A stretch of DNA of 64,000 nt from Spirochaeta lutea (lineage in GTDB: Bacteria; Spirochaetota; Spirochaetia; DSM-27196; Salinispiraceae): NCBI RefSeq assembly GCF_000758165.1, contig NZ_JNUP01000064.1, positions 1 through 64,000 of the forward strand, written 5' to 3'. The position numbers were made by a program, and so were the translations under genes. Shown piece after piece: positions 1 through 64,000 of this stretch. Numbering within the stretch: the first letter of the stretch is position 1; every line of letters starts with the position of its first letter. The notes beneath the pieces are model-generated. The model saw only the letters and a program-made list of their open reading frames with translations, was not told the origin of the DNA and made no database searches.

Positions 1-91
1 ACCTACGTGCCGAAGTACATTTCGGCGTGATGAGGCGGGTGTGCTCTGGGGGGGTCTGAGGTGCAAAAAAGTTACAGGCTTTTGCGCACTA
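1..91 (+). repeat. Right part of a ~105-bp TIR element, cut by the window edge
   Basis: The segment ends in GTTACAGGCTTTTGCGCACTA at 71-91, which matches the right terminus of the complete elements at 7522-7626 and 56469-56573. The preceding G-rich stretch with GGTGCAA also resembles their right interior. The left terminus would lie about 15 bases before the window. It follows the stop of pspA. No gene is visible between it and pspA. Confidence 0.6.
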
Positions 92-204
92 TAAAACGGC
101 ATCCACCCACGCTGGAAAAGGCAGCGTTACCCATACCCCGGTCCATGCCCCGGCTACGGCACAGGCGGCCACGGTACATGCGGCCGGGGCGATTGCTTCC
201 GGGA

Positions 205-1029
205 CTACTCGTTCATTTTGCGCTTGAGATCTTCCATCATCTGGTCGACCTCGGCGGTATCAACATCCTCAGCCTTGGGGGCACTCTGGCCGGATGAGGC
301 CTTTTTACCCGAGGCGCCGCTGGTATCCTCAATGTAGAGGCGGCTTTTCAGGTTTTCCAGCATTTCATCGGCGCTGCCCCCGGACCCGGCTTCAAGGGCG
401 GCAAACTGCTGCTCCAGGGAGGTGTTGGAGGGACCGTCAAGCTCCTTCAGGGCATCTGCCTCGGCTTCAATCTGGTCTACCCGGGCCTCCATACGGTCGA
501 AGGCCTCGAAGGCTGATGACTGGGAAATACCGGAAAGCTGATCCTGGATCCGCTTCTGGGCTTCCGCCCGGCGGCTGCGGGCCAGGAGAAGATTCTTTTT
601 GCGCTGGGCTTCTTCGATACGCTGCTGGAGACCCCGCAGGGCATCCTTCAGCTTGGCCACAGACTCGTGCTGGGCCTCCCACTGCTCTTTGTATTTCTCC
701 GCGTCGGATTCACACTGCTTTTTTTGAAGCAGGGCTTGTTTTGCCAAACCCTCGAAGTGGGCTGCCCGGTCCGGTTCCTTCTCGGCCGCCCGGACGGCAA
801 GGATAGCCTTGCGCTCCCATTCCTTCGCCTGGTTGAGCATCTCCTGCATCTGACGCTCAAGTTTTTTCTCGTCTGCTATGGCCCCGGCCACACTTCGTTT
901 CGACTCAATGAGCTGCTGATTCATCTCGGTGATGAGAGTGTTCAACATTTTTTCGGGATCTTCGGATTTACTGATTAACTGATTAAGGTTCGCGCTTATG
1001 ACCCGCTTCAGTCTGCTAAAAAGGCCCAT
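205..1029 (-). CDS. pspA: Phage shock protein A / IM30 (PspA-Vipp1) family protein
   Basis: A 274-residue protein starting MGLFSRLKRVISANLNQLIS, the typical amphipathic N-terminal helix of the PspA/IM30 (ESCRT-III-like) family, followed by a long charged coiled coil to about residue 215 and a low-complexity Ser/Gly tail ending in a short acidic/basic helix. Family members coat and stabilise stressed inner membranes and bind regulators. It is the last gene of a minus-strand operon behind the YbjN-like gene (12-base gap) and the STAS-zinc-ribbon gene. This context suggests membrane-stress handling governed by a STAS switch rather than by PspF. The tail beyond residue ~225 is longer than in E. 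coli PspA. The family assignment is firm. Confidence 0.93.
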   Translation of the reverse strand: MGLFSRLKRVISANLNQLISKSEDPEKMLNTLITEMNQQLIESKRSVAGAIADEKKLERQMQEMLNQAKEWERKAILAVRAAEKEPDRAAHFEGLAKQALLQKKQCESDAEKYKEQWEAQHESVAKLKDALRGLQQRIEEAQRKKNLLLARSRRAEAQKRIQDQLSGISQSSAFEAFDRMEARVDQIEAEADALKELDGPSNTSLEQQFAALEAGSGGSADEMLENLKSRLYIEDTSGASGKKASSGQSAPKAEDVDTAEVDQMMEDLKRKMNE

Positions 1030-1041
1030 CTAATGTCCTCC

Positions 1042-1437
1042 TCAGGAATGCCTGTACTTAGATAATACCGGGTAGTGCTGGGCAATGGCCAGCCCGATGG
1101 CGTCCATTGATGCCTGAAACTCTTCCAAGTCCATGGTATTCAGCTCTAGGGTGTCCATTATTACAACATAATGATCTTCCAAGGCGTAGGCACCATGCAC
1201 AAGATCGAGATTGAACCGCAGCAGGGTCTCAAAGAGTTCGCTGAGTTCCTGGCGGTCCCCAGGGGGAAGCTCCATTAACCGGCATCGGATGGTAACCAAG
1301 GACTCATCCACAAAGATGATGATCTGGTTTAAACCCTTGTCAGGATCGTTTACCAACCACACATCCTCACTTACCTGCTCGCTGGTAATACCCAGGGTTA
1401 CGAGATAGCTTTGTATTCTATTATTTGCGTTATTCAC
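1042..1437 (-). CDS. YbjN / type III secretion chaperone-like small protein
   Basis: A 131-residue acidic soluble protein without signal peptide. The pattern (N-terminal helix, VWLVNDPDKGLNQIIIFVDE, VTIRCRLMELP, then helix-rich LFETLLRFNLDLVHGAYALEDHYVVIMDTL) fits the alpha/beta fold of YbjN/CesT-like chaperone proteins. Such proteins are often encoded beside PspA or envelope proteins and are thought to act as partner-binding adaptors. It sits between the STAS gene (54 bases upstream) and pspA (12 bases downstream), so the three are probably co-transcribed. A role as an adaptor for PspA is inference. The family call rests on pattern only. Confidence 0.65.
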   Translation of the reverse strand: MNNANNRIQSYLVTLGITSEQVSEDVWLVNDPDKGLNQIIIFVDESLVTIRCRLMELPPGDRQELSELFETLLRFNLDLVHGAYALEDHYVVIMDTLELNTMDLEEFQASMDAIGLAIAQHYPVLSKYRHS

Positions 1438-1491
1438 AAAAGCCCCTTTCAGGATTGGTTTCCGGATAACCTCGAGGCCTATGATACCACG

Positions 1492-2046
1492 CTATCCAAG
1501 AAAAATCTGTCCTGAATTATCGATTGCCAGAATGGTCTTGCAGTTCGAGCAGCGAAAGCGCCCGGGTTTGGAGGCTTTGAGCTTGGTAGAACAGATCGGA
1601 CAACGGAAAATCTTGGGAAAGGCATCAGAGGCTTGGCTGGAGGCGCCCTTCTTGAAGAAGTCCACCGCCTCATCAATATTATCTTTTATGTTGAAGAACT
1701 GGGAGAATCCAAGCAGCTGAAACACCTCGTATACCTTGGGCTGAATCTCCAAGAGGACCAGGTCTCCGCTTCGAGGCTTCACCGCCTTCAGGAAGGCAGT
1801 GAATGATCCGATTCCCGTACTGGAAACGTAGGTGAGGCCGTTACATTGGAATATTAGTTTGGTGAATCCGGTTTCGATAGCGCGGTTGACCCGTTTCTGA
1901 AAAAAGTTGGAGTTGTAGGTATCAATATAACCGTTCAGGTAAAGAACCAAGACCCCTTCCGCGCCTTCTATTTTCTGAAGCCGGATTTTAAGGCTTTCAT
2001 CCTTCTCTTCGTCAAACCCTGGAACTATTTCGTTATTACTGCTCAT
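1492..2046 (-). CDS. STAS-domain protein with C-terminal zinc ribbon
   Basis: 184 residues. Residues ~18-130 form a STAS (anti-sigma-factor antagonist) domain with the phosphoacceptor-type loop YVSSTGIG (Ser75/Ser76). Residues ~145-178 form a zinc ribbon with C149-x2-C152 and C166-x2-C169. STAS antagonists bind RsbW-like kinases and are controlled by Ser phosphorylation. A zinc ribbon on the same chain is unusual and could give nucleic-acid or protein binding. It is the first gene of the operon leading to pspA. GGGGAG precedes the ATG and a good promoter lies just upstream. Whether its partner is the RsbW-like kinase at 25239 cannot be told from sequence. Confidence 0.85.
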   Translation of the reverse strand: MSSNNEIVPGFDEEKDESLKIRLQKIEGAEGVLVLYLNGYIDTYNSNFFQKRVNRAIETGFTKLIFQCNGLTYVSSTGIGSFTAFLKAVKPRSGDLVLLEIQPKVYEVFQLLGFSQFFNIKDNIDEAVDFFKKGASSQASDAFPKIFRCPICSTKLKASKPGRFRCSNCKTILAIDNSGQIFLG

Positions 2047-2072
2047 GACTCCCCACTCTATTCGGTGAATTC

Positions 2073-2101
2073 ATTCTATTCATCGGGATTTTCTTTGTCA
2101 A
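2073..2101 (-). promoter_or_regulatory. Sigma70-type promoter of the STAS-YbjN-pspA operon
   Basis: Read on the minus strand: TTGACA (2101-2096), 17-base spacer, TAGAAT (2078-2073). This is a near-consensus housekeeping promoter about 30 bases before the STAS gene start. Transcription would begin near 2066, giving a short leader that contains GGGGAG. Confidence 0.75.
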
Positions 2102-2143
2102 ATCATTCGTTCAACTTACAGTATCGGCATACTACTCTTATTA

Positions 2144-2872
2144 CTATAATCCCTGTCCAGCAGAAATTATAGCTCCATTTAACAGATTAGCGGGATTTTT
2201 TACCAGGAGGCGGATTAATTCATCCAGGTCCTCAGGCTTACCGGGCTCACCCTGGGGCAGATGACGTCTGGCTTGGGCAAGCAATCCCGGGCTGTAGTAT
2301 TCCGTGGCGATGTATCCCGGACAGATTACATTGCAGCTTACTCCGAATTCTGCGGCTTGGCTACTCACTGATTTCGCCAACACCCCCAGGCCGGCTTTTG
2401 CCGCTTGATATACCGCGGTCTGCCGGTAGCCGTTTATACGGTCCGCCCCGGTTCCCCCGAACAGGAGGATTCTACCGAACCGGCGCTCCATCATCCCCGG
2501 GAGAACCGCAGAGACTAGTGCTCCGGGAAGCGCCAGGTTAAGCAGGGTAATGTGCTGCCAGTCCCCGGGGGCGGCCAGGGTGAGGGGGCCGTGGAGGTAG
2601 GGGCCGAAGGCACAAATCAGAATGTCCCATTGAGTAAGGGGGCCTGTTTCGTCCTGAAGTTGGGCGATGGTTTGTTCGGGCGTTCGAATCTCCATAGATA
2701 CCACTGATAACCCCTGAACCCCAGCAAGCTCGGGACGGGATTTGGGTCTACCCAGGGCGGTAACCTGACAGCCCAGGTCTAATAGGGTATGGGTACAGGA
2801 CAGGCCGATGCCCCCGGTGCCGCCGATGACCAGGGCTTTTTTGGTTTTCCATGTGGTTTCTTGACCCGGCAT
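2144..2872 (-). CDS. SDR family NAD(P)-dependent oxidoreductase
   Basis: A classical short-chain dehydrogenase of about 242 residues. It has the Rossmann glycine motif GGTGGIG near the N-terminus and the catalytic YxxxK (YQAAKAG), followed by the CPGYIATEY segment typical of the family. Substrate and reaction are not identifiable. Two starts are possible: ATG at 2884 and ATG at 2872. TATGAT lies 7 bases before 2872 with no Shine-Dalgarno, so I prefer 2872 as a leaderless start. It is divergent from the secreted-protein gene at 2921, with which it shares the intergenic space. Confidence 0.88.
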   Translation of the reverse strand: MPGQETTWKTKKALVIGGTGGIGLSCTHTLLDLGCQVTALGRPKSRPELAGVQGLSVVSMEIRTPEQTIAQLQDETGPLTQWDILICAFGPYLHGPLTLAAPGDWQHITLLNLALPGALVSAVLPGMMERRFGRILLFGGTGADRINGYRQTAVYQAAKAGLGVLAKSVSSQAAEFGVSCNVICPGYIATEYYSPGLLAQARRHLPQGEPGKPEDLDELIRLLVKNPANLLNGAIISAGQGL

Positions 2873-2920
2873 GGTTAGCATCATACTATGAAAGAAGCCA
2901 TGTGTGCACAGGAGGTTGGT

Positions 2921-3439
2921 ATGAAGCGGTCCTCGGGAGGTTTTTTTTGGTTTACCGGGTTGTTGTTAACCCTGGTTTTGGCCCAAGGGGCTGCCCAGAG
3001 CCAGGAGCCGGCGGAAGATCAGGGCGAACCCTACGACAGGGTGTATGTTTCCCGGGATTTACGGGATTTTTCCCGGGCCCTCTACGATCCTGAGGGCAGT
3101 GATTTTTCTATTGATCCCCAGGGCCGATACCTGATTATGGGGACGGTTTCCACGGTTACGGTGATTGATCCTGCGCCGGAGAGCTACTACACCGAGGTGG
3201 AGATTATTCAGGCGGAACGGATGCCGGATAATGAGCTGGAGCGCTTTGACGGGATTATTGCGGTCTTCGATTCGCGGTTCATGGATCTGATTCCCCAGCG
3301 GGCGCCCATGAACCCCGGGCCCGAGTTGATTGTCCCCAACCGGAAGGGGCTGTTCCTGGTGGAGTATTACGGTCCCTACGAAATGGGGGGCGGGGTTCTC
3401 ATCCCGGTTTTCGTTTTATTGGAATACCAGGGGTTATAG
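2921..3439 (+). CDS. Small secreted protein, function unknown
   Basis: 172 residues with a clear signal peptide: MKRSS, hydrophobic FFWFTGLLLTLVLAQGA, likely cleavage after AAQS. The mature part is acidic, beta-rich and without cysteines (YDRVYVSRDLRDFSRALYD, then YLIMGTVSTVTVIDPAPES). I recognise no domain. An upstream in-frame ATG at 2888 exists, but GGAGG at 2911-2915 sits 5 bases before the ATG at 2921, and only that start puts the signal peptide at the N-terminus. It is divergent from the SDR gene and followed by the FxsA-like gene. Confidence 0.75.
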   Translation: MKRSSGGFFWFTGLLLTLVLAQGAAQSQEPAEDQGEPYDRVYVSRDLRDFSRALYDPEGSDFSIDPQGRYLIMGTVSTVTVIDPAPESYYTEVEIIQAERMPDNELERFDGIIAVFDSRFMDLIPQRAPMNPGPELIVPNRKGLFLVEYYGPYEMGGGVLIPVFVLLEYQGL

Positions 3440-3542
3440 GAATGATCCCAGGGCGCAACACCCCTTCGGTACCCACTGTGTATCTCAGCTCCGGCAGAAT
3501 CATAGACGCCGGCGGTGTTTGGGCCGGCGGAGAGGGTGTATC

Positions 3543-4001
3543 TTGAACCGCTTGTCAGGGATGCTCCTGCTTTTTTCACGGGTGTTTGTGGCGCGTATGG
3601 TGGCAGTCCTGGCGGGATTGGCTATTCTGATTGTCGCCGATACCCTGGGGCTCATGTTCCTGGGGCAGGCCTGGGGTGCCTACGGGGCTCTGGGATGGTC
3701 CGGGTTGGCGAGTCTATTGATTACGGTTTTGGTGATTCTCCGGCTTCAGGCAGCCCGGGCGTTGTTGCTGGAACGGCTGAAGGCCGGGCAGCTGTCTTCG
3801 GGCATCCTGTACCGCTACATCGGGCTGGCAGTGGTGGTGATTCCTGCCATTCTGCCCGGGCCGGTCTCCCTTGGACTGTGTCTTTTTTTATACATTCCCG
3901 GGATGCGATGGCTGGTGGGCAGGCTGGTGCTCGGGGCGCGCAGTGATGTGCGCCGAGCCCTGGTGCAGCATTTGGCTGCAGACCACCACGAGGCGGGATA
4001 G
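3543..4001 (+). CDS. FxsA-like integral membrane protein
   Basis: About 152 residues from a TTG start preceded by GGCGGAGAGGG; an in-frame ATG at 3561 is the alternative. Two hydrophobic N-terminal helices are followed by an amphipathic segment and by VVVIPAILPGPVSLGLCLFLYIPGMRWL, which matches the FxsA pattern (a Pro-Gly turn, then a short hydrophobic stretch ending in P-x-R). FxsA (YtzA/SuzZ) is a cytoplasmic-membrane protein that relieves exclusion of phage T7 in E. coli; its normal role is poorly known. The open frame extends upstream to 3330, but that part overlaps the secreted-protein gene and is non-genic. Confidence 0.65.
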   Translation: MNRLSGMLLLFSRVFVARMVAVLAGLAILIVADTLGLMFLGQAWGAYGALGWSGLASLLITVLVILRLQAARALLLERLKAGQLSSGILYRYIGLAVVVIPAILPGPVSLGLCLFLYIPGMRWLVGRLVLGARSDVRRALVQHLAADHHEAG

Positions 4002-4026
4002 GTTCGGGCCTCGTTTGTCCGGAGCT

Positions 4027-4080
4027 TTTCCCTGTTCCGGACCATGTCTCTGATTCTGTCCCTGTTCCAGAACATGTCCT
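4027..4080. repeat. Two imperfect ~30-base direct repeats in a 341-base gene-free gap
   Basis: Two copies of a CCTGTTCCRGAMCATGTC-like string lie 30 bases apart (CCTGTTCC at 4031 and 4061). They fall in the convergent gap 4002-4342 between the FxsA-like gene and the glycosyltransferase gene, which otherwise holds only the inverted-repeat element at 4170-4274. No coding potential or terminator with a T-run was found here. Confidence 0.55.
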
Positions 4081-4169
4081 TATGTAAGGGTATTGGATCC
4101 ATGGGAGTCTGGTTCTTGATTGTCCGGTCATCCGGCTCATTACCCAACAGATCGCAGGTAAGCCGAGCG

Positions 4170-4274
4170 TAGTGCGCAAAAGGTTGTAACATTGCATCCC
4201 GGCAACACCACCCATGGGTGGACTGACTGATTGCTCCACTATATCTGGTGTCGTTTACAACCTTTTGCGCACTA
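4170..4274 (-). repeat. MITE-like inverted-repeat element, copy A (105 bp)
   Basis: It starts TAGTGCGCAAAAGGTTGTAA and ends with the exact reverse complement, TTACAACCTTTTGCGCACTA, so it has 20-base perfect terminal inverted repeats bounded by TA. An inner inverted pair (CAACACCACCC / CTGGTGTCG) makes a nested hairpin. The interior matches copies at 7522 and 56469 in reverse orientation. There is no ORF. It lies between two convergent genes. Confidence 0.93.
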
Positions 4275-4342
4275 CGTAAGCCTAGCCAGCGCTTTCCCTC
4301 GAAATACACCCTATTGCTCGAGCATAGATACCCGTGATAATC

Positions 4343-5119
4343 CTATCGGCGGCGAAACACCCGTTCCATGAGGACCAAAAATCGGAACCAGGGCAGATGG
4401 ATTCCGGTAAACACGAGCAGGGGATTACGGTACCACTCCCGAAGGAATTCCCGGCCGTTCCGGAAACTGATCCTGCTTACCCGGGGGGTGGTGCCCAGGG
4501 TCATGTTGAAAAATTCCCGGGAATAAATCTGAATACCCGAGTTGAGCCGGGTTCGTCGGCGGTATAGCCATTTGTTCTCGCCCCGGGGACCATCCCCCAC
4601 CAGCAGTAGGTTCGGTGAGGCTTTTCGGATGGCCATACAGATATTGGTTTCCATCTCCCGGCTGTAGCGGCCCATAAAGCGGCCGACGATGCGCGCTCCC
4701 GGGAAGGTTTGGCGCAGGTTTGATTCGATCTGGCTGATCGCCGTGGAGCTGCCGCCGAGAAGGTACAGGGTACCCCGGCGCCGTTCCAGCCAGCCCAGTA
4801 CGGATATGATTGCATCGAAGGGATAGTACCGGGCGGGCATGGGGCGCCCTAGGGCATGGAGTCCCCGGGTAATCTCTTTGGATACGGGAAGGACCAGGCT
4901 GGCAGCCTCAAGGGTTTTCCGGTAGCTGCGATCCCGCCGGGCCCGCAACAGGTCCCGGGTACGGAGAAACACGATCTGAGCCGGTTCCTGGCTGTCCATG
5001 AGACGATCCAGGACGGCATGAAAATCCTCCTGAAGAACACAATCCACCGGGATGCCGAGTATTCGTGTTCTCGTAATGAGTGTCCGTTGATTTTGATTTA
5101 TCGATAGTTTATCTGCCAC
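4343..5119 (-). CDS. WecG/TagA/CpsF-family glycosyltransferase
   Basis: 258 residues from a GTG start at 5119 that has GGAGAGG 7 bases upstream. The open frame reaches 5305, but the extra 62 residues are low-quality sequence overlapping rsmE. Family features: an N-terminal GIPVDCV...LDRLMD strand-helix, VLPVSKEITRGLHALGRPMP where the family has its conserved glycine-rich donor-site segment, then LYLLGGSSTAI and LLLVGDGPRGENKWLYRRR. Members transfer N-acetylmannosaminuronate or ManNAc (GT26) to lipid carriers for surface polysaccharides. The acceptor here is unknown. It overlaps the end of rsmE by 22 bases, as the third gene of the ctpA-rsmE operon. Confidence 0.85.
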   Translation of the reverse strand: MADKLSINQNQRTLITRTRILGIPVDCVLQEDFHAVLDRLMDSQEPAQIVFLRTRDLLRARRDRSYRKTLEAASLVLPVSKEITRGLHALGRPMPARYYPFDAIISVLGWLERRRGTLYLLGGSSTAISQIESNLRQTFPGARIVGRFMGRYSREMETNICMAIRKASPNLLLVGDGPRGENKWLYRRRTRLNSGIQIYSREFFNMTLGTTPRVSRISFRNGREFLREWYRNPLLVFTGIHLPWFRFLVLMERVFRRR

Positions 5120-5970
5120 CGCGTAACCTCTCCACAAATTGCCTTGATTGCTCCCAGGGCGGCTACCACTGCTGTTTCGCAGCGGAGCACCGAGTTCCCC
5201 AGGTAGCCGGGTTGCCAGGAATGCTCCTGGAGCAGCCGGCGCTCCCGGGGTGATATACCGCCCTCGGGACCAAAGAGCAGATACACCTGCTCCGGCAGGG
5301 GACAAAGATAGTCGTGAAGGCCCTCTTTTGCAAGCATTGTCTCATGAAAATAGATGCCCAGCGCGCCATCTGTCGGGGTCATAATGACCCTTTCCAATGC
5401 CGCAGGATCCTGTAATTCCGGTATGCCCGGAGAACCGCTTTGCTGCACCGCCTCCTCTATGATCCGCCGGTAGCGTTGGCTCTTTTTCGCCCATCCCCGG
5501 GCATCCGGGTCGGGAATACTCCGGTCGCAGAGAATGGGCCGGATGGTCGCAACCCCGAGTTCGGTGGCCTGGCGGATGACCTGATCCAATTTCCGCGCCT
5601 TGGGATACCCTACCCAGAGGTGAATCTGAGGGTAGCCTGGGTGTCCGCCGAGCCTGCGGTCCAAACCGGGCTGGTCAAGAGCCTGTTCGGAATCACCCTT
5701 AGGGGAGGGTGACTCATCGGGATTGGCGGAGGGCAGGTCCCGATCCTCCTCAGTGCTGGTCCGGGGGGTGACCTCCCCTACAAGGCGGTCCTCGTAGATT
5801 TCAATGATGCGCAAGCTTCCCTGCTGGGGCTGAGACGGTGAGGGGACTAATACCGGAATGATCGTACCGACCGCGTACCGTCGTACCCGGACCAGGTAGT
5901 GATAGTCTTTTCCGGTGAGATACACCGTTCCCCCGTGGTCCGGCGCCTGGGGGAGTATGAACTGTTTCAT
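5098..5970 (-). CDS. rsmE: 16S rRNA m3U1498 methyltransferase RsmE
   Basis: 290 residues with the RsmE layout: an N-terminal PUA-like domain (YHYLVRVRRYAVGTIIPVL), then a SPOUT knot domain with WVGYPKARKLDQVIRQATELGV, LLFGPEGGISPRE and LGNSVLRCETAVVAALG, the SAM-binding knot. The enzyme methylates N3 of U1498 in 16S rRNA of the assembled small subunit. A charged, Pro/Ser-rich insertion at about residues 75-112 lies between the domains and makes the protein longer than the usual ~245. Its start overlaps the ctpA stop by four bases (ATGA), so translation is probably coupled. Confidence 0.95.
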   Translation of the reverse strand: MKQFILPQAPDHGGTVYLTGKDYHYLVRVRRYAVGTIIPVLVPSPSQPQQGSLRIIEIYEDRLVGEVTPRTSTEEDRDLPSANPDESPSPKGDSEQALDQPGLDRRLGGHPGYPQIHLWVGYPKARKLDQVIRQATELGVATIRPILCDRSIPDPDARGWAKKSQRYRRIIEEAVQQSGSPGIPELQDPAALERVIMTPTDGALGIYFHETMLAKEGLHDYLCPLPEQVYLLFGPEGGISPRERRLLQEHSWQPGYLGNSVLRCETAVVAALGAIKAICGEVTRWQINYR

Positions 5971-7496
5971 TGCGGACTGGACAGGGCCGGCAAGGGAAGG
6001 CCGTGGCCTTGGCTGAAGTCAGCGTCCAGGGGCTCCCGGGATTCAATGATTTCACGCATTTCCCGGGGGTCGGCAATGAGTTCCAGGGCTCGCCGGAGGA
6101 CCAGATCAAATTCAAGGTCATATACCGAGGTGGTGTTAGTCCTCCGCTCGAATTCCCGGCGGATAAGGCGCCTGATGAGCCTATCAGACAGGGAAATGTC
6201 GTACTCGGAATGCAGAGTTTCTAAAAACTCGCTAATCCGGGTCGGGCTGGGATCCGGGTTGTCGTCCAGGAATTGCTGAATACGCTGTTCCTCCGTCAAG
6301 CGGATAAAATCTTCCTCTTCCTCCCGGGTGAGGGCCGGTTCGCTCAATTCAATATCGGGGGCGATACCAACCTTATCGATGTAGACATTTCCCGGGGTAT
6401 AATACTTAGACATCGTCAGCCGGAAACCCTTGGATCCGAGACTATGAATCTGCTGGACCGAGCCCTTTCCGTAGGTGGTTTCCCCGATCAAGACGGCCCG
6501 ACCGCGGTTCCTCAAGGCTCCGGCTAGGATCTCTGCCGCCGAGGCAGTTCCCTGATCGACCAACACCACAATGGGCATGGTATCCGGGATAAGAGAACCG
6601 GGTTCAGCGACAAATTGATTGTTTTCCCGGGCAACCCGCCCCCGGGTTCCCACAATGAGGCCGTCGTCAAAGAAGAGATCGGCAGTATCCACCACAGCGG
6701 TTAACAATCCTCCTGGGTTGGTCCGTAGATCAATGATCAGCCCCTGAATGTTCTGATTCTTCAGGTCTTGCAGGGCCTGGGCGACTCGGTCATCCGTGGC
6801 CGGGGTAAACTGAATAATCCTCAGGTATCCATAGTCCCGGATGGGTTCATACTTAACCGTGGGTATTTCTATGATGGCCCGGGTAAGGGTGACATCAAAC
6901 TGGGCTGTTTCGCCCCGTAGGATAGAAATGCGTACTTCCGAGCCCGGTTCGCCCCGGAGTCGGTCCACCACCTCGTCGATGGTAAGCTCCTCGGTAGAGG
7001 TATCCTCGATGGCGGTAATTAAATCACCGGGCATGAGTCCTGCCCGGAATCCGGGGGTATCTTCAATGGGAGATACGATTTCCACAAAGGGGCGGATCCA
7101 GGGTTCATCCTCAGGGGGGATAACCTTATTGATGTACAGCCCCACCCCGCCGAATTCTCCACTGGTTGTATCGCCAAGCTTCCGCATTTCAGTCTCGTCG
7201 AGAAACATGGAGTAGGGATCATCCAGGCTCTCGAACATTCCCTTGAGAGCGCCGTCGATGAGGGTTTCGGTATCAACCTCCTCGACATAGCTGTTCTGAA
7301 TGAACTGCATCACCTGACGCAGCACCGTCAAGGCTTGGTCGTCAGCGGAGGAACCGCTCTGGGACCGTGCGCCCTGGGCAATGCCTTGGGCGGCTGCCAC
7401 GAATAGAATAAATAATACACAGGCGAAAAATCCGACTGCCGTCCAAAGCCGGCGCTTAGTGGTAGGTGATGTACTCATGAATCCATGGTAGCACAT
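5967..7496 (-). CDS. ctpA: C-terminal processing peptidase (S41 family, CtpA/Prc-like)
   Basis: 509 residues. An N-terminal signal anchor (~19-38) is followed by a PDZ domain (~118-205, with GLMPGDLITAIEDT) and the tail-specific protease core, with catalytic Ser319 in QGTASAAEI and Lys344 in TTYGKGSVQQ. About 130 residues follow, rich in charged helix. Such periplasmic Ser/Lys proteases trim C-termini of secreted and envelope proteins. The ATG at 7496 has GGAG 6 bases before it. First gene of the ctpA-rsmE-glycosyltransferase operon. An inverted-repeat element lies directly upstream (7522-7626) and may sit within or next to its promoter. Confidence 0.95.
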   Translation of the reverse strand: MCYHGFMSTSPTTKRRLWTAVGFFACVLFILFVAAAQGIAQGARSQSGSSADDQALTVLRQVMQFIQNSYVEEVDTETLIDGALKGMFESLDDPYSMFLDETEMRKLGDTTSGEFGGVGLYINKVIPPEDEPWIRPFVEIVSPIEDTPGFRAGLMPGDLITAIEDTSTEELTIDEVVDRLRGEPGSEVRISILRGETAQFDVTLTRAIIEIPTVKYEPIRDYGYLRIIQFTPATDDRVAQALQDLKNQNIQGLIIDLRTNPGGLLTAVVDTADLFFDDGLIVGTRGRVARENNQFVAEPGSLIPDTMPIVVLVDQGTASAAEILAGALRNRGRAVLIGETTYGKGSVQQIHSLGSKGFRLTMSKYYTPGNVYIDKVGIAPDIELSEPALTREEEEDFIRLTEEQRIQQFLDDNPDPSPTRISEFLETLHSEYDISLSDRLIRRLIRREFERRTNTTSVYDLEFDLVLRRALELIADPREMREIIESREPLDADFSQGHGLPLPALSSPQ

Positions 7497-7521
7497 GGAG
7501 CACTCCGGCTCAATGTATGCT

Positions 7522-7626
7522 TAGTGCGCAAAAGGTTGTAAACTACACCAGATATAGCGGAGCAACAGACATCTCTATCCTTAGGTGGTGTCGCCGGGGC
7601 GAAAAGTTACAACCTTTTGCGCACTA
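7522..7626 (+). repeat. MITE-like inverted-repeat element, copy B (105 bp)
   Basis: Starts TAGTGCGCAAAAGGTTGTAA and ends GTTACAACCTTTTGCGCACTA; the termini are exact inverted repeats bounded by TA. The left interior reads ACTACACCAGATATAGCGG and the right interior GGTGGTGTCGCCGGGGCG, giving an inner ACACCA/TGGTGT pair. It lies between the dps terminator and the ctpA start. No ORF. Confidence 0.94.
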
Positions 7627-7673
7627 TAGAATATATGCATCCCCGGGCTGCCGTGCAGGTCCGGCGGGGAGCT

Positions 7674-7706
7674 AAAAAAAAACGCCGCGGCCCGAAGACC
7701 GCAGCG
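7674..7706 (-). terminator. Intrinsic terminator of dps
   Basis: On the minus strand: CGCTGCGGTC, TTCG tetraloop, GGCCGCGGCG, then nine T. The 10-pair stem (two G-U pairs) and the T-run make this a strong Rho-independent terminator 16 bases past the dps stop. Confidence 0.94.
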
Positions 7707-7721
7707 GTGTGGTTGCTGCTC

Positions 7722-8195
7722 TTATGCCTTGTAGGCCCGCAGCATCCAGAGGGTTTTCTCGTAGCGGCCGATAAATCCGGCCATCAAATCTACGGTGCCC
7801 TGGTCCTTGGCCTCCTCAGCCAGGGTAAGGATCTCTCGGCTCTGCTTGAGCATGGCGTTAAAATCACCTTCCACAATATCCACCACTTCAGGACCCTTTA
7901 CCGCCTTGCTGGGCAGTTCGGAAAGGGTTGCTGATGCCATAAAGTCCTTTAGACTCGCCAGGGGGCGGTATCCCAGGGTTAAAATGCGCTCAGCTACCTC
8001 GTCCAGGTCTTCCCCGGCCAGATCATAAAACTCCTCAAGCTTGGCATGGAGGGAGAAAAAGTTCTGTCCCTCTACATTCCAGTGCAGATTGTGCAGTTTT
8101 ATATCCAGCACACCGAGGTTTGCCAGGTAGGTATTCAGGGCCTTAACCACACCCTGGATTTTGTCGTCAGAAAGCCCAATTACTGATGCACTCAT
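7722..8195 (-). CDS. dps: Dps-family ferritin-like DNA/iron-binding protein
   Basis: 157 residues, the usual Dps size, without signal peptide. Ferroxidase-type motif LHNLHWNVEGQNFFSLHAKLEEFYDLAGEDLDEVAERI carries the His, His, Asp and Glu ligands of the intersubunit iron site; GYRPLASLKDF follows as in the family. Dps dodecamers oxidise and store Fe(II), consuming peroxide. The Treponema homologue is the antigen TpF1. AAAAGGAG lies 7 bases before the ATG. A TTGTA-N5-TACAA palindrome overlaps the predicted transcription start, and the next gene upstream encodes a Fur/PerR regulator, so peroxide/iron control by that protein is likely. Confidence 0.95.
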   Translation of the reverse strand: MSASVIGLSDDKIQGVVKALNTYLANLGVLDIKLHNLHWNVEGQNFFSLHAKLEEFYDLAGEDLDEVAERILTLGYRPLASLKDFMASATLSELPSKAVKGPEVVDIVEGDFNAMLKQSREILTLAEEAKDQGTVDLMAGFIGRYEKTLWMLRAYKA

Positions 8196-8222
8196 ACTAC
8201 GTCTCCTTTTGATAAATCAGTT

Positions 8223-8270
8223 TTGTATTCAGTACAATTATATATTAATAACAATTTTCAGTTGCGTCAA
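8223..8270 (-). promoter_or_regulatory. dps promoter with PerR/Fur-like operator
   Basis: Read on the minus strand: TTGACG (8270-8265), an A/T-rich -10 region around 8248-8241, then the palindrome TTGTACT-G-AATACAA (8237-8223), a 7-1-7 inverted repeat with one mismatch, the architecture of Fur-family boxes. It lies where the transcription start is expected, so a bound repressor would block initiation. A close relative of the box is at the perR promoter. Confidence 0.72.
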
Positions 8271-8349
8271 GGTAATTGGGGGTAGAGTGAAGTAGCTCAG
8301 GGCTCCGGGGACGTATCCGGTTGCCCCGGCTTGGTATCGGCTATGCATA

Positions 8350-8452
8350 GAGTGCACAAAAGCTTGTAACATCCCCATCCGCGGCCCTATCCGGGGGTCA
8401 AACCCGGGCAGCTCCGCTATATCCGGTGTGATTTACAAGCTTTTGCGCACTA
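8350..8452 (-). repeat. MITE-like inverted-repeat element, copy C (~103 bp)
   Basis: Termini AGTGCACAAAAGCTTGTAA and TTTACAAGCTTTTGCGCACTA are near-perfect inverted repeats. The AGCTT substitution is matched on both arms, a compensated change that keeps pairing. The interior in reverse reads CACACCGGATATAGCGGAGC, like copies A and B. It lies between perR and dps, upstream of the dps promoter. Confidence 0.88.
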
Positions 8453-8487
8453 CCCATGGGGCCGGTTTATCCGAAGAAAACCCGGGC

Positions 8488-8895
8488 TTAGGCGCTGCCC
8501 AGGCAGGAGGGGCAGAATCCGTTGAAGTGAACCGAGTGATCGTGTACCTCGAATCCCTGCAGATCCGGTAATGATAAGAGGCTCATGCCAACGGATATAT
8601 CAAATACGTTCCCGCAGGATTCGCATTTAAAGTGGGCGTGGGTTTCAGGGTTATAGAGATCGTACCGGTTTTCCTTACCTTCGATGGTGATAACCTCGGC
8701 GATATGGCGTTCCACGAAGGTTTTTAGGGTATTATACACCGTGGTTTTAGAGAGGCTGGGGATGTCCCCCACCAAATCCTGGTAAATCTGTCCGACGGTG
8801 GGATGGTTGTGGTAGTCCATGAGGTATTCCAAGATCCGCTTGCGAGGATAGGAGGGACTCAGATCATGGTCCCGGAGCACGGACAGGGCATCCAT
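8488..8895 (-). CDS. perR: Fur-family transcriptional regulator, PerR-like
   Basis: 135 residues from ATG 8895 (GAGG 8 bases upstream). An open frame runs to 8973, but its extra 26 residues are atypical and would cover the promoter and operator. Winged helix: LSPSYPRKRILEYL...SLSKTTVYNTLKTFVERHIA. Regulatory metal ligands: YDLYNPETHAHFKC (His, His, Asp). Structural zinc site: two CxxC pairs (CESC and CPSC). PerR proteins use Fe/Mn and His oxidation to sense peroxide. PerR rather than Fur or Zur is inferred from the neighbouring dps and the shared boxes. It is probably autoregulated. Confidence 0.88.
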   Translation of the reverse strand: MDALSVLRDHDLSPSYPRKRILEYLMDYHNHPTVGQIYQDLVGDIPSLSKTTVYNTLKTFVERHIAEVITIEGKENRYDLYNPETHAHFKCESCGNVFDISVGMSLLSLPDLQGFEVHDHSVHFNGFCPSCLGSA

Positions 8896-8963
8896 GGAAT
8901 TATCCTCGGGAGGGTCCTTATCAGCATCGGTTCGGAGGTTATGGTACCTGTTAGCATCCAATT

Positions 8964-9011
8964 TTGTATTCATTACATTAATATAATACTACCAAGATGC
9001 GGGGCAATCAA
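8964..9011 (-). promoter_or_regulatory. perR promoter with PerR/Fur-like operator
   Basis: Read on the minus strand: TTGATT (9011-9006), 17-base spacer, TATTAT (8988-8983), then ATGTAAT-G-AATACAA (8978-8964), sharing TGAATACAAAA with the dps operator. It supports autoregulation and a perR start at 8895. The rest of the 300-base gap 8896-9195 (9012-9195, downstream of the argA-like gene) shows G/C-rich hairpins but no T-run terminator and no gene. Confidence 0.7.
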
Positions 9012-9195
9012 GCCGGCTGTCCCGGAAGTAGTGGTGCGGGGCGATCTTTTATGGTTGCAGTTTTGGCAGCCCGGGTTGAGGCTTGTTGGGGGTGCCGGTT
9101 CCCGGTGGGCTCTTAGTTACCCTTCGGGATTACCGTCCCTGGGACTCTTCATGGGTCCCTCCCTGAAACTCTCCCTCGAGCGCGCCACCCCCGAA

Positions 9196-10779
9196 TCAGG
9201 AGCCGGCATCACCCTTGGACGCATCACCCTTGGACGCATCACCATTCTCACGTTCTTTACCGTCCGCGCTGTCCTCATCGGTCCCGGCCCGATGGGCTAA
9301 CTGCTCTTCCAACATTCCCAGGGGAGGATCGGGGTCAACCTCTTCATACCCGGTGTTGATATTGTACAAGCGGTCGGCATACTCGGCCTGGGTCATGGTG
9401 TACCCCTGGTCTGGGTCCTGTTCGTCTTCCAGGCTCTCGGGGAGTACATCATCCTGGAGGGGATACACAAATACCCGGCTCCGGCGGTTAGGGTCGTATT
9501 TTTTCTGTTTGCTCTCGGGGAGATCCGCAGGGCCGGCCTGAATGAATCCCAGGTTTTCAAACCAGTCGCTGGTCTTTGTGGTTAACACGAACACCCGCTC
9601 CAGGCCTAGGCGCCGAGCCTTACCGATGAGGTAGCTCACGATCTTCTGTCCGATTCCCTTGGTGGAGAACCCCGGATCCACTGCAATACCCGCAATCTCT
9701 GCGGAATTATCCTCGTACCGGTGCAAGGCGCCGCATCCCCGGACCGAACCGTCGGTAATGTAAACCACGAAGTCCTGGTGCAAACGCTCCAGTTCCTGCT
9801 GATCCCGGCGCACGAGAATCCCCTTTTGAATATTGGGCTCCATGATATCCAACACCCCGGGTATATCATCAGCCTGCATATCCCGAATGGACTCAAAGGG
9901 ATCGCTGTGCACCATGGTACCGAAACCCATGGTACTGAAAATTTCCTTGAGAATTACCCCTTCAATGCTGCCGTTTATAATATGCACCCGTTCTACACCA
10001 TTGCTGGCGGCCCGGGCTGCCAGGTCGATGAAGAGGTAGTCCAGGGTCTCGGTGAGCTGGGTATTCAGTTCCAGGAACTCCCGGGCTGCGGGGACCGAAA
10101 GACGGGTGATGTTCCCAGCGTTGGTAACAACCCCCTCTTCGGGTAGACGGTAGCGATCCGCCGAAAGCTCCACCGAATCGGTGAGGAAGAATAGTTTTTC
10201 AGCCTTGAGTTGCTCGGCCAGATAGGTTGCCAGCTCCAATGAGCTGATATTGTATGGATTTCCTGTGGCGCTCCAGCCGATACAGGGGAGAATGGGCACC
10301 ATCCCGTCTTCCAAGACCTTCTCCAGGAGCCGGACATCTATTTTACTTACCGCCCCGGTCTCCTGGTAGTCCACCCCGTCCACGACCCCGATGCTCCGGG
10401 CCCGCACCCAGCTGCCGATAACCGAATCAACATGAAGGCTGGATAGCTGGGTCATGAGTTTGTTGGCCACATCGAAGGCAGCCATCTTTATAAAGGGCAT
10501 GTCCTCCCGGGCAGAAATACGGACCCCCAGATGCCTCCGGGACTCGTGGCCGTAGGCCTCCAGCACATCATCGATATGCCGCCCGGCTCCGGGCACCAGG
10601 AGAATCTGAATTCCGCTCTTATGCAGAATCCCAAGATCCCGGACCAGGGAGGGGAACCGGGGATCGTCAATGATGGCCGAGGAAATCATGATGACAAAGC
10701 GCTTATCAAAAAAGCGCTGGGCATACATGAAAACCTCGCGGATCAGGTCTACCTGACCCTGTAGAATACTTTCTTCCAT
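9196..10779 (-). CDS. argA: ArgA-type N-acetylglutamate synthase (kinase-like + GNAT) with long C-terminal tail
   Basis: 527 residues. Residues ~20-285 are an amino-acid-kinase-like domain (GILHKSGIQILLVPGAGRHID; LPCIGWSATGNPYNISS; LFFLTDSVEL). Residues ~300-435 are a GNAT acetyltransferase (ILVRRDQQELERL, VRGCGALHRYEDNSAEIAGIAVDP, GIGQKIVSYL, LTTKTSDWFENLGF). This order is that of classical ArgA, which makes N-acetylglutamate from acetyl-CoA and glutamate in arginine synthesis. The ~90-residue tail is acidic, absent from E. coli ArgA, and ends in short DASKG repeats. The start lies 3 bases past the stop of the gene before it, with no clear ribosome site, so coupling is likely. Confidence 0.88.
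   Translation of the reverse strand: MEESILQGQVDLIREVFMYAQRFFDKRFVIMISSAIIDDPRFPSLVRDLGILHKSGIQILLVPGAGRHIDDVLEAYGHESRRHLGVRISAREDMPFIKMAAFDVANKLMTQLSSLHVDSVIGSWVRARSIGVVDGVDYQETGAVSKIDVRLLEKVLEDGMVPILPCIGWSATGNPYNISSLELATYLAEQLKAEKLFFLTDSVELSADRYRLPEEGVVTNAGNITRLSVPAAREFLELNTQLTETLDYLFIDLAARAASNGVERVHIINGSIEGVILKEIFSTMGFGTMVHSDPFESIRDMQADDIPGVLDIMEPNIQKGILVRRDQQELERLHQDFVVYITDGSVRGCGALHRYEDNSAEIAGIAVDPGFSTKGIGQKIVSYLIGKARRLGLERVFVLTTKTSDWFENLGFIQAGPADLPESKQKKYDPNRRSRVFVYPLQDDVLPESLEDEQDPDQGYTMTQAEYADRLYNINTGYEEVDPDPPLGMLEEQLAHRAGTDEDSADGKERENGDASKGDASKGDAGS
9206..9243. repeat. 15-base tandem repeat in the 3' end of the ArgA-like gene
   Basis: About 2.5 copies of GCATCACCCTTGGAC in tandem. 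The unit is a multiple of three and encodes repeated Gly-Asp-Ala-Ser-Lys near the C-terminus, so copy-number change would keep the frame. Confidence 0.85.
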
Positions 10780-10782
10780 AGG

Positions 10783-11934
10783 TTACTGGTAATTAATATA
10801 CACCGGCCTGGGATCCAGACTCATGACCTCTTGGGGACTCATGAGGGGATCATCATACCCCTTATCCTTCCAATCCTTGGGGTAAAACAGCTTGAATCCT
10901 TTTAACGGCATATTCTCCGCCTCTACAATATAATTCCAGCTGTACATCTTCAAGGGCGGCGGGCCGAAGCCGTCGGCGTTATGGACCAAATCCACCCGCT
11001 CAAAATCAGACCGGACCAACTCCCGCTGGGTTATCATCTTCCGGTTGAATTGATGGACGATTAAAAACTTTCTGCCAGGAATCTCCTCCTGGATCAGATA
11101 ATCCTGAATCATCTGCTGGGCCTCATTGACCTCCTGGGCGGAAACCCAACCGATCTCCTTTCCGGGCACCAGGGTAGACCATTCAGGATCGATGGCCAAA
11201 TGAACCTGCTCGTACCGCAGCCAGGGCAGCATCTCTTTAACACTCTCCTCCACACTGAACTTTCCCAGTTGATGGTCCAGAATCACCAGCATGTCATGCT
11301 CGGCAGCATAATCCACGTACCGCTGTATAATAGAGGGAGCCAGCCGTCCTACGTTGGCATCGGCCCATACCGTAGCATAGATCAAGTGGAAGGCTGGGCG
11401 AACCCGGATATCCGGGGCCAGGGCCTGATATTCCTGGGCAACCTCCCGGAGGCGTTGGGCCGTCCGTTCGATGGACTGCTCCCCTAGAATCCCCATGAAG
11501 CTGGAATGAGGGTTCCCGTAGAATCCCAGAACCATGGAATCATCGAAGATGCTCGTAAAGGTCTTGTACTCTTCTGTTCCAGGTGATTCCAATGCCCCTG
11601 CATCCTGAGCCGTCCCCGGCTGACCCCGGTCACCCCCCGGCTCGTAGCCCTCTGACCGGTCCTCAATGCCCACCCCCTCCTCGCCGGGGAGGGACTGTTC
11701 GGACTGTTCCGGGTGTATCGGTCCTATTGATTGTTCTCCGGGCTGGGTTGCACCCCCATCCTCGGAACCGGACTGGGCTAGTGCCGGATTCTCAATCTCC
11801 GGCCCCTCCAGTTCCACCGGGCTTCCGTCCTCCTGGGATAACACCAGTACCGGACTGACAACCCCCAGAATAATAAGAAGACCCGCTATAAAGAGCCGCA
11901 TAGGCTTGTGGATATCCTGCTGTTCAGTGCTCAT
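10783..11934 (-). CDS. Secreted/anchored protein of unknown function, possible TIM-barrel fold
   Basis: 383 residues from ATG 11934 (GGAG 6 bases upstream). A membrane helix at ~12-35 (RLFIAGLLIILGVVSPVLVLS) is followed by an acidic, Pro/Gly/Ser-rich linker (~36-125) and a folded domain: MVLGFYGNPHSSFMGILGE, ATVWADANVGRLAPSIIQRY, DMLVILDHQLGKFS, EQVHLAIDPEWS, RKFLIVHQFN. Alternating beta strands ending in Asp/His and helices suggest a TIM-barrel (glycoside-hydrolase-like) fold, but I cannot name a family. It is followed after 3 bases by the ArgA-like gene; the pairing gives no functional hint. Confidence 0.7.
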   Translation of the reverse strand: MSTEQQDIHKPMRLFIAGLLIILGVVSPVLVLSQEDGSPVELEGPEIENPALAQSGSEDGGATQPGEQSIGPIHPEQSEQSLPGEEGVGIEDRSEGYEPGGDRGQPGTAQDAGALESPGTEEYKTFTSIFDDSMVLGFYGNPHSSFMGILGEQSIERTAQRLREVAQEYQALAPDIRVRPAFHLIYATVWADANVGRLAPSIIQRYVDYAAEHDMLVILDHQLGKFSVEESVKEMLPWLRYEQVHLAIDPEWSTLVPGKEIGWVSAQEVNEAQQMIQDYLIQEEIPGRKFLIVHQFNRKMITQRELVRSDFERVDLVHNADGFGPPPLKMYSWNYIVEAENMPLKGFKLFYPKDWKDKGYDDPLMSPQEVMSLDPRPVYINYQ

Positions 11935-11984
11935 GAAAACTCCGTCTTGCTCCAATAGTGAGTTTGCCTCATACTTGAGGAGTC

Positions 11985-12620
11985 ATGGTTACTAGGAATG
12001 TCGGCATACCAGGAGTTTTCCTCAGCCCCAAAACCCAGGGATACACCCTATTCTGGGTTCTTTGGGCCGTGTTTTTACTCAACGCATGTTCCGTAGATCC
12101 CGCAGTTCAGCTAAACCGCATCGAAAGCCGCCTAACAACCATGGCCGAACTACGAAGCTACGAATATATCTACCGAGAGATTCTCTATTTCGGGGAACAG
12201 GAACGCTTTCTCGGTTTCATTCCCACAAAAAATCGACAGTTTCTCTTCAGCGTGAACCTCCACGTCTCTGCCGGCGTAGACCTTACCCAAGCGCGGGTCC
12301 GGCTGAATTCCCAGGACAATCCTGAACTGCTCCTACCCGAACCCCGCATTCTCTCCATCGATGCGCAAGAGGATTCCCTTCGACAGTACTTCTCCCAGGA
12401 CCTTGGGGGAGGTCTCCAGCTTCTGGAGCTCAGTGATTTGCTCGACCAGGCCAAGGAATCCATCCAGGCCGATGCCGTGTCCCGGGGCATCCTGAACCAA
12501 GCCAGGGCGGAGGCTCAGGACATCCTTTCCGGGCTGGGAAGATCCCTGGGGTTTGAGCACATCCAAATCACCTGGTTGAAACCGGAAAATTCAGAGTCCG
12601 CGGAGCAGCCCCATGAGTAA
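11985..12620 (+). CDS. DUF4230-like lipoprotein (first of a tandem pair)
   Basis: 211 residues. N-terminal hydrophobic helix ends in the lipobox-like LLNACS, so it is probably lipid-anchored at Cys ~35. The exported part (LRSYEYIYREILYFGEQER...RQFLFSVNLHVSAGVDLTQARV) follows the DUF4230 pattern: an early aromatic strand, then a hydrophobic strand and a G-V-D-L. Function of DUF4230 is unknown. GAGGAG lies very close to the ATG. Its 3' end overlaps the next gene by 8 bases, and the two products share layout and motifs (R-[IL]-L-S-[IM] strand, C-terminal helix), suggesting a duplicated pair acting together. Confidence 0.65.
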   Translation: MVTRNVGIPGVFLSPKTQGYTLFWVLWAVFLLNACSVDPAVQLNRIESRLTTMAELRSYEYIYREILYFGEQERFLGFIPTKNRQFLFSVNLHVSAGVDLTQARVRLNSQDNPELLLPEPRILSIDAQEDSLRQYFSQDLGGGLQLLELSDLLDQAKESIQADAVSRGILNQARAEAQDILSGLGRSLGFEHIQITWLKPENSESAEQPHE

Positions 12621-13452
12621 GACTCCCAAAGAACCAAGACAGCAGTCTCCGAAACAGAAGGCCCCGCCCCGGGAGAACCGGAAGCCGCGGTTCCGGGTCT
12701 TCCGGTTTTTCGGTCGGCTGCTCTTCTCCAAGGTATTCTGGATACTGATACTTGCAGCCCTCCTGGTCCTCGGGTTTCTGCGCCTCTTTACCCCCTACCT
12801 CGGCCCGGCCCTGGTGCCCTCGGTGTCTCTGTTTAGCCGGAATCAGCACATGAGTACCGATGGACTCTTGGAAGAGATCCGCAGCCTGGATGAGCTGACC
12901 ATCCTCGAATACCTGCACAAAGCCGTGTTCCCCTACGATTTTTTTGCCCCGGGAATCACCATCCCGGATATTTCCGAGAAACTCCGGACGGACCGGTCGG
13001 GCCGGACCCTGCGGGAGGTCCTGAGCGCCGAAGAATGGCAGACCCTGGAGGCCTATAACCTTGCCAGATTAACGGGGTTTGATCCCGGACTCTCCGGACG
13101 GCCTTTTCTCGTGGTTACCCTGGTATACCGCTACGGGTATAACCTCAAGGAACCGGGAATAATAACCATCCGGGAAAACCCGGGCGAGCAAACCGACTTT
13201 ACCGTTTCCCTCCCGCCGCCCCGGCTTCTATCCATGGAGATAGAGGATCCCAGCCGCACCAGCTACCCCTACCCCGATGTGACCCTGGGAGTGCAGGAAT
13301 GGAAACAGATCAGCAGCTTTATTTCCGGATACAGCCCCGGACTTCCCGATGAGGAAGCCGTCTTGCAAAGCGCCAAGGAATCCCTGACCCAGGTAATTAC
13401 CGGGTTTCTTCCCGGAGACCTTGACTTCCGGGTCGAACTAACTACACCTTAG
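12613..13452 (+). CDS. DUF4230-like membrane-anchored protein (second of a tandem pair)
   Basis: 279 residues. A basic, Pro-rich N-terminus (~1-35) precedes one transmembrane helix (VFWILILAALLVLGFLRLF) and an exported domain: LDELTILEYLHKAVFPYDFF, then FLVVTLVYRYGYNL and PPPRLLSMEIEDPS, parallel to the preceding DUF4230-like lipoprotein. The extended N-terminus and TM anchor replace the lipobox. Overlap of 8 bases with the upstream gene indicates translational coupling. An inverted-repeat element starts two bases after its stop codon. Confidence 0.65.
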   Translation: MSKTPKEPRQQSPKQKAPPRENRKPRFRVFRFFGRLLFSKVFWILILAALLVLGFLRLFTPYLGPALVPSVSLFSRNQHMSTDGLLEEIRSLDELTILEYLHKAVFPYDFFAPGITIPDISEKLRTDRSGRTLREVLSAEEWQTLEAYNLARLTGFDPGLSGRPFLVVTLVYRYGYNLKEPGIITIRENPGEQTDFTVSLPPPRLLSMEIEDPSRTSYPYPDVTLGVQEWKQISSFISGYSPGLPDEEAVLQSAKESLTQVITGFLPGDLDFRVELTTP

Positions 13453-13453
13453 G

Positions 13454-13558
13454 TAGTGCATAGAAGGTTGTACACGACACCAGATTTCGTTGCATAGCCC
13501 GGAAATCAAGCCAGGGATGGTGTCGTCAGGGTGAATAGGTACAACCTTTTGCCCACTA
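13454..13558 (+). repeat. MITE-like inverted-repeat element, copy D (105 bp)
   Basis: Begins TAGTGCATAGAAGGTTGTAC and ends GTACAACCTTTTGCCCACTA; CGACACCAGAT and GGTGGTGTCG-like segments recur inside. Four or five positions differ from copy B, so it is an older copy. It starts two bases after a stop codon, so it could also act as a 3' end structure for the DUF4230-like operon. Confidence 0.9.
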
Positions 13559-13628
13559 ATTGACCCTTAGAACCCTCGGTACACCCTGGGAGCACAGGGC
13601 CAGGTTCCCGGCAGGGCAACCTACTGCA

Positions 13629-13657
13629 TTGACTTTTATGTATAGGGACTTTACATT
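13629..13657 (+). promoter_or_regulatory. Sigma70-type promoter of trxA
   Basis: TTGACT (13629-13634), 17-base spacer, TACATT (13652-13657). A ~50-base A/T-rich leader with AAGGA precedes the ATG at 13717. Confidence 0.6.
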
Positions 13658-13716
13658 ACAAGAACTATCTAGTATATTCATATATAGAATTTTCAATATA
13701 TAAGGACGGTAACAGT

Positions 13717-14073
13717 ATGACACAGCAACTAACCAAGGAAGAATTTCTTGAAAAGGTTTTTAATTTCGAAGAAAAGAAGGACTGGGAGTATCAGGGCGAT
13801 AAACCGGCCCTTATCGACTTCTACGCCGATTGGTGCGGCCCCTGTAAAATGGTAGCGCCCGTACTGGAGGAGATCTCCGAGGAATACGGCGATAAAATGC
13901 ATGTATACAAGGTGAACACCGACGAGCAGCAGGAGCTCAGCATGGCCTTCGGCATCCAGAGCATCCCCAGCCTGCTTTTTATCCCCATGGGAGAGAAACC
14001 CCAGATGGCTCAGGGCGCCTTACCCAAGGAAACCCTGCTCCAGGCCATGAAGGAAGTATTGAAGGTTGAATAG
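13717..14073 (+). CDS. trxA: Thioredoxin
   Basis: 118 residues, cytoplasmic, with the redox motif W39-C40-G41-P42-C43 in FYADWCGPCKMVAPVLEEIS and the cis-Pro segment IQSIPSLLFIPMGEKP. About ten extra residues at the N-terminus compared with E. coli Trx. It reduces disulfides in ribonucleotide reductase, peroxiredoxins and other targets with thioredoxin reductase. It has its own promoter and a strong terminator, so it is probably monocistronic. Confidence 0.96.
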   Translation: MTQQLTKEEFLEKVFNFEEKKDWEYQGDKPALIDFYADWCGPCKMVAPVLEEISEEYGDKMHVYKVNTDEQQELSMAFGIQSIPSLLFIPMGEKPQMAQGALPKETLLQAMKEVLKVE

Positions 14074-14083
14074 ACCCACCCTG

Positions 14084-14117
14084 TGCCGGCCTCTCGGGGC
14101 CGGCATACCCCGTTTTT
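14084..14117 (+). terminator. Intrinsic terminator of trxA
   Basis: TGCCGGCC / GGCCGGCA 8-pair perfect stem with a short loop, followed by TACCCCGTTTTT. It starts 11 bases after the trxA stop. Confidence 0.85.
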
Positions 14118-14222
14118 CCTTCACCCGGTCCCCCGGACACCGCGGTCTTGCCAAAATCCTGGATGATCAGATAGACTACCGCCCATGAACGACGAACCTC
14201 CATCGAGTAGGGAGAATTCCCG

Positions 14223-15470
14223 ATGACAACACATATTCTTGTGCTTGTCCTCCTGCTCGCACTCTCCGCATTCTTTTCCGGGACGGAAACGGCATTCACC
14301 AGCCTTTCTATGATTCAAATACAGCAAATCAAAAAACGGTACCGTAATCGCGGTGCCCTCATTGAACGGCTTCACAACCAGGCGGATACCCTTCTGGCCA
14401 CGGTTCTCATCGGCAACAACCTGGTGAATATCGGAATGTCGGTGATCTCCTCGGAATTAACCATCCGTCTCTTCGGCTCCACGGCCCTGGGCATTACCAC
14501 CGGCGTGCTTACCATGGCCATCCTGGTGTTTGGCGAGATCATTCCGAAACAAACCGCCATCTTAAATAACGCCTTTATTTGTATCCATACCGTGCGGATT
14601 ATCTACCTGCTCTCCATTATATTTCGGCCCCTCATCTGGCTGCTCTCGGGTCTCAGCAGGATCATCTCCCGCCTCAGCCCGAAAAATCCCCGGACTCACC
14701 TTACCCTGGACGGAATTCTACACATGGTAAAACACGCCGAAAATATCGGCATATTGGAGAACTACCGCACCAGGATGGTGAAGAGCATTTTCCGGTTCAA
14801 CGATGTAAGCGTCCATGCCATCATGACCCACCGGACCAAGGTGTTCAGTCTTCCCGCCTCTCTACCCATTTCCGAGGCCCTGCCCCTAATCACCGAGGCA
14901 GGATATTCCCGGATTCCAGTGTTTGGAAGGGATCAAGAGCAGATCTTGGGTATCGTATTGGAAAAGGAAGTAATCCGCGCCCTTAATGAGCCTGAAACCA
15001 CCCTAAAGGATCTCATGATGCCCCCGGTGGTGGTGCCGGAAAGCTGGAAAATCCACCGGGTCTTTACCAAGCTCAAGGCTGAGCGGCTTAATCTTGCCAT
15101 CGTACTGGATGAATACGGGGGATTAGCCGGGGTCGTTACCATGGAGGATCTGGTTGAGGAGATTATCGGCGAACTCTACGATGAGAATGAAGAGAAGGAG
15201 GGCAGCCGGGTAACCCGGAATGCCAGCGGTTGGTATACCATCCAGGGTGACACCCCCCTCCATGTCCTGGAAGATATTGTCGGCATAGAGTTTCCTCACG
15301 ACCGTTCCATCGAAACCATCGGCGGATACCTGGCCGACCTGGCTGAGGAACTCCCGAATCCGGGAACCTCGATACCCACTGATGCGGGTACATTTATCAT
15401 CGACCGGATCAGCCGGAAGCAGATCCTCTCGGTCCGATTCCGCCCCGGTACTGATGCCGATGAGACATAA
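14223..15470 (+). CDS. HlyC/CorC (CNNM-CBS) family membrane protein
   Basis: 415 residues. A DUF21/CNNM transmembrane domain (~1-180: LVLVLLLALSAFFSGTETAFTSLS, LVNIGMSVISSELTIRL, FGEIIPKQTAIL) precedes a CBS pair (~200-325: IMTHRTKVFSLPAS...GYSRIPVFG; IVLDEYGGLAGVVTMEDLVEEIIGE) and a CorC_HlyC domain (~335-412: YTIQGDTPLHVLEDIVG). The family exports Mg2+/Co2+ or regulates divalent cations, with CBS domains binding adenine nucleotides. GGGAG precedes the ATG. I see no partner gene; leuS lies downstream beyond an independent RNA gene. Confidence 0.92.
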   Translation: MTTHILVLVLLLALSAFFSGTETAFTSLSMIQIQQIKKRYRNRGALIERLHNQADTLLATVLIGNNLVNIGMSVISSELTIRLFGSTALGITTGVLTMAILVFGEIIPKQTAILNNAFICIHTVRIIYLLSIIFRPLIWLLSGLSRIISRLSPKNPRTHLTLDGILHMVKHAENIGILENYRTRMVKSIFRFNDVSVHAIMTHRTKVFSLPASLPISEALPLITEAGYSRIPVFGRDQEQILGIVLEKEVIRALNEPETTLKDLMMPPVVVPESWKIHRVFTKLKAERLNLAIVLDEYGGLAGVVTMEDLVEEIIGELYDENEEKEGSRVTRNASGWYTIQGDTPLHVLEDIVGIEFPHDRSIETIGGYLADLAEELPNPGTSIPTDAGTFIIDRISRKQILSVRFRPGTDADET

Positions 15471-15629
15471 TGGTACCGGGCTGCCGGATTTCTGGCTTCC
15501 CTGGAGTCCGAGGCACGCCCCCTGGGGTTAGGAATCCCCGGGCTCCGGGCTTATCGACATCTTTATAAAAAACATGAGAGCCAATCGCAAAAATCGCCCG
15601 CAATTGACACTTTTTTTTTAACTTTTTTC

Positions 15630-15659
15630 TTGACAAAAAACTGGGTCATAGATTATATT
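15630..15659 (+). promoter_or_regulatory. Promoter of the leuS-upstream small RNA
   Basis: TTGACA (15630-15635), 18-base spacer, TATATT (15654-15659); predicted start near 15666. The upstream stretch 15604-15629 is T-rich with a second TTGACA. No gene is visible in 15471-15629. Confidence 0.75.
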
Positions 15660-15736
15660 ACGCGCCGTTAGGACTTCTTCATTTAAAAAACTGTTCATTG
15701 TTTTTGTAACCGTACATCACATTGATTGTTTCCTAC

Positions 15737-15811
15737 ATGAACAGACTCGTTGCGATGGCTCGCATTGAGCTGCAACAAACCTCCTTTTTGTGTATCCGGC
15801 CTTGCCGTTGA
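15737..15811 (+). other. Possible 24-codon leader ORF inside the RNA candidate
   Basis: ATG to TGA, encoding a 24-residue peptide starting [10 protein letters not shown] and ending CIRPCR, with Leu at positions 4, 12 and 18. No ribosome site precedes it and the ATG lies in the 8-pair stem. It could be a leucine-sensing leader peptide for attenuation before leuS, or chance. The Leu codons are not clustered, so I hold this weakly. Confidence 0.2.
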
Positions 15812-15842
15812 GCAGTGGCTAGGGCCGGTATGTTTGACGATT

Positions 15843-15879
15843 CCCCTCGGGTTTACCTCCTTTCCCGAGGGGTTTTTTT
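15843..15879 (+). terminator. Strong intrinsic terminator with an ACCTCCTTT loop
   Basis: CCCCTCGGG / CCCGAGGGG 9-pair perfect stem, 12-base loop TTTACCTCCTTT, and seven T. It ends the RNA candidate 71 bases before leuS. Confidence 0.96.
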
Positions 15880-15914
15880 ATCGTAATTCATATTCCCAGC
15901 CGCGCCGGAGTCGA

Positions 15915-15943
15915 TTGACGGTTCCTTGCCCCTGGGCTACTAT
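15915..15943 (+). promoter_or_regulatory. leuS promoter, predicted leaderless
   Basis: TTGACG (15915-15920), 17-base spacer, TACTAT (15938-15943), only 7 bases before the ATG at 15951. No Shine-Dalgarno is present, so the mRNA should begin at or next to the start codon. Confidence 0.68.
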
Positions 15944-15950
15944 TCCTGCC

Positions 15951-18491
15951 ATGAGTAAATATCCATTTCATGACATCGAACGTAAATGGCAGGCAAGGTG
16001 GGAACGAGAACAAACCTTTGCCGTATCGGAAGATCCCTCGGTTCCTAAAGCAAAGCGGAAGTATGTTCTCGATATGTTTCCCTATCCCAGCGGAGCCGGA
16101 CTGCATGTGGGTCATCCCGAGGGCTACACTGCTACCGATATTTACTGCCGCTACCTTCGAATGACGGGTCATCAGGTTCTGCATCCCATGGGTTTTGACT
16201 CCTTCGGCCTTCCTGCCGAAAACTATGCCATTAAAACGGGTACCCATCCCAAAATCACCACAGAACAAAACATCAATAAATTCCGGGAACAGATTAAACG
16301 CCTGGGGTTCTCCTACGACTGGAACCGGGAGATTTCGACCCATTCCTCGGACTACTATAAGTGGACCCAGTGGATTTTTCTCCAGCTCTATAAGAAGGGC
16401 CTGGCCTATGTGGCTGAAATTCCGGTTTGGTACTGTGAGGCTCTGGGAACGGTTCTTGCGAATGAGGAGGTGATTCAGAGCCCCGAGGGTCCCCGAAGTG
16501 AGATCGGCGGACATCCCGTGGTTCGGAAACCTCTGCGGCAATGGATGCTCAAGATCACCGAATACGCTGAACGCTTGCTTTCGGGTCTGGATGATTTGGA
16601 CTGGCCGGAGTCTATTAAGGCAATGCAGCGCAATTGGATCGGAAAATCAGAGGGCGCGAACGTACGCTTTCCCCTGGCGGATAATCCCGAGACGGGGATT
16701 GAGATTTACACTACCCGCCCGGATACCCTCTTCGGCGCCACCTACATGGTCCTGGCCCCGGAACACCCCCTGGTTCAGGAGATTACAACCCCGGAGCAGA
16801 AGAAGGAGATCGATGGGTACATCCAGCGGGCTGCACTTAAAAGCGATTTGGAGCGGACCGAGTTATCCAAGGAAAAAACCGGCGCCTTCACCGGAGCCTA
16901 TGCGATTAATCCCGTAAACGAGGCAAGGATTCCCATCTGGATTTCTGATTACATCTTGATTTCCTACGGTACCGGAGCAATCATGGCCGTACCGGCCCAT
17001 GACGAGCGGGACTTTGAGTTTGCCCAGCGCTTCAACCTGGAGATTATCAAGGTGGTCGCCGATCCCCAGGATCCCGATGCCGCCCTGGTTGAGGCCTTTA
17101 CCGATACGGGGATCAGCGTAAACTCCGGGCAGTTCTCCGGAAAACCCACCGAAACAGCCAAGGAAGAGATCATTCAATGGTTGGAGCAGGAGAAGATCGG
17201 ATCCCGGGCGGTGAACTATAAGCTCCGCGACTGGATATTCAGCCGCCAACGGTATTGGGGAGAACCGATCCCCCTGGTTATCGGCGAAGACGGAGATATA
17301 CAGCCCGTGGCCGAAGAGAACCTGCCCTTAACCCTACCGGAGGTGCAGAGTTACAAGCCCGCCGGCACCGGCGAGAGTCCCCTGGCAACGGTAACGGATT
17401 GGGTGCAAACCATGATGCCCGACGGTTCCGGGCGCCCGGGAAAACGGGAAACGAACACCATGCCCCAGTGGGCCGGCAGCTGCTGGTACTACCTGCGGTA
17501 CCTAGACCCCAATAATCAGGATGTCTTCGCCGCCCGGGACAAGATTGACTATTGGATGCCCGTCGATTTGTATGTCGGGGGTGCGGAGCATGCGGTGCTC
17601 CATCTGCTGTATGCACGGTTCTGGCACAAGGTGCTTTTCGATATTGGGGTGGTGAACACTGATGAACCCTTTATGCGCCTGGTAAACCAGGGCATGATCA
17701 CCTCCTACGCCTTCCAGCGGGGAGACGGCACCCTGGTGCCCACCGATGAGGTATCCGAAACCTCCCCGGATCAGTGGATCGAGACGGCTACGGGCAAACC
17801 CGTCGAGCGGGTTATAGCCAAGATGTCCAAGAGCCTGAAAAACGTTATCAATCCCGATGAGATTATCGAACAGTACGGTGCCGACAGCATGCGCCTCTAC
17901 GAGATGTTCATGGGCCCGCTCCGGCAGTCGAAACCCTGGAGCACCCAGGGCCTCATCGGAATCCACCGATTTCTGGACAGGATCTGGCGGCTCAGCGAGA
18001 GGCCGGTAACCCATGAACCCTCCCCCGCGGAGCTTCAAAAGGTACTGCATAAGACCATTAAAAAGGTAGGCGAAGATACCGCCAACCTGGACTTTAATAC
18101 CGCCATCAGTCAGATGATGATCTTCATCAATGAGGCGTTTAAGACTGAATCTCTCCACCGGGACGCTTGGGAACCCTTTGTTCTGGTATTAGCCCCCTAT
18201 GCCCCCCATCTGGCGGAAGAATTGTGGGAGCGCCTGGGTCATACCGAGAGCTTGGCCTACCACCCCTTCCCGGAATACCAGGAAGAGCTTACCAAGGACG
18301 ATCAGGTAACCCTGGTACTCCAGGTTAACGGGAAGGTCCGCAGCAAGGTAGAGATAGCCGCCGGTACCCCGAAGGAAGAACTTGAACCCCTGGCCCTGGC
18401 CCACGAGCGGGTTCAGGAATATACTACGGGAAAGACCGTCGTAAAGGTGATTACTGTTCCGGATAAATTGGTGAATGTGGTGGTGCGGTAA
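15951..18491 (+). CDS. leuS: Leucyl-tRNA synthetase
   Basis: 846 residues, class I synthetase of bacterial LeuRS length. The HIGH motif is HVGH (52-55, in [15 protein letters not shown]) and KMSKS is at 624-628. Between them lie the editing (CP1) domain with [19 protein letters not shown] and the [19 protein letters not shown] segment; the C-terminal [14 protein letters not shown] domain closes the protein. It charges tRNA-Leu. The open frame continues upstream to 15750, but those residues are translation of the RNA terminator region; [13 protein letters not shown] is the family N-terminus and fits the promoter. Confidence 0.98.
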
Positions 18492-18510
18492 AACCATCCC
18501 CGGTTAGGAA

Positions 18511-18545
18511 GGCCCGATACCCGCGTATCGGGCCTGTTTTTTTTC
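18511..18545 (+). terminator. Intrinsic terminator of leuS
   Basis: GGCCCGATAC / GTATCGGGCC 10-pair perfect stem with CCGC loop, followed by TGTTTTTTTT. Confidence 0.96.
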
Positions 18546-18554
18546 AGCCTTTGC

Positions 18555-18563
18555 TGGTATGAT
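18555..18563 (+). promoter_or_regulatory. Extended -10 promoter, leaderless, of the gene at 18573
   Basis: TGGTATGAT, an extended -10 box ending 9 bases before the ATG. No Shine-Dalgarno and no good -35, since the preceding leuS terminator T-run occupies that position. Confidence 0.55.
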
Positions 18564-18572
18564 TAGAATACT

Positions 18573-20051
18573 ATGGAACAGAGTCAGGATTTTCTTACTA
18601 CCCTTCAAGGGGCGGTACAGCAGAAATATGCCCACACTGCTAATATTACCGTCCCGAAACTCAAGGAAAACTTTCATTCCCTGGAGAGTAACTTCCGAAG
18701 TTTGCTTTCCCTCTGTCAACGCAAGGGTATTCTCAGAGAAGATCCTTATAAAAAAGAGCGGCAGATCTCCGAGGTTCAGGCCCCCCGGGATGAGATGTTT
18801 CAAGAATCCTACAAGGAAGATGAGCTTGCCATCCGGTTATCGGAATTCGACTCCCAGCTGGATTTTCTCAATCATTACACCTCCTTCGCCCTGGAAACCA
18901 TGAACCTCAAGGAACTCAAAAGCCTGGTGAGTATGGTTCGTTTTATCCGCTGGACTGAGTTCTCCACCAATTCCACGAAACCCACCACCCGTCTCCTGGC
19001 TGAGGTGTTGGAGAAGATCCGGAAGGGCAGTGACTCTATGGCAGCGGGAGCGGTTAATTCATCCCTGAACCAATGTGCCAAAAATGCCAAGGAAGTAACT
19101 GAAGCCCTCAAACAGATTACCAACCTAAAACGCGAAGAATACAAGCTGGAGATACGGGAACGGATTCTCAGCCAGTGGGATATGGGAACCGCGATGCCCC
19201 ACGACCTGTTCATTAAGGAAGTAAAACGCGCGTACACCGGGGCCGGGTTCATCCAGCCCTTTTACGGCGAGCTTGTTGAAGAGATTTACCAAGAGGATTT
19301 CGACGAGAGCAGGGAAGACTTCCGGAAAAAGGTATTCTCCCGGCTGGAGGTTCCCCAGCGCCAGGTCGCCGAGCCGGTTAAACAGGATGTTCTCAAGGAG
19401 ATGCTCCTGGATGCCCTACGCGCCCTGGGAAATGCCAGCCGTCATCTGGAAATATCGGTTCAGAAGCTTAAGGAAAACAGCGCCATCCTTGAAAACCGAC
19501 CCCGATCCTTCATGGAGCGATTCAGGGAGTGGATCATCCAGCTTTCCAGCGGTAAGGCGAAGGACATCGTGTACGAGGTGGAGTTTATCGATATAACAAC
19601 CTCCGCCCATACGACCCGGCAGATTCAGTTTTCAAGCTTCATTGCCAATCTCGACCGGAAGGCCCGTCTGCTGACCGGCATCATCAATAAGCAGAGCTCG
19701 GCCTACCAAAAGCTGCGCATGGCGGATGAGGACCAACTGTACACCCTGTTGGAAAAAAACCTCTCAGACCTCATCGAAATACATAAGAACCTAGATGCCC
19801 TGGATACCTTTTTTAAGAGCGAGGTATCCCGGTTAAACCGGGATCAAATCCGAGGTATTAAAAACGAGCTTTCTGCCATTAAAAACAATATTCATCAGGC
19901 GAGCCAGCGTAAACACGAATACATCGCCAAGCGAGAAGAGATAGAACAGCTGCGGAAACTCGGCATTTCTCCGGTTTCCGGGGGATCTACCGGATCTCCG
20001 GGTGCACCAAGTTCATCGGGAACCGCCCCGCCCACCGGTCCACCCGTTTGA
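18573..20051 (+). CDS. Conserved-looking coiled-coil cytoplasmic protein, function unknown
   Basis: 492 residues, no signal peptide or membrane helix. Mostly alpha-helical and charged, with long helices at ~90-200 (LSEFDSQLDFLNHYTSFALETMN; NLKELKSLVSMVRFIRW), ~265-330 and ~380-465, and a Gly/Ser/Pro-rich tail (last ~30 residues). A beta segment, YEVEFIDITTSAHTTRQIQF, lies at ~335-355. I recognise no family. It is monocistronic, between the leuS terminator and an inverted-repeat element, with its own extended -10 box. Codon use looks like its neighbours. Confidence 0.75.
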   Translation: MEQSQDFLTTLQGAVQQKYAHTANITVPKLKENFHSLESNFRSLLSLCQRKGILREDPYKKERQISEVQAPRDEMFQESYKEDELAIRLSEFDSQLDFLNHYTSFALETMNLKELKSLVSMVRFIRWTEFSTNSTKPTTRLLAEVLEKIRKGSDSMAAGAVNSSLNQCAKNAKEVTEALKQITNLKREEYKLEIRERILSQWDMGTAMPHDLFIKEVKRAYTGAGFIQPFYGELVEEIYQEDFDESREDFRKKVFSRLEVPQRQVAEPVKQDVLKEMLLDALRALGNASRHLEISVQKLKENSAILENRPRSFMERFREWIIQLSSGKAKDIVYEVEFIDITTSAHTTRQIQFSSFIANLDRKARLLTGIINKQSSAYQKLRMADEDQLYTLLEKNLSDLIEIHKNLDALDTFFKSEVSRLNRDQIRGIKNELSAIKNNIHQASQRKHEYIAKREEIEQLRKLGISPVSGGSTGSPGAPSSSGTAPPTGPPV

Positions 20052-20071
20052 TCCACCTCTAATCCAGCAGG

Positions 20072-20177
20072 TAGTGCACAACGGAGGGTAAGCCACATTT
20101 GGTGAACCGGTACTGCCTGGTGGCCGGCCCCAGGGGCAGCGCCGCCCATGGAGAACGTTCCAGGCATTTGCGCACTA
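20072..20177 (+). repeat. Divergent MITE-like inverted-repeat element, copy E (~106 bp)
   Basis: Outer ends TAGTGCACAAC and ...ATTTGCGCACTA keep the TA-GTGC/GCAC-TA pattern and the 105-106 base length, but the interior differs strongly from copies A-D. It lies in the convergent gap between the unknown gene and the DAHP synthase fusion. It is either a decayed member or a second subfamily. Confidence 0.6.
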
Positions 20178-20240
20178 CAAAAACCGTACACCAACCCAAG
20201 TACTCACTAGGGAAACTACAGCCAGTTGAGGATCCAGGCC

Positions 20241-22157
20241 CTAGGCTTGAACATAGCGGCCCAATACCCGCAGGTCTTCCGTATGGTTCCCCAGTTCTGT
20301 TAGGGCATCCTGAAACACTCCCGGGTCTTGGGGCCGGCTCAGATCCAGGTAAAACATGTAGGTCCAGGGTTTGCCATGAATGGGGCGGGATTCTATCTTC
20401 TGCAGATTCACCTTCCTGTCGGATAGGACCTTCATGGCCTCTAGAAGTGCCCCGGGCCGGTCGGGGGTGGAGAAGACAATGCTCGCTTTGGTGGGGGAAG
20501 GGCTGTCCGGAACCTCGTTCCTGGCGATTATCACAAATCGAGTATAATTAACCGGATTGGTTTCGATACCTTCTTTCAGCACCTGGGCCCCGTAAATGGC
20601 CGCAGCCAGGGAGTTTGCAATAGCTGCAGACTGCTTGGAGCCCTCCTTCATAATCATGGAAACCGAGCCGGCAGTATCGTAGTGGGGAATCCGCGCCCAG
20701 GACGGCCAGGTATTCAGATAGCGCTCGCATTGCAGCAGTCCCTGGGGATGGCTGTACACCCTTTTGATGTCCTCCAGGGTGGAACCGGGCACTCCGATGA
20801 GGCTGTGCTGAATTCTAATCTTTGTTTCCCCGATGATTTTTATGTCCCGGTATTGCAGCAGAAGATCGTAGTTTTCATGGATGGAGCCGGTAAGGGCATT
20901 TTCGATGGGGAGCAGCCCCCGTTGAACCTCTCCCTTCAGGACAGCCTGGAACACATCCTCAAAGTGTTTACAGGGCACGGGCTGAGCGGAATCGAAGCCG
21001 AAGAAGCGTCCCAATGCCATCTCGCTGTAGGCTCCGCGTTCACCTTGGAAGGCCACCCGCGGTACGGAATTCTCCGAACTGCCCGGGGCGGTCCCACCCG
21101 AGGCCCCCGCCGCACCCGGTGATGCAACCACCACCTTGGGTCTTCGGTTTAGTTCCTTGCCGAGGACCGGGCAGAGGGCTTGAATGTCCCCCGAAAGCTT
21201 TTCAAACTGTTCGGGGTATAAACTCTGGGCTCCATCACTGAGGGCTTCTTCGGGGTTCGGATGGATTTCTACGATCAATCCATCGGCTCCGGCTGCCACC
21301 GCCCCCAGAGCCACCGGCAGCACCTTGTCCCGTATGCCGGTAGCGTGACTGGGATCGACAATCACCGGCAAATGGCTCAACTTTTTTACCACCGGTATAG
21401 ACGAAATATCCAAACTGTTCCGGGTGTAGGTCTCAAAGGTTCTTATCCCCCGTTCGCACAGGATGATCTGATCTGTACCATGGGCCATCAGGTACTCCGC
21501 CGCCATGAGCCATTCCTCAATCCGGGCGGCTGCACCGCGTTTGAGGATAACCGGCATACCCATTCCACCGACGGATTTTAGCAGCTCAAAGTTCTGCATA
21601 TTCCGGGCGCCGATTTGGAAGCAGTCAACGTACCCCCGCATCATGGTCAGGTGCTCAGCAGAGACTACCTCGCTGACCACCGGCAGCCCCAGGGATTCGC
21701 CGGCTTTTTTTAGAATCTCCAGGCCCCGCTCTCCCAGCCCTTGGAACGCATAGGGACTAGTTCTGGGTTTGAATGCCCCGCCCCGGAGCATCACTGCCCC
21801 CGCATCGGCAGCGGCCTCCCCGGCCCGCATCATTTGATCTTCACTCTCCACCGCACAGGGGCCGGCAATGAGAGATACCCGGCCGGCACCGATCCGTACC
21901 GGTCCCACAGATACCACGGTATCCTCGGGCTTAAACTCCCGACTCACCAGCTTGAAGGGCTTTGTGAGGGGTACCACCCGCTGAACCCCGGGAAGCACCT
22001 CGACCTCCCGGACATCCAGGGTGGAGGGCCCCACCGCACCGAAGATGGTTTCCTCTTCACCGGTTATCTCCCGGATCTGATATCCCCTGCCCTGCAGAAA
22101 ATCCCGTAAAAAACGCTTCTGATCGGGACTAATGTGCTGATTTAATACGATGACCAT
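20241..22157 (-). CDS. Fusion of DAHP synthase (type I-beta) and prephenate dehydratase with ACT domain
   Basis: 638 residues. Residues 1-~75 are the ferredoxin-like regulatory domain of AroF/AroG-beta enzymes. Residues ~80-345 are DAHP synthase (LIAGPCAVESEDQMM, RGGAFKPRTSPYAFQG, LKRG, DPSHATG). A ~27-residue Gly/Ala/Ser linker leads to prephenate dehydratase at ~370-550 (VAFQGERGAYSE, LLPIENALTGSIHENYDLL, NYTRFVIIA with the catalytic TRF) and a C-terminal ACT domain (PGALLEAMKVLS, IESRP). One chain therefore catalyses the first aromatic step (PEP + erythrose-4-P) and the phenylpyruvate step, probably with Phe feedback through the ACT domain. No chorismate mutase is present in it. A TGATACACT box lies 6 bases before the ATG. 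Confidence 0.96.
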   Translation of the reverse strand: MVIVLNQHISPDQKRFLRDFLQGRGYQIREITGEEETIFGAVGPSTLDVREVEVLPGVQRVVPLTKPFKLVSREFKPEDTVVSVGPVRIGAGRVSLIAGPCAVESEDQMMRAGEAAADAGAVMLRGGAFKPRTSPYAFQGLGERGLEILKKAGESLGLPVVSEVVSAEHLTMMRGYVDCFQIGARNMQNFELLKSVGGMGMPVILKRGAAARIEEWLMAAEYLMAHGTDQIILCERGIRTFETYTRNSLDISSIPVVKKLSHLPVIVDPSHATGIRDKVLPVALGAVAAGADGLIVEIHPNPEEALSDGAQSLYPEQFEKLSGDIQALCPVLGKELNRRPKVVVASPGAAGASGGTAPGSSENSVPRVAFQGERGAYSEMALGRFFGFDSAQPVPCKHFEDVFQAVLKGEVQRGLLPIENALTGSIHENYDLLLQYRDIKIIGETKIRIQHSLIGVPGSTLEDIKRVYSHPQGLLQCERYLNTWPSWARIPHYDTAGSVSMIMKEGSKQSAAIANSLAAAIYGAQVLKEGIETNPVNYTRFVIIARNEVPDSPSPTKASIVFSTPDRPGALLEAMKVLSDRKVNLQKIESRPIHGKPWTYMFYLDLSRPQDPGVFQDALTELGNHTEDLRVLGRYVQA

Positions 22158-22163
22158 TGGTGG

Positions 22164-22172
22164 AGTGTATCA
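22164..22172 (-). promoter_or_regulatory. Extended -10, leaderless, of the DAHPS-PDT gene
   Basis: On the minus strand TGATACACT (22172-22164) ends 6 bases before the ATG, with no Shine-Dalgarno between. TTCCAG lies 17 bases upstream as a weak -35. Confidence 0.5.
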
Positions 22173-22214
22173 CGAAGCAGCGGTGGCTGGAATATCCTCC
22201 CCACCCCCTGGCGG

Positions 22215-22961
22215 TTACTCTCCCGTCCGGAAAACCACCTCGCTGCCCCGCCGAGACATGAACCGGGAGAATTCCCGGGCCAGGACCGACCGGAAGTTCA
22301 TAATCAGGCGTACATAGCGTTGGGTGGACTCCGGGGTTTGGCCGTTTTTGACGCGGTACAATCCCGCGTTGTACACTGCCAGGGCCTCCTCCATAGAATC
22401 GGTTACAGAAACACACCAATCCAGATGACGAATCCCATGAAACACATTCACATCGATATTGAAGAAATCGTCCGGCCGCAGATGGGGAAAGCTCAAATTG
22501 TTCAACTGGAAAACCCCCCGGTCGTAGGAACCGGGATTTGCATTCACTGCCTCAGGCAAAAACCGGCTCTCCACATACGCCAGGGAAAAACTCACCAGGG
22601 CCGGAATATGGTAACGATCCGAATAATACAGGGTGGTCAGGGCCACCTCCTCGGATCCTGTCAGATCGATGAAAAAATCGATAACCAAATCCCGGGTATC
22701 TGGATTCCGGTACAGGGCCAGGGCCGGATTCGGCTGGCTCAGGTACGGCTCCAGATTGATGGGGATGGTAATATCGTCCATCCAAATGGTTTCCTTACTC
22801 GGTATAACCATGGTGACCAATCTGCTCTTTCGATACAAGCGGTGCTGGGCTTGATACTCGGTCAACGGGGTACGGAATACCGCCGGAATGATAGAACTGC
22901 CTGTAAGCAGAAAGGGGAGGATGAATAGGCAAATAAAACGAAATAACCCGGAACGAACCAT
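22215..22961 (-). CDS. Lytic transglycosylase (SLT domain), secreted
   Basis: 248 residues. Signal peptide FRFICLFILPFLLTGSSIIP at the N-terminus. The SLT fold is seen in IPALVSFSLAYVESRFLPEAVNANPGSYDRGVFQLN (catalytic Glu in YVESRF and the GxFQLN motif) and in MEEALAVYNAGLYRVKNG. Such enzymes cut the MurNAc-GlcNAc bond in peptidoglycan, forming 1,6-anhydro ends. The ~100-residue region between signal and catalytic domain is unassigned. It is transcribed divergently from the SpoIIE phosphatase gene (52-base gap) and precedes the DAHPS-PDT gene by 57 bases. Confidence 0.88.
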   Translation of the reverse strand: MVRSGLFRFICLFILPFLLTGSSIIPAVFRTPLTEYQAQHRLYRKSRLVTMVIPSKETIWMDDITIPINLEPYLSQPNPALALYRNPDTRDLVIDFFIDLTGSEEVALTTLYYSDRYHIPALVSFSLAYVESRFLPEAVNANPGSYDRGVFQLNNLSFPHLRPDDFFNIDVNVFHGIRHLDWCVSVTDSMEEALAVYNAGLYRVKNGQTPESTQRYVRLIMNFRSVLAREFSRFMSRRGSEVVFRTGE

Positions 22962-23013
22962 AAAGAAAGCCTCACCTCATACAATCATAACAGAGTACAA
23001 GGATACTCTGCAT

Positions 23014-24705
23014 ATGATTCCAATTCAACTTCCCACACTTCCGGTGATGCGCGGTATTCTCTCGGGCCTGGTTGTACTCTACGGGCTGAGCCTGGCCTCC
23101 ACCCATACCCGGCAGGGCTTCGGGATCTTTGTACTAACCGCAGGCCTGCAGCTGGTACGGGAACTGACACCCTTGAGCAGCCATCCGGTGTTCTTTTCCC
23201 TGATTGAAGGCGTGGTACTCATCCTCCTGCTCCTGCCCATGGGAAGATATTCCCCGGATATCCGGAGACATCTGTTGATAAGCCTGGTTGCCTACCTTGG
23301 TCTTGGAATAGCTTCCGGGCCGGGTTCGGCCCTCCACCAGGTTCTGGTATTCCCGGGCTTTCAGCTGAGCCTCCTCATTATTATGCATACCCGAATCCGA
23401 ACCGAGCGCTACCAGGATCGACTGCACCTAAGCCAGATGAATCAAACCCTCAGCCTGATGAATACCACCCTGAGGTCCATGGGAACCCTCCTGGACGGCG
23501 GCAAGACCGGCGCTGAACTGTACGGAACCATTCTCAGCGGTGCCGTAGAACATGTGTACGCCGATGCCGGAATTCTGTTCCTGGTAGAAGACGGTCAGCA
23601 GGGTATCCTCCGGGTCGAGCAGACCCGGGGCCGCCCACCCCTGCTCCAGGAAATCACCCCCGTGGGCAACTCCGAAGGGGCTGACTACTACAGGGCGGAG
23701 GATCTATTTCCTGCCTCGGCCCCCTATATCCAGGAAGCGATACAGGAGGGTGTAACCCGATGGCACGTCCTGCCGGGGCAGCCCAAGGGCTGCCGTGTTA
23801 TTGGGTTGAGTCCCCTTCTGGTGGATCAGAAGGTCTATGGGATCATCGTGCTGTTTCAGTTCCGGTCGTCCCGCATCCCCCGGGATCATCAGCGCAGCCA
23901 GTATAACCAGTATATCTCCCACGCAGGGATTACCCTTGAAACGGTGTTCTCCCTCTGGAAGGCCCAGGAGCTCCGGCTTCACACCGCTGAGGGTGATTAT
24001 ATCGGCCAGGCGCAAAAGCATCTGCTCCCCAAAGCCCTCCCCCCCGCCCCGGGGGCCGAGTACGAGGTTCTTTCCAGACCGGCCAGGGGTGTTCATTCCG
24101 ACTACTGGGACGTATTCCCCGGACCCCAGGGCAATACCGCCTTTTTGGTGAGCGATATAGCCGGAAAGGGAATGTTATCTACCCTTACCATGACCATCAT
24201 CCGCGGCACAGCCAACCTCATCGGCGGCAGTGAACGTAAGGCCGGGGAGGTGGTTACCTGGCTGAACCGTGCAATTACCAGGCGGTTAAAACTGGACCGC
24301 TTCGCAAACCTGGTGTACCTCAATCTGCAGCCAAGCCTCGGAACAGTAGAATGCGCCGGAACCAGTCACCAGAATATGATGATTTACCGCTTGGAAACGG
24401 GGTCCATTGAGACGGTCACCAGTGACCAGCCTGCCCTGGGCATTGATCCCGGTACCGAATACCTCAGCACCAGCGTCCCCGTGGATAGCGGCGACATCAT
24501 ACTAGTGTATACCGACGGAGTAGTGGAGAGTGTGAATCCCCAGGGCATTCAATACACCTCGAGGAACCTCGCCCGTCTGCTGGTGGAGGCCCATCACTAC
24601 CCGGTTCGGGCGATTCGGGAGCGGATACAGGAGGATTTGCTGCGCTTTGAGGAGGGGGCAGGGAACCACGATGATCAGACCCTGGTGGTTATTAAGGTTA
24701 AATAG
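23014..24705 (+). CDS. Membrane GAF-SpoIIE (PP2C) serine phosphatase, RsbU-like
   Basis: 563 residues from ATG 23014; the open frame runs upstream into the divergent gene. About five membrane helices (~10-130) are followed by a coiled-coil linker (YQDRLHLSQMNQTL), a GAF domain (~165-320) and a SpoIIE-type phosphatase (~350-563: FLVSDIAGKGMLSTLTMTI, ILVYTDGVVESVNPQG, NHDDQTLVVIKV with the metal-binding Asp residues). Such enzymes dephosphorylate STAS antagonists to release a sigma factor. A STAS protein and an RsbW-like kinase follow directly, so they are probably its pathway. The membrane plus GAF part implies an envelope or ligand signal. Confidence 0.93.
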   Translation: MIPIQLPTLPVMRGILSGLVVLYGLSLASTHTRQGFGIFVLTAGLQLVRELTPLSSHPVFFSLIEGVVLILLLLPMGRYSPDIRRHLLISLVAYLGLGIASGPGSALHQVLVFPGFQLSLLIIMHTRIRTERYQDRLHLSQMNQTLSLMNTTLRSMGTLLDGGKTGAELYGTILSGAVEHVYADAGILFLVEDGQQGILRVEQTRGRPPLLQEITPVGNSEGADYYRAEDLFPASAPYIQEAIQEGVTRWHVLPGQPKGCRVIGLSPLLVDQKVYGIIVLFQFRSSRIPRDHQRSQYNQYISHAGITLETVFSLWKAQELRLHTAEGDYIGQAQKHLLPKALPPAPGAEYEVLSRPARGVHSDYWDVFPGPQGNTAFLVSDIAGKGMLSTLTMTIIRGTANLIGGSERKAGEVVTWLNRAITRRLKLDRFANLVYLNLQPSLGTVECAGTSHQNMMIYRLETGSIETVTSDQPALGIDPGTEYLSTSVPVDSGDIILVYTDGVVESVNPQGIQYTSRNLARLLVEAHHYPVRAIRERIQEDLLRFEEGAGNHDDQTLVVIKVK

Positions 24706-24874
24706 CCCTCGGGCTCTTGAGGAATGCAAACTGCAAGGGAGTGTACGGAGGGTAGTACCCAACACCGGATAGACTGGGGGTGCCTGTAATCCGGCTCCAG
24801 AGATAGCGATGTCCCTGGGCAACCCAACAATCCTTTGTGTAGTGCGCACGATAAACAATCTAAGGAGGAAGGCC

Positions 24875-25216
24875 ATGGAACTATCACTCCGGAAAGCCGA
24901 TGAAATCTACATTATCGATGTAACGGGCGAGCTGGACCTGTATAACACCAGCCAGCTCACCGAGCTGTTCCAAAAACTCATGGAGCGCCGTGTGACCCGG
25001 GTAGTAATCAATATGGCAGCCGTCAGCTACCTGGATTCCAGCGGGGTGGGTGCCTTGATCACCATCTATAACCAGGTGCAGCAGAAAAAGATTCGGTTTG
25101 CTATTTCTGGGGTCGGCGGATCCGCCCTACGGGTTATGGAGCTTACCCGCCTGACCGCGTATTTCCCTATGAAGGCAACCTGGGAAGAGGCGTTAGAATC
25201 ACTTAGAAATTCCTAA
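24875..25216 (+). CDS. STAS-domain anti-sigma factor antagonist (RsbV/SpoIIAA-like)
   Basis: 113 residues from ATG 24875 with AAGGAGG upstream; the longer frame to 24809 is not used. Complete STAS domain: GELDLYNTSQLTELF, VVINMAAVSYLDSSGVGALITIY with phosphorylatable Ser55/Ser56. It binds the RsbW-like kinase encoded 22 bases downstream when unphosphorylated. Likely substrate of both SpoIIE phosphatases in this cluster. Confidence 0.94.
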   Translation: MELSLRKADEIYIIDVTGELDLYNTSQLTELFQKLMERRVTRVVINMAAVSYLDSSGVGALITIYNQVQQKKIRFAISGVGGSALRVMELTRLTAYFPMKATWEEALESLRNS

Positions 25217-25238
25217 ATACACCAAAAAGGAGCAGCCC

Positions 25239-25790
25239 ATGGATGAACCGAAATACATCCAGATCGACGATGCGAGTCCGTTATTGGACAAATCGGACAT
25301 GTACTACAAGGAGTTTCCCTCGGATTTCCGGCAGATCCGGTATTTTACCCTGCTGATCGTCCAAAAGGCTCCTGCGGCTATCCGGGAGATCAACCTCCTG
25401 GAACAGCAGATCAGCGAGGTTATTAAAAATGCGGTTAAACACGGAAACGCCTCGGATCCTTCCAAGACGGTGCAGGTGTGGTACCGTTTTACCGAGGATG
25501 AGGCGCGGATCATCGTTAAGGATGAGGGAGGGGGATTCCAGGGCATTGAGGAATGGAATGAATTCAATCGAAAACGCCTGGAGTGCATTACCCAGGAAAA
25601 TTTCGAGGAGATGATCAGGTATGTCAGCTACCGCACACCCCATTCCCAAGCCGACGACGGGGGAAACGCCCTCTTCGCTGCCGTGGAATTCTGGAACGGC
25701 GGCTATGTTTTCACATCCCGGCGGAATTGTGTCGCTGCCCAGCGCCGGTACCCAAAGAATCACATGGTAATGCCCGGTCGGGGAGCCTAA
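25239..25790 (+). CDS. RsbW/SpoIIAB-like anti-sigma factor kinase (GHKL ATPase)
   Basis: 183 residues. N-box EQQISEVIKNAVKHGN, G1 box VKDEGGGFQ and G2-like DDGGNALFAAVEFW identify a HATPase_c domain of the anti-sigma kinase type. It has an N-terminal extension of ~30 residues and a C-terminal Arg-rich tail. A long insertion (EEWNEFNRKRLECITQENFEEMIRYVSYRTPHSQ) lies between G1 and G2 where RsbW has a short lid. It phosphorylates the STAS antagonist and binds a sigma factor; no sigma gene is in the window. AAAGGAG precedes the ATG. Confidence 0.88.
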   Translation: MDEPKYIQIDDASPLLDKSDMYYKEFPSDFRQIRYFTLLIVQKAPAAIREINLLEQQISEVIKNAVKHGNASDPSKTVQVWYRFTEDEARIIVKDEGGGFQGIEEWNEFNRKRLECITQENFEEMIRYVSYRTPHSQADDGGNALFAAVEFWNGGYVFTSRRNCVAAQRRYPKNHMVMPGRGA

Positions 25791-25818
25791 AACCAGAACC
25801 GGAGCAGCCTTCCGAACG

Positions 25819-25877
25819 GGGTATTTGCAGCCAGGGTAGTCAGGCTGCAGGTACCCAGCCGGCGTCCCGAAAGGGAC
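25819..25877 (+). other. Structured gap between the RsbW-like and CBS-SpoIIE genes
   Basis: Two adjacent hairpins: GGGTA..GCAGCC (25819-25832) pairing with GGCTGC..TACCC (25843-25856), and GTCCC-GAAA-GGGAC (25864-25877) with a GNRA tetraloop. There is no T-run, so it is not a standard terminator. The 182-base gap holds no ORF. It may be an mRNA-processing or stability element that sets the ratio of kinase to phosphatase; it matches no riboswitch consensus I know. Confidence 0.45.
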
Positions 25878-25972
25878 CGCAGGGGGTGTCATGAGGAATA
25901 ATCCATCCCGGCACCCTTGCCTGTTTGCATGAAAGCCATCATTATTAAAGCAGACCCCAGTGGGAGAAGACT

Positions 25973-27211
25973 ATGCAGGATATTGACGATATTATGCGTT
26001 CCTTAGAGGATAAAACACCGCCCCAAATTGATGTACCCGAAGAGCCTAAGAAGGTTCTCCGCCTAGCTCGGAGCATTAAGGATCCCGGCGAAACCATCGC
26101 AAAGCTGGTGAATAACCGCTGGTACGTGGGGGCCGGGGCAAATCTCCTGGAGCTGGCGGACGATCTGACCACCTTTCCGGATATTCAGGCCGTGGGGGTG
26201 GTGGATGAAGACGACAAGGTTCTCGGGGTAATAGTCCGGCGGGATCTCTTCGATCTACTGGGCAGACCCTTCGGCCGGGACGTCATGCGCCGGGAGTTAG
26301 CATCCCGGGTGGCCCAGTCAACCCAGAGCTTCTACCATGATACCAACATTTTTTCCGTCAGCGAGAGCCTGAGCAAGGTGGACCATAGCGGGGAAGTCCA
26401 GTTTTTTCCTCTGAAAACCGGAACCGGGGAGTTTGTAGGGACCTTCAGCTCCCAGGACTTACTCATTTATCTGTCCCGGATTACCCAGAACGATATCGCC
26501 CTGGCCCGGAGCATCCAAAGCAGGATTGTAAAAGAGTTTAGTTACCACGAGGACGAGCATCTGGAGTTTGCCGGGTCCAGTACCATGGCGAAGGGTGTTG
26601 GGGGTGATTTTTATGCCGAGGCGCTCATTCAAGAGAACCGCTGGATGCATTGTCTCTGCGATGTATCAGGAAAGGGCATGGCAGCCTCCCTGGTAACCAC
26701 CGCATTATGGGGTTCCCTCCGGACCTTTGATTACCGCCGGGGAATCGGCTCCCTTATTAAGACCCTGAACCAGGTGTTTATTTCCACCTTCGAGCTGGAA
26801 AAATATGTCACCGGAATTTTTGCAGATATCAACGCCGCCACAGGAACCCTGCTCCTGGCAGATATGGGCCACGGCTTCTCCTTCCTTCTCCGGAATAAGC
26901 AGCTCCTGAAGATGAAGGCCGGTGCTTCAAACATGCCCATCGGTGTGGTTCATGATTTGCGGCCCGAGATCAGCCGGTACCAGCTTGAACCCGGGGATTT
27001 ACTGCTGTTTGTTACTGATGGAATCATTGAGCAGACTAACGAGATTGGCGAAGAGTTCGGCCTGGGACGGATTAAGCAGTTCCTCATGGAATCCACCAGC
27101 AAAAGTCTGAAAACTCAGAGAATTGAACTCATGGAGCGGTTCCACAGTTTTCGTAAACAGACCCCGCTCCACGATGATGTTACCTTCCTCATGATCCGCT
27201 ACAAGGGATAG
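25973..27211 (+). CDS. CBS-domain SpoIIE (PP2C) serine phosphatase
   Basis: 412 residues, soluble. N-terminal ~35 residues, then a CBS-like sensory pair (~55-170: FPDIQAVGVVDEDDKVLGVIVRRDLFDLLG and FSVSESLSKV...FVGTFSSQDLLIYLS), then SpoIIE phosphatase (~185-412: LCDVSGKGMAASLVTTALWG, MGHGFSFLL, LLLFVTDGIIEQTN, LHDDVTFLMI). CBS domains sense adenine nucleotides, so this one may report energy state while the GAF phosphatase at 23014 reports a membrane signal, both acting on the same STAS protein. GGGAG lies 8 bases before the ATG. Confidence 0.92.
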   Translation: MQDIDDIMRSLEDKTPPQIDVPEEPKKVLRLARSIKDPGETIAKLVNNRWYVGAGANLLELADDLTTFPDIQAVGVVDEDDKVLGVIVRRDLFDLLGRPFGRDVMRRELASRVAQSTQSFYHDTNIFSVSESLSKVDHSGEVQFFPLKTGTGEFVGTFSSQDLLIYLSRITQNDIALARSIQSRIVKEFSYHEDEHLEFAGSSTMAKGVGGDFYAEALIQENRWMHCLCDVSGKGMAASLVTTALWGSLRTFDYRRGIGSLIKTLNQVFISTFELEKYVTGIFADINAATGTLLLADMGHGFSFLLRNKQLLKMKAGASNMPIGVVHDLRPEISRYQLEPGDLLLFVTDGIIEQTNEIGEEFGLGRIKQFLMESTSKSLKTQRIELMERFHSFRKQTPLHDDVTFLMIRYKG

Positions 27212-27222
27212 GCGGTCCGAAG

Positions 27223-27360
27223 AGCCGGAGGGCTGGGAGCTGGGAAGCCGGAGGGCTGGGAGCTGCCGTTCCATCCTCCGCTTTGCCTGCCGGCCGGGTA
27301 CGTCGGCGCATTGGGTACGTCGGCGCATTGGGTACATCGGCGCATTGGGTGCATCGGCAC
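27223..27360. repeat. Two tandem repeat tracts in the gap after the CBS-SpoIIE gene
   Basis: First tract: AGCCGGAGGGCTGGGAGCTG twice (27223-27242 and 27246-27265). Second tract: about 3.8 copies of a 17-base unit GGTACGTCGGCGCATTG at 27297-27360, the later units carrying single changes. The 208-base gap 27212-27419 holds no gene. Tandem copies like this vary in number between strains. Confidence 0.9.
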
Positions 27361-27419
27361 GGCGCTGGCGGCGACCCATACTGCGGGTATCCGCCTCGGC
27401 AGAGGTTTGACCACCCGCT

Positions 27420-29078
27420 CTACCGGCTCAAAACCTCAAAGTCTGTGAACTCAGCCCGGCCGAGGGCTCGCAGGGATGTTTGGACGCCCCGGTTAACCCC
27501 GAACCAGGTCTTGTAGCGAACCTTTTCCTCACCGTTCACACTCAAGGTGATATAATCAAACTCAGGCTCGTAGAGAACCTCCAGATCCAAGTATCCGGAT
27601 ATGGGCTCCTGAATGGCCGCATGGAGAACCCGCTCCATATCTACATCATCTCTGGACCGGTAGACCTCGAGATAGGTCCGGTTGTTTCCATACACCTCCG
27701 GATCCCGGGTCAGCCACACCAGCAAACCCTCCCCGAATCCGTACCCCCGGGCCTCGGAGTTCTCGGTAAATAGATGCAGACCATACCCCACCCAATCGGG
27801 ATCCAAACTCCGACCCCGCAGACGGTAGAGTAATGCTTGATTATCCTGGTTCAACCGGAAATCGTACCGGGCAAAATACTGATCAGGATCGGACTGTACC
27901 ACCCCGTTCCTTGAGGCTGAGGGTGTTGCCGTATTCCAGGTACCCATGGCCGGAGTCCCCGACTCAAAACCCCTGAGCAGGGTTTGGGTAAACTCGCCCT
28001 TTACTACCCCAAGATATCCCTCAGCACCGAAGCGGGTAATAAGCTGGTTCTCAAGATCGTTACGGCTCTGGGTCATGTCCCTGAGCTGGTCCCGGAGAGA
28101 TGCTATCTCCCTGGCTAGCTCCTGCCCCGCAGCCCGAAGATCTTGCCCCTCTTCCGCAGCTTCGCGTAAGTCTGTAGCCGTTTTTCGAAGCTCTTGTATC
28201 TCAGCCTTCAGGGCATCTACCTGGAATTCCAGGGCGGCAACCTGAGCGCGGAACTGTTCTTCATCTATTGAGTTGCCGGCTCCTGCCGCTCCGTCATCAG
28301 GGGCTGCATCCGGGTCATCATCGGACCTGGCAGCCAGTGCCTCCGCCAGGGAGGCCCGGACCTGAACAAGTTCTTTCTCAAGAGAAAGGTTTTCGTCCTC
28401 CAGCTGTTCAATCTGCATCCGGGCATCGGCAAGGGTCTGCTCAGCGGTAGAAGCCTGGCCGGTCAGCTCGTCTACCCTGCCCTCAAGATCGGTGACCTGG
28501 GAAGATAGCCGATTGCGATCGTTCTGGGCGGTCTGGAGATCATCCAAGGCATGGTCCCGCTGATCCCTAACCTCATTATAACTGTCCTTTAGCACAAATC
28601 CTGCATCGTTTAAAACCCGAGCCAGAGAGGTACCAATAATCGACCCGGTACTCAACATATCCGGGACCCCCAAGATCATATCCGGACCAAGTGACAATTC
28701 AGCCCGATAGGGTTTCCCATCCACTAAGATGCCGTCGATAGCTACCCGCGAGTCATCCAAGGCCTCCAATCGGGCGAAGTCCAGGATTACATCCGAAGGA
28801 AAAACCGCATCCTCCTGAGAAAACACCTGACCGAGCTGCCATTCGCCCTCAGCATTCTTGCGGAACAACAACGAAACGCTCTGGCCTTGAATACCCACAT
28901 TCCGGAAGAAAAAGGCTGAAGGACCGGCAAAACTCACCCGGGTCTGGGAAAAATCGAAAGTAGTAAGATCCACCGACTCTGTTTCGAGTTCCTGGGCTGC
29001 AACCCTGTTCGCTAGCCCGAGAACCCCCACCATCAACAGGAGTAAGATCAAAACGTTTTTCTTTCTGCGGCTGCCCAT
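27420..29078 (-). CDS. Secreted coiled-coil protein with C-terminal beta (lectin-like) domain
   Basis: 552 residues. Signal peptide NVLILLLLMVGVLGLANRVAAQ, cleaved near residue 28. A beta-rich N-terminal part (~30-140) precedes a coiled coil (~155-330: heptad-rich DLQTAQNDRNRLSSQVTDLE, LEKELVQVRASLAEAL, LEFQVDALKAEIQELRKTA) with an Asp/Ala/Gly-rich break near 245. The C-terminal ~190 residues (GFESGTPAMGTWNTATPSAS...YFARYDFRL, GYGFGEGLLVWLTRD, YLDLEVLYEPEFDYITLSVNGEEKVRYKTWFG) look like a jelly-roll/concanavalin-like carbohydrate-binding fold. AGGAGG precedes the ATG. Likely periplasmic or surface; ligand unknown. Confidence 0.75.
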   Translation of the reverse strand: MGSRRKKNVLILLLLMVGVLGLANRVAAQELETESVDLTTFDFSQTRVSFAGPSAFFFRNVGIQGQSVSLLFRKNAEGEWQLGQVFSQEDAVFPSDVILDFARLEALDDSRVAIDGILVDGKPYRAELSLGPDMILGVPDMLSTGSIIGTSLARVLNDAGFVLKDSYNEVRDQRDHALDDLQTAQNDRNRLSSQVTDLEGRVDELTGQASTAEQTLADARMQIEQLEDENLSLEKELVQVRASLAEALAARSDDDPDAAPDDGAAGAGNSIDEEQFRAQVAALEFQVDALKAEIQELRKTATDLREAAEEGQDLRAAGQELAREIASLRDQLRDMTQSRNDLENQLITRFGAEGYLGVVKGEFTQTLLRGFESGTPAMGTWNTATPSASRNGVVQSDPDQYFARYDFRLNQDNQALLYRLRGRSLDPDWVGYGLHLFTENSEARGYGFGEGLLVWLTRDPEVYGNNRTYLEVYRSRDDVDMERVLHAAIQEPISGYLDLEVLYEPEFDYITLSVNGEEKVRYKTWFGVNRGVQTSLRALGRAEFTDFEVLSR

Positions 29079-29182
29079 TATTTCCTCCTATAGCTCTAGT
29101 CTATGTCGGCATCCCGAGGGTCCTACTTAAAGGATTGTTGAATATCCAACCCCGGAGCATTACAATTGTCCAGGAGGCCGTG

Positions 29183-30283
29183 ATGAACATCGGAGTACCC
29201 AGAGAAATAAAAAACCATGAATATCGGGTAGGCTTAACCCCCGACTCTGTCAAGAGTTACGTCCAGCGTGGTCACCACGTAGCCATAGAAACCCAAGCAG
29301 GCGTCGGATCAGGGCACAGCGATGAAGAATACCGCAAGGCTGGAGCCCAAATAGCTAGCGGTCCGGAGGAGATTTGGACCGGTGCGGATATGATCATCAA
29401 GGTAAAAGAACCATTGGAATCTGAGTACCAGTACTTCAGGGAAGGGTTAATCCTTTTCACCTACCTGCACCTGGCTGCAAACAAGCCCCTCACCCAGGCC
29501 CTCATGGACAGCGGCGTAACAGCCATAGCATACGAAACCATTGAGTTACCCGACGGCCGCCTACCCTGTCTCACCCCTATGAGCGAGATTGCCGGCCGCT
29601 TGAGTATTCAGGAAGGCGCAAAGTACCTGGAAAAGTCCTTCGGCGGCCGGGGCATCCTGCTCGGCGGCGTACCGGGAGTCCACAGGGGCTCTGTTACCAT
29701 ACTCGGGGGCGGAACCGTAGGAACCAATGCATGCAAGATTGCCGTCGGCATCGGGGCTAACGTCACGATTCTTGACATTAACCCCCGCCGGCTCGCCTAC
29801 CTGGACGATATCTTCGGCAGCTCCATCACCACCCTCTATGCCACCGAGGCCAACATCCACCAGGCAGCCGCAGATGCCGACATTCTGGTGGGAGCGGTAC
29901 TCATTCCCGGAAAAGCAGCCCCGAAACTCATAACCCGGGACATCATCCAAACCATGCGCCCCGGTGCGGTTCTCGTAGACGTTGCTGTAGACCAGGGCGG
30001 TTGCGCCCAGACCAGCCGCCCCACCACCCATGACGACCCCATTTTCATTGTGGATAATGTCGTGCACTACTGTGTTGCCAACATGCCCGGCGCGGTGGCC
30101 TACACCTCAACCCAGGCACTCACCTCGGTAACCCTGCCCTACGGGCTTTCCCTTGCAGATCACGGGGTAGCCCAGAGTGTTTCCCGGAAGCCCGATCTCG
30201 CCCTCGGCCTAAACATCTACCAGGGAGAATGCGTCAACCAGGCAGTGGCCCAAAGCCTTGATCTTCCCTGGAAGGAGCTATAA
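29183..30283 (+). CDS. ald: Alanine dehydrogenase
   Basis: 366 residues from ATG 29183 (AGGAGG upstream). Family features: [20 protein letters not shown], catalytic Lys in [12 protein letters not shown], a His in [11 protein letters not shown], the NAD-binding [26 protein letters not shown], and [21 protein letters not shown]. It interconverts L-alanine and pyruvate with NAD(H) and ammonia. It is followed after 3 bases by an HPt gene, a receiver gene and a peptide-binding protein gene; alanine catabolism could use peptides imported by that protein, but the phosphorelay link is unexplained. Confidence 0.97.
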
Positions 30284-30286
30284 CCC

Positions 30287-31024
30287 ATGGCAGAATTTCC
30301 TCATACAATCCTTCAGGAAAGCTTCTCCTTCCTGGTCTTCAACCAGGACACCCCCCCTGACGCCCTGACCTGGCAGTATGAAGATCCATCCCGATTCCAG
30401 ATCACCTGCGATCAGAGCAGTATTCAGCGTCTTCTGCTGCTCTGGCTGGAAGCCTGCTTCAAGCTCCGGGACACCCTGGAAGTCACCATAAGTCTCCGGG
30501 AAAACCCCCTTCCCGGCGTACCCTATGGAATAGCCTTTCGGACTAGTCAGGTTGATTCCAATGCCGTCGCAACGATCATCGAATCCGAACCCGGGATCAA
30601 AGAACTCCTAGCAGCCCGGCGCCTGGAACTAGTGGACCACGGCATCCTGTTTCCAGTCCAGGAGGTTTCCCGCAGTCAGAAGGATCAGCCCCTGGACCTA
30701 ACACAGCTCCACGGGAAATTCGAAGACCCCGCAGACGCCCAACTGCTTCTGGAACTCTTCATGCAGCACACACCGGTCCGGATCCTCCAGCTGGAAGACG
30801 CCTTATCTGCAGACAATTCCCGAGAGGCTCACCGACTGGCCCACTCCATCAAGGGAGGAGCCCTCAACATTTGTGCTGCGGATCTGGCAGAAACTGCAAA
30901 AACCCTGGAAGTTGAGCTAAAAACCCGGGGCTGTACTCCAAAAACCGTTGAATTATTATCTACACTGAAGAAACGCTACGGATTGGTCGATACCTATTGG
31001 AACAGCCTAGAGGGGGAGCAGTAG
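30287..31024 (+). CDS. HPt phosphotransfer protein with degenerate kinase ATPase-like N-terminus
   Basis: 245 residues. C-terminal HPt domain (~145-240) with phosphoacceptor His186 in AHRLAHSIKGGALNI. Residues ~35-130 look like an eroded histidine-kinase ATPase domain: CDQSSIQRLLLLWLEACFKL at the N-box position and LLAARRLELVDHGILFPVQ at the place of the last kinase motif, but no Asn of the N-box, no D-x-G-x-G and no glycine lid. It probably cannot bind ATP and may serve as a docking module. It lies one base before a lone receiver gene, the obvious partner. Confidence 0.82.
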   Translation: MAEFPHTILQESFSFLVFNQDTPPDALTWQYEDPSRFQITCDQSSIQRLLLLWLEACFKLRDTLEVTISLRENPLPGVPYGIAFRTSQVDSNAVATIIESEPGIKELLAARRLELVDHGILFPVQEVSRSQKDQPLDLTQLHGKFEDPADAQLLLELFMQHTPVRILQLEDALSADNSREAHRLAHSIKGGALNICAADLAETAKTLEVELKTRGCTPKTVELLSTLKKRYGLVDTYWNSLEGEQ

Positions 31025-31025
31025 C

Positions 31026-31379
31026 ATGGCTAACCAGCGCGTTCTTTATGCGGAAGACGAGGTAACCAACCGTCGGCTTCTACAAATCCAGTTACAACGA
31101 AACGGAATCACCTGCGACCTGGCCTCGGACGGTATTCAAGCTCTAGAGCTGTACCGAAATGAGTCCTACGGTGTTATTATCTTAGATCAATACATGCCCG
31201 GCATGAACGGCGATCAGGTTGCCCGGGAAATACTCCGGGACAACCCCGAAGCGGTTCTGATTGCCATTACCAGCGATGACTCGGAGCTCCAGAGCCTGGA
31301 GCAGGCCGGATTTAGGGAGGTCTTTATCAAACCTCTCCGAGGCAAGGAGTACATCGAGATTATCAAAAGCTATCTCTAA
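31026..31379 (+). CDS. Single-domain response regulator (receiver)
   Basis: 117 residues, complete CheY-like fold: acidic pair E10-D11, phosphoacceptor D54 in VIILDQYMPGMNG, a Thr in LIAITSDDSE and Lys in EVFIKPLRG. No output domain, so it acts by protein contact or as a phosphate shuttle. It lies one base behind the HPt gene and 13 bases before the peptide-binding protein gene. Confidence 0.95.
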   Translation: MANQRVLYAEDEVTNRRLLQIQLQRNGITCDLASDGIQALELYRNESYGVIILDQYMPGMNGDQVAREILRDNPEAVLIAITSDDSELQSLEQAGFREVFIKPLRGKEYIEIIKSYL

Positions 31380-31392
31380 ATTAGGATGCGCC

Positions 31393-32976
31393 ATGAGAAA
31401 ATATATCCTCCCCCTTTTGTTTGTTCTGATCTATGGCTTCCTTTCAGCAGCCTTGGGAGCAGCAACCCACGATGATGAGTACGTGGTCGTGTTAGGCCCA
31501 AGTTCTATTGAATGGAACCCTCTCTATACTTACTCCACCACCGAAGCCCAGCTGTACACCGCCGTATACGAGGGGCTGGTAGTCTACGATCCCCGCACCC
31601 TGCAACCCAGACCCGGGGTAGCCTCCCGGTGGAGTATCAGCGAAGATAAACGCAGCTACACCTTCCACCTGCGCAAGGATGCTCGGTATCAGGACGGAAG
31701 TCCGGTAACCGCCCAGGATTTCCGGGAGACCTGGGAACTAATGCTCCGCCAGGGAAATAACAGCCCCTTCTCCTTCCTATTGGAACCCATTCAAGGGGCG
31801 GCTGATTTTCGGTTAGGACGGACAAGGGATGCAAACACCCTGGGCATAGAAACCCCAGACGACCATACCCTGGTCATCACCCTGGAAAAACCTGCAGCGC
31901 ATTTCCTCTCCATCCTCTGTCACCAGAGTCTGGTCCCCTTGCCCCAGGGCCACAGAACCGCCGAATCCTGGAACGGTTCAGACGAACTGCCCTCCAACGG
32001 CCCATACCGAATCGCTGAATACACCGATGAACACATCGTTTTTCAGAAAAACGATCAGTATTGGGATCGGGCCCGGGTACTGCTCCCCAGCATCCGGGTC
32101 CTTTTCAGGGAGGATCCCCTCAAAAATTCCCAGGAATTCAATTACGGCTCAGTCCAGTGGATCATGGATTCCTTCGACGCTGAGGCGATCCGCATCCCCG
32201 GCAGTCTGCAAATTCACCCCCAATTCAGCACCCACTACTACTTCTTCCGCTCCGCGGAGCCCCCCTGGGACGATCCATCCATACGGAAGGCCATTGCCCT
32301 CGCCCTGCCCCTTGCACAGCTCCGGTCCGAGGATGTGTACTTTGTACCCACCGCCCGGCTGGTCCCAGAAATACCCGGTTACCCGGAACCGGAAACCCTG
32401 GGTACCGCCCAGAATGCTTCGGCAGCCCGGGCCCTCTTGGCGGAAGCGGGCTACCCCCTGGGCAGGGGACTACCACCCCTCCGGGTCTTGCAGCCCGAGG
32501 GTCAGGAATCCCAACGGATCGGCACCCTGATAAAGGAGTCCCTGGAAGACACTCTGGAGCTGGAGGTAATCCTGGAAACACTTCCCTACGCCCAGTTCCA
32601 AGCCGCCCAGCGGGATGGATCCTTCACCCTCAGTACTATAAGCTGGGTAGGCGATTTCGCCGACCCCCTGACCTTTTTGAATATGTGGGTAACGGATAAT
32701 CCAGTAAACATCGGGGGATACGCAAACCCGGAGTATGAGCAGCTCCTGGATCAGGCCTCTCTACTGGAAGGGGAGGAACGCTTCACCAAGCTCTCAGAAG
32801 CCGAAAGCCTTCTGTTGACCCAGGCGGCCCTCATTCCCATCAGCCACTCACCCTCTATAAACGTTATAGACCTGGAGGAAACCGAGGGCTGGTACCCCAA
32901 TGCCCTGGACATCCATCCCTTTAAGAATATGGCCTTTGCCACCCAGCGGGCACCGTATAACGTGGTCCGCTTCTAA
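31393..32976 (+). CDS. Peptide/solute ABC transporter substrate-binding protein (SBP_bac_5)
   Basis: 527 residues from ATG 31393, which gives a signal peptide (MRKYILPLLFVLIYGFLSAALG); the longer open frame is rejected. OppA-type features: IEWNPLYTYSTTEAQLYTAVYEGLVVYDPRTLQPRPGVASRW, YTFHLRKDARYQDGSPVTAQDF, then LTISW-like FTLSTISWVGDFADPLTFLNMW. No lipobox Cys is seen, so it may be soluble in the periplasm. No permease or ATPase genes are adjacent; it must use components encoded elsewhere or act as a sensor partner of the HPt/receiver pair. Confidence 0.93.
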   Translation: MRKYILPLLFVLIYGFLSAALGAATHDDEYVVVLGPSSIEWNPLYTYSTTEAQLYTAVYEGLVVYDPRTLQPRPGVASRWSISEDKRSYTFHLRKDARYQDGSPVTAQDFRETWELMLRQGNNSPFSFLLEPIQGAADFRLGRTRDANTLGIETPDDHTLVITLEKPAAHFLSILCHQSLVPLPQGHRTAESWNGSDELPSNGPYRIAEYTDEHIVFQKNDQYWDRARVLLPSIRVLFREDPLKNSQEFNYGSVQWIMDSFDAEAIRIPGSLQIHPQFSTHYYFFRSAEPPWDDPSIRKAIALALPLAQLRSEDVYFVPTARLVPEIPGYPEPETLGTAQNASAARALLAEAGYPLGRGLPPLRVLQPEGQESQRIGTLIKESLEDTLELEVILETLPYAQFQAAQRDGSFTLSTISWVGDFADPLTFLNMWVTDNPVNIGGYANPEYEQLLDQASLLEGEERFTKLSEAESLLLTQAALIPISHSPSINVIDLEETEGWYPNALDIHPFKNMAFATQRAPYNVVRF

Positions 32977-32978
32977 CC

Positions 32979-33001
32979 CCCGAGAACCGTCAATTCTCGG
33001 G
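32979..33001 (+). terminator. Hairpin after the peptide-binding protein gene (weak terminator)
   Basis: CCCGAGAA / TTCTCGGG 8-pair perfect stem with a 7-base loop, 2 bases after the stop. No T-run follows directly, so termination may be inefficient or the stem may only protect the 3' end. Confidence 0.5.
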
Positions 33002-33009
33002 TCCGTGCT

Positions 33010-33038
33010 TTGACGAAGACCGGTTTTTTTGCTATACT
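33010..33038 (+). promoter_or_regulatory. carD promoter, predicted leaderless
   Basis: TTGACG (33010-33015), 17-base spacer, TATACT (33033-33038) with upstream TGC (extended -10), then only 9 bases to the ATG at 33048 and no Shine-Dalgarno. This is the best example of the leaderless pattern in the window. Confidence 0.8.
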
Positions 33039-33047
33039 CCCCCACCT

Positions 33048-33719
33048 ATGAGCAATCAACCCCCTAAAACCGCCTTCGCGATGAACGAACGAATAGTTTA
33101 CCCCCTTCAGGGGGTGGGTCACATCCAGGCCATTGAAGAACGGCCCTTCAGAGACAAAACAATCCTATACTATATTATTTACCTGGAAGTCTCGGATATG
33201 ACCGTCATGATTCCTGTGGATAAGGCAGAAGAAATCGGCATACGCGCTATTGTATCCCGTAAACAGGCTGAAAACGCCCTGGATATTGTCGGCCAGGAAA
33301 ATGAAGCAGCACCCACCGACTGGAAGATGCGCTACCAAATGAATCAGGAGCTCCTGAAAAAAGGCGATGTCAGCGACACAGCCTTGGTTGTTCGAACCCT
33401 CTACCACCGATCTAAGCTGAAAGAACTTCCCATCATGGAACGGAAGCTCTACGATTCAGCAAAAAAACTTCTGGTGGATGAAATAAGCCTGTCCCTCGGA
33501 CTCGAGAAACCTGAAGTGGAAAAGATCATCCATACCAAACTTGAAGCCGAGTCTAACCGGCCGGTCAAAGAAACCCCGCCCATTGATGAGGCTGACGACT
33601 TCGAGGATGAAACCTTCGATGAAGAGGTAGAAGAAACACCCGTGGTGGAGGAGCGCTCTCTGGATGACATCGTCGAGGAAGAAGAAGAGCTTGACGACTC
33701 AGACGACGAGGACGAATAA
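33048..33719 (+). CDS. carD: CarD-family RNA polymerase-binding regulator with acidic tail
   Basis: 223 residues. Residues ~12-75 form the RNAP-interacting Tudor-like domain (NERIVYPLQGVGHIQAIEERPF...YYIIYLEVSDMTVMIPVDKAEEIGIRAIVS); residues ~95-175 form the helical DNA-binding part (MNQELLKKGDVSDTALVVRTLYHRSKLKELPIMERKLYDSAKKLLVDEISLS in outline). CarD stabilises promoter open complexes. Unlike mycobacterial CarD (~160 residues), it ends in ~50 mostly Asp/Glu residues, whose DNA also encodes the start of endonuclease III in another frame. Confidence 0.93.
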   Translation: MSNQPPKTAFAMNERIVYPLQGVGHIQAIEERPFRDKTILYYIIYLEVSDMTVMIPVDKAEEIGIRAIVSRKQAENALDIVGQENEAAPTDWKMRYQMNQELLKKGDVSDTALVVRTLYHRSKLKELPIMERKLYDSAKKLLVDEISLSLGLEKPEVEKIIHTKLEAESNRPVKETPPIDEADDFEDETFDEEVEETPVVEERSLDDIVEEEEELDDSDDEDE

Positions 33720-34386
33720 CCAGCCACCACCACCCTCCTGGGAAACATTCCTCGCGGAAATTTCCCGCCACATCCACGGCTGCGGAGCCCCGGCACCCGC
33801 CGTGGATACAATTCATCGCCGCTGGCCGGGCCCCTACAGTGTCCTAGTCTCCACCCTCATCAGTCTCCGTACCAAGGACAGCGTCACCCTTCAAAGCTCT
33901 GCCCGGCTGCTTGAGCAGGCGCCGACCCTGGAGGATCTAGCAGCCCTGGATACGGAACAAATTTCCCAGGCACTGTATCCTGCGGGATTCTACCGCCGTA
34001 AATCCCAGCAGCTGGCTCAAATCGCCCGATACATCATGGATCACCACCACGGCCGGATCCCTGATACCCGTGAGACCCTCCTCGCCCTGCCCGGTGTCGG
34101 TATTAAAACAGCAAACCTCGTCCTGGGGATCGGGTTCTCAATCCCGGCCATCTGCGTCGACATCCACGTGCACCGCATCGTAAACCGCTGCGGCCTGGTT
34201 TCCACCTCCAGTCCCGAAGAAACCCTCTCCGTCTTGGAAAAAACGGTTCCCCGGGATCATTGGATTGATGTAAACCAGATCCTCGTACCCTTCGGCCAGA
34301 CAACCTGCAGCCCCGTAAGTCCCCGCTGCAGCACATGCCCCCTGGCCGATTGGTGTCCCCGAACCGGCGTTACCAATTCCCGATAG
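33664..34386 (+). CDS. nth: Endonuclease III-family DNA glycosylase/AP lyase
   Basis: 240 residues. Helix-hairpin-helix LPGVGIKTANLVLG with catalytic Lys, catalytic Asp in ICVDIHVHRIVNRCG, and a C-terminal 4Fe-4S loop C-x6-C-x2-C-x5-C (CSPVSPRCSTCPLADWC). It removes oxidised pyrimidines and cleaves AP sites. The N-terminal ~25 residues are Lys/Arg/Thr/Pro-rich and are encoded within the last 56 bases of carD. ATG 33664 has GGAGGAG about 10 bases upstream; no later ATG keeps the domain intact. Co-expression with CarD is implied. Confidence 0.93.
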   Translation: MTSSRKKKSLTTQTTRTNNQPPPPSWETFLAEISRHIHGCGAPAPAVDTIHRRWPGPYSVLVSTLISLRTKDSVTLQSSARLLEQAPTLEDLAALDTEQISQALYPAGFYRRKSQQLAQIARYIMDHHHGRIPDTRETLLALPGVGIKTANLVLGIGFSIPAICVDIHVHRIVNRCGLVSTSSPEETLSVLEKTVPRDHWIDVNQILVPFGQTTCSPVSPRCSTCPLADWCPRTGVTNSR

Positions 34387-34450
34387 CAACCCGCAGCCTC
34401 GATACGCCCCCGGGGATTGCACCGAACCGTTTGTGCACTAACCAAAAAAA

Positions 34451-34484
34451 AGCAGAGCCGGGCTTCCCCCGCGCTCTGCTTTTT
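34451..34484. terminator. Bidirectional terminator between nth and the KaiC-like ATPase gene
   Basis: AGCAGAGC / GCTCTGCT stem flanked by eight A on the left and TTTT on the right, so it works for both convergent genes. A fragment resembling an element end (AACCGTTTGTGCACTA) lies just before it at 34425-34440. A further hairpin (GAGTCGG/CCGACTC) sits near 34533-34555. Confidence 0.85.
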
Positions 34485-34560
34485 CTACAATCTTGACCAA
34501 TGAGTCCTTCGTACGCAGGACCACCGTCATGGGAGTCGGGCTTTCAGGCTCCGACTCACC

Positions 34561-35250
34561 CTATTCCTCTGCGATCAGTAAGGTCTTGGAGTCGAGAATG
34601 AGGTGTAAATCCTCATCGACAATCCGGTCGTGATCCTTGCGCAGATTCAGTTTGATGTGATTCTTTTCATCCTCAAGGTCGATGAGCACGCTGAGAACCT
34701 GCTCGAAATTTGAAAGCTCCTTGGGGATTCCCCCGGTATTCTTTTCAATGTCGGCGGTAGCCCAAACAGTGAGATTATGCTTGGCTGCAAATCCCTTAAG
34801 TGCTTCGAAGGTTCCTACAGAACCCTTATCGAAGTCGTAGCCGTCAATAACCAGAAGATCGGCGGCAAAATGCCCTTCACTGATTAACGCCTCTATACTT
34901 TTTTCAATCTGATCGATGGTTACATCATGCTGGTTGAAGTTCAGAATTACCCGGTTCTTTACCAGTTCGTCATGAACCTCCACAGCGGACTCTAGATTAC
35001 GGTTCGTGGCGATTTCTTTATATACCGCCTCGTACCAATCGATAATGTGGTCGGTTTTCGCTGCAAAAGAAAGATGGATAACATGCTTTCCCTGAAGCAG
35101 CTTATCCGTGGCGATGTGAACCAAACATGCGGTTTTTCCCACACCCCTGGGTGAGGCAATAACGCCGATATTACCGGCCTCGACGCCGCCCCGTGTTGAC
35201 TTCTCCATTATTCGTAATGGACTACGCTTAACAAGCTCTGCTTTAACCAT
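34561..35250 (-). CDS. KaiC/DnaB-like RecA-fold ATPase, function unknown
   Basis: 229 residues. Walker A IASPRGVGKTACLV (33-46), Walker B DLLVIDGYD (~131-139), and a RecA-type core. The N-terminal 20 residues are basic. The shape (single core, no helicase primase-binding domain, KaiC-like IDGYDF) suggests a regulatory RecA-like ATPase rather than a helicase. Related cytoplasmic proteins seem common in spirochaetes, but no role is known to me. It is downstream of fusA's neighbour region on the same strand order but has its own gap of 177 bases to the fusA stop. Confidence 0.78.
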   Translation of the reverse strand: MVKAELVKRSPLRIMEKSTRGGVEAGNIGVIASPRGVGKTACLVHIATDKLLQGKHVIHLSFAAKTDHIIDWYEAVYKEIATNRNLESAVEVHDELVKNRVILNFNQHDVTIDQIEKSIEALISEGHFAADLLVIDGYDFDKGSVGTFEALKGFAAKHNLTVWATADIEKNTGGIPKELSNFEQVLSVLIDLEDEKNHIKLNLRKDHDRIVDEDLHLILDSKTLLIAEE

Positions 35251-35391
35251 GGTTAATCTCCCCTCGTAGTTTAGGTTCTGATACCGTACCTACAGTGTAA
35301 TACGAAAACCCGGGGGGTACATCAAAAAAAGGCTCCGGAACCAGAACCCGACAGAATCCCCCGAACATTACCTGTCTACGGCCAAAGAACA

Positions 35392-35415
35392 GGGGTCATG
35401 GTGGACCATGACCCC
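35392..35415 (-). terminator. Hairpin terminator of fusA
   Basis: GGGGTCATGG-TGGA-CCATGACCCC, a 10-pair perfect stem 12 bases past the fusA stop, extended by GAACA/TGTTC arms. On the minus strand it is followed by TGTTCTTT, a modest T-run. Confidence 0.75.
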
Positions 35416-35427
35416 GTCGGTTGTTCC

Positions 35428-37515
35428 TTACTTTTGCTCAGCTCTCCGCTTCTCTTCGAATTGCTTCTTAAGATCATCAGAGATACTCTGGGGCACCCGT
35501 CCATATTTCAGGAATTCCATAGAGAACTCTGCTTTACCCTGGGTTAGGGAGCGCAAAACCGTGGAATAACCGAACATTTCGCTCAATGGCACCTCAGCTT
35601 CAACGGAGCAAAAGGCCGAATCCTCGGTAGATGATACGATTACACCCCGGCGCTGGTTGATAGACCCGAAGATGTTCCCCTGGAACTCCGTCGGTCCCTC
35701 GACAACAACCTTCATCAGGGGCTCAAGGATTACCGGCTTCGCCTTATCATACACCTGCCGGAAAGCACCCAGGGCAGCCTGCTGGAAGGCCATATCCGAT
35801 GAGTCAACAGGGTGGGTAGAACCGTCGTTGATGGTCACCTTAATGCCGACAATAGGGAATCCGATCTGAGTACCCTTTTCCATGGCCTTCTTAAAGCCTT
35901 TTTCACAAGAAGGAATGTACTCGTTGGGAATTACCCCACCTTTTATGGCGTTAACAAACTCAAAATTACCCTCTTCCAGGGGCTCAAGGAATCCGGCAAC
36001 CCGTCCGTACTGACCGGAACCACCGGTCTGCTTCTTGTGGGTGTAATCAAATTCAGCCCTCTGAGAAACTGCCTCACGATAGGCTACCTGGGGCTGCCCG
36101 GTCTGCACCTCGGCTTTGTACTCCCGCTTCATCCGTTCGATGTACACATCCAGGTGGAGTTCACCCATACCCTGAATAATGGTCTGATTGGATTCCGGAT
36201 CAACATAGGTACGGAAGGTGGGATCCTCTTTGGTGAATCTATTCAGGGCCTTGGCCATATTGTCCGCGGCTTTTTTATCCACCGGTTCAATAGCCAGGTC
36301 GATTACCGGCTGGGGTATGAACATGGAGGTCATTGAGTAGTTAAGAGACGGATCGGTGAAGGTATCCCCGGAGGCACAATCCACGCCGAAAAGGGCGGCA
36401 ATCATACCGGGCTCGGCCTCATCAATGTCTTCCATGTGATTAGCATGCATCCGGATCAACCGCCCGACCTTGAATTTCTTCTGGCTCCGGGTATTGAACA
36501 GTTCTCCGCCCTTTTTAACCACACCCTGGTATACCCGGATGTAGGTTAACTGACCGTACTGCCCGTCCTCAAGTTTAAATGCCAAGGCAACCGGCTTTTT
36601 ACCATCCGCCTGGGGCTCCATAACCACCTCAGCTTCATCGTTATCCAAATCCAGGGCCTTGTTCTCAATATCAAGAGGGCTGGGAAGGAACCGAGTAACT
36701 CCATCAAGCAGAAGCTGAACACCCTTGTTCTTATAGGCTGAACCCATAAATACCGGGGTTAGGTCCAGGGTCAACGTACCCTTCCGAATAGCATCGTAAA
36801 TGAGCTCTTCCGAGGCATCTCCCTCAAGGTAGGCTTCCGCCAGTTCATCACTGAACAGGGATGCAGCATCAATCAGCTCTTCTCTTCGCTGGTCCGCCTC
36901 AGCCTTGAGCTCCTCGGGAATATCGGTAATACGAATCTCCGTACCGTTATCACCCTCGAAATAGTAGGCCTTCATGGTTACAAGATCCACCACCCCTACA
37001 TGCTTATCTTCCAGGCCGATAGGAATCTGAACAAGCACCGCATTATGGCCGAGCTTTTCGATGAGCTGATCCTTGACCTTATAGGGGTTGGCACCGGTAC
37101 GGTCGAGCTTGTTGATGAAGGCGATCCGGGGGACGTTGTAGCGCTTCATCTGTCGGTCTACGGTAATGGACTGGGACTGGACCCCTTCTACACCGGAAAG
37201 CACCAGGATAGCGCCGTCCAATACCCGCAGCGCCCGCTCTACCTCAATGGTAAAGTCGACGTGCCCCGGGGTGTCGATGATGTTGATGGGAAAATCCTTC
37301 CACTCAACATGGGTAGCGGCAGATGCGATGGTAATACCACGCTCCCGCTCAAGTTCCATGGAGTCCATGGTTGCCCCAACTCCATCTTTTCCTCGCACCT
37401 CATGGATCGCATGGATCCGGTTGCAGTAGAAAAGAATCCGCTCGGTAAGGGTAGTTTTACCCGAGTCAATATGCGCGCTTATACCGATATTGCGCCGCTT
37501 CGTGATGTCTGCCAT
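35428..37515 (-). CDS. fusA: Elongation factor G, spirochaete/mitochondrial EFG1 type
   Basis: 695 residues. G1 motif AHIDSGKTT (14-22) has Ser where most bacterial EF-G have Ala. Switch I reads [26 protein letters not shown], the form seen in mitochondrial EFG1 and in the spdEFG1 group of spirochaetes and planctomycetes, not the usual bacterial [28 protein letters not shown] and NKLDRTGA follow, then domains II-V with [14 protein letters not shown]. It drives translocation; in spd/mt systems ribosome recycling is done by a second EF-G. No str operon (rpsL, rpsG, tuf) is adjacent. Confidence 0.96.
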
Positions 37516-37584
37516 AAAAAATTAATACCTCTCAAACCAGAATAACGTGACTTATGTGTTTTGCTGCTAGACAATTACAGGCTG

Positions 37585-37593
37585 TGATATACT
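37585..37593 (+). promoter_or_regulatory. Extended -10 promoter, leaderless, of the DUF72 gene
   Basis: TGATATACT ends 9 bases before the ATG at 37603. No Shine-Dalgarno. It lies in the 87-base divergent gap with fusA. Confidence 0.6.
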
Positions 37594-37602
37594 TTTGTCA
37601 GT

Positions 37603-38505
37603 ATGGACACCCATAGTATCGTTAACCCATTCTTTTTTCAATACCCGGGTGATTTTACTCTACCGAAGATCGGGACGAGCGGTTTTTCCTACCGGGACTG
37701 GATCGGAACCGTGTACCCCAGGGGTACAAAAAGCTCGGACTTCCTGGAACATTACCAGCGGCTATTCACCTTCTGTGAAATAAACAGTACCTACTATCAT
37801 ATGCCCAGCCCATCCATGATCCAAGGGCTTGCAGCTAGGGCTGGCACCCTGGACCTAACCATCAAGCTTCCCGGTTCCCTGACCCACCCGCACCCCGACA
37901 CACCCAGGACCCCCCAGGACACCGAAAACCTTCTGGATGAGTTTTTTACTAGTCTTCAGGCCGGCATGAACCCCGGGCCTATTCGGGGTATCTTACTCCA
38001 GTTCCCCTACCGCTTCGGGTATACCAAGGAGAACCGCTGGTATCTCGGGGAACTTACCGAGGGGGTGGTATCCCGCATTAGAGATCGTGACATCTCCCTA
38101 GAGGTATTCGTGGAGTTCCGAAAATCGGATTGGAATAAACAGCAGGTCTATCGGGGATTAGAATCCCGGGGTTGCCGTTGGGTACTCTGCGATCTGCCCT
38201 CCCTTCCGGGGCTGCCCTCCATGGAGGACCAGCTGCGGGCTGGAGGAAGCATCCCCCCAGGATACCTGCGGCTTCATGGGCGCCGCCAGGACACCTGGTG
38301 GCAGGGTACAGCGGTATCACGGTATGACTACCTGTACTCGCCGGACGAACTTACCTCCATTACAGGGGTCTTAAGACCCCTGCTCTCAGAGAAATCGATC
38401 CAGTACATCGCCTTTAATAACCATCACAAAGGAAAGGCGGCGGTTAACGCCATCCAGCTCTCAGAACTGTTACTCCCATTCATTGAAGAAAAGAATCAAG
38501 GTTAA
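37603..38505 (+). CDS. DUF72 (YecE) family protein
   Basis: 300 residues, TIM-barrel DUF72 family: IGTSGFSYRDWIGTVYPRGTK, FCEINSTYYHMPSPSMIQGLAAR, FTIKLPGSLTHP-like segment, GILLQFPYRFGY, EFRKSDW, YLRLHGRRQDTWW, YIAFNNHHKGKAAVNA. Function of the family is not established. Its last 36 bases overlap the convergent secreted-protein gene, so the two mRNAs share complementary 3' ends. No partner gene is on the same strand. Confidence 0.93.
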   Translation: MDTHSIVNPFFFQYPGDFTLPKIGTSGFSYRDWIGTVYPRGTKSSDFLEHYQRLFTFCEINSTYYHMPSPSMIQGLAARAGTLDLTIKLPGSLTHPHPDTPRTPQDTENLLDEFFTSLQAGMNPGPIRGILLQFPYRFGYTKENRWYLGELTEGVVSRIRDRDISLEVFVEFRKSDWNKQQVYRGLESRGCRWVLCDLPSLPGLPSMEDQLRAGGSIPPGYLRLHGRRQDTWWQGTAVSRYDYLYSPDELTSITGVLRPLLSEKSIQYIAFNNHHKGKAAVNAIQLSELLLPFIEEKNQG

Positions 38506-39435
38506 CCAGACCTCTTTTCCGCTCAGATCGAGCTCCTGTTCTTTAATACGTTGTTCAATTTCCTTCCGGGTTAAGCTGGGATTCTCCTGCTTCCATCCCA
38601 CTACTGTCATGACATCATCCCGGGTAACATCATTCATGGATCCGAAGAAGCCCCGGTTGTTCAGAAGCATGACCCCGTACCGGAGCATGACCAGCTGATC
38701 GAGAATATTCTGCGCGGTTTCGTCACTGCGGCCCAAATGGGCGTCCTGGGCAACCTGCTGTTCCGCGAACTCATCCTGGCGGGTTATTATTCCCGCTATC
38801 TGGGTTTGGATAGCTGATAGCTGGTTCAGTATCTCCTCCTGCTCCGCTCGAACGCCCCTGAGGTATCGCATGACATACTCAGAGTCCTGGCTCAGAAGGT
38901 ACTCCTCCGGGCTGTTCGCAATACGGATCAAGCGCTCGAAAAGCTCCTCAGCGGAGAAATACTGCCCACGAATCCTCAGTCTCAACTCATTAATAATCAT
39001 GTTGAAGTCATAAAATAATGCACCATCAAATACAAAGGTTAACCCGCTGGGGAGGTACTGTAAAATGTCCCGTTCCTCAATCCGTAGATTTCGTAAGAGC
39101 ACCACCGCCCTGGCATCCTGCTGCCCCAGGGTCAGCCTGATATTCCGGGGCTCAAAGAGGTCTGTACCATTAAGCGCGGAAAAAAGCTGCCGGGTGAAGG
39201 CAATGTTTTCCGGAGAGGCCACCGGGGTGGGAATCCCTGATAACTGCACCCTGAATCGTCCATCGCTCAGTTCATAATCGCCGAACTCGGTTTCCTGGGC
39301 CTGGATCCCAAGCTCACCCAGGGCTGTGAGCAGATCCCCGGATTGGGCTGTTACCCCGGGGGTGAGAAATAGGGTGAGTATCAGACCTAGGGTCCACCTC
39401 CAGGATGCTCGGCTAGGCTTCATATTCATCATCAT
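38470..39435 (-). CDS. Secreted protein, third gene of the cyclase operon
   Basis: 321 residues. Signal peptide WTLGLILTLFLTPGVTAQ. The mature part contains beta strands (YELSDGRFRVQLSGIP), an ARAVVLLRNLRIEERDILQYLPSGLTFVFDGALFYDFNMIINELRLRIRGQ-like region (given in outline) and a C-terminal coiled coil (~195-245: VRAEQEEILNQLSAIQTQIAGI). The last ~60 residues (MTVVGWKQENPSLTRKEIEQRIKEQ) are a small helical domain. No family recognised. The ATG overlaps the preceding stop by four bases and GGAGGAG is present, so it is made with the coiled-coil membrane protein, perhaps as its periplasmic partner. Confidence 0.75.
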   Translation of the reverse strand: MMMNMKPSRASWRWTLGLILTLFLTPGVTAQSGDLLTALGELGIQAQETEFGDYELSDGRFRVQLSGIPTPVASPENIAFTRQLFSALNGTDLFEPRNIRLTLGQQDARAVVLLRNLRIEERDILQYLPSGLTFVFDGALFYDFNMIINELRLRIRGQYFSAEELFERLIRIANSPEEYLLSQDSEYVMRYLRGVRAEQEEILNQLSAIQTQIAGIITRQDEFAEQQVAQDAHLGRSDETAQNILDQLVMLRYGVMLLNNRGFFGSMNDVTRDDVMTVVGWKQENPSLTRKEIEQRIKEQELDLSGKEVWLTLILFFNEWE

Positions 39436-40970
39436 TCATCTCCTCCGGAAATCGGTTGCTGCAGATTAAAGATCACCGCATCGAAGGGGAACAGTCTCTC
39501 GCCCTCCTGCAGCATCTCTAGCTGGGCAATAATATGGGGTTCCACCGCCTTCACACGGATGCGGCCGATCTGACGGGTATCTTCGCGGAAAATAAGAGCC
39601 TCAATACCGGGCACAATGAACTCTTTGTTCAAGGCGAAAAGCAGGATGTTTTCATCATCCCTGGCATCTACGATAAACCCGGAATCGCCGCTCCTCCGCG
39701 ATAATGCCGCAAGAGAGTACTCCAGCTGACCAATGAAACTCTTCAACCGGTTCTGTTCAGCCACACTAGCCTCCAGACGACGGTTGGCAGCAGCTATCCG
39801 CTGGGTTGCCTCTTGAAATGCTGTTTCCTGGTCCAGAATCCGCTGGGACATCGCCTGACTAGACTCCTGCAATACCCGCAGATTTTGACCCTGGAGCTCC
39901 TTGAGCTGGCGCAGGGTTAACTCCACGGAGTTCGCGTATCCGACCCCGCCCAACCGGGTTATGAGGGCATCCATACCGGCAATATTGTTTTCAAGGTCCT
40001 CTATCTGCTGGAAGGACAGATCAAGAATCTGGCGGACCTCCCGCATCTGAGCGGTAAACCGCCAAATATCGGTGAGATTCGGTATCGCAGCCAACTCCTG
40101 AGACGGCTGGGGATTCAACCACTGGTCGGTGAACTCCTGGGAAAACACCGGATTGTAGGTAAGAAACATTTCATTTAGGGCGGCACGCTGTTCAGCCTCC
40201 AAGCGTTCCCGGAGGTTCTCTCGTAACTGCTCTTCAAACAGCTGCAGCTCCTGAAGTTCCTGCTCATGATCTGCTTCCAAGGCAGCGATCTGTTCTTCAT
40301 ACCGCGCTTGGACCTGCTCCAACTCAAGATTGAAGAGGCGTTTCTGGTTATCCAGGAGCTCTTCCTGGCGGCGGGCCTGCTCGACCTGCCGGGAATCGTA
40401 TTGATCCATCTGGGCCTGGATACGCTGAATCTCCAGCTCCACCTCCTCAATCTGGGGTGCATACCGGGCCTGTACCTCGGCGATAGATTCCTGCAGCCGC
40501 TCCTGGATAAGCCGTTCTTCCTGTTGCATTTGGGCCTGGTTGAGGCCGCGGCTTTCAATGAGGGCTGTTTCCCGCTCGGATGCGGTGATCAGATCGTTTA
40601 TTTCCTTCTCTTGGCTATTGCGGAGCTGCACCAGACGGCGTTGGGCTGCAGCCATGCTCTCATCAAGCCGTTTAGCGGTATTGAGCACATCCCGCAGATT
40701 CACATCGGCAAAGGCCCCCTCAAAATTGATGTCTGCCCGCTCATTCATACTCTGGATGTAGAAGGAGACCCCAATCGCCCCTCCGATGAGTACGACGGCA
40801 GTCAAGATTACAAAGAGGGGGATCAGAACCGATCGGTTCTTCTTCGTCTTTGCGAATTCTTCTTCCAGATTATAGCGCTTCTGCCGCTCCCTGAATTCCC
40901 GGGCCAATTCTTTGAGGAAGGTCTGTTTGCTCTGTTCTACAATCGCATTTATTTCTCTGTCATGGTCCAT
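39432..40970 (-). CDS. Membrane-anchored coiled-coil protein with SH3-like C-terminus
   Basis: 512 residues from ATG 40970 (GGAG 6 bases upstream). Cytoplasmic N-terminal helix (~1-45), one membrane helix (VLIPLFVILTAVVLIGGAIGVSFYI), a very long exported coiled coil (~85-270 and ~310-410; Glu/Gln/Arg heptads), and a C-terminal beta domain (SGFIVDARDDENILLFALNK; ALIFREDTRQIGRIRVKAVE; GERLFPFDAVIF) resembling the SH3-like domain of FlgT-type proteins. It overlaps the cyclase 3' end by 22 bases and the secreted protein by 4. A rod linking the inner membrane to the cell wall or outer membrane is a reasonable inference. Confidence 0.78.
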   Translation of the reverse strand: MDHDREINAIVEQSKQTFLKELAREFRERQKRYNLEEEFAKTKKNRSVLIPLFVILTAVVLIGGAIGVSFYIQSMNERADINFEGAFADVNLRDVLNTAKRLDESMAAAQRRLVQLRNSQEKEINDLITASERETALIESRGLNQAQMQQEERLIQERLQESIAEVQARYAPQIEEVELEIQRIQAQMDQYDSRQVEQARRQEELLDNQKRLFNLELEQVQARYEEQIAALEADHEQELQELQLFEEQLRENLRERLEAEQRAALNEMFLTYNPVFSQEFTDQWLNPQPSQELAAIPNLTDIWRFTAQMREVRQILDLSFQQIEDLENNIAGMDALITRLGGVGYANSVELTLRQLKELQGQNLRVLQESSQAMSQRILDQETAFQEATQRIAAANRRLEASVAEQNRLKSFIGQLEYSLAALSRRSGDSGFIVDARDDENILLFALNKEFIVPGIEALIFREDTRQIGRIRVKAVEPHIIAQLEMLQEGERLFPFDAVIFNLQQPISGGDE

Positions 40971-42649
40971 ATTCCGCTCCATCCTCTGGGTGGCTTACCA
41001 TCCTTGGTACGCTGTCTGAATATTTCGGCCATGGGTAACTCAATTTTGGAGAACTTCTCATGGGCAGCAGTCCAGTCTCCATCATAGTATTCGTAGAGTG
41101 CCTGCCTAAAAATGTCCGCTCTGGCCCTGAAGTCGGCATCCATCCGGCGGGTATCCAGGGGCCAAAAGATCTTTTTCCCTATGGTCTTACCCTTTACCTG
41201 AACCTGATCCAACTCCATGAAATAGTAGTGATCAAAATCAGATTCAACATGGTCCTTGATATATTCGCTCACAATCATGGGAACCCGGTAAAACCGGGTT
41301 AATCCTTCGAGACGGGAAGAACTATTCACGTTGTCTCCGATAACCGTATTTACCATCCGCTCGTTGGAACCGATATTCCCGTAGAAAACCTCGCCTCCGT
41401 CAATGCCGACCCCCACATCGATGAGCACCGCCTTGAAGACCCGCTCCTCAGCATCGGTTAAGGCCCCCCGGTTGGCCAAAATTTGTTCCCGGCGTTTAAA
41501 CATCTGCTCCCGGAGGGTGGCGGCCACCCGAATAATCTGGTAGCCGGCCCTGATAGCCTGGTACGACTTGTTTTCATTAGGACGGCCGATAACCCCGAAT
41601 ACCGCAAGAAGGGCATCTCCGATGATGGAACCTACATCGCCGTTATTCTCATGGATATGCCGGATAGCCTGATCATAATGCAGGTTTAACAACTTGATGA
41701 TATCCGTTCCCAGGGTTTCCGTCATGAAGGTGAATCCCTTGATATCGGAAAAAAGAATGGCCAAATCCCGCTTGGATCCCTCAAGCCGAATCTCACGTTC
41801 CCGGTAGGCTTTTTGGGCTACGTCCCGGGCAACGAACTTTTTAAAGATATTCAACAGGTTTTCGATGGTGCTCGCCAGGCTGTTAAAGGCTACCCCGAGA
41901 TAGGAGATATCGTCGTTGGGAGCGCCGCGGATATCCACCAGTTCCATGGCTTGGCGCTCTTGCATTGCCATGATCTGGCTGGTGATTACTCCGACGAACT
42001 TTAAGATTCGCCGAAGAATGAGGACACCCACCACGGCACAAACCAGGGTAATCAGGAGAATCAGCCACAGGACCGTCTGAAAAATCCGAACAGAATCGGC
42101 GTAGAACTCGTTTTGATCCTCTGCCCGGATGAAAAACAACTCCCATTGGGGATGGTACTTATACACGCCGATGTATGGGCGGTCATCGTACACGAACCGG
42201 AACAACCCATCGGTGACACCTTCCTCCAATGCAGCATTCATACTCTGGAGTTGCTGCTGATCGGAAAAATCAATGGCCTGACCACCCCGGGGCGTTGCAA
42301 CCATAAATATGGAGCCATCGGGGTAGAGTCCCATGGCCAAGGATCCATCCTGCTCCAACTGTTGGAGAGTACTCTGGGTGATATTCTCCCGGGCAGCGTC
42401 TACGTCCTGATTAAATTGAAATATCTCGTATTGGTTCGAAGCAAATACGTGCAGATCCTTAAGGTCGGCAATCAGCAGCTTGTTCAGCAGCCGGATCTGC
42501 TCTCCCTGGTTTAAGGTAAGGTTTAAATAGTTCGTTGAAACATTAGAAACCAGCAGAAAGACCGTGAACACCGTCACAATCTTCACCATTAACGGAACAA
42601 CACGAACCCCCGAAACTTTCTTTCCCAACACGGTGTCGAGAAGTTTCAT
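40949..42649 (-). CDS. Membrane class III adenylate/guanylate cyclase
   Basis: 566 residues from ATG 42649 (AAAGGGGA upstream); the frame to 42721 lacks a good start. Membrane helix ~20-40, extracytoplasmic sensor (~45-185: single Cache-like, GLYPDGSIFMVATPRGG), second helix (~190-215), HAMP-like linker, then the cyclase domain (~290-480). Metal-binding Asp residues are in LFSDIKGFTF and IIGDALLAVFG; transition-state Asn/Arg in VIGDNVNSSSRLEG. The purine-contacting Lys usual in GTVDKFIGDA is Ser here (GDVGSIIGD). First gene of a three-gene overlapping operon. It likely makes cAMP or another cyclic nucleotide in response to a periplasmic signal. Confidence 0.93.
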   Translation of the reverse strand: MKLLDTVLGKKVSGVRVVPLMVKIVTVFTVFLLVSNVSTNYLNLTLNQGEQIRLLNKLLIADLKDLHVFASNQYEIFQFNQDVDAARENITQSTLQQLEQDGSLAMGLYPDGSIFMVATPRGGQAIDFSDQQQLQSMNAALEEGVTDGLFRFVYDDRPYIGVYKYHPQWELFFIRAEDQNEFYADSVRIFQTVLWLILLITLVCAVVGVLILRRILKFVGVITSQIMAMQERQAMELVDIRGAPNDDISYLGVAFNSLASTIENLLNIFKKFVARDVAQKAYREREIRLEGSKRDLAILFSDIKGFTFMTETLGTDIIKLLNLHYDQAIRHIHENNGDVGSIIGDALLAVFGVIGRPNENKSYQAIRAGYQIIRVAATLREQMFKRREQILANRGALTDAEERVFKAVLIDVGVGIDGGEVFYGNIGSNERMVNTVIGDNVNSSSRLEGLTRFYRVPMIVSEYIKDHVESDFDHYYFMELDQVQVKGKTIGKKIFWPLDTRRMDADFRARADIFRQALYEYYDGDWTAAHEKFSKIELPMAEIFRQRTKDGKPPRGWSGIWTMTEK

Positions 42650-42743
42650 GAGCAGTCCCCTTTTCGTAATGAACTTTCCATCTCTCTTCACCAAGCATAG
42701 TCGATCCAGTTTTTTTTTCAATATTGACTAGAATAAAACTCAG

Positions 42744-42773
42744 AAAAAAGGCACCCCAATGGGTGCCTTTTTT
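42744..42773 (-). terminator. Bidirectional-type terminator after the ABC transporter operon
   Basis: AAAAAAGGCACCC-CAAT-GGGTGCCTTTTTTT: 7-pair GC core with A/T extensions on both sides. It lies 44 bases past the ATPase stop and isolates that operon from the cyclase operon. Confidence 0.92.
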
Positions 42774-42816
42774 TACTGGTACAGGTGTTTCTATGGATAA
42801 TTACAACGGGCACGGC

Positions 42817-43608
42817 CTAACTGAGCAGTAACTCATCGTTCTCCAATTCGGTATTCCGAATCTCTTGGAACTTCTTCACCAGTTTCTCCACCGTTAACCC
42901 CTGCTTTTCTGGCCCGGATAGATCAAGAATAATCTCTCCCTTGTCCATCATGAGGATTCTATCCCCGTATTGAATGGCGTGATGCATGTTATGGGTGATC
43001 ATCATGGTGGTAAGTCCGTACTCCCGAATGTACCGCAGGGTTAGATCCAGAACTACCTGGGCATTTTTGGGATCCAGGGCGGCAGTATGCTCATCTAAAA
43101 GAATGAGATCCGGCTTGCTCAACACCATCATTAATAGGGTCAGGGCCTGACGCTGCCCGCCGGATAGCAGCCCCACGTTATCCTTGAGCCGGTTTTCTAA
43201 CCCCATCTGCAGGGGCACCAGCTGTTCCTGGAAGTACTCCCGCATCTGGTGGTTCAAGCTGATCCGGAGCCCCTTAAATCCCTTCTTCAGGGCGAGTATC
43301 ATATTATCTTCCAGGCTCATATTACCGGCGGTCCCTAGTAGGGGGTTTTGAAAGATACGCCCGATATGTTTAGCCCGTTTGTATTCCGGCTGCTTACTAA
43401 CGTTTTTTCCGTGGAGCCAGATTTCCCCGTTACTCGGAAGAAGAGTGCCGGAAATCAGGTTGAAAAGGGTGGATTTTCCTGCCCCGTTGGAACCGATTAC
43501 GGTTATAAACTCACCCTGATTCACCGAAAGATCGATATTGCGAATAGCGAGATTTTCATTCACGGTGCCTGGATGGAACACCTTCTGGACGGCTTTTATC
43601 TCAAGCAT
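42817..43608 (-). CDS. ABC transporter ATP-binding protein (COG1101, TrpZ-like)
   Basis: 263 residues from ATG 43608 or 43611, with AAGGAGG upstream; the frame to 43695 overlaps the permease and is rejected. Walker A IGSNGAGKSTLFN, Q-loop FQNPLLGTAGNMSLEDN, signature LLSGGQRQALTLLMMV, Walker B DLILLDEHTAALDP, and the H-loop MITHNMHHAI. It energises the permease encoded just before it, with which it overlaps by ~8 bases. Last gene of the binding protein-permease-ATPase operon. Confidence 0.95.
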   Translation of the reverse strand: MLEIKAVQKVFHPGTVNENLAIRNIDLSVNQGEFITVIGSNGAGKSTLFNLISGTLLPSNGEIWLHGKNVSKQPEYKRAKHIGRIFQNPLLGTAGNMSLEDNMILALKKGFKGLRISLNHQMREYFQEQLVPLQMGLENRLKDNVGLLSGGQRQALTLLMMVLSKPDLILLDEHTAALDPKNAQVVLDLTLRYIREYGLTTMMITHNMHHAIQYGDRILMMDKGEIILDLSGPEKQGLTVEKLVKKFQEIRNTELENDELLLS

Positions 43609-44584
43609 CATCTCCCTCCTTGGTGCTAAGTACCTCTCCGGGTTTGGAAACCTGAGGTGGAGATGCCACACCCGGTGTGGGCTGGGTCGAGGCAAGGAGC
43701 TGCTTGGAGGGTTTATCCTTACGCATCTTTGTTGCCACCAGGGAGAGAATGATTAATAGGCCGGTGAGTAACTTGAGATCGTTCGGAGTTAACCCGACAT
43801 AGTACCCGTAGTACCTGCCAAGATACATGATAGCCCGGAAGAGGATCGATCCCAGAATAACCCGGAGGGTCAGGGCGAAAATTCTATTGGATTTCCAGAG
43901 AAATTCTCCGATCATCACCGATGCCAGACCGGCAATGATAATCCCCTGGCCAAGATTCACATCGGCAAACCCCTGGAACTGGGCTGCGAAGGCCCCGGAG
44001 AGGGCAACCAATCCGTTAGACAATCCTACGCCGATCAGCTTCAGGTAGGAGGGGTTTACCCCGGTAGAGATAACCATTTGGGGATTATTCCCCAGGGCGC
44101 CCAGAGTCATACCCAGGTCGGTTCGGAAAAACACATCCAAAAGAAGCTTCACCATCATGACAATTAAAAAGAAAAACAACAAAAGCAGCCATTCCTGGGG
44201 AATTACACCCCCGAACTGAGATTCAAGATTCTTTAAGATGGTCACCTGCTGGATTAACGGCAGGTTAGCCCGGTTGCCCAAAACACGGATGTTAATAGAC
44301 CACAACATGGTCATGGTAAGAATACCGGCGAGAAGGTTGGGTACCTTCAGGTAGTTATGTATTGCTGCAGTGCACAATCCCGCAAGGACACCTCCCAAAA
44401 AGGCAATACCGACAGAGATCCAAGGATCGACTCCCGCCGTGACCAGGCTGGCAAGGATTGCCGCACCCAAGGGAAAGGACCCATCCACCGTGAGATCGGG
44501 AAAATCAAGGATCCTGAAGGTGATGAACACCCCCAGGACCATGATCCCGTATAATAATCCTTCTACAAAGATTCCTTCTATCAT
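43601..44584 (-). CDS. ABC transporter permease (COG4120, TrpY-like)
   Basis: 327 residues with about eight hydrophobic helices (VEGLLYGIMVLGVFITFRIL, AAILASLVTAG, GIAFLGGVLAGLCTAA, LAGILTMTMLWSINIRVLG, LLLLFFFLIVMMVKLLL, GLSNGLVALSGAFAAQFQGF, GIIIAGLASVMIGE) and a charged C-terminal tail of ~45 residues. The pattern matches the LivH-like permeases paired with COG2984 binding proteins. The tail is longer than usual. 15 bases separate it from the binding-protein gene. Confidence 0.93.
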   Translation of the reverse strand: MIEGIFVEGLLYGIMVLGVFITFRILDFPDLTVDGSFPLGAAILASLVTAGVDPWISVGIAFLGGVLAGLCTAAIHNYLKVPNLLAGILTMTMLWSINIRVLGNRANLPLIQQVTILKNLESQFGGVIPQEWLLLLFFFLIVMMVKLLLDVFFRTDLGMTLGALGNNPQMVISTGVNPSYLKLIGVGLSNGLVALSGAFAAQFQGFADVNLGQGIIIAGLASVMIGEFLWKSNRIFALTLRVILGSILFRAIMYLGRYYGYYVGLTPNDLKLLTGLLIILSLVATKMRKDKPSKQLLASTQPTPGVASPPQVSKPGEVLSTKEGDDA

Positions 44585-44599
44585 ACGGTACCTAACACC

Positions 44600-45610
44600 T
44601 TACTGCTTCACAACCTGGCCGTCTTGCACCAAGGTTGCAGCGGAGCTCCGAACATCCTGGGGAACGGTAATCCCGAGGGCTTCGGCGACATCCAGGTTGA
44701 TGAGCAGGTCCACATCCGCAGCATCTGTCATGTACTGGGTCGGGATGCTTGCGGGGCTTTCGCCTTCCAGAAGCCGGGCGATGAGCCGGCCGGTAGCTCT
44801 TCCCATCTTATAGTAGTCAAATCCCCATGCCGCAAGAACACCAACCTCTTCGGCTGAGGAGGGATCGGCGCTCATGACGGGTTTTCCCTGCCTGCTGGCC
44901 ACATCTACCAGAGCATTGAGGGCAGAAACCACCGTATTATCTGTGGATACATAGACCGCATCTACCTTATCTATGATGGTTTGGGTGGCCGTCCGTACCT
45001 CTGCGGAGTTGGTTACGGTTGCGGGAACAAATGTGAGTCCCAGCTCTGCCGCTGCCTGCTCGGCCAGTTCTGCCAGGGCTACCGCATTTGCCTCGCCGCT
45101 GGAATACACGTGCCCGATGGACTTGATGCTAGGGTTCAGACGGAGCAGCAGCTCCAGCTGTTCTTTAACGGGGGTCAGGTCAGAGATACCGGTTACATTC
45201 TCACCACCCTGGTCCACTGAGGGGACAAGGCCGGCACCTGCCGGATCGGTTACCGCACTGTAGACCACGGGAATATCCCGGAGGGTATTCACCAGGGCTT
45301 GGGCGGTGGGCGTGGCAATTCCCACTGCCAGAGCTACCTTATCTGCCCGGAATTTGTTAGCAATGGAAGTGGCGGTGTTTAAATCGCCGTTAGCGTTTTG
45401 AAGATCGTATTCGAGGTCAAATCCAAGTTCGCTAAGCTCATCCTGAATTCCCTGTTCGACGGCGTCCAGGGCGGGGTGAGCGACAATCTTGGAAATTCCA
45501 ATGGTTTGTACCTGATTGCCCTGGGATGATTCCCCCGCTCCCGCGGCGAAAAGAGGCATCCCAGCCACCATGGCAATGAGTACCAGGACTAATCCTATAG
45601 TCTTGCGCAT
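44600..45610 (-). CDS. ABC transporter substrate-binding protein (COG2984, TrpX-like)
   Basis: 336 residues from ATG 45610, preceded by TAGGAGGAG; longer frame rejected. Signal peptide LVLVLIAMVAGMPLFAAGAG without lipobox Cys. Periplasmic binding fold: VQTIGISKIVAHPALDAVEQGI, LAVGIATPTAQAL, IPVVYSAVTDPAGAGLV, NVTGISDLTPVKEQLELL, GHVYSSGEANAVAL, AVYVSTDNTVVSALNALVDVA, AWGFDYYKMGRATGRLIARLLEG. The COG2984 family includes tryptophan and tyrosine importers, so an aromatic amino acid is a plausible ligand, not shown here. No T-box is seen upstream. Confidence 0.93.
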   Translation of the reverse strand: MRKTIGLVLVLIAMVAGMPLFAAGAGESSQGNQVQTIGISKIVAHPALDAVEQGIQDELSELGFDLEYDLQNANGDLNTATSIANKFRADKVALAVGIATPTAQALVNTLRDIPVVYSAVTDPAGAGLVPSVDQGGENVTGISDLTPVKEQLELLLRLNPSIKSIGHVYSSGEANAVALAELAEQAAAELGLTFVPATVTNSAEVRTATQTIIDKVDAVYVSTDNTVVSALNALVDVASRQGKPVMSADPSSAEEVGVLAAWGFDYYKMGRATGRLIARLLEGESPASIPTQYMTDAADVDLLINLDVAEALGITVPQDVRSSAATLVQDGQVVKQ

Positions 45611-45711
45611 TTTGCTCCTCCTAAAATGTATGTAGGAGATATTAAAACCCATGACGGGTAACCTGTCCAGCGTCCAACCCGGGGCTTGACGCAGGTCCTT
45701 CGGCTTCCCAC

Positions 45712-45717
45712 TATAAT
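45712..45717 (+). promoter_or_regulatory. -10 box (TATAAT) of the EamA-thrH operon, leaderless
   Basis: Consensus TATAAT ends 4 bases before the ATG at 45722; no Shine-Dalgarno. TTGACG at 45686-45691 lies 20 bases upstream, a longer spacer than usual. Confidence 0.5.
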
Positions 45718-45721
45718 CCTC

Positions 45722-46645
45722 ATGATTTTTGAGGTAGCGGTGATGCTTTTCGGCCAGTTTTCCGCAGCAACATCAATTCTAATGATCAAGGCATCGGCGG
45801 TGCCCCCGGGATATCTCGGAGCGTACCGGCTGGTTTTCGCAGCCCTTCTATTCGCCGGCCCGGGATTCCGGCGCTACCGGGAATGGAGGCGGAACATGCA
45901 TGAGGCGACCAGCAGGCCTCCAGGGCTGGGGCAGCTGCTGCGCTACACCTGGTTGCCAGGGATTTTTCTTGGATTACATTTTTTTACCTGGAATATGGGT
46001 GCCAGATTAACCCTCGCAGGGAATGCCACCCTGGTAGTGAACATGATTCCCCTGGTCATGCCGATTCTCATGTACATCATGCACCGTATTGTTCCCAGCA
46101 GGCGGGAGTTGCTGGGCTCCGGGGTCGCCATGGCCGGCGTGGGGATCCTCGGAGTAGGATCAGTGCAGATTTCTCCCGAATCAGCAGCCGGGGATCTGCT
46201 CTGTTTTGTTGCCATGGTATTTTTGGCCCTCTACCTCATCTTCGCGAAAACAGCCCAGGGCGTAAACATACCCCTCCTGCTCTATTTAACCATGGTGTAC
46301 ATGGTCGGTTCACTCACCGCCTTTGTAATAAATCTCCCCTTTGCCCCGCCGGCTGTTGACCATCTTTTGCCACCCCAACTATGGTATATCCTCGGGCTCA
46401 CCCTGGTACCGACCGTATTAGGGCATAGTCTGTTGAACCGGGCAATGCAGACTCTGCCGAGCCAGGTAGTAAGTATAGGACAGCTTTCTCAGTTCATTTG
46501 GGCTGCGTTACTGGCCTTTCTAGCATTCGGGGAGATTCCTGAACCGGTGTTTTACCCGGCAAGCGTTTTTGTGCTTATCGGCGCTGGGATAACCCTCTCC
46601 GCCCATAGAAAAAAATCCCTAGTTGTAAAGGAAAAACAGCAATGA
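45722..46645 (+). CDS. EamA/DMT-superfamily transporter
   Basis: 307 residues from ATG 45722; an earlier in-frame start (45686) would place residues over the promoter. Ten hydrophobic helices in two EamA repeats (MLFGQFSAATSILMIKASAV...YRLVFAALLFAG; LLCFVAMVFLALYLIFAKTAQG; LGLTLVPTVLGHSLLNRAMQTLPSQVVSIGQL in outline). DMT proteins often export amino acids or metabolites. Its stop overlaps the thrH start (ATGA), so a link to serine/threonine metabolites is inferred. Confidence 0.9.
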   Translation: MIFEVAVMLFGQFSAATSILMIKASAVPPGYLGAYRLVFAALLFAGPGFRRYREWRRNMHEATSRPPGLGQLLRYTWLPGIFLGLHFFTWNMGARLTLAGNATLVVNMIPLVMPILMYIMHRIVPSRRELLGSGVAMAGVGILGVGSVQISPESAAGDLLCFVAMVFLALYLIFAKTAQGVNIPLLLYLTMVYMVGSLTAFVINLPFAPPAVDHLLPPQLWYILGLTLVPTVLGHSLLNRAMQTLPSQVVSIGQLSQFIWAALLAFLAFGEIPEPVFYPASVFVLIGAGITLSAHRKKSLVVKEKQQ

Positions 46646-47241
46646 ACCTGATCTGTCTTGACCTCGAAGGTGTAATGGTACCGGAGATTTGGATAAACCT
46701 GGCAAAAAAAACCGGCATCGCCTCCCTGGAACGTACCACCCGAGATGAACCTGATTACAGCAAACTTATGAACGGCAGGTTGGAGATTCTGCGTGAGCAT
46801 AACCTTACCATTCACGACATTCACGAGGTTATAAACTCTCTGGAGCCCCTGCCCGGTGCCGTGGACTTTCTTGATACCCTCCGGGAACAGGCCCAGGTGG
46901 TCATCCTCTCCGATACCTTCCAACAGTTCGCAGCCCCTCTGATGAGAAAACTCAGGTGGCCGACCCTCCTGTGCAACGACCTGGTTATCGACGATCATGG
47001 TGTTATTCAGGATTTCAAGCTTCGCCAGGCCGACGGGAAACGCAGGGCGGTAGAAGGGTTCCAGTCCATGGGTCTTTCCGTGACCGCCGCCGGAGATTCC
47101 TATAACGACCTGAGTATGATAAAGGCGGCCCAACGGGGAGCATTTTTTCGCCCGCCCCAGCGAATCACCCTGGAGGAACCGGACTACCCGGTATTCACGG
47201 AATACCCGCCCTTTGTGGATTTCCTATTGAATCGTATATAA
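46642..47241 (+). CDS. thrH: Phosphoserine phosphatase / phosphoserine:homoserine phosphotransferase ThrH
   Basis: 199 residues, HAD superfamily. It matches Pseudomonas ThrH along its length: ICLDLEGVMVPEIWINLAKKTGI (catalytic Asp in DLEGV), TTRDEPDY, GAVDFLDTLRE, VVILSDTFQQFAAPLMRKL, TLLCNDL, LRQADGKRRAVEGF, AAGDSYNDLSMI (metal-binding Asp). ThrH dephosphorylates phosphoserine and can transfer the phosphate to homoserine. Overlaps the EamA gene by 4 bases. The promoter of the next gene is embedded in its last codons. Confidence 0.95.
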   Translation: MNLICLDLEGVMVPEIWINLAKKTGIASLERTTRDEPDYSKLMNGRLEILREHNLTIHDIHEVINSLEPLPGAVDFLDTLREQAQVVILSDTFQQFAAPLMRKLRWPTLLCNDLVIDDHGVIQDFKLRQADGKRRAVEGFQSMGLSVTAAGDSYNDLSMIKAAQRGAFFRPPQRITLEEPDYPVFTEYPPFVDFLLNRI

Positions 47242-47242
47242 T
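47213..47242 (+). promoter_or_regulatory. Promoter of the hybrid kinase gene, overlapping the thrH stop, leaderless
   Basis: TTGTGG (47213-47218), 18-base spacer, TATAAT (47237-47242), which shares bases with the thrH TAA. The ATG at 47249 follows after 6 bases (ACCCCC) without Shine-Dalgarno. Confidence 0.6.
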
Positions 47243-47248
47243 ACCCCC

Positions 47249-48994
47249 ATGGACTCAGAGGATCAAAAAACGGGATGTTTTCGCAAGCTGGCGGAAGATC
47301 AGGTAGGTTCCGGCAAGATCGGTTCCGATGATCAATCCAGGCTCATCCGGGAACTGCGAATACACCAACGGGAACTTGAACTCCAGCAGGAGGCCCTGGA
47401 GGCAGTGCAGGAAGAGCTCCAGGAAAAAAACCGACAGTTTTCACTGCTCTTCCACCAGGCGCCGGTTCCGTACCTGCTGGTCAACCGGTCCGGCATGATC
47501 CTCATGGCCAATCAGGCGGCTGCGCGGCTCCTGCATTCCCAGAGCGATGCCGGATTGACGGGACATTCCGTGGCTGAATACATCCAATCGGGGGATCGCA
47601 AGCGCTTCAATCATCATCTTGATCAGGTACAAACCACCGGCAGCGCCCAGCTTGCGGACCTGGGGCTTCATGATATTGGGCTGTCCGGAGGACCGGAGAA
47701 CCAGCGCTGGTGCTCCATAGACAGCCGATTCCATGACAGCGGTCAGGAAGGCTGGATTTTTATGGTTCTCCGGGAGATTACAAGTCAAAAAAACCTGGAG
47801 GATGATTTAATTCTCGCTCAACAGGAAGCCTTGAAGGCAAACCGGCTCAAAAATCTGTTCCTCGCTAATACCAGCCATGAGCTCCGGACTGCATTGCATT
47901 CCATTGCCCATCTACTCGCCGATTCAACCATATCCCCGGAAACCAGGGATTCGGTTATCCAGAATACGGTACAATCCACCCTCCGGGTAATCAACGATAT
48001 CCTGGACTTTACCGCCATTGAAGAGGGAACCCTGGCAACCTCGGAATCCAATTTCACCCTGGAGCACATTGTACACCAAATCCGCAGCTCCTATGCTGGG
48101 TTATGCAGGGACAAGGGACTCACCCTGGAGTGCAGGGTTCAAGCACCGGATAAGCTTGAACTCTCCGGAGATCTTCAACGAATCCTGCAGATTCTGACGA
48201 ACCTGGTACAGAACGCCCTGGACTATACCGACCGCGGACGGATTGACGTCATCGCCGATTATAAACCCATAACCAGCTTCCAGGGGGAGGTCGTATTTGA
48301 AATCCGGGATTCCGGCCGCGGCCTGAGCAGCGATGAACTTCACACCATCTGGCTTGAACCCTTCGATGAATCCAGCCGGTATAAAAAAAATACCAACGGA
48401 CTCGGCATCGGTCTTCCCCTGTGTAAACGGTTAGCCCGATTACTGGGCGGGCAATTGTACCTGAGCTCCAACCAGGGCCTCGGAACTTCAGCCTTTTTCA
48501 GTATTCCCTTGTATCATGGCGATCCTCCAGCGGGGCAGCCAGCGCCATCCCCGACCCAGGGCAACCGCCACCGGAAAAAAATCCTGGTTGTTGAGGACAA
48601 CGAACTGAACAGGATGGTGTTGGTTCACATCCTTCAACAACTGGGGTATGCCAATATCCTGGGGGCGGAAGACGGTCGGGAGGCCCTGGATCTGCTCTCC
48701 GAGCACGGGGACACAGCCCTCGTGCTGATGGATATTTCCATGCCCCGGATGGATGGACTCGAGGCGACCCGCCTGATTCGCCAAGGGCGCGCCGGGAATT
48801 CCGATATCCCCATCGTCGCCATCTCCGCTCACACCATGACCGGGGATGAAGAAACCTTCTTATCTGCGGGGATGAACGCCCATATCGCAAAACCCTTTAC
48901 GCGGCATGACGTAGAAACCGTGGCATCCCGGTTCTTGGGGGCTGGTTCCGGATCTCAGCCCGGTTCGGGGAAAACGCCGGATCCGGAGGGGTAA
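47249..48994 (+). CDS. Soluble hybrid sensor histidine kinase (PAS-HisKA-HATPase-REC)
   Basis: 581 residues, no membrane helix. Coiled coil (~30-65), PAS (~65-180), HisKA with His210 in LFLANTSHELRTALHSI, HATPase (~300-425: N-box LTNLVQNALDYTD, G1 IRDSGRGLS, G2 TNGLGIGLPLCKRL), Pro/Gln linker, receiver (~450-565) with Asp495 in LVLMDISMPRMDG and Lys in HIAKPFTRHD. The HisKA has TSHELRTALH where most kinases have a Pro. A cytosolic sensor; the phosphate could pass via an HPt such as the one at 30287, which is inference. Confidence 0.95.
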   Translation: MDSEDQKTGCFRKLAEDQVGSGKIGSDDQSRLIRELRIHQRELELQQEALEAVQEELQEKNRQFSLLFHQAPVPYLLVNRSGMILMANQAAARLLHSQSDAGLTGHSVAEYIQSGDRKRFNHHLDQVQTTGSAQLADLGLHDIGLSGGPENQRWCSIDSRFHDSGQEGWIFMVLREITSQKNLEDDLILAQQEALKANRLKNLFLANTSHELRTALHSIAHLLADSTISPETRDSVIQNTVQSTLRVINDILDFTAIEEGTLATSESNFTLEHIVHQIRSSYAGLCRDKGLTLECRVQAPDKLELSGDLQRILQILTNLVQNALDYTDRGRIDVIADYKPITSFQGEVVFEIRDSGRGLSSDELHTIWLEPFDESSRYKKNTNGLGIGLPLCKRLARLLGGQLYLSSNQGLGTSAFFSIPLYHGDPPAGQPAPSPTQGNRHRKKILVVEDNELNRMVLVHILQQLGYANILGAEDGREALDLLSEHGDTALVLMDISMPRMDGLEATRLIRQGRAGNSDIPIVAISAHTMTGDEETFLSAGMNAHIAKPFTRHDVETVASRFLGAGSGSQPGSGKTPDPEG

Positions 48995-49012
48995 CCCATC
49001 CCCAGGCAGGAA

Positions 49013-51118
49013 CTACCCCCACTCCGGAATCCGGAGAATCTGTCGGAGGATTTCCCGGGTAATCGCATAGAGGGGAGGAATTCCCTCGTTGGCTTGCAGG
49101 GAGTTCGCGAGGCTGCTGGTGGTATGAGCCAGGGGAAGATCGGAAACATAGTAGTAGAACCGCTGCTTGGTTTGTTTTCTCAGTAAACCGGTATAGATGC
49201 TTTCGGCAACCTGGCGGTGATAATAGCTTCCCTCCATCTCCAATCCAATAATGGCCCAGAGGTGCCGGTAAAACTGCAACATAAGGCGGTTCTGGAGCAG
49301 GGTACCCTCCACTGTCAGCATCGGCCCGGTATGCACCTGAATTCCTCCCAGGGTCTCGGTAAATCGCTGGGTGTCTGCCCGGGCCGGGGTCGGGACAGGA
49401 TAGAGCTGATCCATGGCTTGGTCGAGAAAGGCTGTGGGAACCAGGATATCTCCTCGTTTTCCCGCCAAAGAGCCGGCCTTACCGAGAAAATTCACACTCT
49501 CAATACGGTGGCCGAAGAGCAAGATGAGGTTCCGAATGATATGTTCGGCCTGCTCCCCGAAGGCATAGTCAATATTTACAATGATGTCCTTGCAGCTCCT
49601 GGGCACAAGCCCGATACCCGGGTCAACCTCCGTACCGGCCAGGCGCGAGGCATCTATAATTTGCACCTGAATACCAGTGGACAGGGTTCCAGAAAGGGTT
49701 TTTATTCCCTGGGATTCTCCCGCCTGTTTTGCCAGGTTCTCCCGGTCGGGAAAGCTGCGAAAATAGTCCCGGAGCAGGGCGTAGGTTTTATCCTGGGGAT
49801 TCGACCAGTCGAGGCTCAGCAGGGCATTGCCGGTATCCTTGGCCCAGGAGATGATCCTGTCCTGTTCTTCCAGGTACCAGGCATTCAGGCAGTTGGTAAC
49901 CGAGTGGGTGTTTGAACTGATGATATGAACCCCAACACCCTCGGGAAGGGAGCCGGCATCACAGCCGAGGAGTTCCGACACTGCACTGCCCACATGGCCG
50001 GTCCAGATTTCGGTGCGCCGGCTGTTGTAATTATTCTTCTGCCGTCGGATATCGATACTGAACATCTCCCGGTGGTTTGTAATCTCGTAAATTCGCCGGG
50101 TGAGTTCCCGGGGCCAAACCCGGTAGAGCCGGTCGATTTCCTGGTCGTCAAAACCGAGGGTCCATAACAATTGCCGTTCCTGCTGGAGGTATTCTGGGCT
50201 TCCAGGCCGGGCGGGCGCGAACCCCGGCATCGCTCCATCCTGGAGCCACTGTTTGAGACGCGTCATCCCGTTGATGGCATACATCCGTTTTCTGATTTTC
50301 TGGGCCTCCACCGCGTACAGGCAGAGGCAGGTAATGAAGTCCATGAGATCGCTCATGCCGTTACGCAGGAGGACCAGGTCTTTTCCCGGCAGCATCTCCC
50401 AGATACTTCTCCGGCGGGCAGTCGAATCCACCCGGGGGAAAAAGTCTCCGGGACGCTTATAGGCCGTGGGAAGCTCGTCCCGAAGCAAAAACGCAAAGGT
50501 ACGGGTCACATTTTCCGGCAGCCGGCGAACGGCATACTCCAATCCCCCAAGATCCAACTCAGTATCATCCACGGTTCCCCGGTGCAAGGCAGGCTCGAGA
50601 CTCCGGTAAATATCCAGCAAGGCCGAAACGGTGATATGCCCCAGGGAAACCCCCCGGAGCACCTCGGCTCGAAACCGGTCAAAGGCCTGAAAAATACCCT
50701 GGCGATCCTTCAGAATGGTAGCCAGGGACTGGGCGAAGGCCCCGGAACTATGAACCAAGGATAAAAAGACATTCCCGGGAATCTTACAGCAGAGGGCGGA
50801 GGTCGCAGCACGGATGGAGAAAACCCGGGGGACCTCAAAAATAGCCTCCCACTCGCCGAAATAATGTCCCTGCTCGATGATGCTATGGGGCTCAAACTCC
50901 CCGGGAGATCCGGGATCGCCGTTGCCCACGGAAACGGAACCGGACAGCAATACATAGACCCAGCGGTCCTGGGTATCGCCCTGGCGGATAATTGCCTCGC
51001 TTTCTTCGAAGCGCACCACCTCGCTGGATTGAACCAGGCGCTGCATATGTGCCGAATCCAGAAACCGGAAGGGAATAACCTCACGAAGCTGCTGCTGATA
51101 CACGGGATTCTTTTGCAT
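49013..51118 (-). CDS. cNMP-binding protein with nucleoside-phosphorylase-like C-terminal domain
   Basis: 701 residues from ATG 51118 (AAGGAG 5 bases upstream). Residues ~10-125 are a cyclic-nucleotide-binding domain (RFEESEAIIRQGDTQDRWVYVLLSGSVSV; phosphate cassette-like GHYFGEWEAIFEVPRVFSIRA). The middle (~140-420) is helical and unassigned. Residues ~430-690 resemble the purine-nucleoside-phosphorylase/nucleosidase fold: GVGVHIISSNTHSV, DIIVNIDYAFGEQAEHIIRNLIL, NFLGKAGSLAGKRGDILVPTAF, IIGLEMEGSYYHRQ (the MEG-type ribose-binding segment). A cyclic-nucleotide-gated nucleosidase is an attractive but untested reading. Convergent with the kinase gene (18-base gap). Confidence 0.72.
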   Translation of the reverse strand: MQKNPVYQQQLREVIPFRFLDSAHMQRLVQSSEVVRFEESEAIIRQGDTQDRWVYVLLSGSVSVGNGDPGSPGEFEPHSIIEQGHYFGEWEAIFEVPRVFSIRAATSALCCKIPGNVFLSLVHSSGAFAQSLATILKDRQGIFQAFDRFRAEVLRGVSLGHITVSALLDIYRSLEPALHRGTVDDTELDLGGLEYAVRRLPENVTRTFAFLLRDELPTAYKRPGDFFPRVDSTARRRSIWEMLPGKDLVLLRNGMSDLMDFITCLCLYAVEAQKIRKRMYAINGMTRLKQWLQDGAMPGFAPARPGSPEYLQQERQLLWTLGFDDQEIDRLYRVWPRELTRRIYEITNHREMFSIDIRRQKNNYNSRRTEIWTGHVGSAVSELLGCDAGSLPEGVGVHIISSNTHSVTNCLNAWYLEEQDRIISWAKDTGNALLSLDWSNPQDKTYALLRDYFRSFPDRENLAKQAGESQGIKTLSGTLSTGIQVQIIDASRLAGTEVDPGIGLVPRSCKDIIVNIDYAFGEQAEHIIRNLILLFGHRIESVNFLGKAGSLAGKRGDILVPTAFLDQAMDQLYPVPTPARADTQRFTETLGGIQVHTGPMLTVEGTLLQNRLMLQFYRHLWAIIGLEMEGSYYHRQVAESIYTGLLRKQTKQRFYYYVSDLPLAHTTSSLANSLQANEGIPPLYAITREILRQILRIPEWG

Positions 51119-51130
51119 GGTCACTCCTTG

Positions 51131-51139
51131 TGCTATACT
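51131..51139 (+). promoter_or_regulatory. Extended -10 promoter, leaderless, of the LiaF-like gene
   Basis: TGCTATACT, 10 bases before ATG 51150 and without Shine-Dalgarno. It sits in a 31-base divergent gap that also holds the AAGGAG of the minus-strand gene, so the minus-strand promoter must lie inside the LiaF-like coding region. Confidence 0.65.
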
Positions 51140-51149
51140 ATCACAGCAT

Positions 51150-51764
51150 ATGGAAAAGGAACGAGATCAAATTATCGACCATTTGAGCAACTGTTTTGCC
51201 CGGGATCTATTAACAGCCGAAGACTTTGAGCTCCGGGTGGAGCGGGCTCACCAGGCATCCACCCTCGACCAGCTGGCAGGATTGATCGAGGACCTTCCCA
51301 CCCTGCCGGGGTCGCCTCGGTTCGCGGCACCATCGGGATCCCACTCCAGATTTCCCTCGGGCGACTACGCAGAAGGCCGCGGCGAGGGCAGTCCGGGGCC
51401 TTACAGGGGCGGGTTTCCCGGAGACCTGGAACCGGAAACCACCTATGCTATTTTTTCAGAGCAGAAGCTCGCGGGAAACTGGCTGCGCCGGAATAGTGCA
51501 GCTGCTACCGTGGCCCTGGGTTCCATGGTCATGGATCTGCGGGATGTAACCCTGGGTCCCTACACCGAAATCCAGCTGACGGCCTTTATGGGGGAGATAA
51601 CCATAATCCTGCCGGATTACCCTGTTTTGGTGGAATCCTCTGTTTCGACGATCCTTGCGGAGTTTAAACGTAAGGGGATGGGACGAGCACCGGACAATGC
51701 GCCGTTGCTCAAACTCAAGGGCTATGCCGTTCTCAGTCAAATCACCCTAAAACAAAAGCGCTAA
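51150..51764 (+). CDS. DUF1707/LiaF-like (cell-wall stress response) protein
   Basis: 204 residues from ATG 51150. N-terminal DUF1707/SHOCT-like helix pair (IIDHLSNCFARDLLTAEDFELRVERAHQASTLDQLAGLIEDLP), a Gly/Ser/Pro linker (~55-100), then the LiaF C-terminal beta domain (TYAIFSEQKLAGNWLRRN, ALGSMVMDLRDVTLGPYTEIQLTAFMGEITIILPDYPVLVESSV in outline). LiaF-type domains inhibit or tune cell-envelope stress kinases in Firmicutes. No membrane helix is seen, unlike LiaF, so it is probably cytoplasmic or peripheral. Confidence 0.85.
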   Translation: MEKERDQIIDHLSNCFARDLLTAEDFELRVERAHQASTLDQLAGLIEDLPTLPGSPRFAAPSGSHSRFPSGDYAEGRGEGSPGPYRGGFPGDLEPETTYAIFSEQKLAGNWLRRNSAAATVALGSMVMDLRDVTLGPYTEIQLTAFMGEITIILPDYPVLVESSVSTILAEFKRKGMGRAPDNAPLLKLKGYAVLSQITLKQKR

Positions 51765-51771
51765 GACATCC

Positions 51772-52749
51772 TCAAGAATCGGTGCAGAGCCGGCTGAGGA
51801 TGGGGCCGTGGTGGATGATGGGGTATTGGCAGACCATCCGGGTCAAGGCATCCACGGCCTGGGCGTAGGACGCATTGGTTGTATAATTAAACATACTATC
51901 CTCGACCTCTCGGCCGTCGGGTTCTCGGATATGCACAATGGGATTCATGAGCATGCCGCAGATGATCTTTTTGTCCACCCCCCGATTCAAGAGGTACCGG
52001 GCGAATGTAAAATCGCGAAGACTGATCTTCTCTCGCTGCTGGGTGTACAGATACCCCACCCCGTCCAGGATCTGTTCAAAGGGACCCTTGGAGTAATGAA
52101 AGGCCCGACTGGGATCATACTTCGGATCCAGGATTCCTCCATCCACCAGAGCCTGATGCATTCTCCGCACCAGGAGCTTAACCGATGAATAATCCCGCTC
52201 GGTCCGGAAGATCATAACGGCAATATCGGTTCCCTTGGCATTCTTGTGGAGCAGAGCGGGAATATCGTAATTCACCACATACACACCCTCGATGCGTTTA
52301 ATGGTTTGGCCGTTGAGCATTACCATGTCCGCTTCATTCACCCAGGTGTGAAACAGCTCCTCCGGGGTCTTATCCAGACGTTCTAAGGCTTCGAAACTGC
52401 CAACAATCTCTGCTGAGTCAAAGTCCTCCCGGAAAAAATCGCTGAACCGCTCCGCCATGCTCAGGGTAAATGCCCGTTTTCCTACCACGGCGAAATGCAG
52501 CTTAAGGCTGTAGTACTGCTCCACAATGGTGTTTTTTACGATAAACTCCCCGGGAAAGTTCGCCATGTAGACCAGCTTCATGGGCTGTCCCTGCTCTGCG
52601 GTTTTAATGACCTTCAGCAGGGTGCTCTCCACCAGCACGCCGTTGGTCTCGGGCCGAAGATACACAAAAATGTCCTGTTCCTCGGGTTTGGCTGCAGGGC
52701 CGGGGTAAGGAACAATTACCGTAGGTAGGCTCGCCGCATGGGTGCTCAT
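51772..52749 (-). CDS. Conserved-looking soluble protein, function unknown
   Basis: 325 residues, no signal peptide or membrane helix. Mixed alpha/beta: QDIFVYLRPETNGVLVESTL, KLVYMANFPGEFIVKNTIVEQYYSLKLHFAVVGKRAF, VYVVNYDIPALLHKNAKGTDIAVMIFRT, YSSVKLLVRRMHQALV, FARYLLNRGVDKKIICGMLMNP. I recognise no family. The conserved style and lack of low complexity suggest a housekeeping or regulatory role. TACAAT 7 bases before the ATG and GAGG near it leave leaderless or canonical initiation open. Convergent with the LiaF-like gene (7-base gap). Confidence 0.75.
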   Translation of the reverse strand: MSTHAASLPTVIVPYPGPAAKPEEQDIFVYLRPETNGVLVESTLLKVIKTAEQGQPMKLVYMANFPGEFIVKNTIVEQYYSLKLHFAVVGKRAFTLSMAERFSDFFREDFDSAEIVGSFEALERLDKTPEELFHTWVNEADMVMLNGQTIKRIEGVYVVNYDIPALLHKNAKGTDIAVMIFRTERDYSSVKLLVRRMHQALVDGGILDPKYDPSRAFHYSKGPFEQILDGVGYLYTQQREKISLRDFTFARYLLNRGVDKKIICGMLMNPIVHIREPDGREVEDSMFNYTTNASYAQAVDALTRMVCQYPIIHHGPILSRLCTDS

Positions 52750-52756
52750 AACCTCT

Positions 52757-52762
52757 ATTGTA
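52757..52762 (-). promoter_or_regulatory. -10 box (TACAAT) of the gene at 52749
   Basis: On the minus strand TACAAT (52762-52757) ends 7 bases before the ATG; CTGCAA lies about 18 bases upstream as a weak -35. Confidence 0.4.
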
Positions 52763-52830
52763 AGGGGTTTTTGCGATTCTTTGCAGGGGTTTTATTAGGG
52801 TGATTCAACTGCCCGGAGCGCAGAGGGCTT

Positions 52831-53625
52831 TCAGGTTCTGTCGGGTCCCTTGGGCGGCCACGGTATGAATTTGCTGGTCCGCCGGGCGTACTCCTCAAAG
52901 CCGTCTCTGGCCTTCATGGACCGCTCCAGCATCGGTACCCCGGATACCCCGAGAATCAGCCAGGTTATGATCAGGGGCGAAACCAGGGCAATGAAGGATC
53001 CGCTATGGGCCAGGACGAATATTCCATAGCCCCACCATAGAAGAACCTCACCGAAATAGTTCGGATGTCTGGACCACGCCCAAAGACCTTCCCGGCAGAA
53101 CCCGGCGCCGCCCCTGGACTTAAAGCCCTGTAGCTGGGCATCTGCCGCCCACTCCATGAGAAAACCCGCTGCCCAGATTATAGCCCCCAGGATCATCCCG
53201 GGCATCCACGGGGTTCCTTGGGAAGTGGTAAGCAACACTGCGGTAGCCGACGCCAGACCAGCAGCCAGCAGGGCCTGTAGGAGAAACACCTGAAACAGGG
53301 CCCCCAATAGCTGCCGGGAGCCCCAGCGCCTGCGGAACCCAGCATACCGCCGATCCTCGGGTTTGCCCCAGTTTCGGATCCCGATATGAACAGCTAAGCG
53401 AACCGCCCAACATCCCAGCATAATCAGGCCGGGATGAAGGGGGAGTGGGTCCCCGTAAATGCCGTGGGATGCCCCCAGGCCTGCGGCTAGGAATGCAAGC
53501 TGGGCAGGCCCCCAGAGAATATCAACAATTCCATTATTCCTGATTAGGCTGGCAACCACAAAACCCAGGAGCATCAGGAGAGTGATGCCGGCGGAACCCC
53601 AGGCCAGTAATTGGAGAAGGTTCAT
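52831..53625 (-). CDS. DUF1295 / isoprenylcysteine methyltransferase-like membrane protein
   Basis: 264 residues, seven or so hydrophobic helices. The C-terminal half carries the family signature: FCREGLWAWSRHPNYFGEVLLWWGYGIFV, then LERSMKARDGFEEYARRTSKFIPWPPK (the SAM-dependent/steroid-reductase-like motif with RHPNY and the E-Y-x-x-R-T). DUF1295 proteins are related to steroid 5-alpha reductases and ICMT enzymes; substrate unknown. Its ATG overlaps the plsY stop (ATGA), so it is co-translated with PlsY and may act on membrane lipids. Confidence 0.9.
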   Translation of the reverse strand: MNLLQLLAWGSAGITLLMLLGFVVASLIRNNGIVDILWGPAQLAFLAAGLGASHGIYGDPLPLHPGLIMLGCWAVRLAVHIGIRNWGKPEDRRYAGFRRRWGSRQLLGALFQVFLLQALLAAGLASATAVLLTTSQGTPWMPGMILGAIIWAAGFLMEWAADAQLQGFKSRGGAGFCREGLWAWSRHPNYFGEVLLWWGYGIFVLAHSGSFIALVSPLIITWLILGVSGVPMLERSMKARDGFEEYARRTSKFIPWPPKGPDRT

Positions 53626-54434
53626 AACCGCCCGGACTCCGGAGGATCGGGGCTTGTACTGGTCTCCCCGGAGGACTGCTCTGGATCCGGACGTTCGAAT
53701 CCCCTGGGAGGCTGAGATATTTCACCATTCCGATCTGCCCTACCGGTGTATAAGCCGTGGAGTAGCCAGACCTTTTCAAAGCGGTGCTCTTTGCCATGGA
53801 TGAGCCGGGAAATATTCTTCCGGTGCAGGATGATAACCAGGGTCATAATAACAAGGCCGATGATCAGCGATGCGGCATCCCCGGATCCGGCGCCGGCCTC
53901 AAAGGGATCCAGGAGAATCCCCTGCATGGTCGGTAGTAGGATGGCGGCTACCAGAGACCCCACAGAGACAACGCCGGTCAGGAACAGTCCCAGTAAGAAT
54001 CCGGCCAGACAGAACAAAAACACCGTAGGCCACATGGCTAAAACCACCCCCGCGCCGGTGGCTACCCCCTTGCCGCCCTTAAATCCGGCAAACAGGGGAA
54101 ATGCATGGCCGAGCACCGCGGCGAACCCTGCCAACACCGGCAGAAGAACCATCAGGAGCGGGTCTCCGGAAACCCGCGGAACCACTGTGTTGAGGATCAC
54201 CCGAGTCAGAAGCACCGGAACCGCCCCCTTGGCGATGTCGACCAACCCGGTACCAATGCCGAAGCCTAAGCCGAGGACCCTGACCACGTTGGTGGCCCCC
54301 GCATTACCGCTGCCATGCTCCCGTATATCAATCCCCTTAAAAACCCGGCCGACCACAATGGAGGTTGGGAAGGATCCCAGAAGGTACCCTAGGGTTAGGG
54401 CTGCAAAACTCGATAGCGCGATAATTCCGATCAT
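53622..54434 (-). CDS. plsY: Acyl-phosphate:glycerol-3-phosphate acyltransferase PlsY
   Basis: 270 residues from ATG 54434; an upstream ATG at 54458 lacks a ribosome site, while TACTAT lies 6 bases before 54434. Family motifs: YLLGSFPTSIVVGR, GIDIREHGSGNAGATNVVRVLG, FAGFKGGKGVATGAGVVLAM. About six membrane helices. It transfers the acyl group from acyl-phosphate to glycerol-3-phosphate, the first step of phospholipid synthesis. The ~65-residue hydrophilic C-terminal tail (HRFEKVWLLHGLYTGRA, then Pro/Glu/Ser) is unusual. It is divergent from the FakA-FakB fusion, which can supply acyl-phosphate. Confidence 0.95.
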   Translation of the reverse strand: MIGIIALSSFAALTLGYLLGSFPTSIVVGRVFKGIDIREHGSGNAGATNVVRVLGLGFGIGTGLVDIAKGAVPVLLTRVILNTVVPRVSGDPLLMVLLPVLAGFAAVLGHAFPLFAGFKGGKGVATGAGVVLAMWPTVFLFCLAGFLLGLFLTGVVSVGSLVAAILLPTMQGILLDPFEAGAGSGDAASLIIGLVIMTLVIILHRKNISRLIHGKEHRFEKVWLLHGLYTGRADRNGEISQPPRGFERPDPEQSSGETSTSPDPPESGRL

Positions 54435-54440
54435 CCTTCC

Positions 54441-54469
54441 ATAGTACCACTTCATCATTTACTTGTCTG
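54441..54469 (-). promoter_or_regulatory. plsY promoter, predicted leaderless
   Basis: On the minus strand CAGACA (54469-54464), 17-base spacer, TACTAT (54446-54441), then 6 bases to ATG 54434. Same arrangement as leuS. Confidence 0.5.
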
Positions 54470-54598
54470 CACTTAGCAGGTTGTGGTACCCTTAAAGTAC
54501 CGGGGGTGGGTACCCCAGGATTTAAAAAATGACGGAATCCGAATAACCGGCGGCAGAGGTTTCTACCACCGGTAGCCACACCGGATCAGGAGGAAGGA

Positions 54599-56392
54599 AT
54601 GAATTTTATTACCGGAAAACAACTTTACTATGCATTCGCGGCTGGAGGCGAGGCAGTGATTGCCGAGCGGGAGATCCTAAACAGGATGAACGTCTTTCCC
54701 GTACCTGACGGCGATACCGGGTCCAACCTATCCTATACTCTGAAAAGCATTATAGAAAACACAGAAATCCATAACGACGCCGGGGCTACCATGCGGTCCC
54801 TGGCACAATCCGCCCTGGTAGGAGCCCGGGGAAACTCGGGAATACTCTTCGCCCAGTTTGTTAACGGAATGGCCGAGGCTGTGGGGGATCAAAGCCGAAT
54901 TACCCTTGAGCAGTTTGTTGATTCGGTGAACCATGCCGTAACCAGAGCATACGAGGCCATATCGAACCCGGTAGAGGGTACCATGCTCACCGTTATGCGC
55001 GACTGGGCACACTCCATCAAGGAAGAACTCAATCACGTTAAAGACTATCCCAACCTATTCCGACGTACCCTGGACCGGGCGAAACAGAGCCTACAAGATA
55101 CCATGTATAAGCTCGAACATCTCCGGAAAGCCGGGGTTACCGATGCCGGCGCCCGGGGGTTTGTGAACTTTATCTCAGGGTTCCACGACTTCCTGGAGGC
55201 TGGGGCGGAGGTGGATCATCTTCACGATCGGCCTGCCATCTCGGGGAGCCTGGCTGTGGATGAGGATCCCCATGCCGACCTGGAAGACCTGGAAGATCTA
55301 AGCTTCAGGTTCTGTACCGAGGGTATTGTATCCGGTACAGATATCGCCGCCGGCGGTGTCAGGGAGGCACTCAACGATCTCGGAGACAGCTTGATTGTGG
55401 CCGGGGGCGGTCCTCATGCCAGAATCCACATTCATAGCAACAATCCCGCCGAGGTCTTCTACCGGCTTAAGCAGTTCGGTACCGTCTCTAACCAGAAGGT
55501 AGACGATATGTTCCGGCAATTCCAGATGATGAAAAGCCCCAAGGCCAGGATTGGCCTTGTTATTGATTCCACCTGCGATCTTCCGCCGGAACTCTTGGAT
55601 GAGCACCAAATTCACATGGCTCCCCTGACCATAAACTTCGGTGATAGCAGCTTCCTGGATAGACTCACCCTGAAGTCTGAGCAGTTCTACCGTCTCCTGG
55701 ATGAGGAGAGCGACTTCCCCACAACAAGCCAACCCTCGCCTTCTATTTTTAGCAGACTCTACGGTCACCTGAGCAGCCATTACGATTCCATTATTGCAGT
55801 GCATATCTCCCGCCCCCTGAGCGGTACCTATAACACCAGTGCACAAGAGGCATCTCAAATTGAGGGTACAAAGATTTCTGTTCTGGATTCCAAGACCATC
55901 TCTGCTTCCCTGGGACTCATGGTACTGGAAGCGGCCCAGGCGATTGAAGAGGGAAAGAGCCATGAGGAGGTTGTCGAACTTCTGGATAATCTGTCCCACA
56001 GGACCGACATGTGGGTAACCACACCCAGTCTGAATAATTTCATTCGGGGCGGCCGGGTAAGTAAATTCAAGGGCGGCATCGGGAAGCTCTTGGGAATGCG
56101 GCCTATTATAGGCGTTACCCCCGAGGGTGCCAGCCGGTTCCGGGATAAGGCTTTCAGTTATAAAGGCGCATTAAAGAAGATTATCGATCAGGTCATCCGG
56201 GGCCATCAGGAACGGGGAATCCAAAGCTTTTCTGTGGTTCATGCTGCAGCGCAGGAAGAAGCGGAGTGGGTAGCCCGGGAGATAGAACAAGCGACCGGTG
56301 TGAAGAGCAGCTTTATTTCAGAGATCTCTCCGGTTCTCGGCGCCCATGCCGGGCTAGGCGCCGTAAACCTGGGGCTGCTCTATAAGAAATAG
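54599..56392 (+). CDS. FakA-FakB fusion: DhaL-type fatty acid kinase joined to DegV fatty-acid-binding protein
   Basis: 597 residues. N-terminal DhaL/Dak2 kinase domain (~1-205: NVFPVPDGDTGSNLSYTL with the Mg-binding Asp residues, ALVGARGNSGILFAQF), a middle FakA-C-like part (~235-310: RFCTEGIVSG, DSLIVAGGGPHARIHIHSNNPAEV), then a complete DegV domain (~318-597: IGLVIDSTCDLPPELL, FPTTSQPSPSIF, HISRPLSGTYNTS, VTTPSLNNFIRGGRVSKFKG, ISPVLGAHAGLGAVNLG). In Firmicutes, FakA phosphorylates fatty acids held by FakB (DegV) to give acyl-phosphate. One chain here carries both roles. AGGAGG precedes the ATG; a ~140-base leader region with hairpins separates it from plsY. Confidence 0.94.
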   Translation: MNFITGKQLYYAFAAGGEAVIAEREILNRMNVFPVPDGDTGSNLSYTLKSIIENTEIHNDAGATMRSLAQSALVGARGNSGILFAQFVNGMAEAVGDQSRITLEQFVDSVNHAVTRAYEAISNPVEGTMLTVMRDWAHSIKEELNHVKDYPNLFRRTLDRAKQSLQDTMYKLEHLRKAGVTDAGARGFVNFISGFHDFLEAGAEVDHLHDRPAISGSLAVDEDPHADLEDLEDLSFRFCTEGIVSGTDIAAGGVREALNDLGDSLIVAGGGPHARIHIHSNNPAEVFYRLKQFGTVSNQKVDDMFRQFQMMKSPKARIGLVIDSTCDLPPELLDEHQIHMAPLTINFGDSSFLDRLTLKSEQFYRLLDEESDFPTTSQPSPSIFSRLYGHLSSHYDSIIAVHISRPLSGTYNTSAQEASQIEGTKISVLDSKTISASLGLMVLEAAQAIEEGKSHEEVVELLDNLSHRTDMWVTTPSLNNFIRGGRVSKFKGGIGKLLGMRPIIGVTPEGASRFRDKAFSYKGALKKIIDQVIRGHQERGIQSFSVVHAAAQEEAEWVAREIEQATGVKSSFISEISPVLGAHAGLGAVNLGLLYKK

Positions 56393-56468
56393 CCAGGCTG
56401 CAACAGGTCTTCCCCCTGCGCCATTAGAGGACAGCCTGGATGTTCCCAGGCTTACCCAATCCCTAATG

Positions 56469-56573
56469 GAGTGCGCAAAAGGTTGTAAACTACACCAGAT
56501 ATAGCGGCGCAACCAATAACTAAACCCATGGGTGGTGTCGACGGGGTGCAATGGTAGAACCTTTTGCACACTA
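56469..56573 (+). repeat. MITE-like inverted-repeat element, copy F (105 bp)
   Basis: Left end AGTGCGCAAAAGGTTGTAA, right end AGAACCTTTTGCACACTA; interior ACTACACCAGATATAGCGGCGCAACCA is nearly identical to copy B over ~30 bases, while the right interior (CCCATGGGTGGTGTCGACGGGGTG) is closest to copy A in reverse. It lies between the convergent FakAB and pheT genes. Confidence 0.93.
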
Positions 56574-56601
56574 TAATCCCCTAGACTAACATGCCGGGCC
56601 C

Positions 56602-58374
56602 TTACCGGGCCTCTAACACCGATTCTATATCGATTTCTCCGGCGCTGCAGGGCATGGTGATTCCCCAATTCTCAAGAACACCGGGATGAATCTCCCCGAA
56701 AACCCCGACTTTTTTTCCACCCACGAGGATATCAGCGCACCGCCCCGAGATAAACCGGGGATCCTCGGATTCCTGCACCTGATAGTCCCAGGCCATGTAG
56801 TAGGCCAGGGCGTTGAACTGGCTGTACACCAGGTTGAATCCCGCCTCAGGATCAGCGGATAGAAAGCCGAGACTGGTAAGGGTTTTTGAACCGTAGTTTT
56901 CTCCGGAGTCGATCTTTACCACCTTCCCAACCTCGAAAATGTGGTGGGGATAGACGGCGTTGCCGGATACGGCCTCGCTGCTGAGCAGGGAAGGCAGGAT
57001 TGAATTCCGTACATACTCGTAGTTCTCGCTCATGGGATTCATCACCCGAACAATGCTGGGATCCGTAATGAATGCTTCCAGGGTTTGCCCCTCTTCCAGG
57101 TTCGCTAAGAATTCCTGCATACCGGGATGCATACGGTAGATGTAGTCCCTACCCGATCCCAGATAGTTGTAAATCATCTCCTGAAACCCCTGGCCTACCA
57201 TGAGCCCTTTGATTTTGCGGGATAGTTCCTCAACCTGGGTCAGCGCTCCCACGGTAAAATCCCGGGGTAGCTCGGGAGTAAAGCTGTCCATTCCCCGGCC
57301 GATCATGACATCCTCGATGATATCTACGGCATGGAGAAAGTCGTTCCGATAAGGTGCCGGAATAACCCTGAGAGACTCACCCTCCAACTCCACTGTATTA
57401 CCCAACCGTTCAAGGGCGGCAGCCACTTCCCGAACGCTCAGGGTTTCTCCCAGGAGCTTATTTACAGCTGAAAGACTGGTGGTTTGGGGCTCCTGAAAGT
57501 AGTAGGGTGTAACCATTGCCGTCCCGAATTCGAGATCAGCGGGAAATGCCTGGGGATACTCAACCGCCACGGGCAGGATCTCAAATCCGGCATCGGACAT
57601 ATCACAGGCGACAATGTTTGCCGCCAGCAGCAGGGATCGTAGATCGGTGCCGGTAAGTTCTACGAACAACTCGGAGTCCCCCTCTTCCACAGCACCAATG
57701 TGAGCGCTGTTAATGATGGGAGGAAAACTGAGAACCTGATCCTCAGCATCCTTGAGGAAGGGGAACAGGGGTGCATCGGCAACAATGTGGCCGTATTCTT
57801 GGCCTTTGGGATGATTCTCCAGGATCTCCCGAAGGGTCAACTGGTTCTCCATTCCCAGGGGTACAAAGGCGGTGGTATCCGGATCGGCTCCCTGGTAGTA
57901 CACAGGGTAGGATATGAGTTCAGACCGGTAAATCCCCATGGCAACGGCCCGACGTTTCTGTCCGAAATTCCAGCAGAGTTTCTCCTGGGTTTGGATCAAG
58001 TCCTTGAGTCCCGCCTCGTCCACCGGCGATCCCTTAGCCGCGAAGGCTACGATGTAGGGGCGTACACTGGCGGCACTGGGTTCGACCTTTACGACCCTGG
58101 TACCGGGATCCTGGGTCTCCGTCCGGGTGGACAGGAAGGTGTAACGGTTGGGTTTCTCTCCCCGGTACACCCGGAGTAGACGTCCCAACCCTGCGGCCGA
58201 CCAGAGATCCGGGCGGTTGGTATCGTTCAATTCCACCTTCATGATCCCATCTTCGTTGGTCTGCTCATCCAGCTCAGCCTTTGCCGCAGGAAAGATCTCT
58301 TCAAGTTCTTCCGGGGTATATCGTTTTCCTACATATGAGAAAAGGGCATCTTCATAAACTTCAATTTTTGGCAT
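56602..58374 (-). CDS. pheT: Phenylalanyl-tRNA synthetase beta subunit, archaeal/eukaryotic type
   Basis: 590 residues, shorter than the ~790 of common bacterial PheT because the N-terminal tRNA-binding (EMAP-II-like) and the C-terminal anticodon-binding domains are absent. MPKIEVYEDALFSYVGKRYT with VELNDTNRPDLWSAAGLGRLLRVYRG is the archaeal/eukaryotic form; it has a B3/B4 editing region (~100-260), B5 domain (~290-370: LLGETLSVREVAAALERLG, RVIPAPYRNDFLHAVDIIEDV) and the class II-like core. Spirochaetes are known to carry this type. Second gene of the pheS-pheT operon (29-base gap). Confidence 0.96.
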   Translation of the reverse strand: MPKIEVYEDALFSYVGKRYTPEELEEIFPAAKAELDEQTNEDGIMKVELNDTNRPDLWSAAGLGRLLRVYRGEKPNRYTFLSTRTETQDPGTRVVKVEPSAASVRPYIVAFAAKGSPVDEAGLKDLIQTQEKLCWNFGQKRRAVAMGIYRSELISYPVYYQGADPDTTAFVPLGMENQLTLREILENHPKGQEYGHIVADAPLFPFLKDAEDQVLSFPPIINSAHIGAVEEGDSELFVELTGTDLRSLLLAANIVACDMSDAGFEILPVAVEYPQAFPADLEFGTAMVTPYYFQEPQTTSLSAVNKLLGETLSVREVAAALERLGNTVELEGESLRVIPAPYRNDFLHAVDIIEDVMIGRGMDSFTPELPRDFTVGALTQVEELSRKIKGLMVGQGFQEMIYNYLGSGRDYIYRMHPGMQEFLANLEEGQTLEAFITDPSIVRVMNPMSENYEYVRNSILPSLLSSEAVSGNAVYPHHIFEVGKVVKIDSGENYGSKTLTSLGFLSADPEAGFNLVYSQFNALAYYMAWDYQVQESEDPRFISGRCADILVGGKKVGVFGEIHPGVLENWGITMPCSAGEIDIESVLEAR

Positions 58375-58403
58375 TTCATGCTCCTCGTTCTGGTAGTCCG
58401 GCC

Positions 58404-59957
58404 TTACTGCTTCCGGCGCAGCCGGACATGCTCGATGTTCGGGGTGAAAAGCTCCCGAAGGTCATTCAGCCCCAGGTGCATCAGGGCCATACGGTCAATT
58501 CCGAGTCCCCAGGCGAGAACGGGAACGTCCACACCCATGGGTTTGGTAACCTCGGGCCGGAAGATTCCCGCACCGCCGAGTTCAAACCAACCGAGAACCG
58601 GGTGTTTTATATGCACCTCTACACTCGGTTCAGTGAAGGGGAAGTATCCCGGTACGTATTTTACCTCTGTGGCCCCGGCAATTTGTTCTGCGAACATCTT
58701 CAGCAGTCCTAGAAGGTTCTTCAGATTCACATCGTCGCCTAGCACGATACCCTCTGTCTGATAGAAATCCGACAGGTGGGTCGCATCCACCTGATCGTAA
58801 CGGAAACATCGCAGTACACCAAAGTATTTTCCAGGTACCTGGGCACGCTGGAGGGTTTTAGCAGACATTACCGTGCCCTGACTACGGAGAATAAGGCGTT
58901 TGGTAAATTCCCGGTCGAATCCGTACTGCCAGCCCCGGCTTCCGGTCTGGCCGCCGTTTTCATGGGCAGCCGCGACATTATCAAGGAAGGGCTGCTCAAT
59001 CTCCCGAGCAGACCGCGGCTCGTTCACATAATACACATCATGGATATCTCTTGCGCTGTGAAACTGGGGCATAAAAAGGGCATCTGAGTTCCAGAACTCG
59101 GTTTCCACCAAGGGACCGTCGAATTCCTCAAACCCAAGACCCACCAGCTTATCCTTGACCCAATCAAGGTATTCACAGTAGGGATTGCGTCGACCCATGG
59201 CGATACGACCCGGAGGAAGGGAAATATTGTAGGGTCGGAAGGAACCCTTCTTCCAGGAACCGGTTTTCAGCATGGCCGTGGTCAGACCGCCTAATTCTTC
59301 TCCGGTAATCCCCGCCTTGCTGAGTGCGGCTTGAAGCTGGAGTCCGGTGGGGGTAATCTCATAAGAAACAATTTCCCGCTCTACCATTTTAAAGGGAGCT
59401 GAGGAAGCACCGCGCTTCTTTGCCAAACCATCCATGGTGGTCCGCTCCTGAGGATCAAGCTGGTCTTCCATGAGGATGCCCTGAGGAGCGGTTCCAGCCT
59501 TATCAAGAATTGCCCGGATGGGGATCAGATCCTGAGCCTTTTCCCGGGAGACATACTCGGCCTGCTTCTGGGCATTCATTTTTACCGCACCCTGTTTGGA
59601 GAGGCTCCCGAAAGCGGATCCCACATCCTTATTCTCAAGGGAAAGAGCTTGGGCGAGCTCTGGAAGCGATGCTGGCCCCTTCTGCTCCAGGTGGGTCAGA
59701 ATACGCTCCAGGGGTGTCCCCTGGGAGAGATAATCCCTACCCAGGTCGGTGAGTTCAAAGTAGACCTTCGTTATCCGGTTCACCTCCCGGAGACAGTCCT
59801 TGCCTGTAAGCCAGCTGATTGCCTGGTTTGCCTGCCCGGTCTTCCATTCCAGGGCATCGACTAAATCTTGGGCATGGAATGCCTTTCCTTCCTGCGCGGC
59901 GTAAAGGGCTTTAACTTCCAGGGGATGCAAGGTTTTAATGACTGCATCTGGATTCAT
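58404..59957 (-). CDS. pheS: Phenylalanyl-tRNA synthetase alpha subunit, archaeal/eukaryotic type
   Basis: 517 residues. N-terminal winged-helix repeats (~1-190) as in archaeal/eukaryotic PheS, then the class II catalytic core: motif 1 around CEYLDWVKDKLVGLGFEEFDGPLVETEFWNSDALFMPQ, motif 2 LRCFRYDQVDATHLSDFYQTEGIV, motif 3 VLAWGLGIDRMALMHLGLND (in outline). With PheT it charges tRNA-Phe. TAGGAG lies 6 bases before the ATG. The leader (59958-60090) holds a small GTCGGG/CCCGAC hairpin but no T-box. Confidence 0.97.
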   Translation of the reverse strand: MNPDAVIKTLHPLEVKALYAAQEGKAFHAQDLVDALEWKTGQANQAISWLTGKDCLREVNRITKVYFELTDLGRDYLSQGTPLERILTHLEQKGPASLPELAQALSLENKDVGSAFGSLSKQGAVKMNAQKQAEYVSREKAQDLIPIRAILDKAGTAPQGILMEDQLDPQERTTMDGLAKKRGASSAPFKMVEREIVSYEITPTGLQLQAALSKAGITGEELGGLTTAMLKTGSWKKGSFRPYNISLPPGRIAMGRRNPYCEYLDWVKDKLVGLGFEEFDGPLVETEFWNSDALFMPQFHSARDIHDVYYVNEPRSAREIEQPFLDNVAAAHENGGQTGSRGWQYGFDREFTKRLILRSQGTVMSAKTLQRAQVPGKYFGVLRCFRYDQVDATHLSDFYQTEGIVLGDDVNLKNLLGLLKMFAEQIAGATEVKYVPGYFPFTEPSVEVHIKHPVLGWFELGGAGIFRPEVTKPMGVDVPVLAWGLGIDRMALMHLGLNDLRELFTPNIEHVRLRRKQ

Positions 59958-60090
59958 GACAAACTCCTATTCCTGGTATGTAGAGTCGGGTTTCCCGACC
60001 ACATACCCGGGGTGTACTACAATAAATATCCGAAAGAGGTGGTATTGTAAAGCATTTCGCTCCCGGGGTCACCTGTCGAAGCAGGAGGGC

Positions 60091-63000
60091 TCAGCTCCGG
60101 CCTCGAATTTCCTCCATCCGGTGGTAAATCGCCCGGAGGCGGGCTCTGATAGGCTCGCTGTCTTCTTTGGGAAGAATGGCAGCCATTTCCGTCAGCAGTC
60201 CGAAGGCTCGGCCGACCTTGGGCTGCTCTTCCGCGGGAGCGGCTTGCTTCGGAGCCTGGGCTTGCTTCGGAGCCTGGGATGGCGCGGGCGGGACAGGATG
60301 GGATTGGGAGGGATGCGAACCCGCGGGATTGGGGGACACCGTTTCCGGCCTCCCCGAAGCCCTTGGGGTTGTCGGGACAGGGGAATCCCCCTGAGCCTGA
60401 CTTGCCAAACTCTTGTTCACCCGGCGTAACAGGTCCTTGGTTCCGCTGGCGGCAAATTCCGCGCGGATCGATTCCGGCAGTTCATCGGTGAGCTTCAGCA
60501 GATAGTCAAACAGACCGATTTGACGCTGGGGGTCCACACCGGAACTGCGGCTTCCTCGGCGGTCCTGCCCCGCGGGCGGGGTCTTGCCCGGGAATGCGCT
60601 TGGCGGCCCAGGGGGGGATTGGGCTGAGGCGGGACGGCGATCCGGCTGGGATTCAGAAACCGGCTGCTGATCTCCCAGGGGCAGTTCTTCTCGGGATTCC
60701 TTCTCAGTATCGGTTCCCTGATTCCCTAGGGATGCGAGATCCATATCCGGCTCTGCTCCGGATTCTGCTAAATCGGGCTCTGCTTCTGCCTCAGCTTCCG
60801 TTTCTGCTTCTGCCTCAGCTTCCGTTTTTTCATCTGTCTCCGCTTCCGTCCCAGTCGGGGTCTCCAGTGCCTGGTCAGCCTCAGATGTCTGGTTGGCCGC
60901 CGAGTCCTGTTCGGGCTCAAGCTCGGGTTCCTCGTCAAAGAGGGCTGCATCCAGGGGCTCAAAATCACCTTCGGAAATCAATTCTTCCTCGGGATCGATA
61001 GCACCATCGAATTCCGGCTCGGTTTCCTCGGTAATAAAGTCATCTTCCAGATGGATTCCATCCTGCTCGGGGGGGGTGTCCCCGGGTACGGTTTGAATCT
61101 GCCCATCGTCTTCCCCGTGATGGGGGGTGAGGGCGTCATCTGAGTAGGGTTCCCGAGGGGATTCGTTAGCTGGCTGCGGGGCGTATTCCTCGGGTTCATC
61201 CCAATTCTGCCGGTGGGGTGGGTATGATTCTTGGGGCGGCTGGGTCTGTTCAGGTGCCTGGGGTTGGGGGGCAGGTGCTTGGGGCGGCTGGGGTGGCTGC
61301 TCCTGCCTCGGAGGCGTGCTCGGGGGTCGTTCGGGGGCCGGGGGAGGCGGGGTTTGAGCCTGGGGTCCGGGCTGCGCCTGGGGTGGTATGGGTGGGGTCT
61401 GGGGGGCCTGGGTCTGGGCCGGATAGGGGGCAGCAGGCGGCTGGGGGGGCTGGACCGGTTGCCGGGGTGGATATCCCGGCGGAGGAAAGGCAGGCTGGGG
61501 AGGCTCTTGGTAGCCCTCCGGTGCTGCTGAATCAGCATAGCCTCCGGACTGACCTTGGGGTGCCCGGAGATCATCTTCAGGAGAACGGCGGACAGTGGGC
61601 TCGTCTACCATATTCATAAAGGGTTCTGAGATATCGCGTTCGGGCTGCTCAGATCTTGATCCTGGGTAACCGCCGGACTGGGATCCCGGGGTGACGCCGG
61701 ATCCCAGGTTTGCGTAGCCGGACTCCGGCTCAGGTTGCTCTTCATCCTGCTCGGGCTCCTCAAGGATTTCGTCTATTTCCAGTCCCTCTTCTTCAAATAA
61801 AAATTCTTCATCAATGAGAGATTGGGTGTCGCCGAAATCCAGAACAGGAACGATATCTTCGTCAATCCCCTGGGGATTGTCCATATCGAGCCCATCGCTG
61901 CTCGCCGCAGCGGCGCTGCCGAATTTGCCTAAAGCAGATAGGCTTCGGTGCCAGGCTTCGCCGTGTTCATCCTGGTATGCGGATACCGCCTCTTCATACA
62001 GTTCCAGACTCTGGTTCAGGCTGGTGAGGTCATCCGGGGTTGCCCTCTTTCCTTGGAGGCTGATAAGTTCATCCGCTGCACCCAGGGCTTCGGCCCGCAT
62101 TCCAAGATTTTGGTAGGTACGGGCCATGAGGCTGAGTATCTCTGCATCCCCGGGAATTCGGGCGTTAAGACCTTCCAACTGCCCCAAGGCCTGTTCGTAC
62201 TCCCGGTGGTCCAGCATGATGGATACGAGGTAGACCGCTGCGGCACGATCCTCCGGAGTCTGCTCCAGGTAGGCAGTGAGGATTTCTTTGGCACGCTGAT
62301 ATTCGCCGCCCTCGTTCCAGGCCATGGCTTCAGCATGGGCGGGTGCTATGGGTTTTTCATTGAGCAGGGTTTGATTTTTCGGCTTACGGCTTCCCAGCTT
62401 CCGGGCCCGGTCGAAATACTCCTGAGCCTGGGTCCGGTCATTTTCCAGAAGGGAAATAATCCCCATAAGCCTGTCCATTTCGGGGGTTTGGTTTCCATTT
62501 CGCTGAAACGAATCAAGGACAGCCTTGGCTTCAGTGATATCTCCGCGCTTCCTCAGGGCTTGGGCGTAATGGTAGGCAATTTCGGGATTTTCCGGATTCC
62601 TGTCATAGAGGGTTTGCAGATCCGCTGCCGAGCTTCCTTCACGATCGGAATGTTCGAGGAGGTGCCCGAGATTTACTGCGGCACGTTCATATTCCGGCGC
62701 GTTATCCAGGGCGCTCTTGTAGAGTTGAATTGCCTCGTCCTGTCTTCCTTGGCGGGCATAGGTTGTTGCAAGGTTGTTCTTTGCCCGGACATTAGAATCA
62801 TCCAAAGATAGAATTTCTTTAAACGCCTGCTCACTCTCATCGTATTTTTCCAGATGTTGCCGGATTATTCCCAGATTATTCAGGGCGTCAATCCAACCAG
62901 GCCGGAGGGAAAGGGCACGCTCGAAATCCTTTTCAGCATCATTGTAGGAATCCAGGTGTTGGAGAACCACCCCGCGGTTATAGAGGATCATGGGATGGTT

Positions 63001-63519
63001 CGGGTCCTGATCCAACCCCCTGTTGTAGACTTCCAGGGCAGAGTGGTAGTCGCCCTGCTGCTCATACAGGGTTCCCAGGTTGTTATAGGCCATCATGAGG
63101 TCGGGATCCAGGGTGATTGCATGGCTATACGACTCCACCGCGTCGGCAAACCGTTTCTGCTGCTTGTATACATTCCCCAGGTTGTAGGAGATATCCGCCC
63201 TCTCACCATGGTTTTCCCGGGCTTCCATGAGAACCTGCTCGGCCTTTCCGAGTTCCCCGTTGAATCGGTACATCACACCGAGGTTGTTCAATGCTTCAAT
63301 ATTCCCAGGCCTGAGTTCCAGGGCGCGATGAAACTCACCGATGGCTCGCTTGTATTCCTTTCTGGACCCCAGAACCATTCCCATGAGAATGTGCGGGGAG
63401 GCAGCGTAGGAGGCCTTCGCCATTACCTCCTTGGCATATTTTTCAGCGGTTTCCAGGTCCTGGAGGGCGTAGGCACGTGTTGCCCGGGTCATTAAATCTT
63501 CTAAAACTGTTTTTACCAT
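60091..63519 (-). CDS. Giant TPR-repeat protein with Pro-rich and acidic C-terminal regions
   Basis: 1142 residues, no signal peptide. Residues ~10-480 hold a dozen or more tetratricopeptide repeats (A-x-x-x-Y-x-x-A-L units such as AIGEFHRALELRPGNIEALN, AVESYSHAITLDPDLMMAYN, ALEVYNRGLDQDPNHPMILY). Residues ~575-650 are acidic, ~660-830 are rich in Pro/Gln with little predicted structure, and ~870-960 are Glu/Ala repeats. The C-terminal ~180 residues contain two short helical segments (IGLFDYLLKLTDELPESIRAEFA; KVGRAFGLLTEMAAILPKEDSEPI), probably the interaction sites. A scaffold for a multiprotein complex is likely; partners unknown. It follows a fibronectin-III gene by 5 bases. Confidence 0.85.
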   Translation of the reverse strand: MVKTVLEDLMTRATRAYALQDLETAEKYAKEVMAKASYAASPHILMGMVLGSRKEYKRAIGEFHRALELRPGNIEALNNLGVMYRFNGELGKAEQVLMEARENHGERADISYNLGNVYKQQKRFADAVESYSHAITLDPDLMMAYNNLGTLYEQQGDYHSALEVYNRGLDQDPNHPMILYNRGVVLQHLDSYNDAEKDFERALSLRPGWIDALNNLGIIRQHLEKYDESEQAFKEILSLDDSNVRAKNNLATTYARQGRQDEAIQLYKSALDNAPEYERAAVNLGHLLEHSDREGSSAADLQTLYDRNPENPEIAYHYAQALRKRGDITEAKAVLDSFQRNGNQTPEMDRLMGIISLLENDRTQAQEYFDRARKLGSRKPKNQTLLNEKPIAPAHAEAMAWNEGGEYQRAKEILTAYLEQTPEDRAAAVYLVSIMLDHREYEQALGQLEGLNARIPGDAEILSLMARTYQNLGMRAEALGAADELISLQGKRATPDDLTSLNQSLELYEEAVSAYQDEHGEAWHRSLSALGKFGSAAAASSDGLDMDNPQGIDEDIVPVLDFGDTQSLIDEEFLFEEEGLEIDEILEEPEQDEEQPEPESGYANLGSGVTPGSQSGGYPGSRSEQPERDISEPFMNMVDEPTVRRSPEDDLRAPQGQSGGYADSAAPEGYQEPPQPAFPPPGYPPRQPVQPPQPPAAPYPAQTQAPQTPPIPPQAQPGPQAQTPPPPAPERPPSTPPRQEQPPQPPQAPAPQPQAPEQTQPPQESYPPHRQNWDEPEEYAPQPANESPREPYSDDALTPHHGEDDGQIQTVPGDTPPEQDGIHLEDDFITEETEPEFDGAIDPEEELISEGDFEPLDAALFDEEPELEPEQDSAANQTSEADQALETPTGTEAETDEKTEAEAEAETEAEAEAEPDLAESGAEPDMDLASLGNQGTDTEKESREELPLGDQQPVSESQPDRRPASAQSPPGPPSAFPGKTPPAGQDRRGSRSSGVDPQRQIGLFDYLLKLTDELPESIRAEFAASGTKDLLRRVNKSLASQAQGDSPVPTTPRASGRPETVSPNPAGSHPSQSHPVPPAPSQAPKQAQAPKQAAPAEEQPKVGRAFGLLTEMAAILPKEDSEPIRARLRAIYHRMEEIRGRS

Positions 63520-63524
63520 GCACT

Positions 63525-64000
63525 CTATCCTTCAGCCCGAATATGAACTTCACTTGATAATTCCAGGGGAATATGAGCCCCCCGCTGGGGATTGTTGGAA
63601 TAATTATAACTACCTACCCTAAAATAATACACTCTACCGGGCTGGAGGCCCTGGATAAGCGCCTGATTCCCCTGCTCCACCCTGCGGGGGTTCTGGTCGA
63701 AATAGGTATCCGGTCCCGTTCCGAAGAACACCATGTAACCCTCGGGGTTACCCCGTAGTACCGGATTCCATTCTAAGAGCACACCGTCCTCGGTGTTGCT
63801 CACCCGTACTCCCTGGGGTGCCGGGGGAACCGGGTCGGTTCGATATTCGACAGAAAGACTCCGGAGACCGGGTTTATTCTCCCTGACCCCATCGGGGAGC
63901 AGCTCGACCATGGTGTAGAGAAATCTCCCCCGGTAGGCAGGCCGGGGATCTTCGGAGACCTCTTTAAGGCCTCCTTGGACATCTAGCAGCTGCCAGCGCG
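63525..64000 (-). CDS. C-terminal part of a fibronectin type III-domain protein (5' end outside window)
   Basis: The frame is open from the stop at 63525 to the window edge, so this is the end of a longer gene; at least 157 residues are visible. Residues corresponding to 63530-63840 form one Fn3 domain (PAPQGVRVSNTEDGVLLEWNP, GYMVFFGTGPDTYF, IQGLQPGRVYYFRVGSYN). The preceding part (LLDVQGGLKEVSEDP, RGRFLYTMVELLPDGV) is beta-rich. Fn3 proteins of this kind are usually exported and bind other proteins or glycans. Co-transcription with the TPR gene is likely. Confidence 0.85.
   Translation of the reverse strand, partial: RWQLLDVQGGLKEVSEDPRPAYRGRFLYTMVELLPDGVRENKPGLRSLSVEYRTDPVPPAPQGVRVSNTEDGVLLEWNPVLRGNPEGYMVFFGTGPDTYFDQNPRRVEQGNQALIQGLQPGRVYYFRVGSYNYSNNPQRGAHIPLELSSEVHIRAEG

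Follow-up and report, generated by a model that had tools for sequence, protein, structure and literature searches.

What does the DNA between a tlyC-like gene and leuS encode in this part of the Spirochaeta lutea genome, given that ~214 bases there lack a normal gene and twice carry the complement of a Shine-Dalgarno (SD) sequence? The locus lies in a window of 64 kb (the whole stretch of DNA that was analysed), and we compared it with genomes of the same family, order, class and phylum. Our reading, which we hold at a probability of about 0.7, is that positions 15666-15879 specify a trans-acting, Hfq-independent small RNA (sRNA) that represses by pairing with SD sequences and belongs to an unnamed family widespread in the spirochaete class. 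The RNA probably shuts off selected messages by masking their ribosome-binding signal.

The original prediction, made from the window sequence, described a near-consensus promoter, ~214 bases without a normal gene and a perfect 9-pair terminator with an anti-SD motif in its 12-base loop and a second copy upstream, and each of these features was recovered here (Table 1). The promoter, TTGACA-18 nt-TATATT, ranked first among the 12 promoter-like sites that a scan of 12 kb turned up, and in the sister genus the RNA (L003) is likewise preceded by TTGACA..TATATT. The fold of the RNA scored z = -4.8 relative to shuffles, and its terminator reads CCCCTCGGG / TTTACCTCCTTT / CCCGAGGGG, nine perfect pairs enclosing the loop, followed by seven Ts. 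In the 64-kb window there are exactly two copies of the motif ACCTCCTTT, 76 nt apart on the + strand and both inside the RNA, against a chance expectation of 0.67 per whole window. Since GGATCACCTCCTTTCT forms the end of this genome's 16S rRNA, the motif is the anti-SD, and on this point too the prediction was right. Both copies are predicted to be accessible, with mean unpaired probabilities of 0.82 (aSD-1) and 0.997 (aSD-2). A coding function was considered and rejected, as the only + strand open-reading frames (ORFs) starting inside the region are of 23 and 29 aa; a long TTG ORF from 15750 is the leuS reading frame extended upstream of the conserved leuS start.

Table 1 Features of the small RNA locus and its neighbours (positions in the window).
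Feature	Position	Strand	Evidence
Upstream neighbour, TlyC/CNNM-like CBS-domain protein gene (presumed product)	14223..15470	+	Conserved 5' of the RNA across the order
Predicted sigma-70-type promoter of the RNA, TTGACA-18-TATATT	15630..15659	+	11 of 12 consensus bases; also precedes the sister-genus RNA
Predicted small RNA of ~214 nt, predicted start through the T run	15666..15879	+	Promoter and terminator positions, fold, orthologues between tlyC and leuS
5' module GACTTCTTCAT, complement of ATGAAGAAGTC (start codon + Lys-Lys)	15672..15682	+	In the RNA of 4 of 4 family genomes
CTGTTCA...TGAACAG arms (15691-15697 / 15738-15744)	15691..15744	+	Shared by window, L003 and L004
TGTAAC between the arms	15705-15710	+	Shared by window, L003 and L004; recurs in many class members
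Hairpin GTTGC...GCAAC, immediately 5' of aSD-1	15749..15776	+	Compensatory changes, by eye
aSD-1, anti-SD motif 1, ACCTCCTTT	15779..15787	+	Same place in L003 and L004; recurrent in class; predicted unpaired
Hairpin CCGGCC...GGCCGG between the anti-SD motifs	15797..15828	+	Other paired letters in L003 and L004
Intrinsic terminator, a 9-pair stem with loop TTTACCTCCTTT	15843..15872	+	Perfect stem, covarying in relatives
aSD-2, anti-SD motif 2, ACCTCCTTT in the terminator loop	15855..15863	+	Core constant across the order
Putative separate promoter of leuS, TTGACG-17-TACTAT	15915..15943	+	7 nt before the ATG at 15951
Downstream neighbour leuS, apparently leaderless	15951..18491	+	ATG at 15951

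Close relatives retain this architecture in part. A DNA search with the stretch matched 4 of 4 family genomes and 41 of 46 order genomes, mostly in the terminator alone, and the length of the RNA ranges from ~95 to >250 nt. Rather than being lost in close relatives, both anti-SD motifs are present in two sister-genus genomes (L003 and L004), 75 and 69 nt apart, and a third genus (L008) has a single one, as CACCTCCTTA. The 11-mer GACTTCTTCAT near the expected 5' end is common to the window and these three loci and is limited to the window's family. Of the two internal hairpins, that at 15749-15776 pairs as GTTGC/GCAAC in the window, GCTGC/GCAGC in L003 and CTGACC/GGTCAG in L004; the covariation of both was judged by eye in these three sequences. 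The CTGTTCA...TGAACAG arms are invariant, so covariation lends them no support, and in the minimum-energy prediction 15691-15744 is paired otherwise.

In an alignment of 19 distinct terminators 99.4% of cells were paired, with two-sided changes at 7 of 9 pairs, percentages which are biased as the set was picked partly for pairing and ACCTCC and loop lengths were evened by hand; the covariation score of the stem was reached by 0 of 500 shuffles. Across the same 19 terminators ACCTCCTT was invariant, so that the stem covaries around a constant loop core. Terminator stems need pairing anyway, and ordinary terminators have no reason to keep a constant loop. The contrast between free stem and fixed loop was also seen in pattern-free DNA and model searches, and given this conservation among relatives the element lies well beyond chance. 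Extra copies occur in one family (f2: L048, L049, L055-L059), most with a loop ATTT(T/C)ACCTCCTTT(G/C) and, further upstream, a TGTAACC...GGTTGTT(A)T element; several of the copies sit 3' of an msrB-like gene.

Beyond the order, a covariance model of the hairpin at a permissive cut-off (E <= 0.01) matched 142 of 297 class genomes, and 73 of 112 genera had a match. These counts are upper bounds, since scores of 25-33 bits are within reach of ordinary GC-rich terminators. Among the class loci fetched, a CCTCC loop was found in 37 of 40 by script, and in L094 by eye, and the weak model matches inspected in the host genome were ordinary terminators whose loops lack CCTCC. In a phylum-wide sample (E <= 1e-4) matches were confined to the class except for five genomes, four with a CCTCCTTT loop (L249 canonical) and one with an ordinary terminator; at the same threshold several complete genomes (family f27, most of f32) gave no hairpin match. 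Scanning 84,980 species genomes for the exact pattern returned at least 119 matching stretches. Among the matches listed, 111 of 119 stretches form the hairpin and the loops of 110 of these 111 have the ACCTCC core (as tallied; in a few of the 111 the script put the stem out of register), ~40 different stems surround the one loop core, and a second anti-SD copy lies up to ~260 nt upstream in 37 of the 111. In the 80 titled rows among the matches listed, the hairpin formers were all spirochaete records except one 'bacterium' MAG, and named carriers include Breznakiella homolactica RmG30 and Sphaerochaeta sp. S2; titled non-formers were Bacteroidales, Opitutales, Prochlorococcus and one 'uncultured bacterium'. 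Viral copies were sought in 2.9 million viral contigs, where five pattern matches were found and none of the five forms the hairpin. The upstream RNA bodies differ greatly between groups, the terminator and its loop alone being common to all members, and some terminators across the class could be convergent. In many class members the terminator is preceded, at a distance of ~60-150 nt, by a TGTAAC(C)...GTTTA-like element.

The second motif recurs in the class. In 25 non-redundant class members a linear aSD-1 lies immediately 5' of the terminator. These sites were selected solely for CCTCCTTT, and both the preceding A and the following (fourth) T are invariant; with these unselected flanking bases fixed, the motif in full reads ACCUCCUUUU and is complementary to AAAAGGAGGU. 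It differs at the tenth base from the 16S tail of this genome (ACCUCCUUUCU), a departure that favours pairing with A-rich SDs over 16S mimicry. A CAU lies within ~7 nt upstream of the linear aSD-1 in 14 of the 25 (counted by eye), typically as UUUUCAU-NN-ACCUCC, the complement of which is an SD and then AUG-AAA. The arrangement of modules within the RNA, 5' CAU and then 3' anti-SD, is the correct one for antiparallel pairing with an SD followed by AUG. In L068/L075 and relatives the second motif sits in its own hairpin loop. We tentatively consider a broader version of the main reading, less likely than not to be correct, in which the family would be a generic antisense to translation-initiation regions in Hfq-less bacteria, its anti-SD and CAU modules recognising a category of mRNA. 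UUUUCAU-NN-ACCUCCUUUU in the class, or GACUUCUUCAU...ACCUCCUUU in the window's family, would be complementary to AAAAGGAGGU...AUGAARAA, and the category might be strong-SD secreted proteins starting Met-Lys-Lys, e.g. transporter binding lipoproteins, and not individual genes.

The same bases bear on an alternative in which the loop pairs with no mRNA and is instead a decoy of the 16S rRNA 3' end, imitating ACCUCCUUUC and titrating a protein or assembly factor that reads this tail (Era, bS21 or a 16S 3'-end nuclease are possible partners). In the order to which the window belongs, ACCUCCUUU is followed by the C that 16S also has, making the loop there identical to the 16S tail ACCTCCTTTC, and exact conservation over 9 nt would suit an invariant partner. 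Against this, the tenth base is U in the Treponema and Sphaerochaeta groups, where this genome's 16S tail has C; it is U in 102 of 111 loops among the matches listed and in 25 of 25 aSD-1 sites, which fits A-rich SD pairing better. Moreover, GAUC is not conserved 5' of ACCUCC, and duplicate copies are found in loops as well as linear stretches. We regard the decoy as unlikely, although it is the alternative that fares best.

Less probable still is that the element is a mere terminator with no function in trans, its loop held constant by common descent or because it terminates well. The position of the hairpin closely 3' of a gene at L048, L055 and L059 would agree with this, but the stems vary freely around a constant loop, other model-matching terminators in the same genomes carry unrelated loops, many members have a second copy of the motif outside the terminator, and in the window and the sister genus the RNA has a predicted promoter of its own. 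The original prediction had itself raised 6S RNA, and a free-standing, strongly folded RNA of ~200 nt in a family whose genomes have no 6S match elsewhere might be that or another spirochaete housekeeping RNA missed by Rfam. Here the search was negative: the 6S model (RF00013), which matched E. coli and B. subtilis controls, gave nothing in four family genomes with E relaxed to 1. The length of the RNA also varies (above), and its conservation is greatest in a terminator loop and not in a promoter-like internal bubble, leaving this identity very improbable.

The genomic neighbourhood bears on the last alternative. The upstream gene is one whose product we take, by recognition of its sequence, to be a TlyC/CNNM-like CBS-domain protein, and the order tlyC-like gene, RNA element, leuS is kept in the family and most of the order. 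The leuS gene has a promoter of its own downstream of the RNA terminator and looks leaderless: among 20 relatives, most (L003, L015, L018, L023, L034 and L054 included) have a -10-like hexamer ~6-9 nt 5' of the leuS start. In families f15 and f35 (L077/L068, L078/L075, L080, L084) a tandem pair of anti-SD-loop hairpins is found upstream of leuS. A cis-acting leader controlling leuS (a T-box, riboswitch or the leucine attenuator offered by the original prediction) would account for an RNA that ends in a terminator and lies between tlyC and leuS in most of the order, and before leuS in f15 and f35, but it is the weakest candidate and we set it aside, since the conserved -10 hexamer makes read-through of the terminator needless for leuS, many class members and paralogues of the RNA adjoin genes other than tlyC and leuS, neither a T-box nor any other Rfam match was found in the window or 40 related loci, and the conserved part is an anti-SD loop and neither an antiterminator nor a run of leucine codons.

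How, then, might an SD-pairing sRNA act in these bacteria? The RNA would be made from its own promoter and ended by its own intrinsic terminator, displaying ACCUCCUUU twice, in a weak loop or junction and again in the terminator loop. Both copies may serve as redundant seeds for the SD AAAGGAGGU of target mRNAs, and in the window's family the 5' module GACUUCUUCAU could extend the pairing to an AUG-AAG-AAG start. Such pairing would keep the 30S subunit off and repress translation without Hfq, for which the Pfam model found no match in 46 of 46 order genomes (positive controls matched). The likely targets would be mRNAs with unusually strong SDs, chiefly those of ABC-transporter substrate-binding lipoproteins.

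Strong SDs are few in the host genome. For the 8-mer SD AAGGAGGT at 3-8 nt from a following ATG, the counts are 29 in the host genome (G000) versus 13 for the reversed control, and 12 versus 20 in G003, and SD usage in both genomes is weak. A global effect through perfect SDs was tried as an explanation and rejected, the full 9-mer AAAGGAGGT preceding ATG merely 7 times versus 4 in the reversed control. The original prediction had cast the RNA as a global translational regulator that either pairs with ribosome sites or spares leaderless mRNAs; its free-standing RNA with conserved, presumably functional anti-SD motifs is supported, and the global reach and the sparing of leaderless mRNAs stay hypothetical. 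With strong consensus SDs so scarce, the regulon is more likely to be limited, perhaps to transporter binding proteins, than global.

The rare AAGGAGGT SD precedes 4 of 21 SBP_bac_1 genes (for substrate-binding proteins, SBPs) of the host genome, with P ~6e-6 when 3200 genes (an assumed number) and ~20 credible SD genes are supposed. Compared with 52 control ORFs, taken from the window with start codons set by a heuristic favouring an SD, GGAGG was commoner in SBP genes (16 of 21 vs. 15 of 52, P = 5e-4), pairing with the anti-SD was stronger (P = 2e-5), as was pairing with the 5' module (P = 0.003), and ATGAAGAAG starts were present in 4 of 21 SBP genes vs. 0 of 52 controls, all in tests devised post hoc, once the data had been seen. 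Highly expressed secreted proteins are expected to have strong SDs and Lys-rich signal peptides anyway, and the enrichment may be unrelated to the RNA. It is suggestive only, with the mRNAs of sugar-ABC-transporter binding proteins as the leading predicted targets. Two apparent ortholog pairs, L282 (G000)/L285 (G003) and L312 (G000)/L289 (G003), have a perfect AAGGAGGT SD in both genera; by eye they are copper-chaperone-like and AccB-like, and are further candidate targets.

If the main reading is right, this group would possess a conserved post-transcriptional regulator in the form of a class-wide RNA whose loop is an exact anti-SD, and it would be a clear case of RNA control over transporter mRNAs where Hfq is not found. 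As the seed is the complement of the SD, two matters become testable: the selectivity of an RNA able in principle to hit every SD, and whether the RNA shapes SD usage or scarcity in the genome. A search of the literature for a spirochaete anti-SD sRNA returned nothing relevant, with no described spirochaete sRNA of this kind in what was searched, and Rfam 15 holds no family for the RNA.

The covariance search with Rfam models proposed in the original prediction gave no significant match to a known housekeeping RNA, and at strict and permissive thresholds no family matched the RNA in the window and 40 related loci; T-box models gave none in the window or order loci. The sole matches at gathering score were to SRP RNA, elsewhere in two related loci, and sub-threshold matches to anti-hemB, LhrC, PyrR and ar14 were weak and far under their cut-offs. 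For RF02344 (ar14) the window scored 14.8 bits against a cut-off of 58.8; this model gave no gathering match in the window or 20 class loci, and none at E <= 0.5 in 20 order loci. For RF00616 (LhrC) the score was 19.5 bits against a cut-off of 110.

The closest parallels are in how the RNAs are built and act. In the alphaproteobacterial, cuckoo-type alpha-r14/NfeR1 sRNAs an ultraconserved anti-SD is repeated in unpaired regions between divergent stems, they are Hfq-independent, and validated targets include periplasmic ABC transporter components silenced at the translation initiation region (PMC10746234). A constant, unpaired anti-SD with divergent stems is a property shared with our RNA and not proof of membership: the host phylum differs, and the alpha-r14/NfeR1 motif is CCUCCUCCC in three hairpins, whereas the spirochaete motif is ACCUCCUUU(U), present once or twice and always in the terminator loop, the window RNA having two ACCUCCUUU motifs only. 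In Listeria, LhrC (LhrC1-5) uses redundant seeds, including the terminator loop, to block the SD of lapB (PMC4132741), with a CUCCC...UUUU seed where the spirochaete RNA has a full anti-SD, and in a different host group. The Firmicutes UCCC-motif sRNAs RsaE, FsrA and SprD block the SD with a C-rich single-stranded seed, as far as they are summarised in PMC4132741; their UCCC seed is short and they show no sequence relation to the spirochaete RNA by Rfam. With scores below the cut-offs of RF02344 and RF00616, we therefore describe the RNA as one that would work like alpha-r14/NfeR1 and LhrC and do not file it as a member of either, and we rate it as an unnamed, putative spirochaete sRNA family whose constant core is the complete anti-SD.
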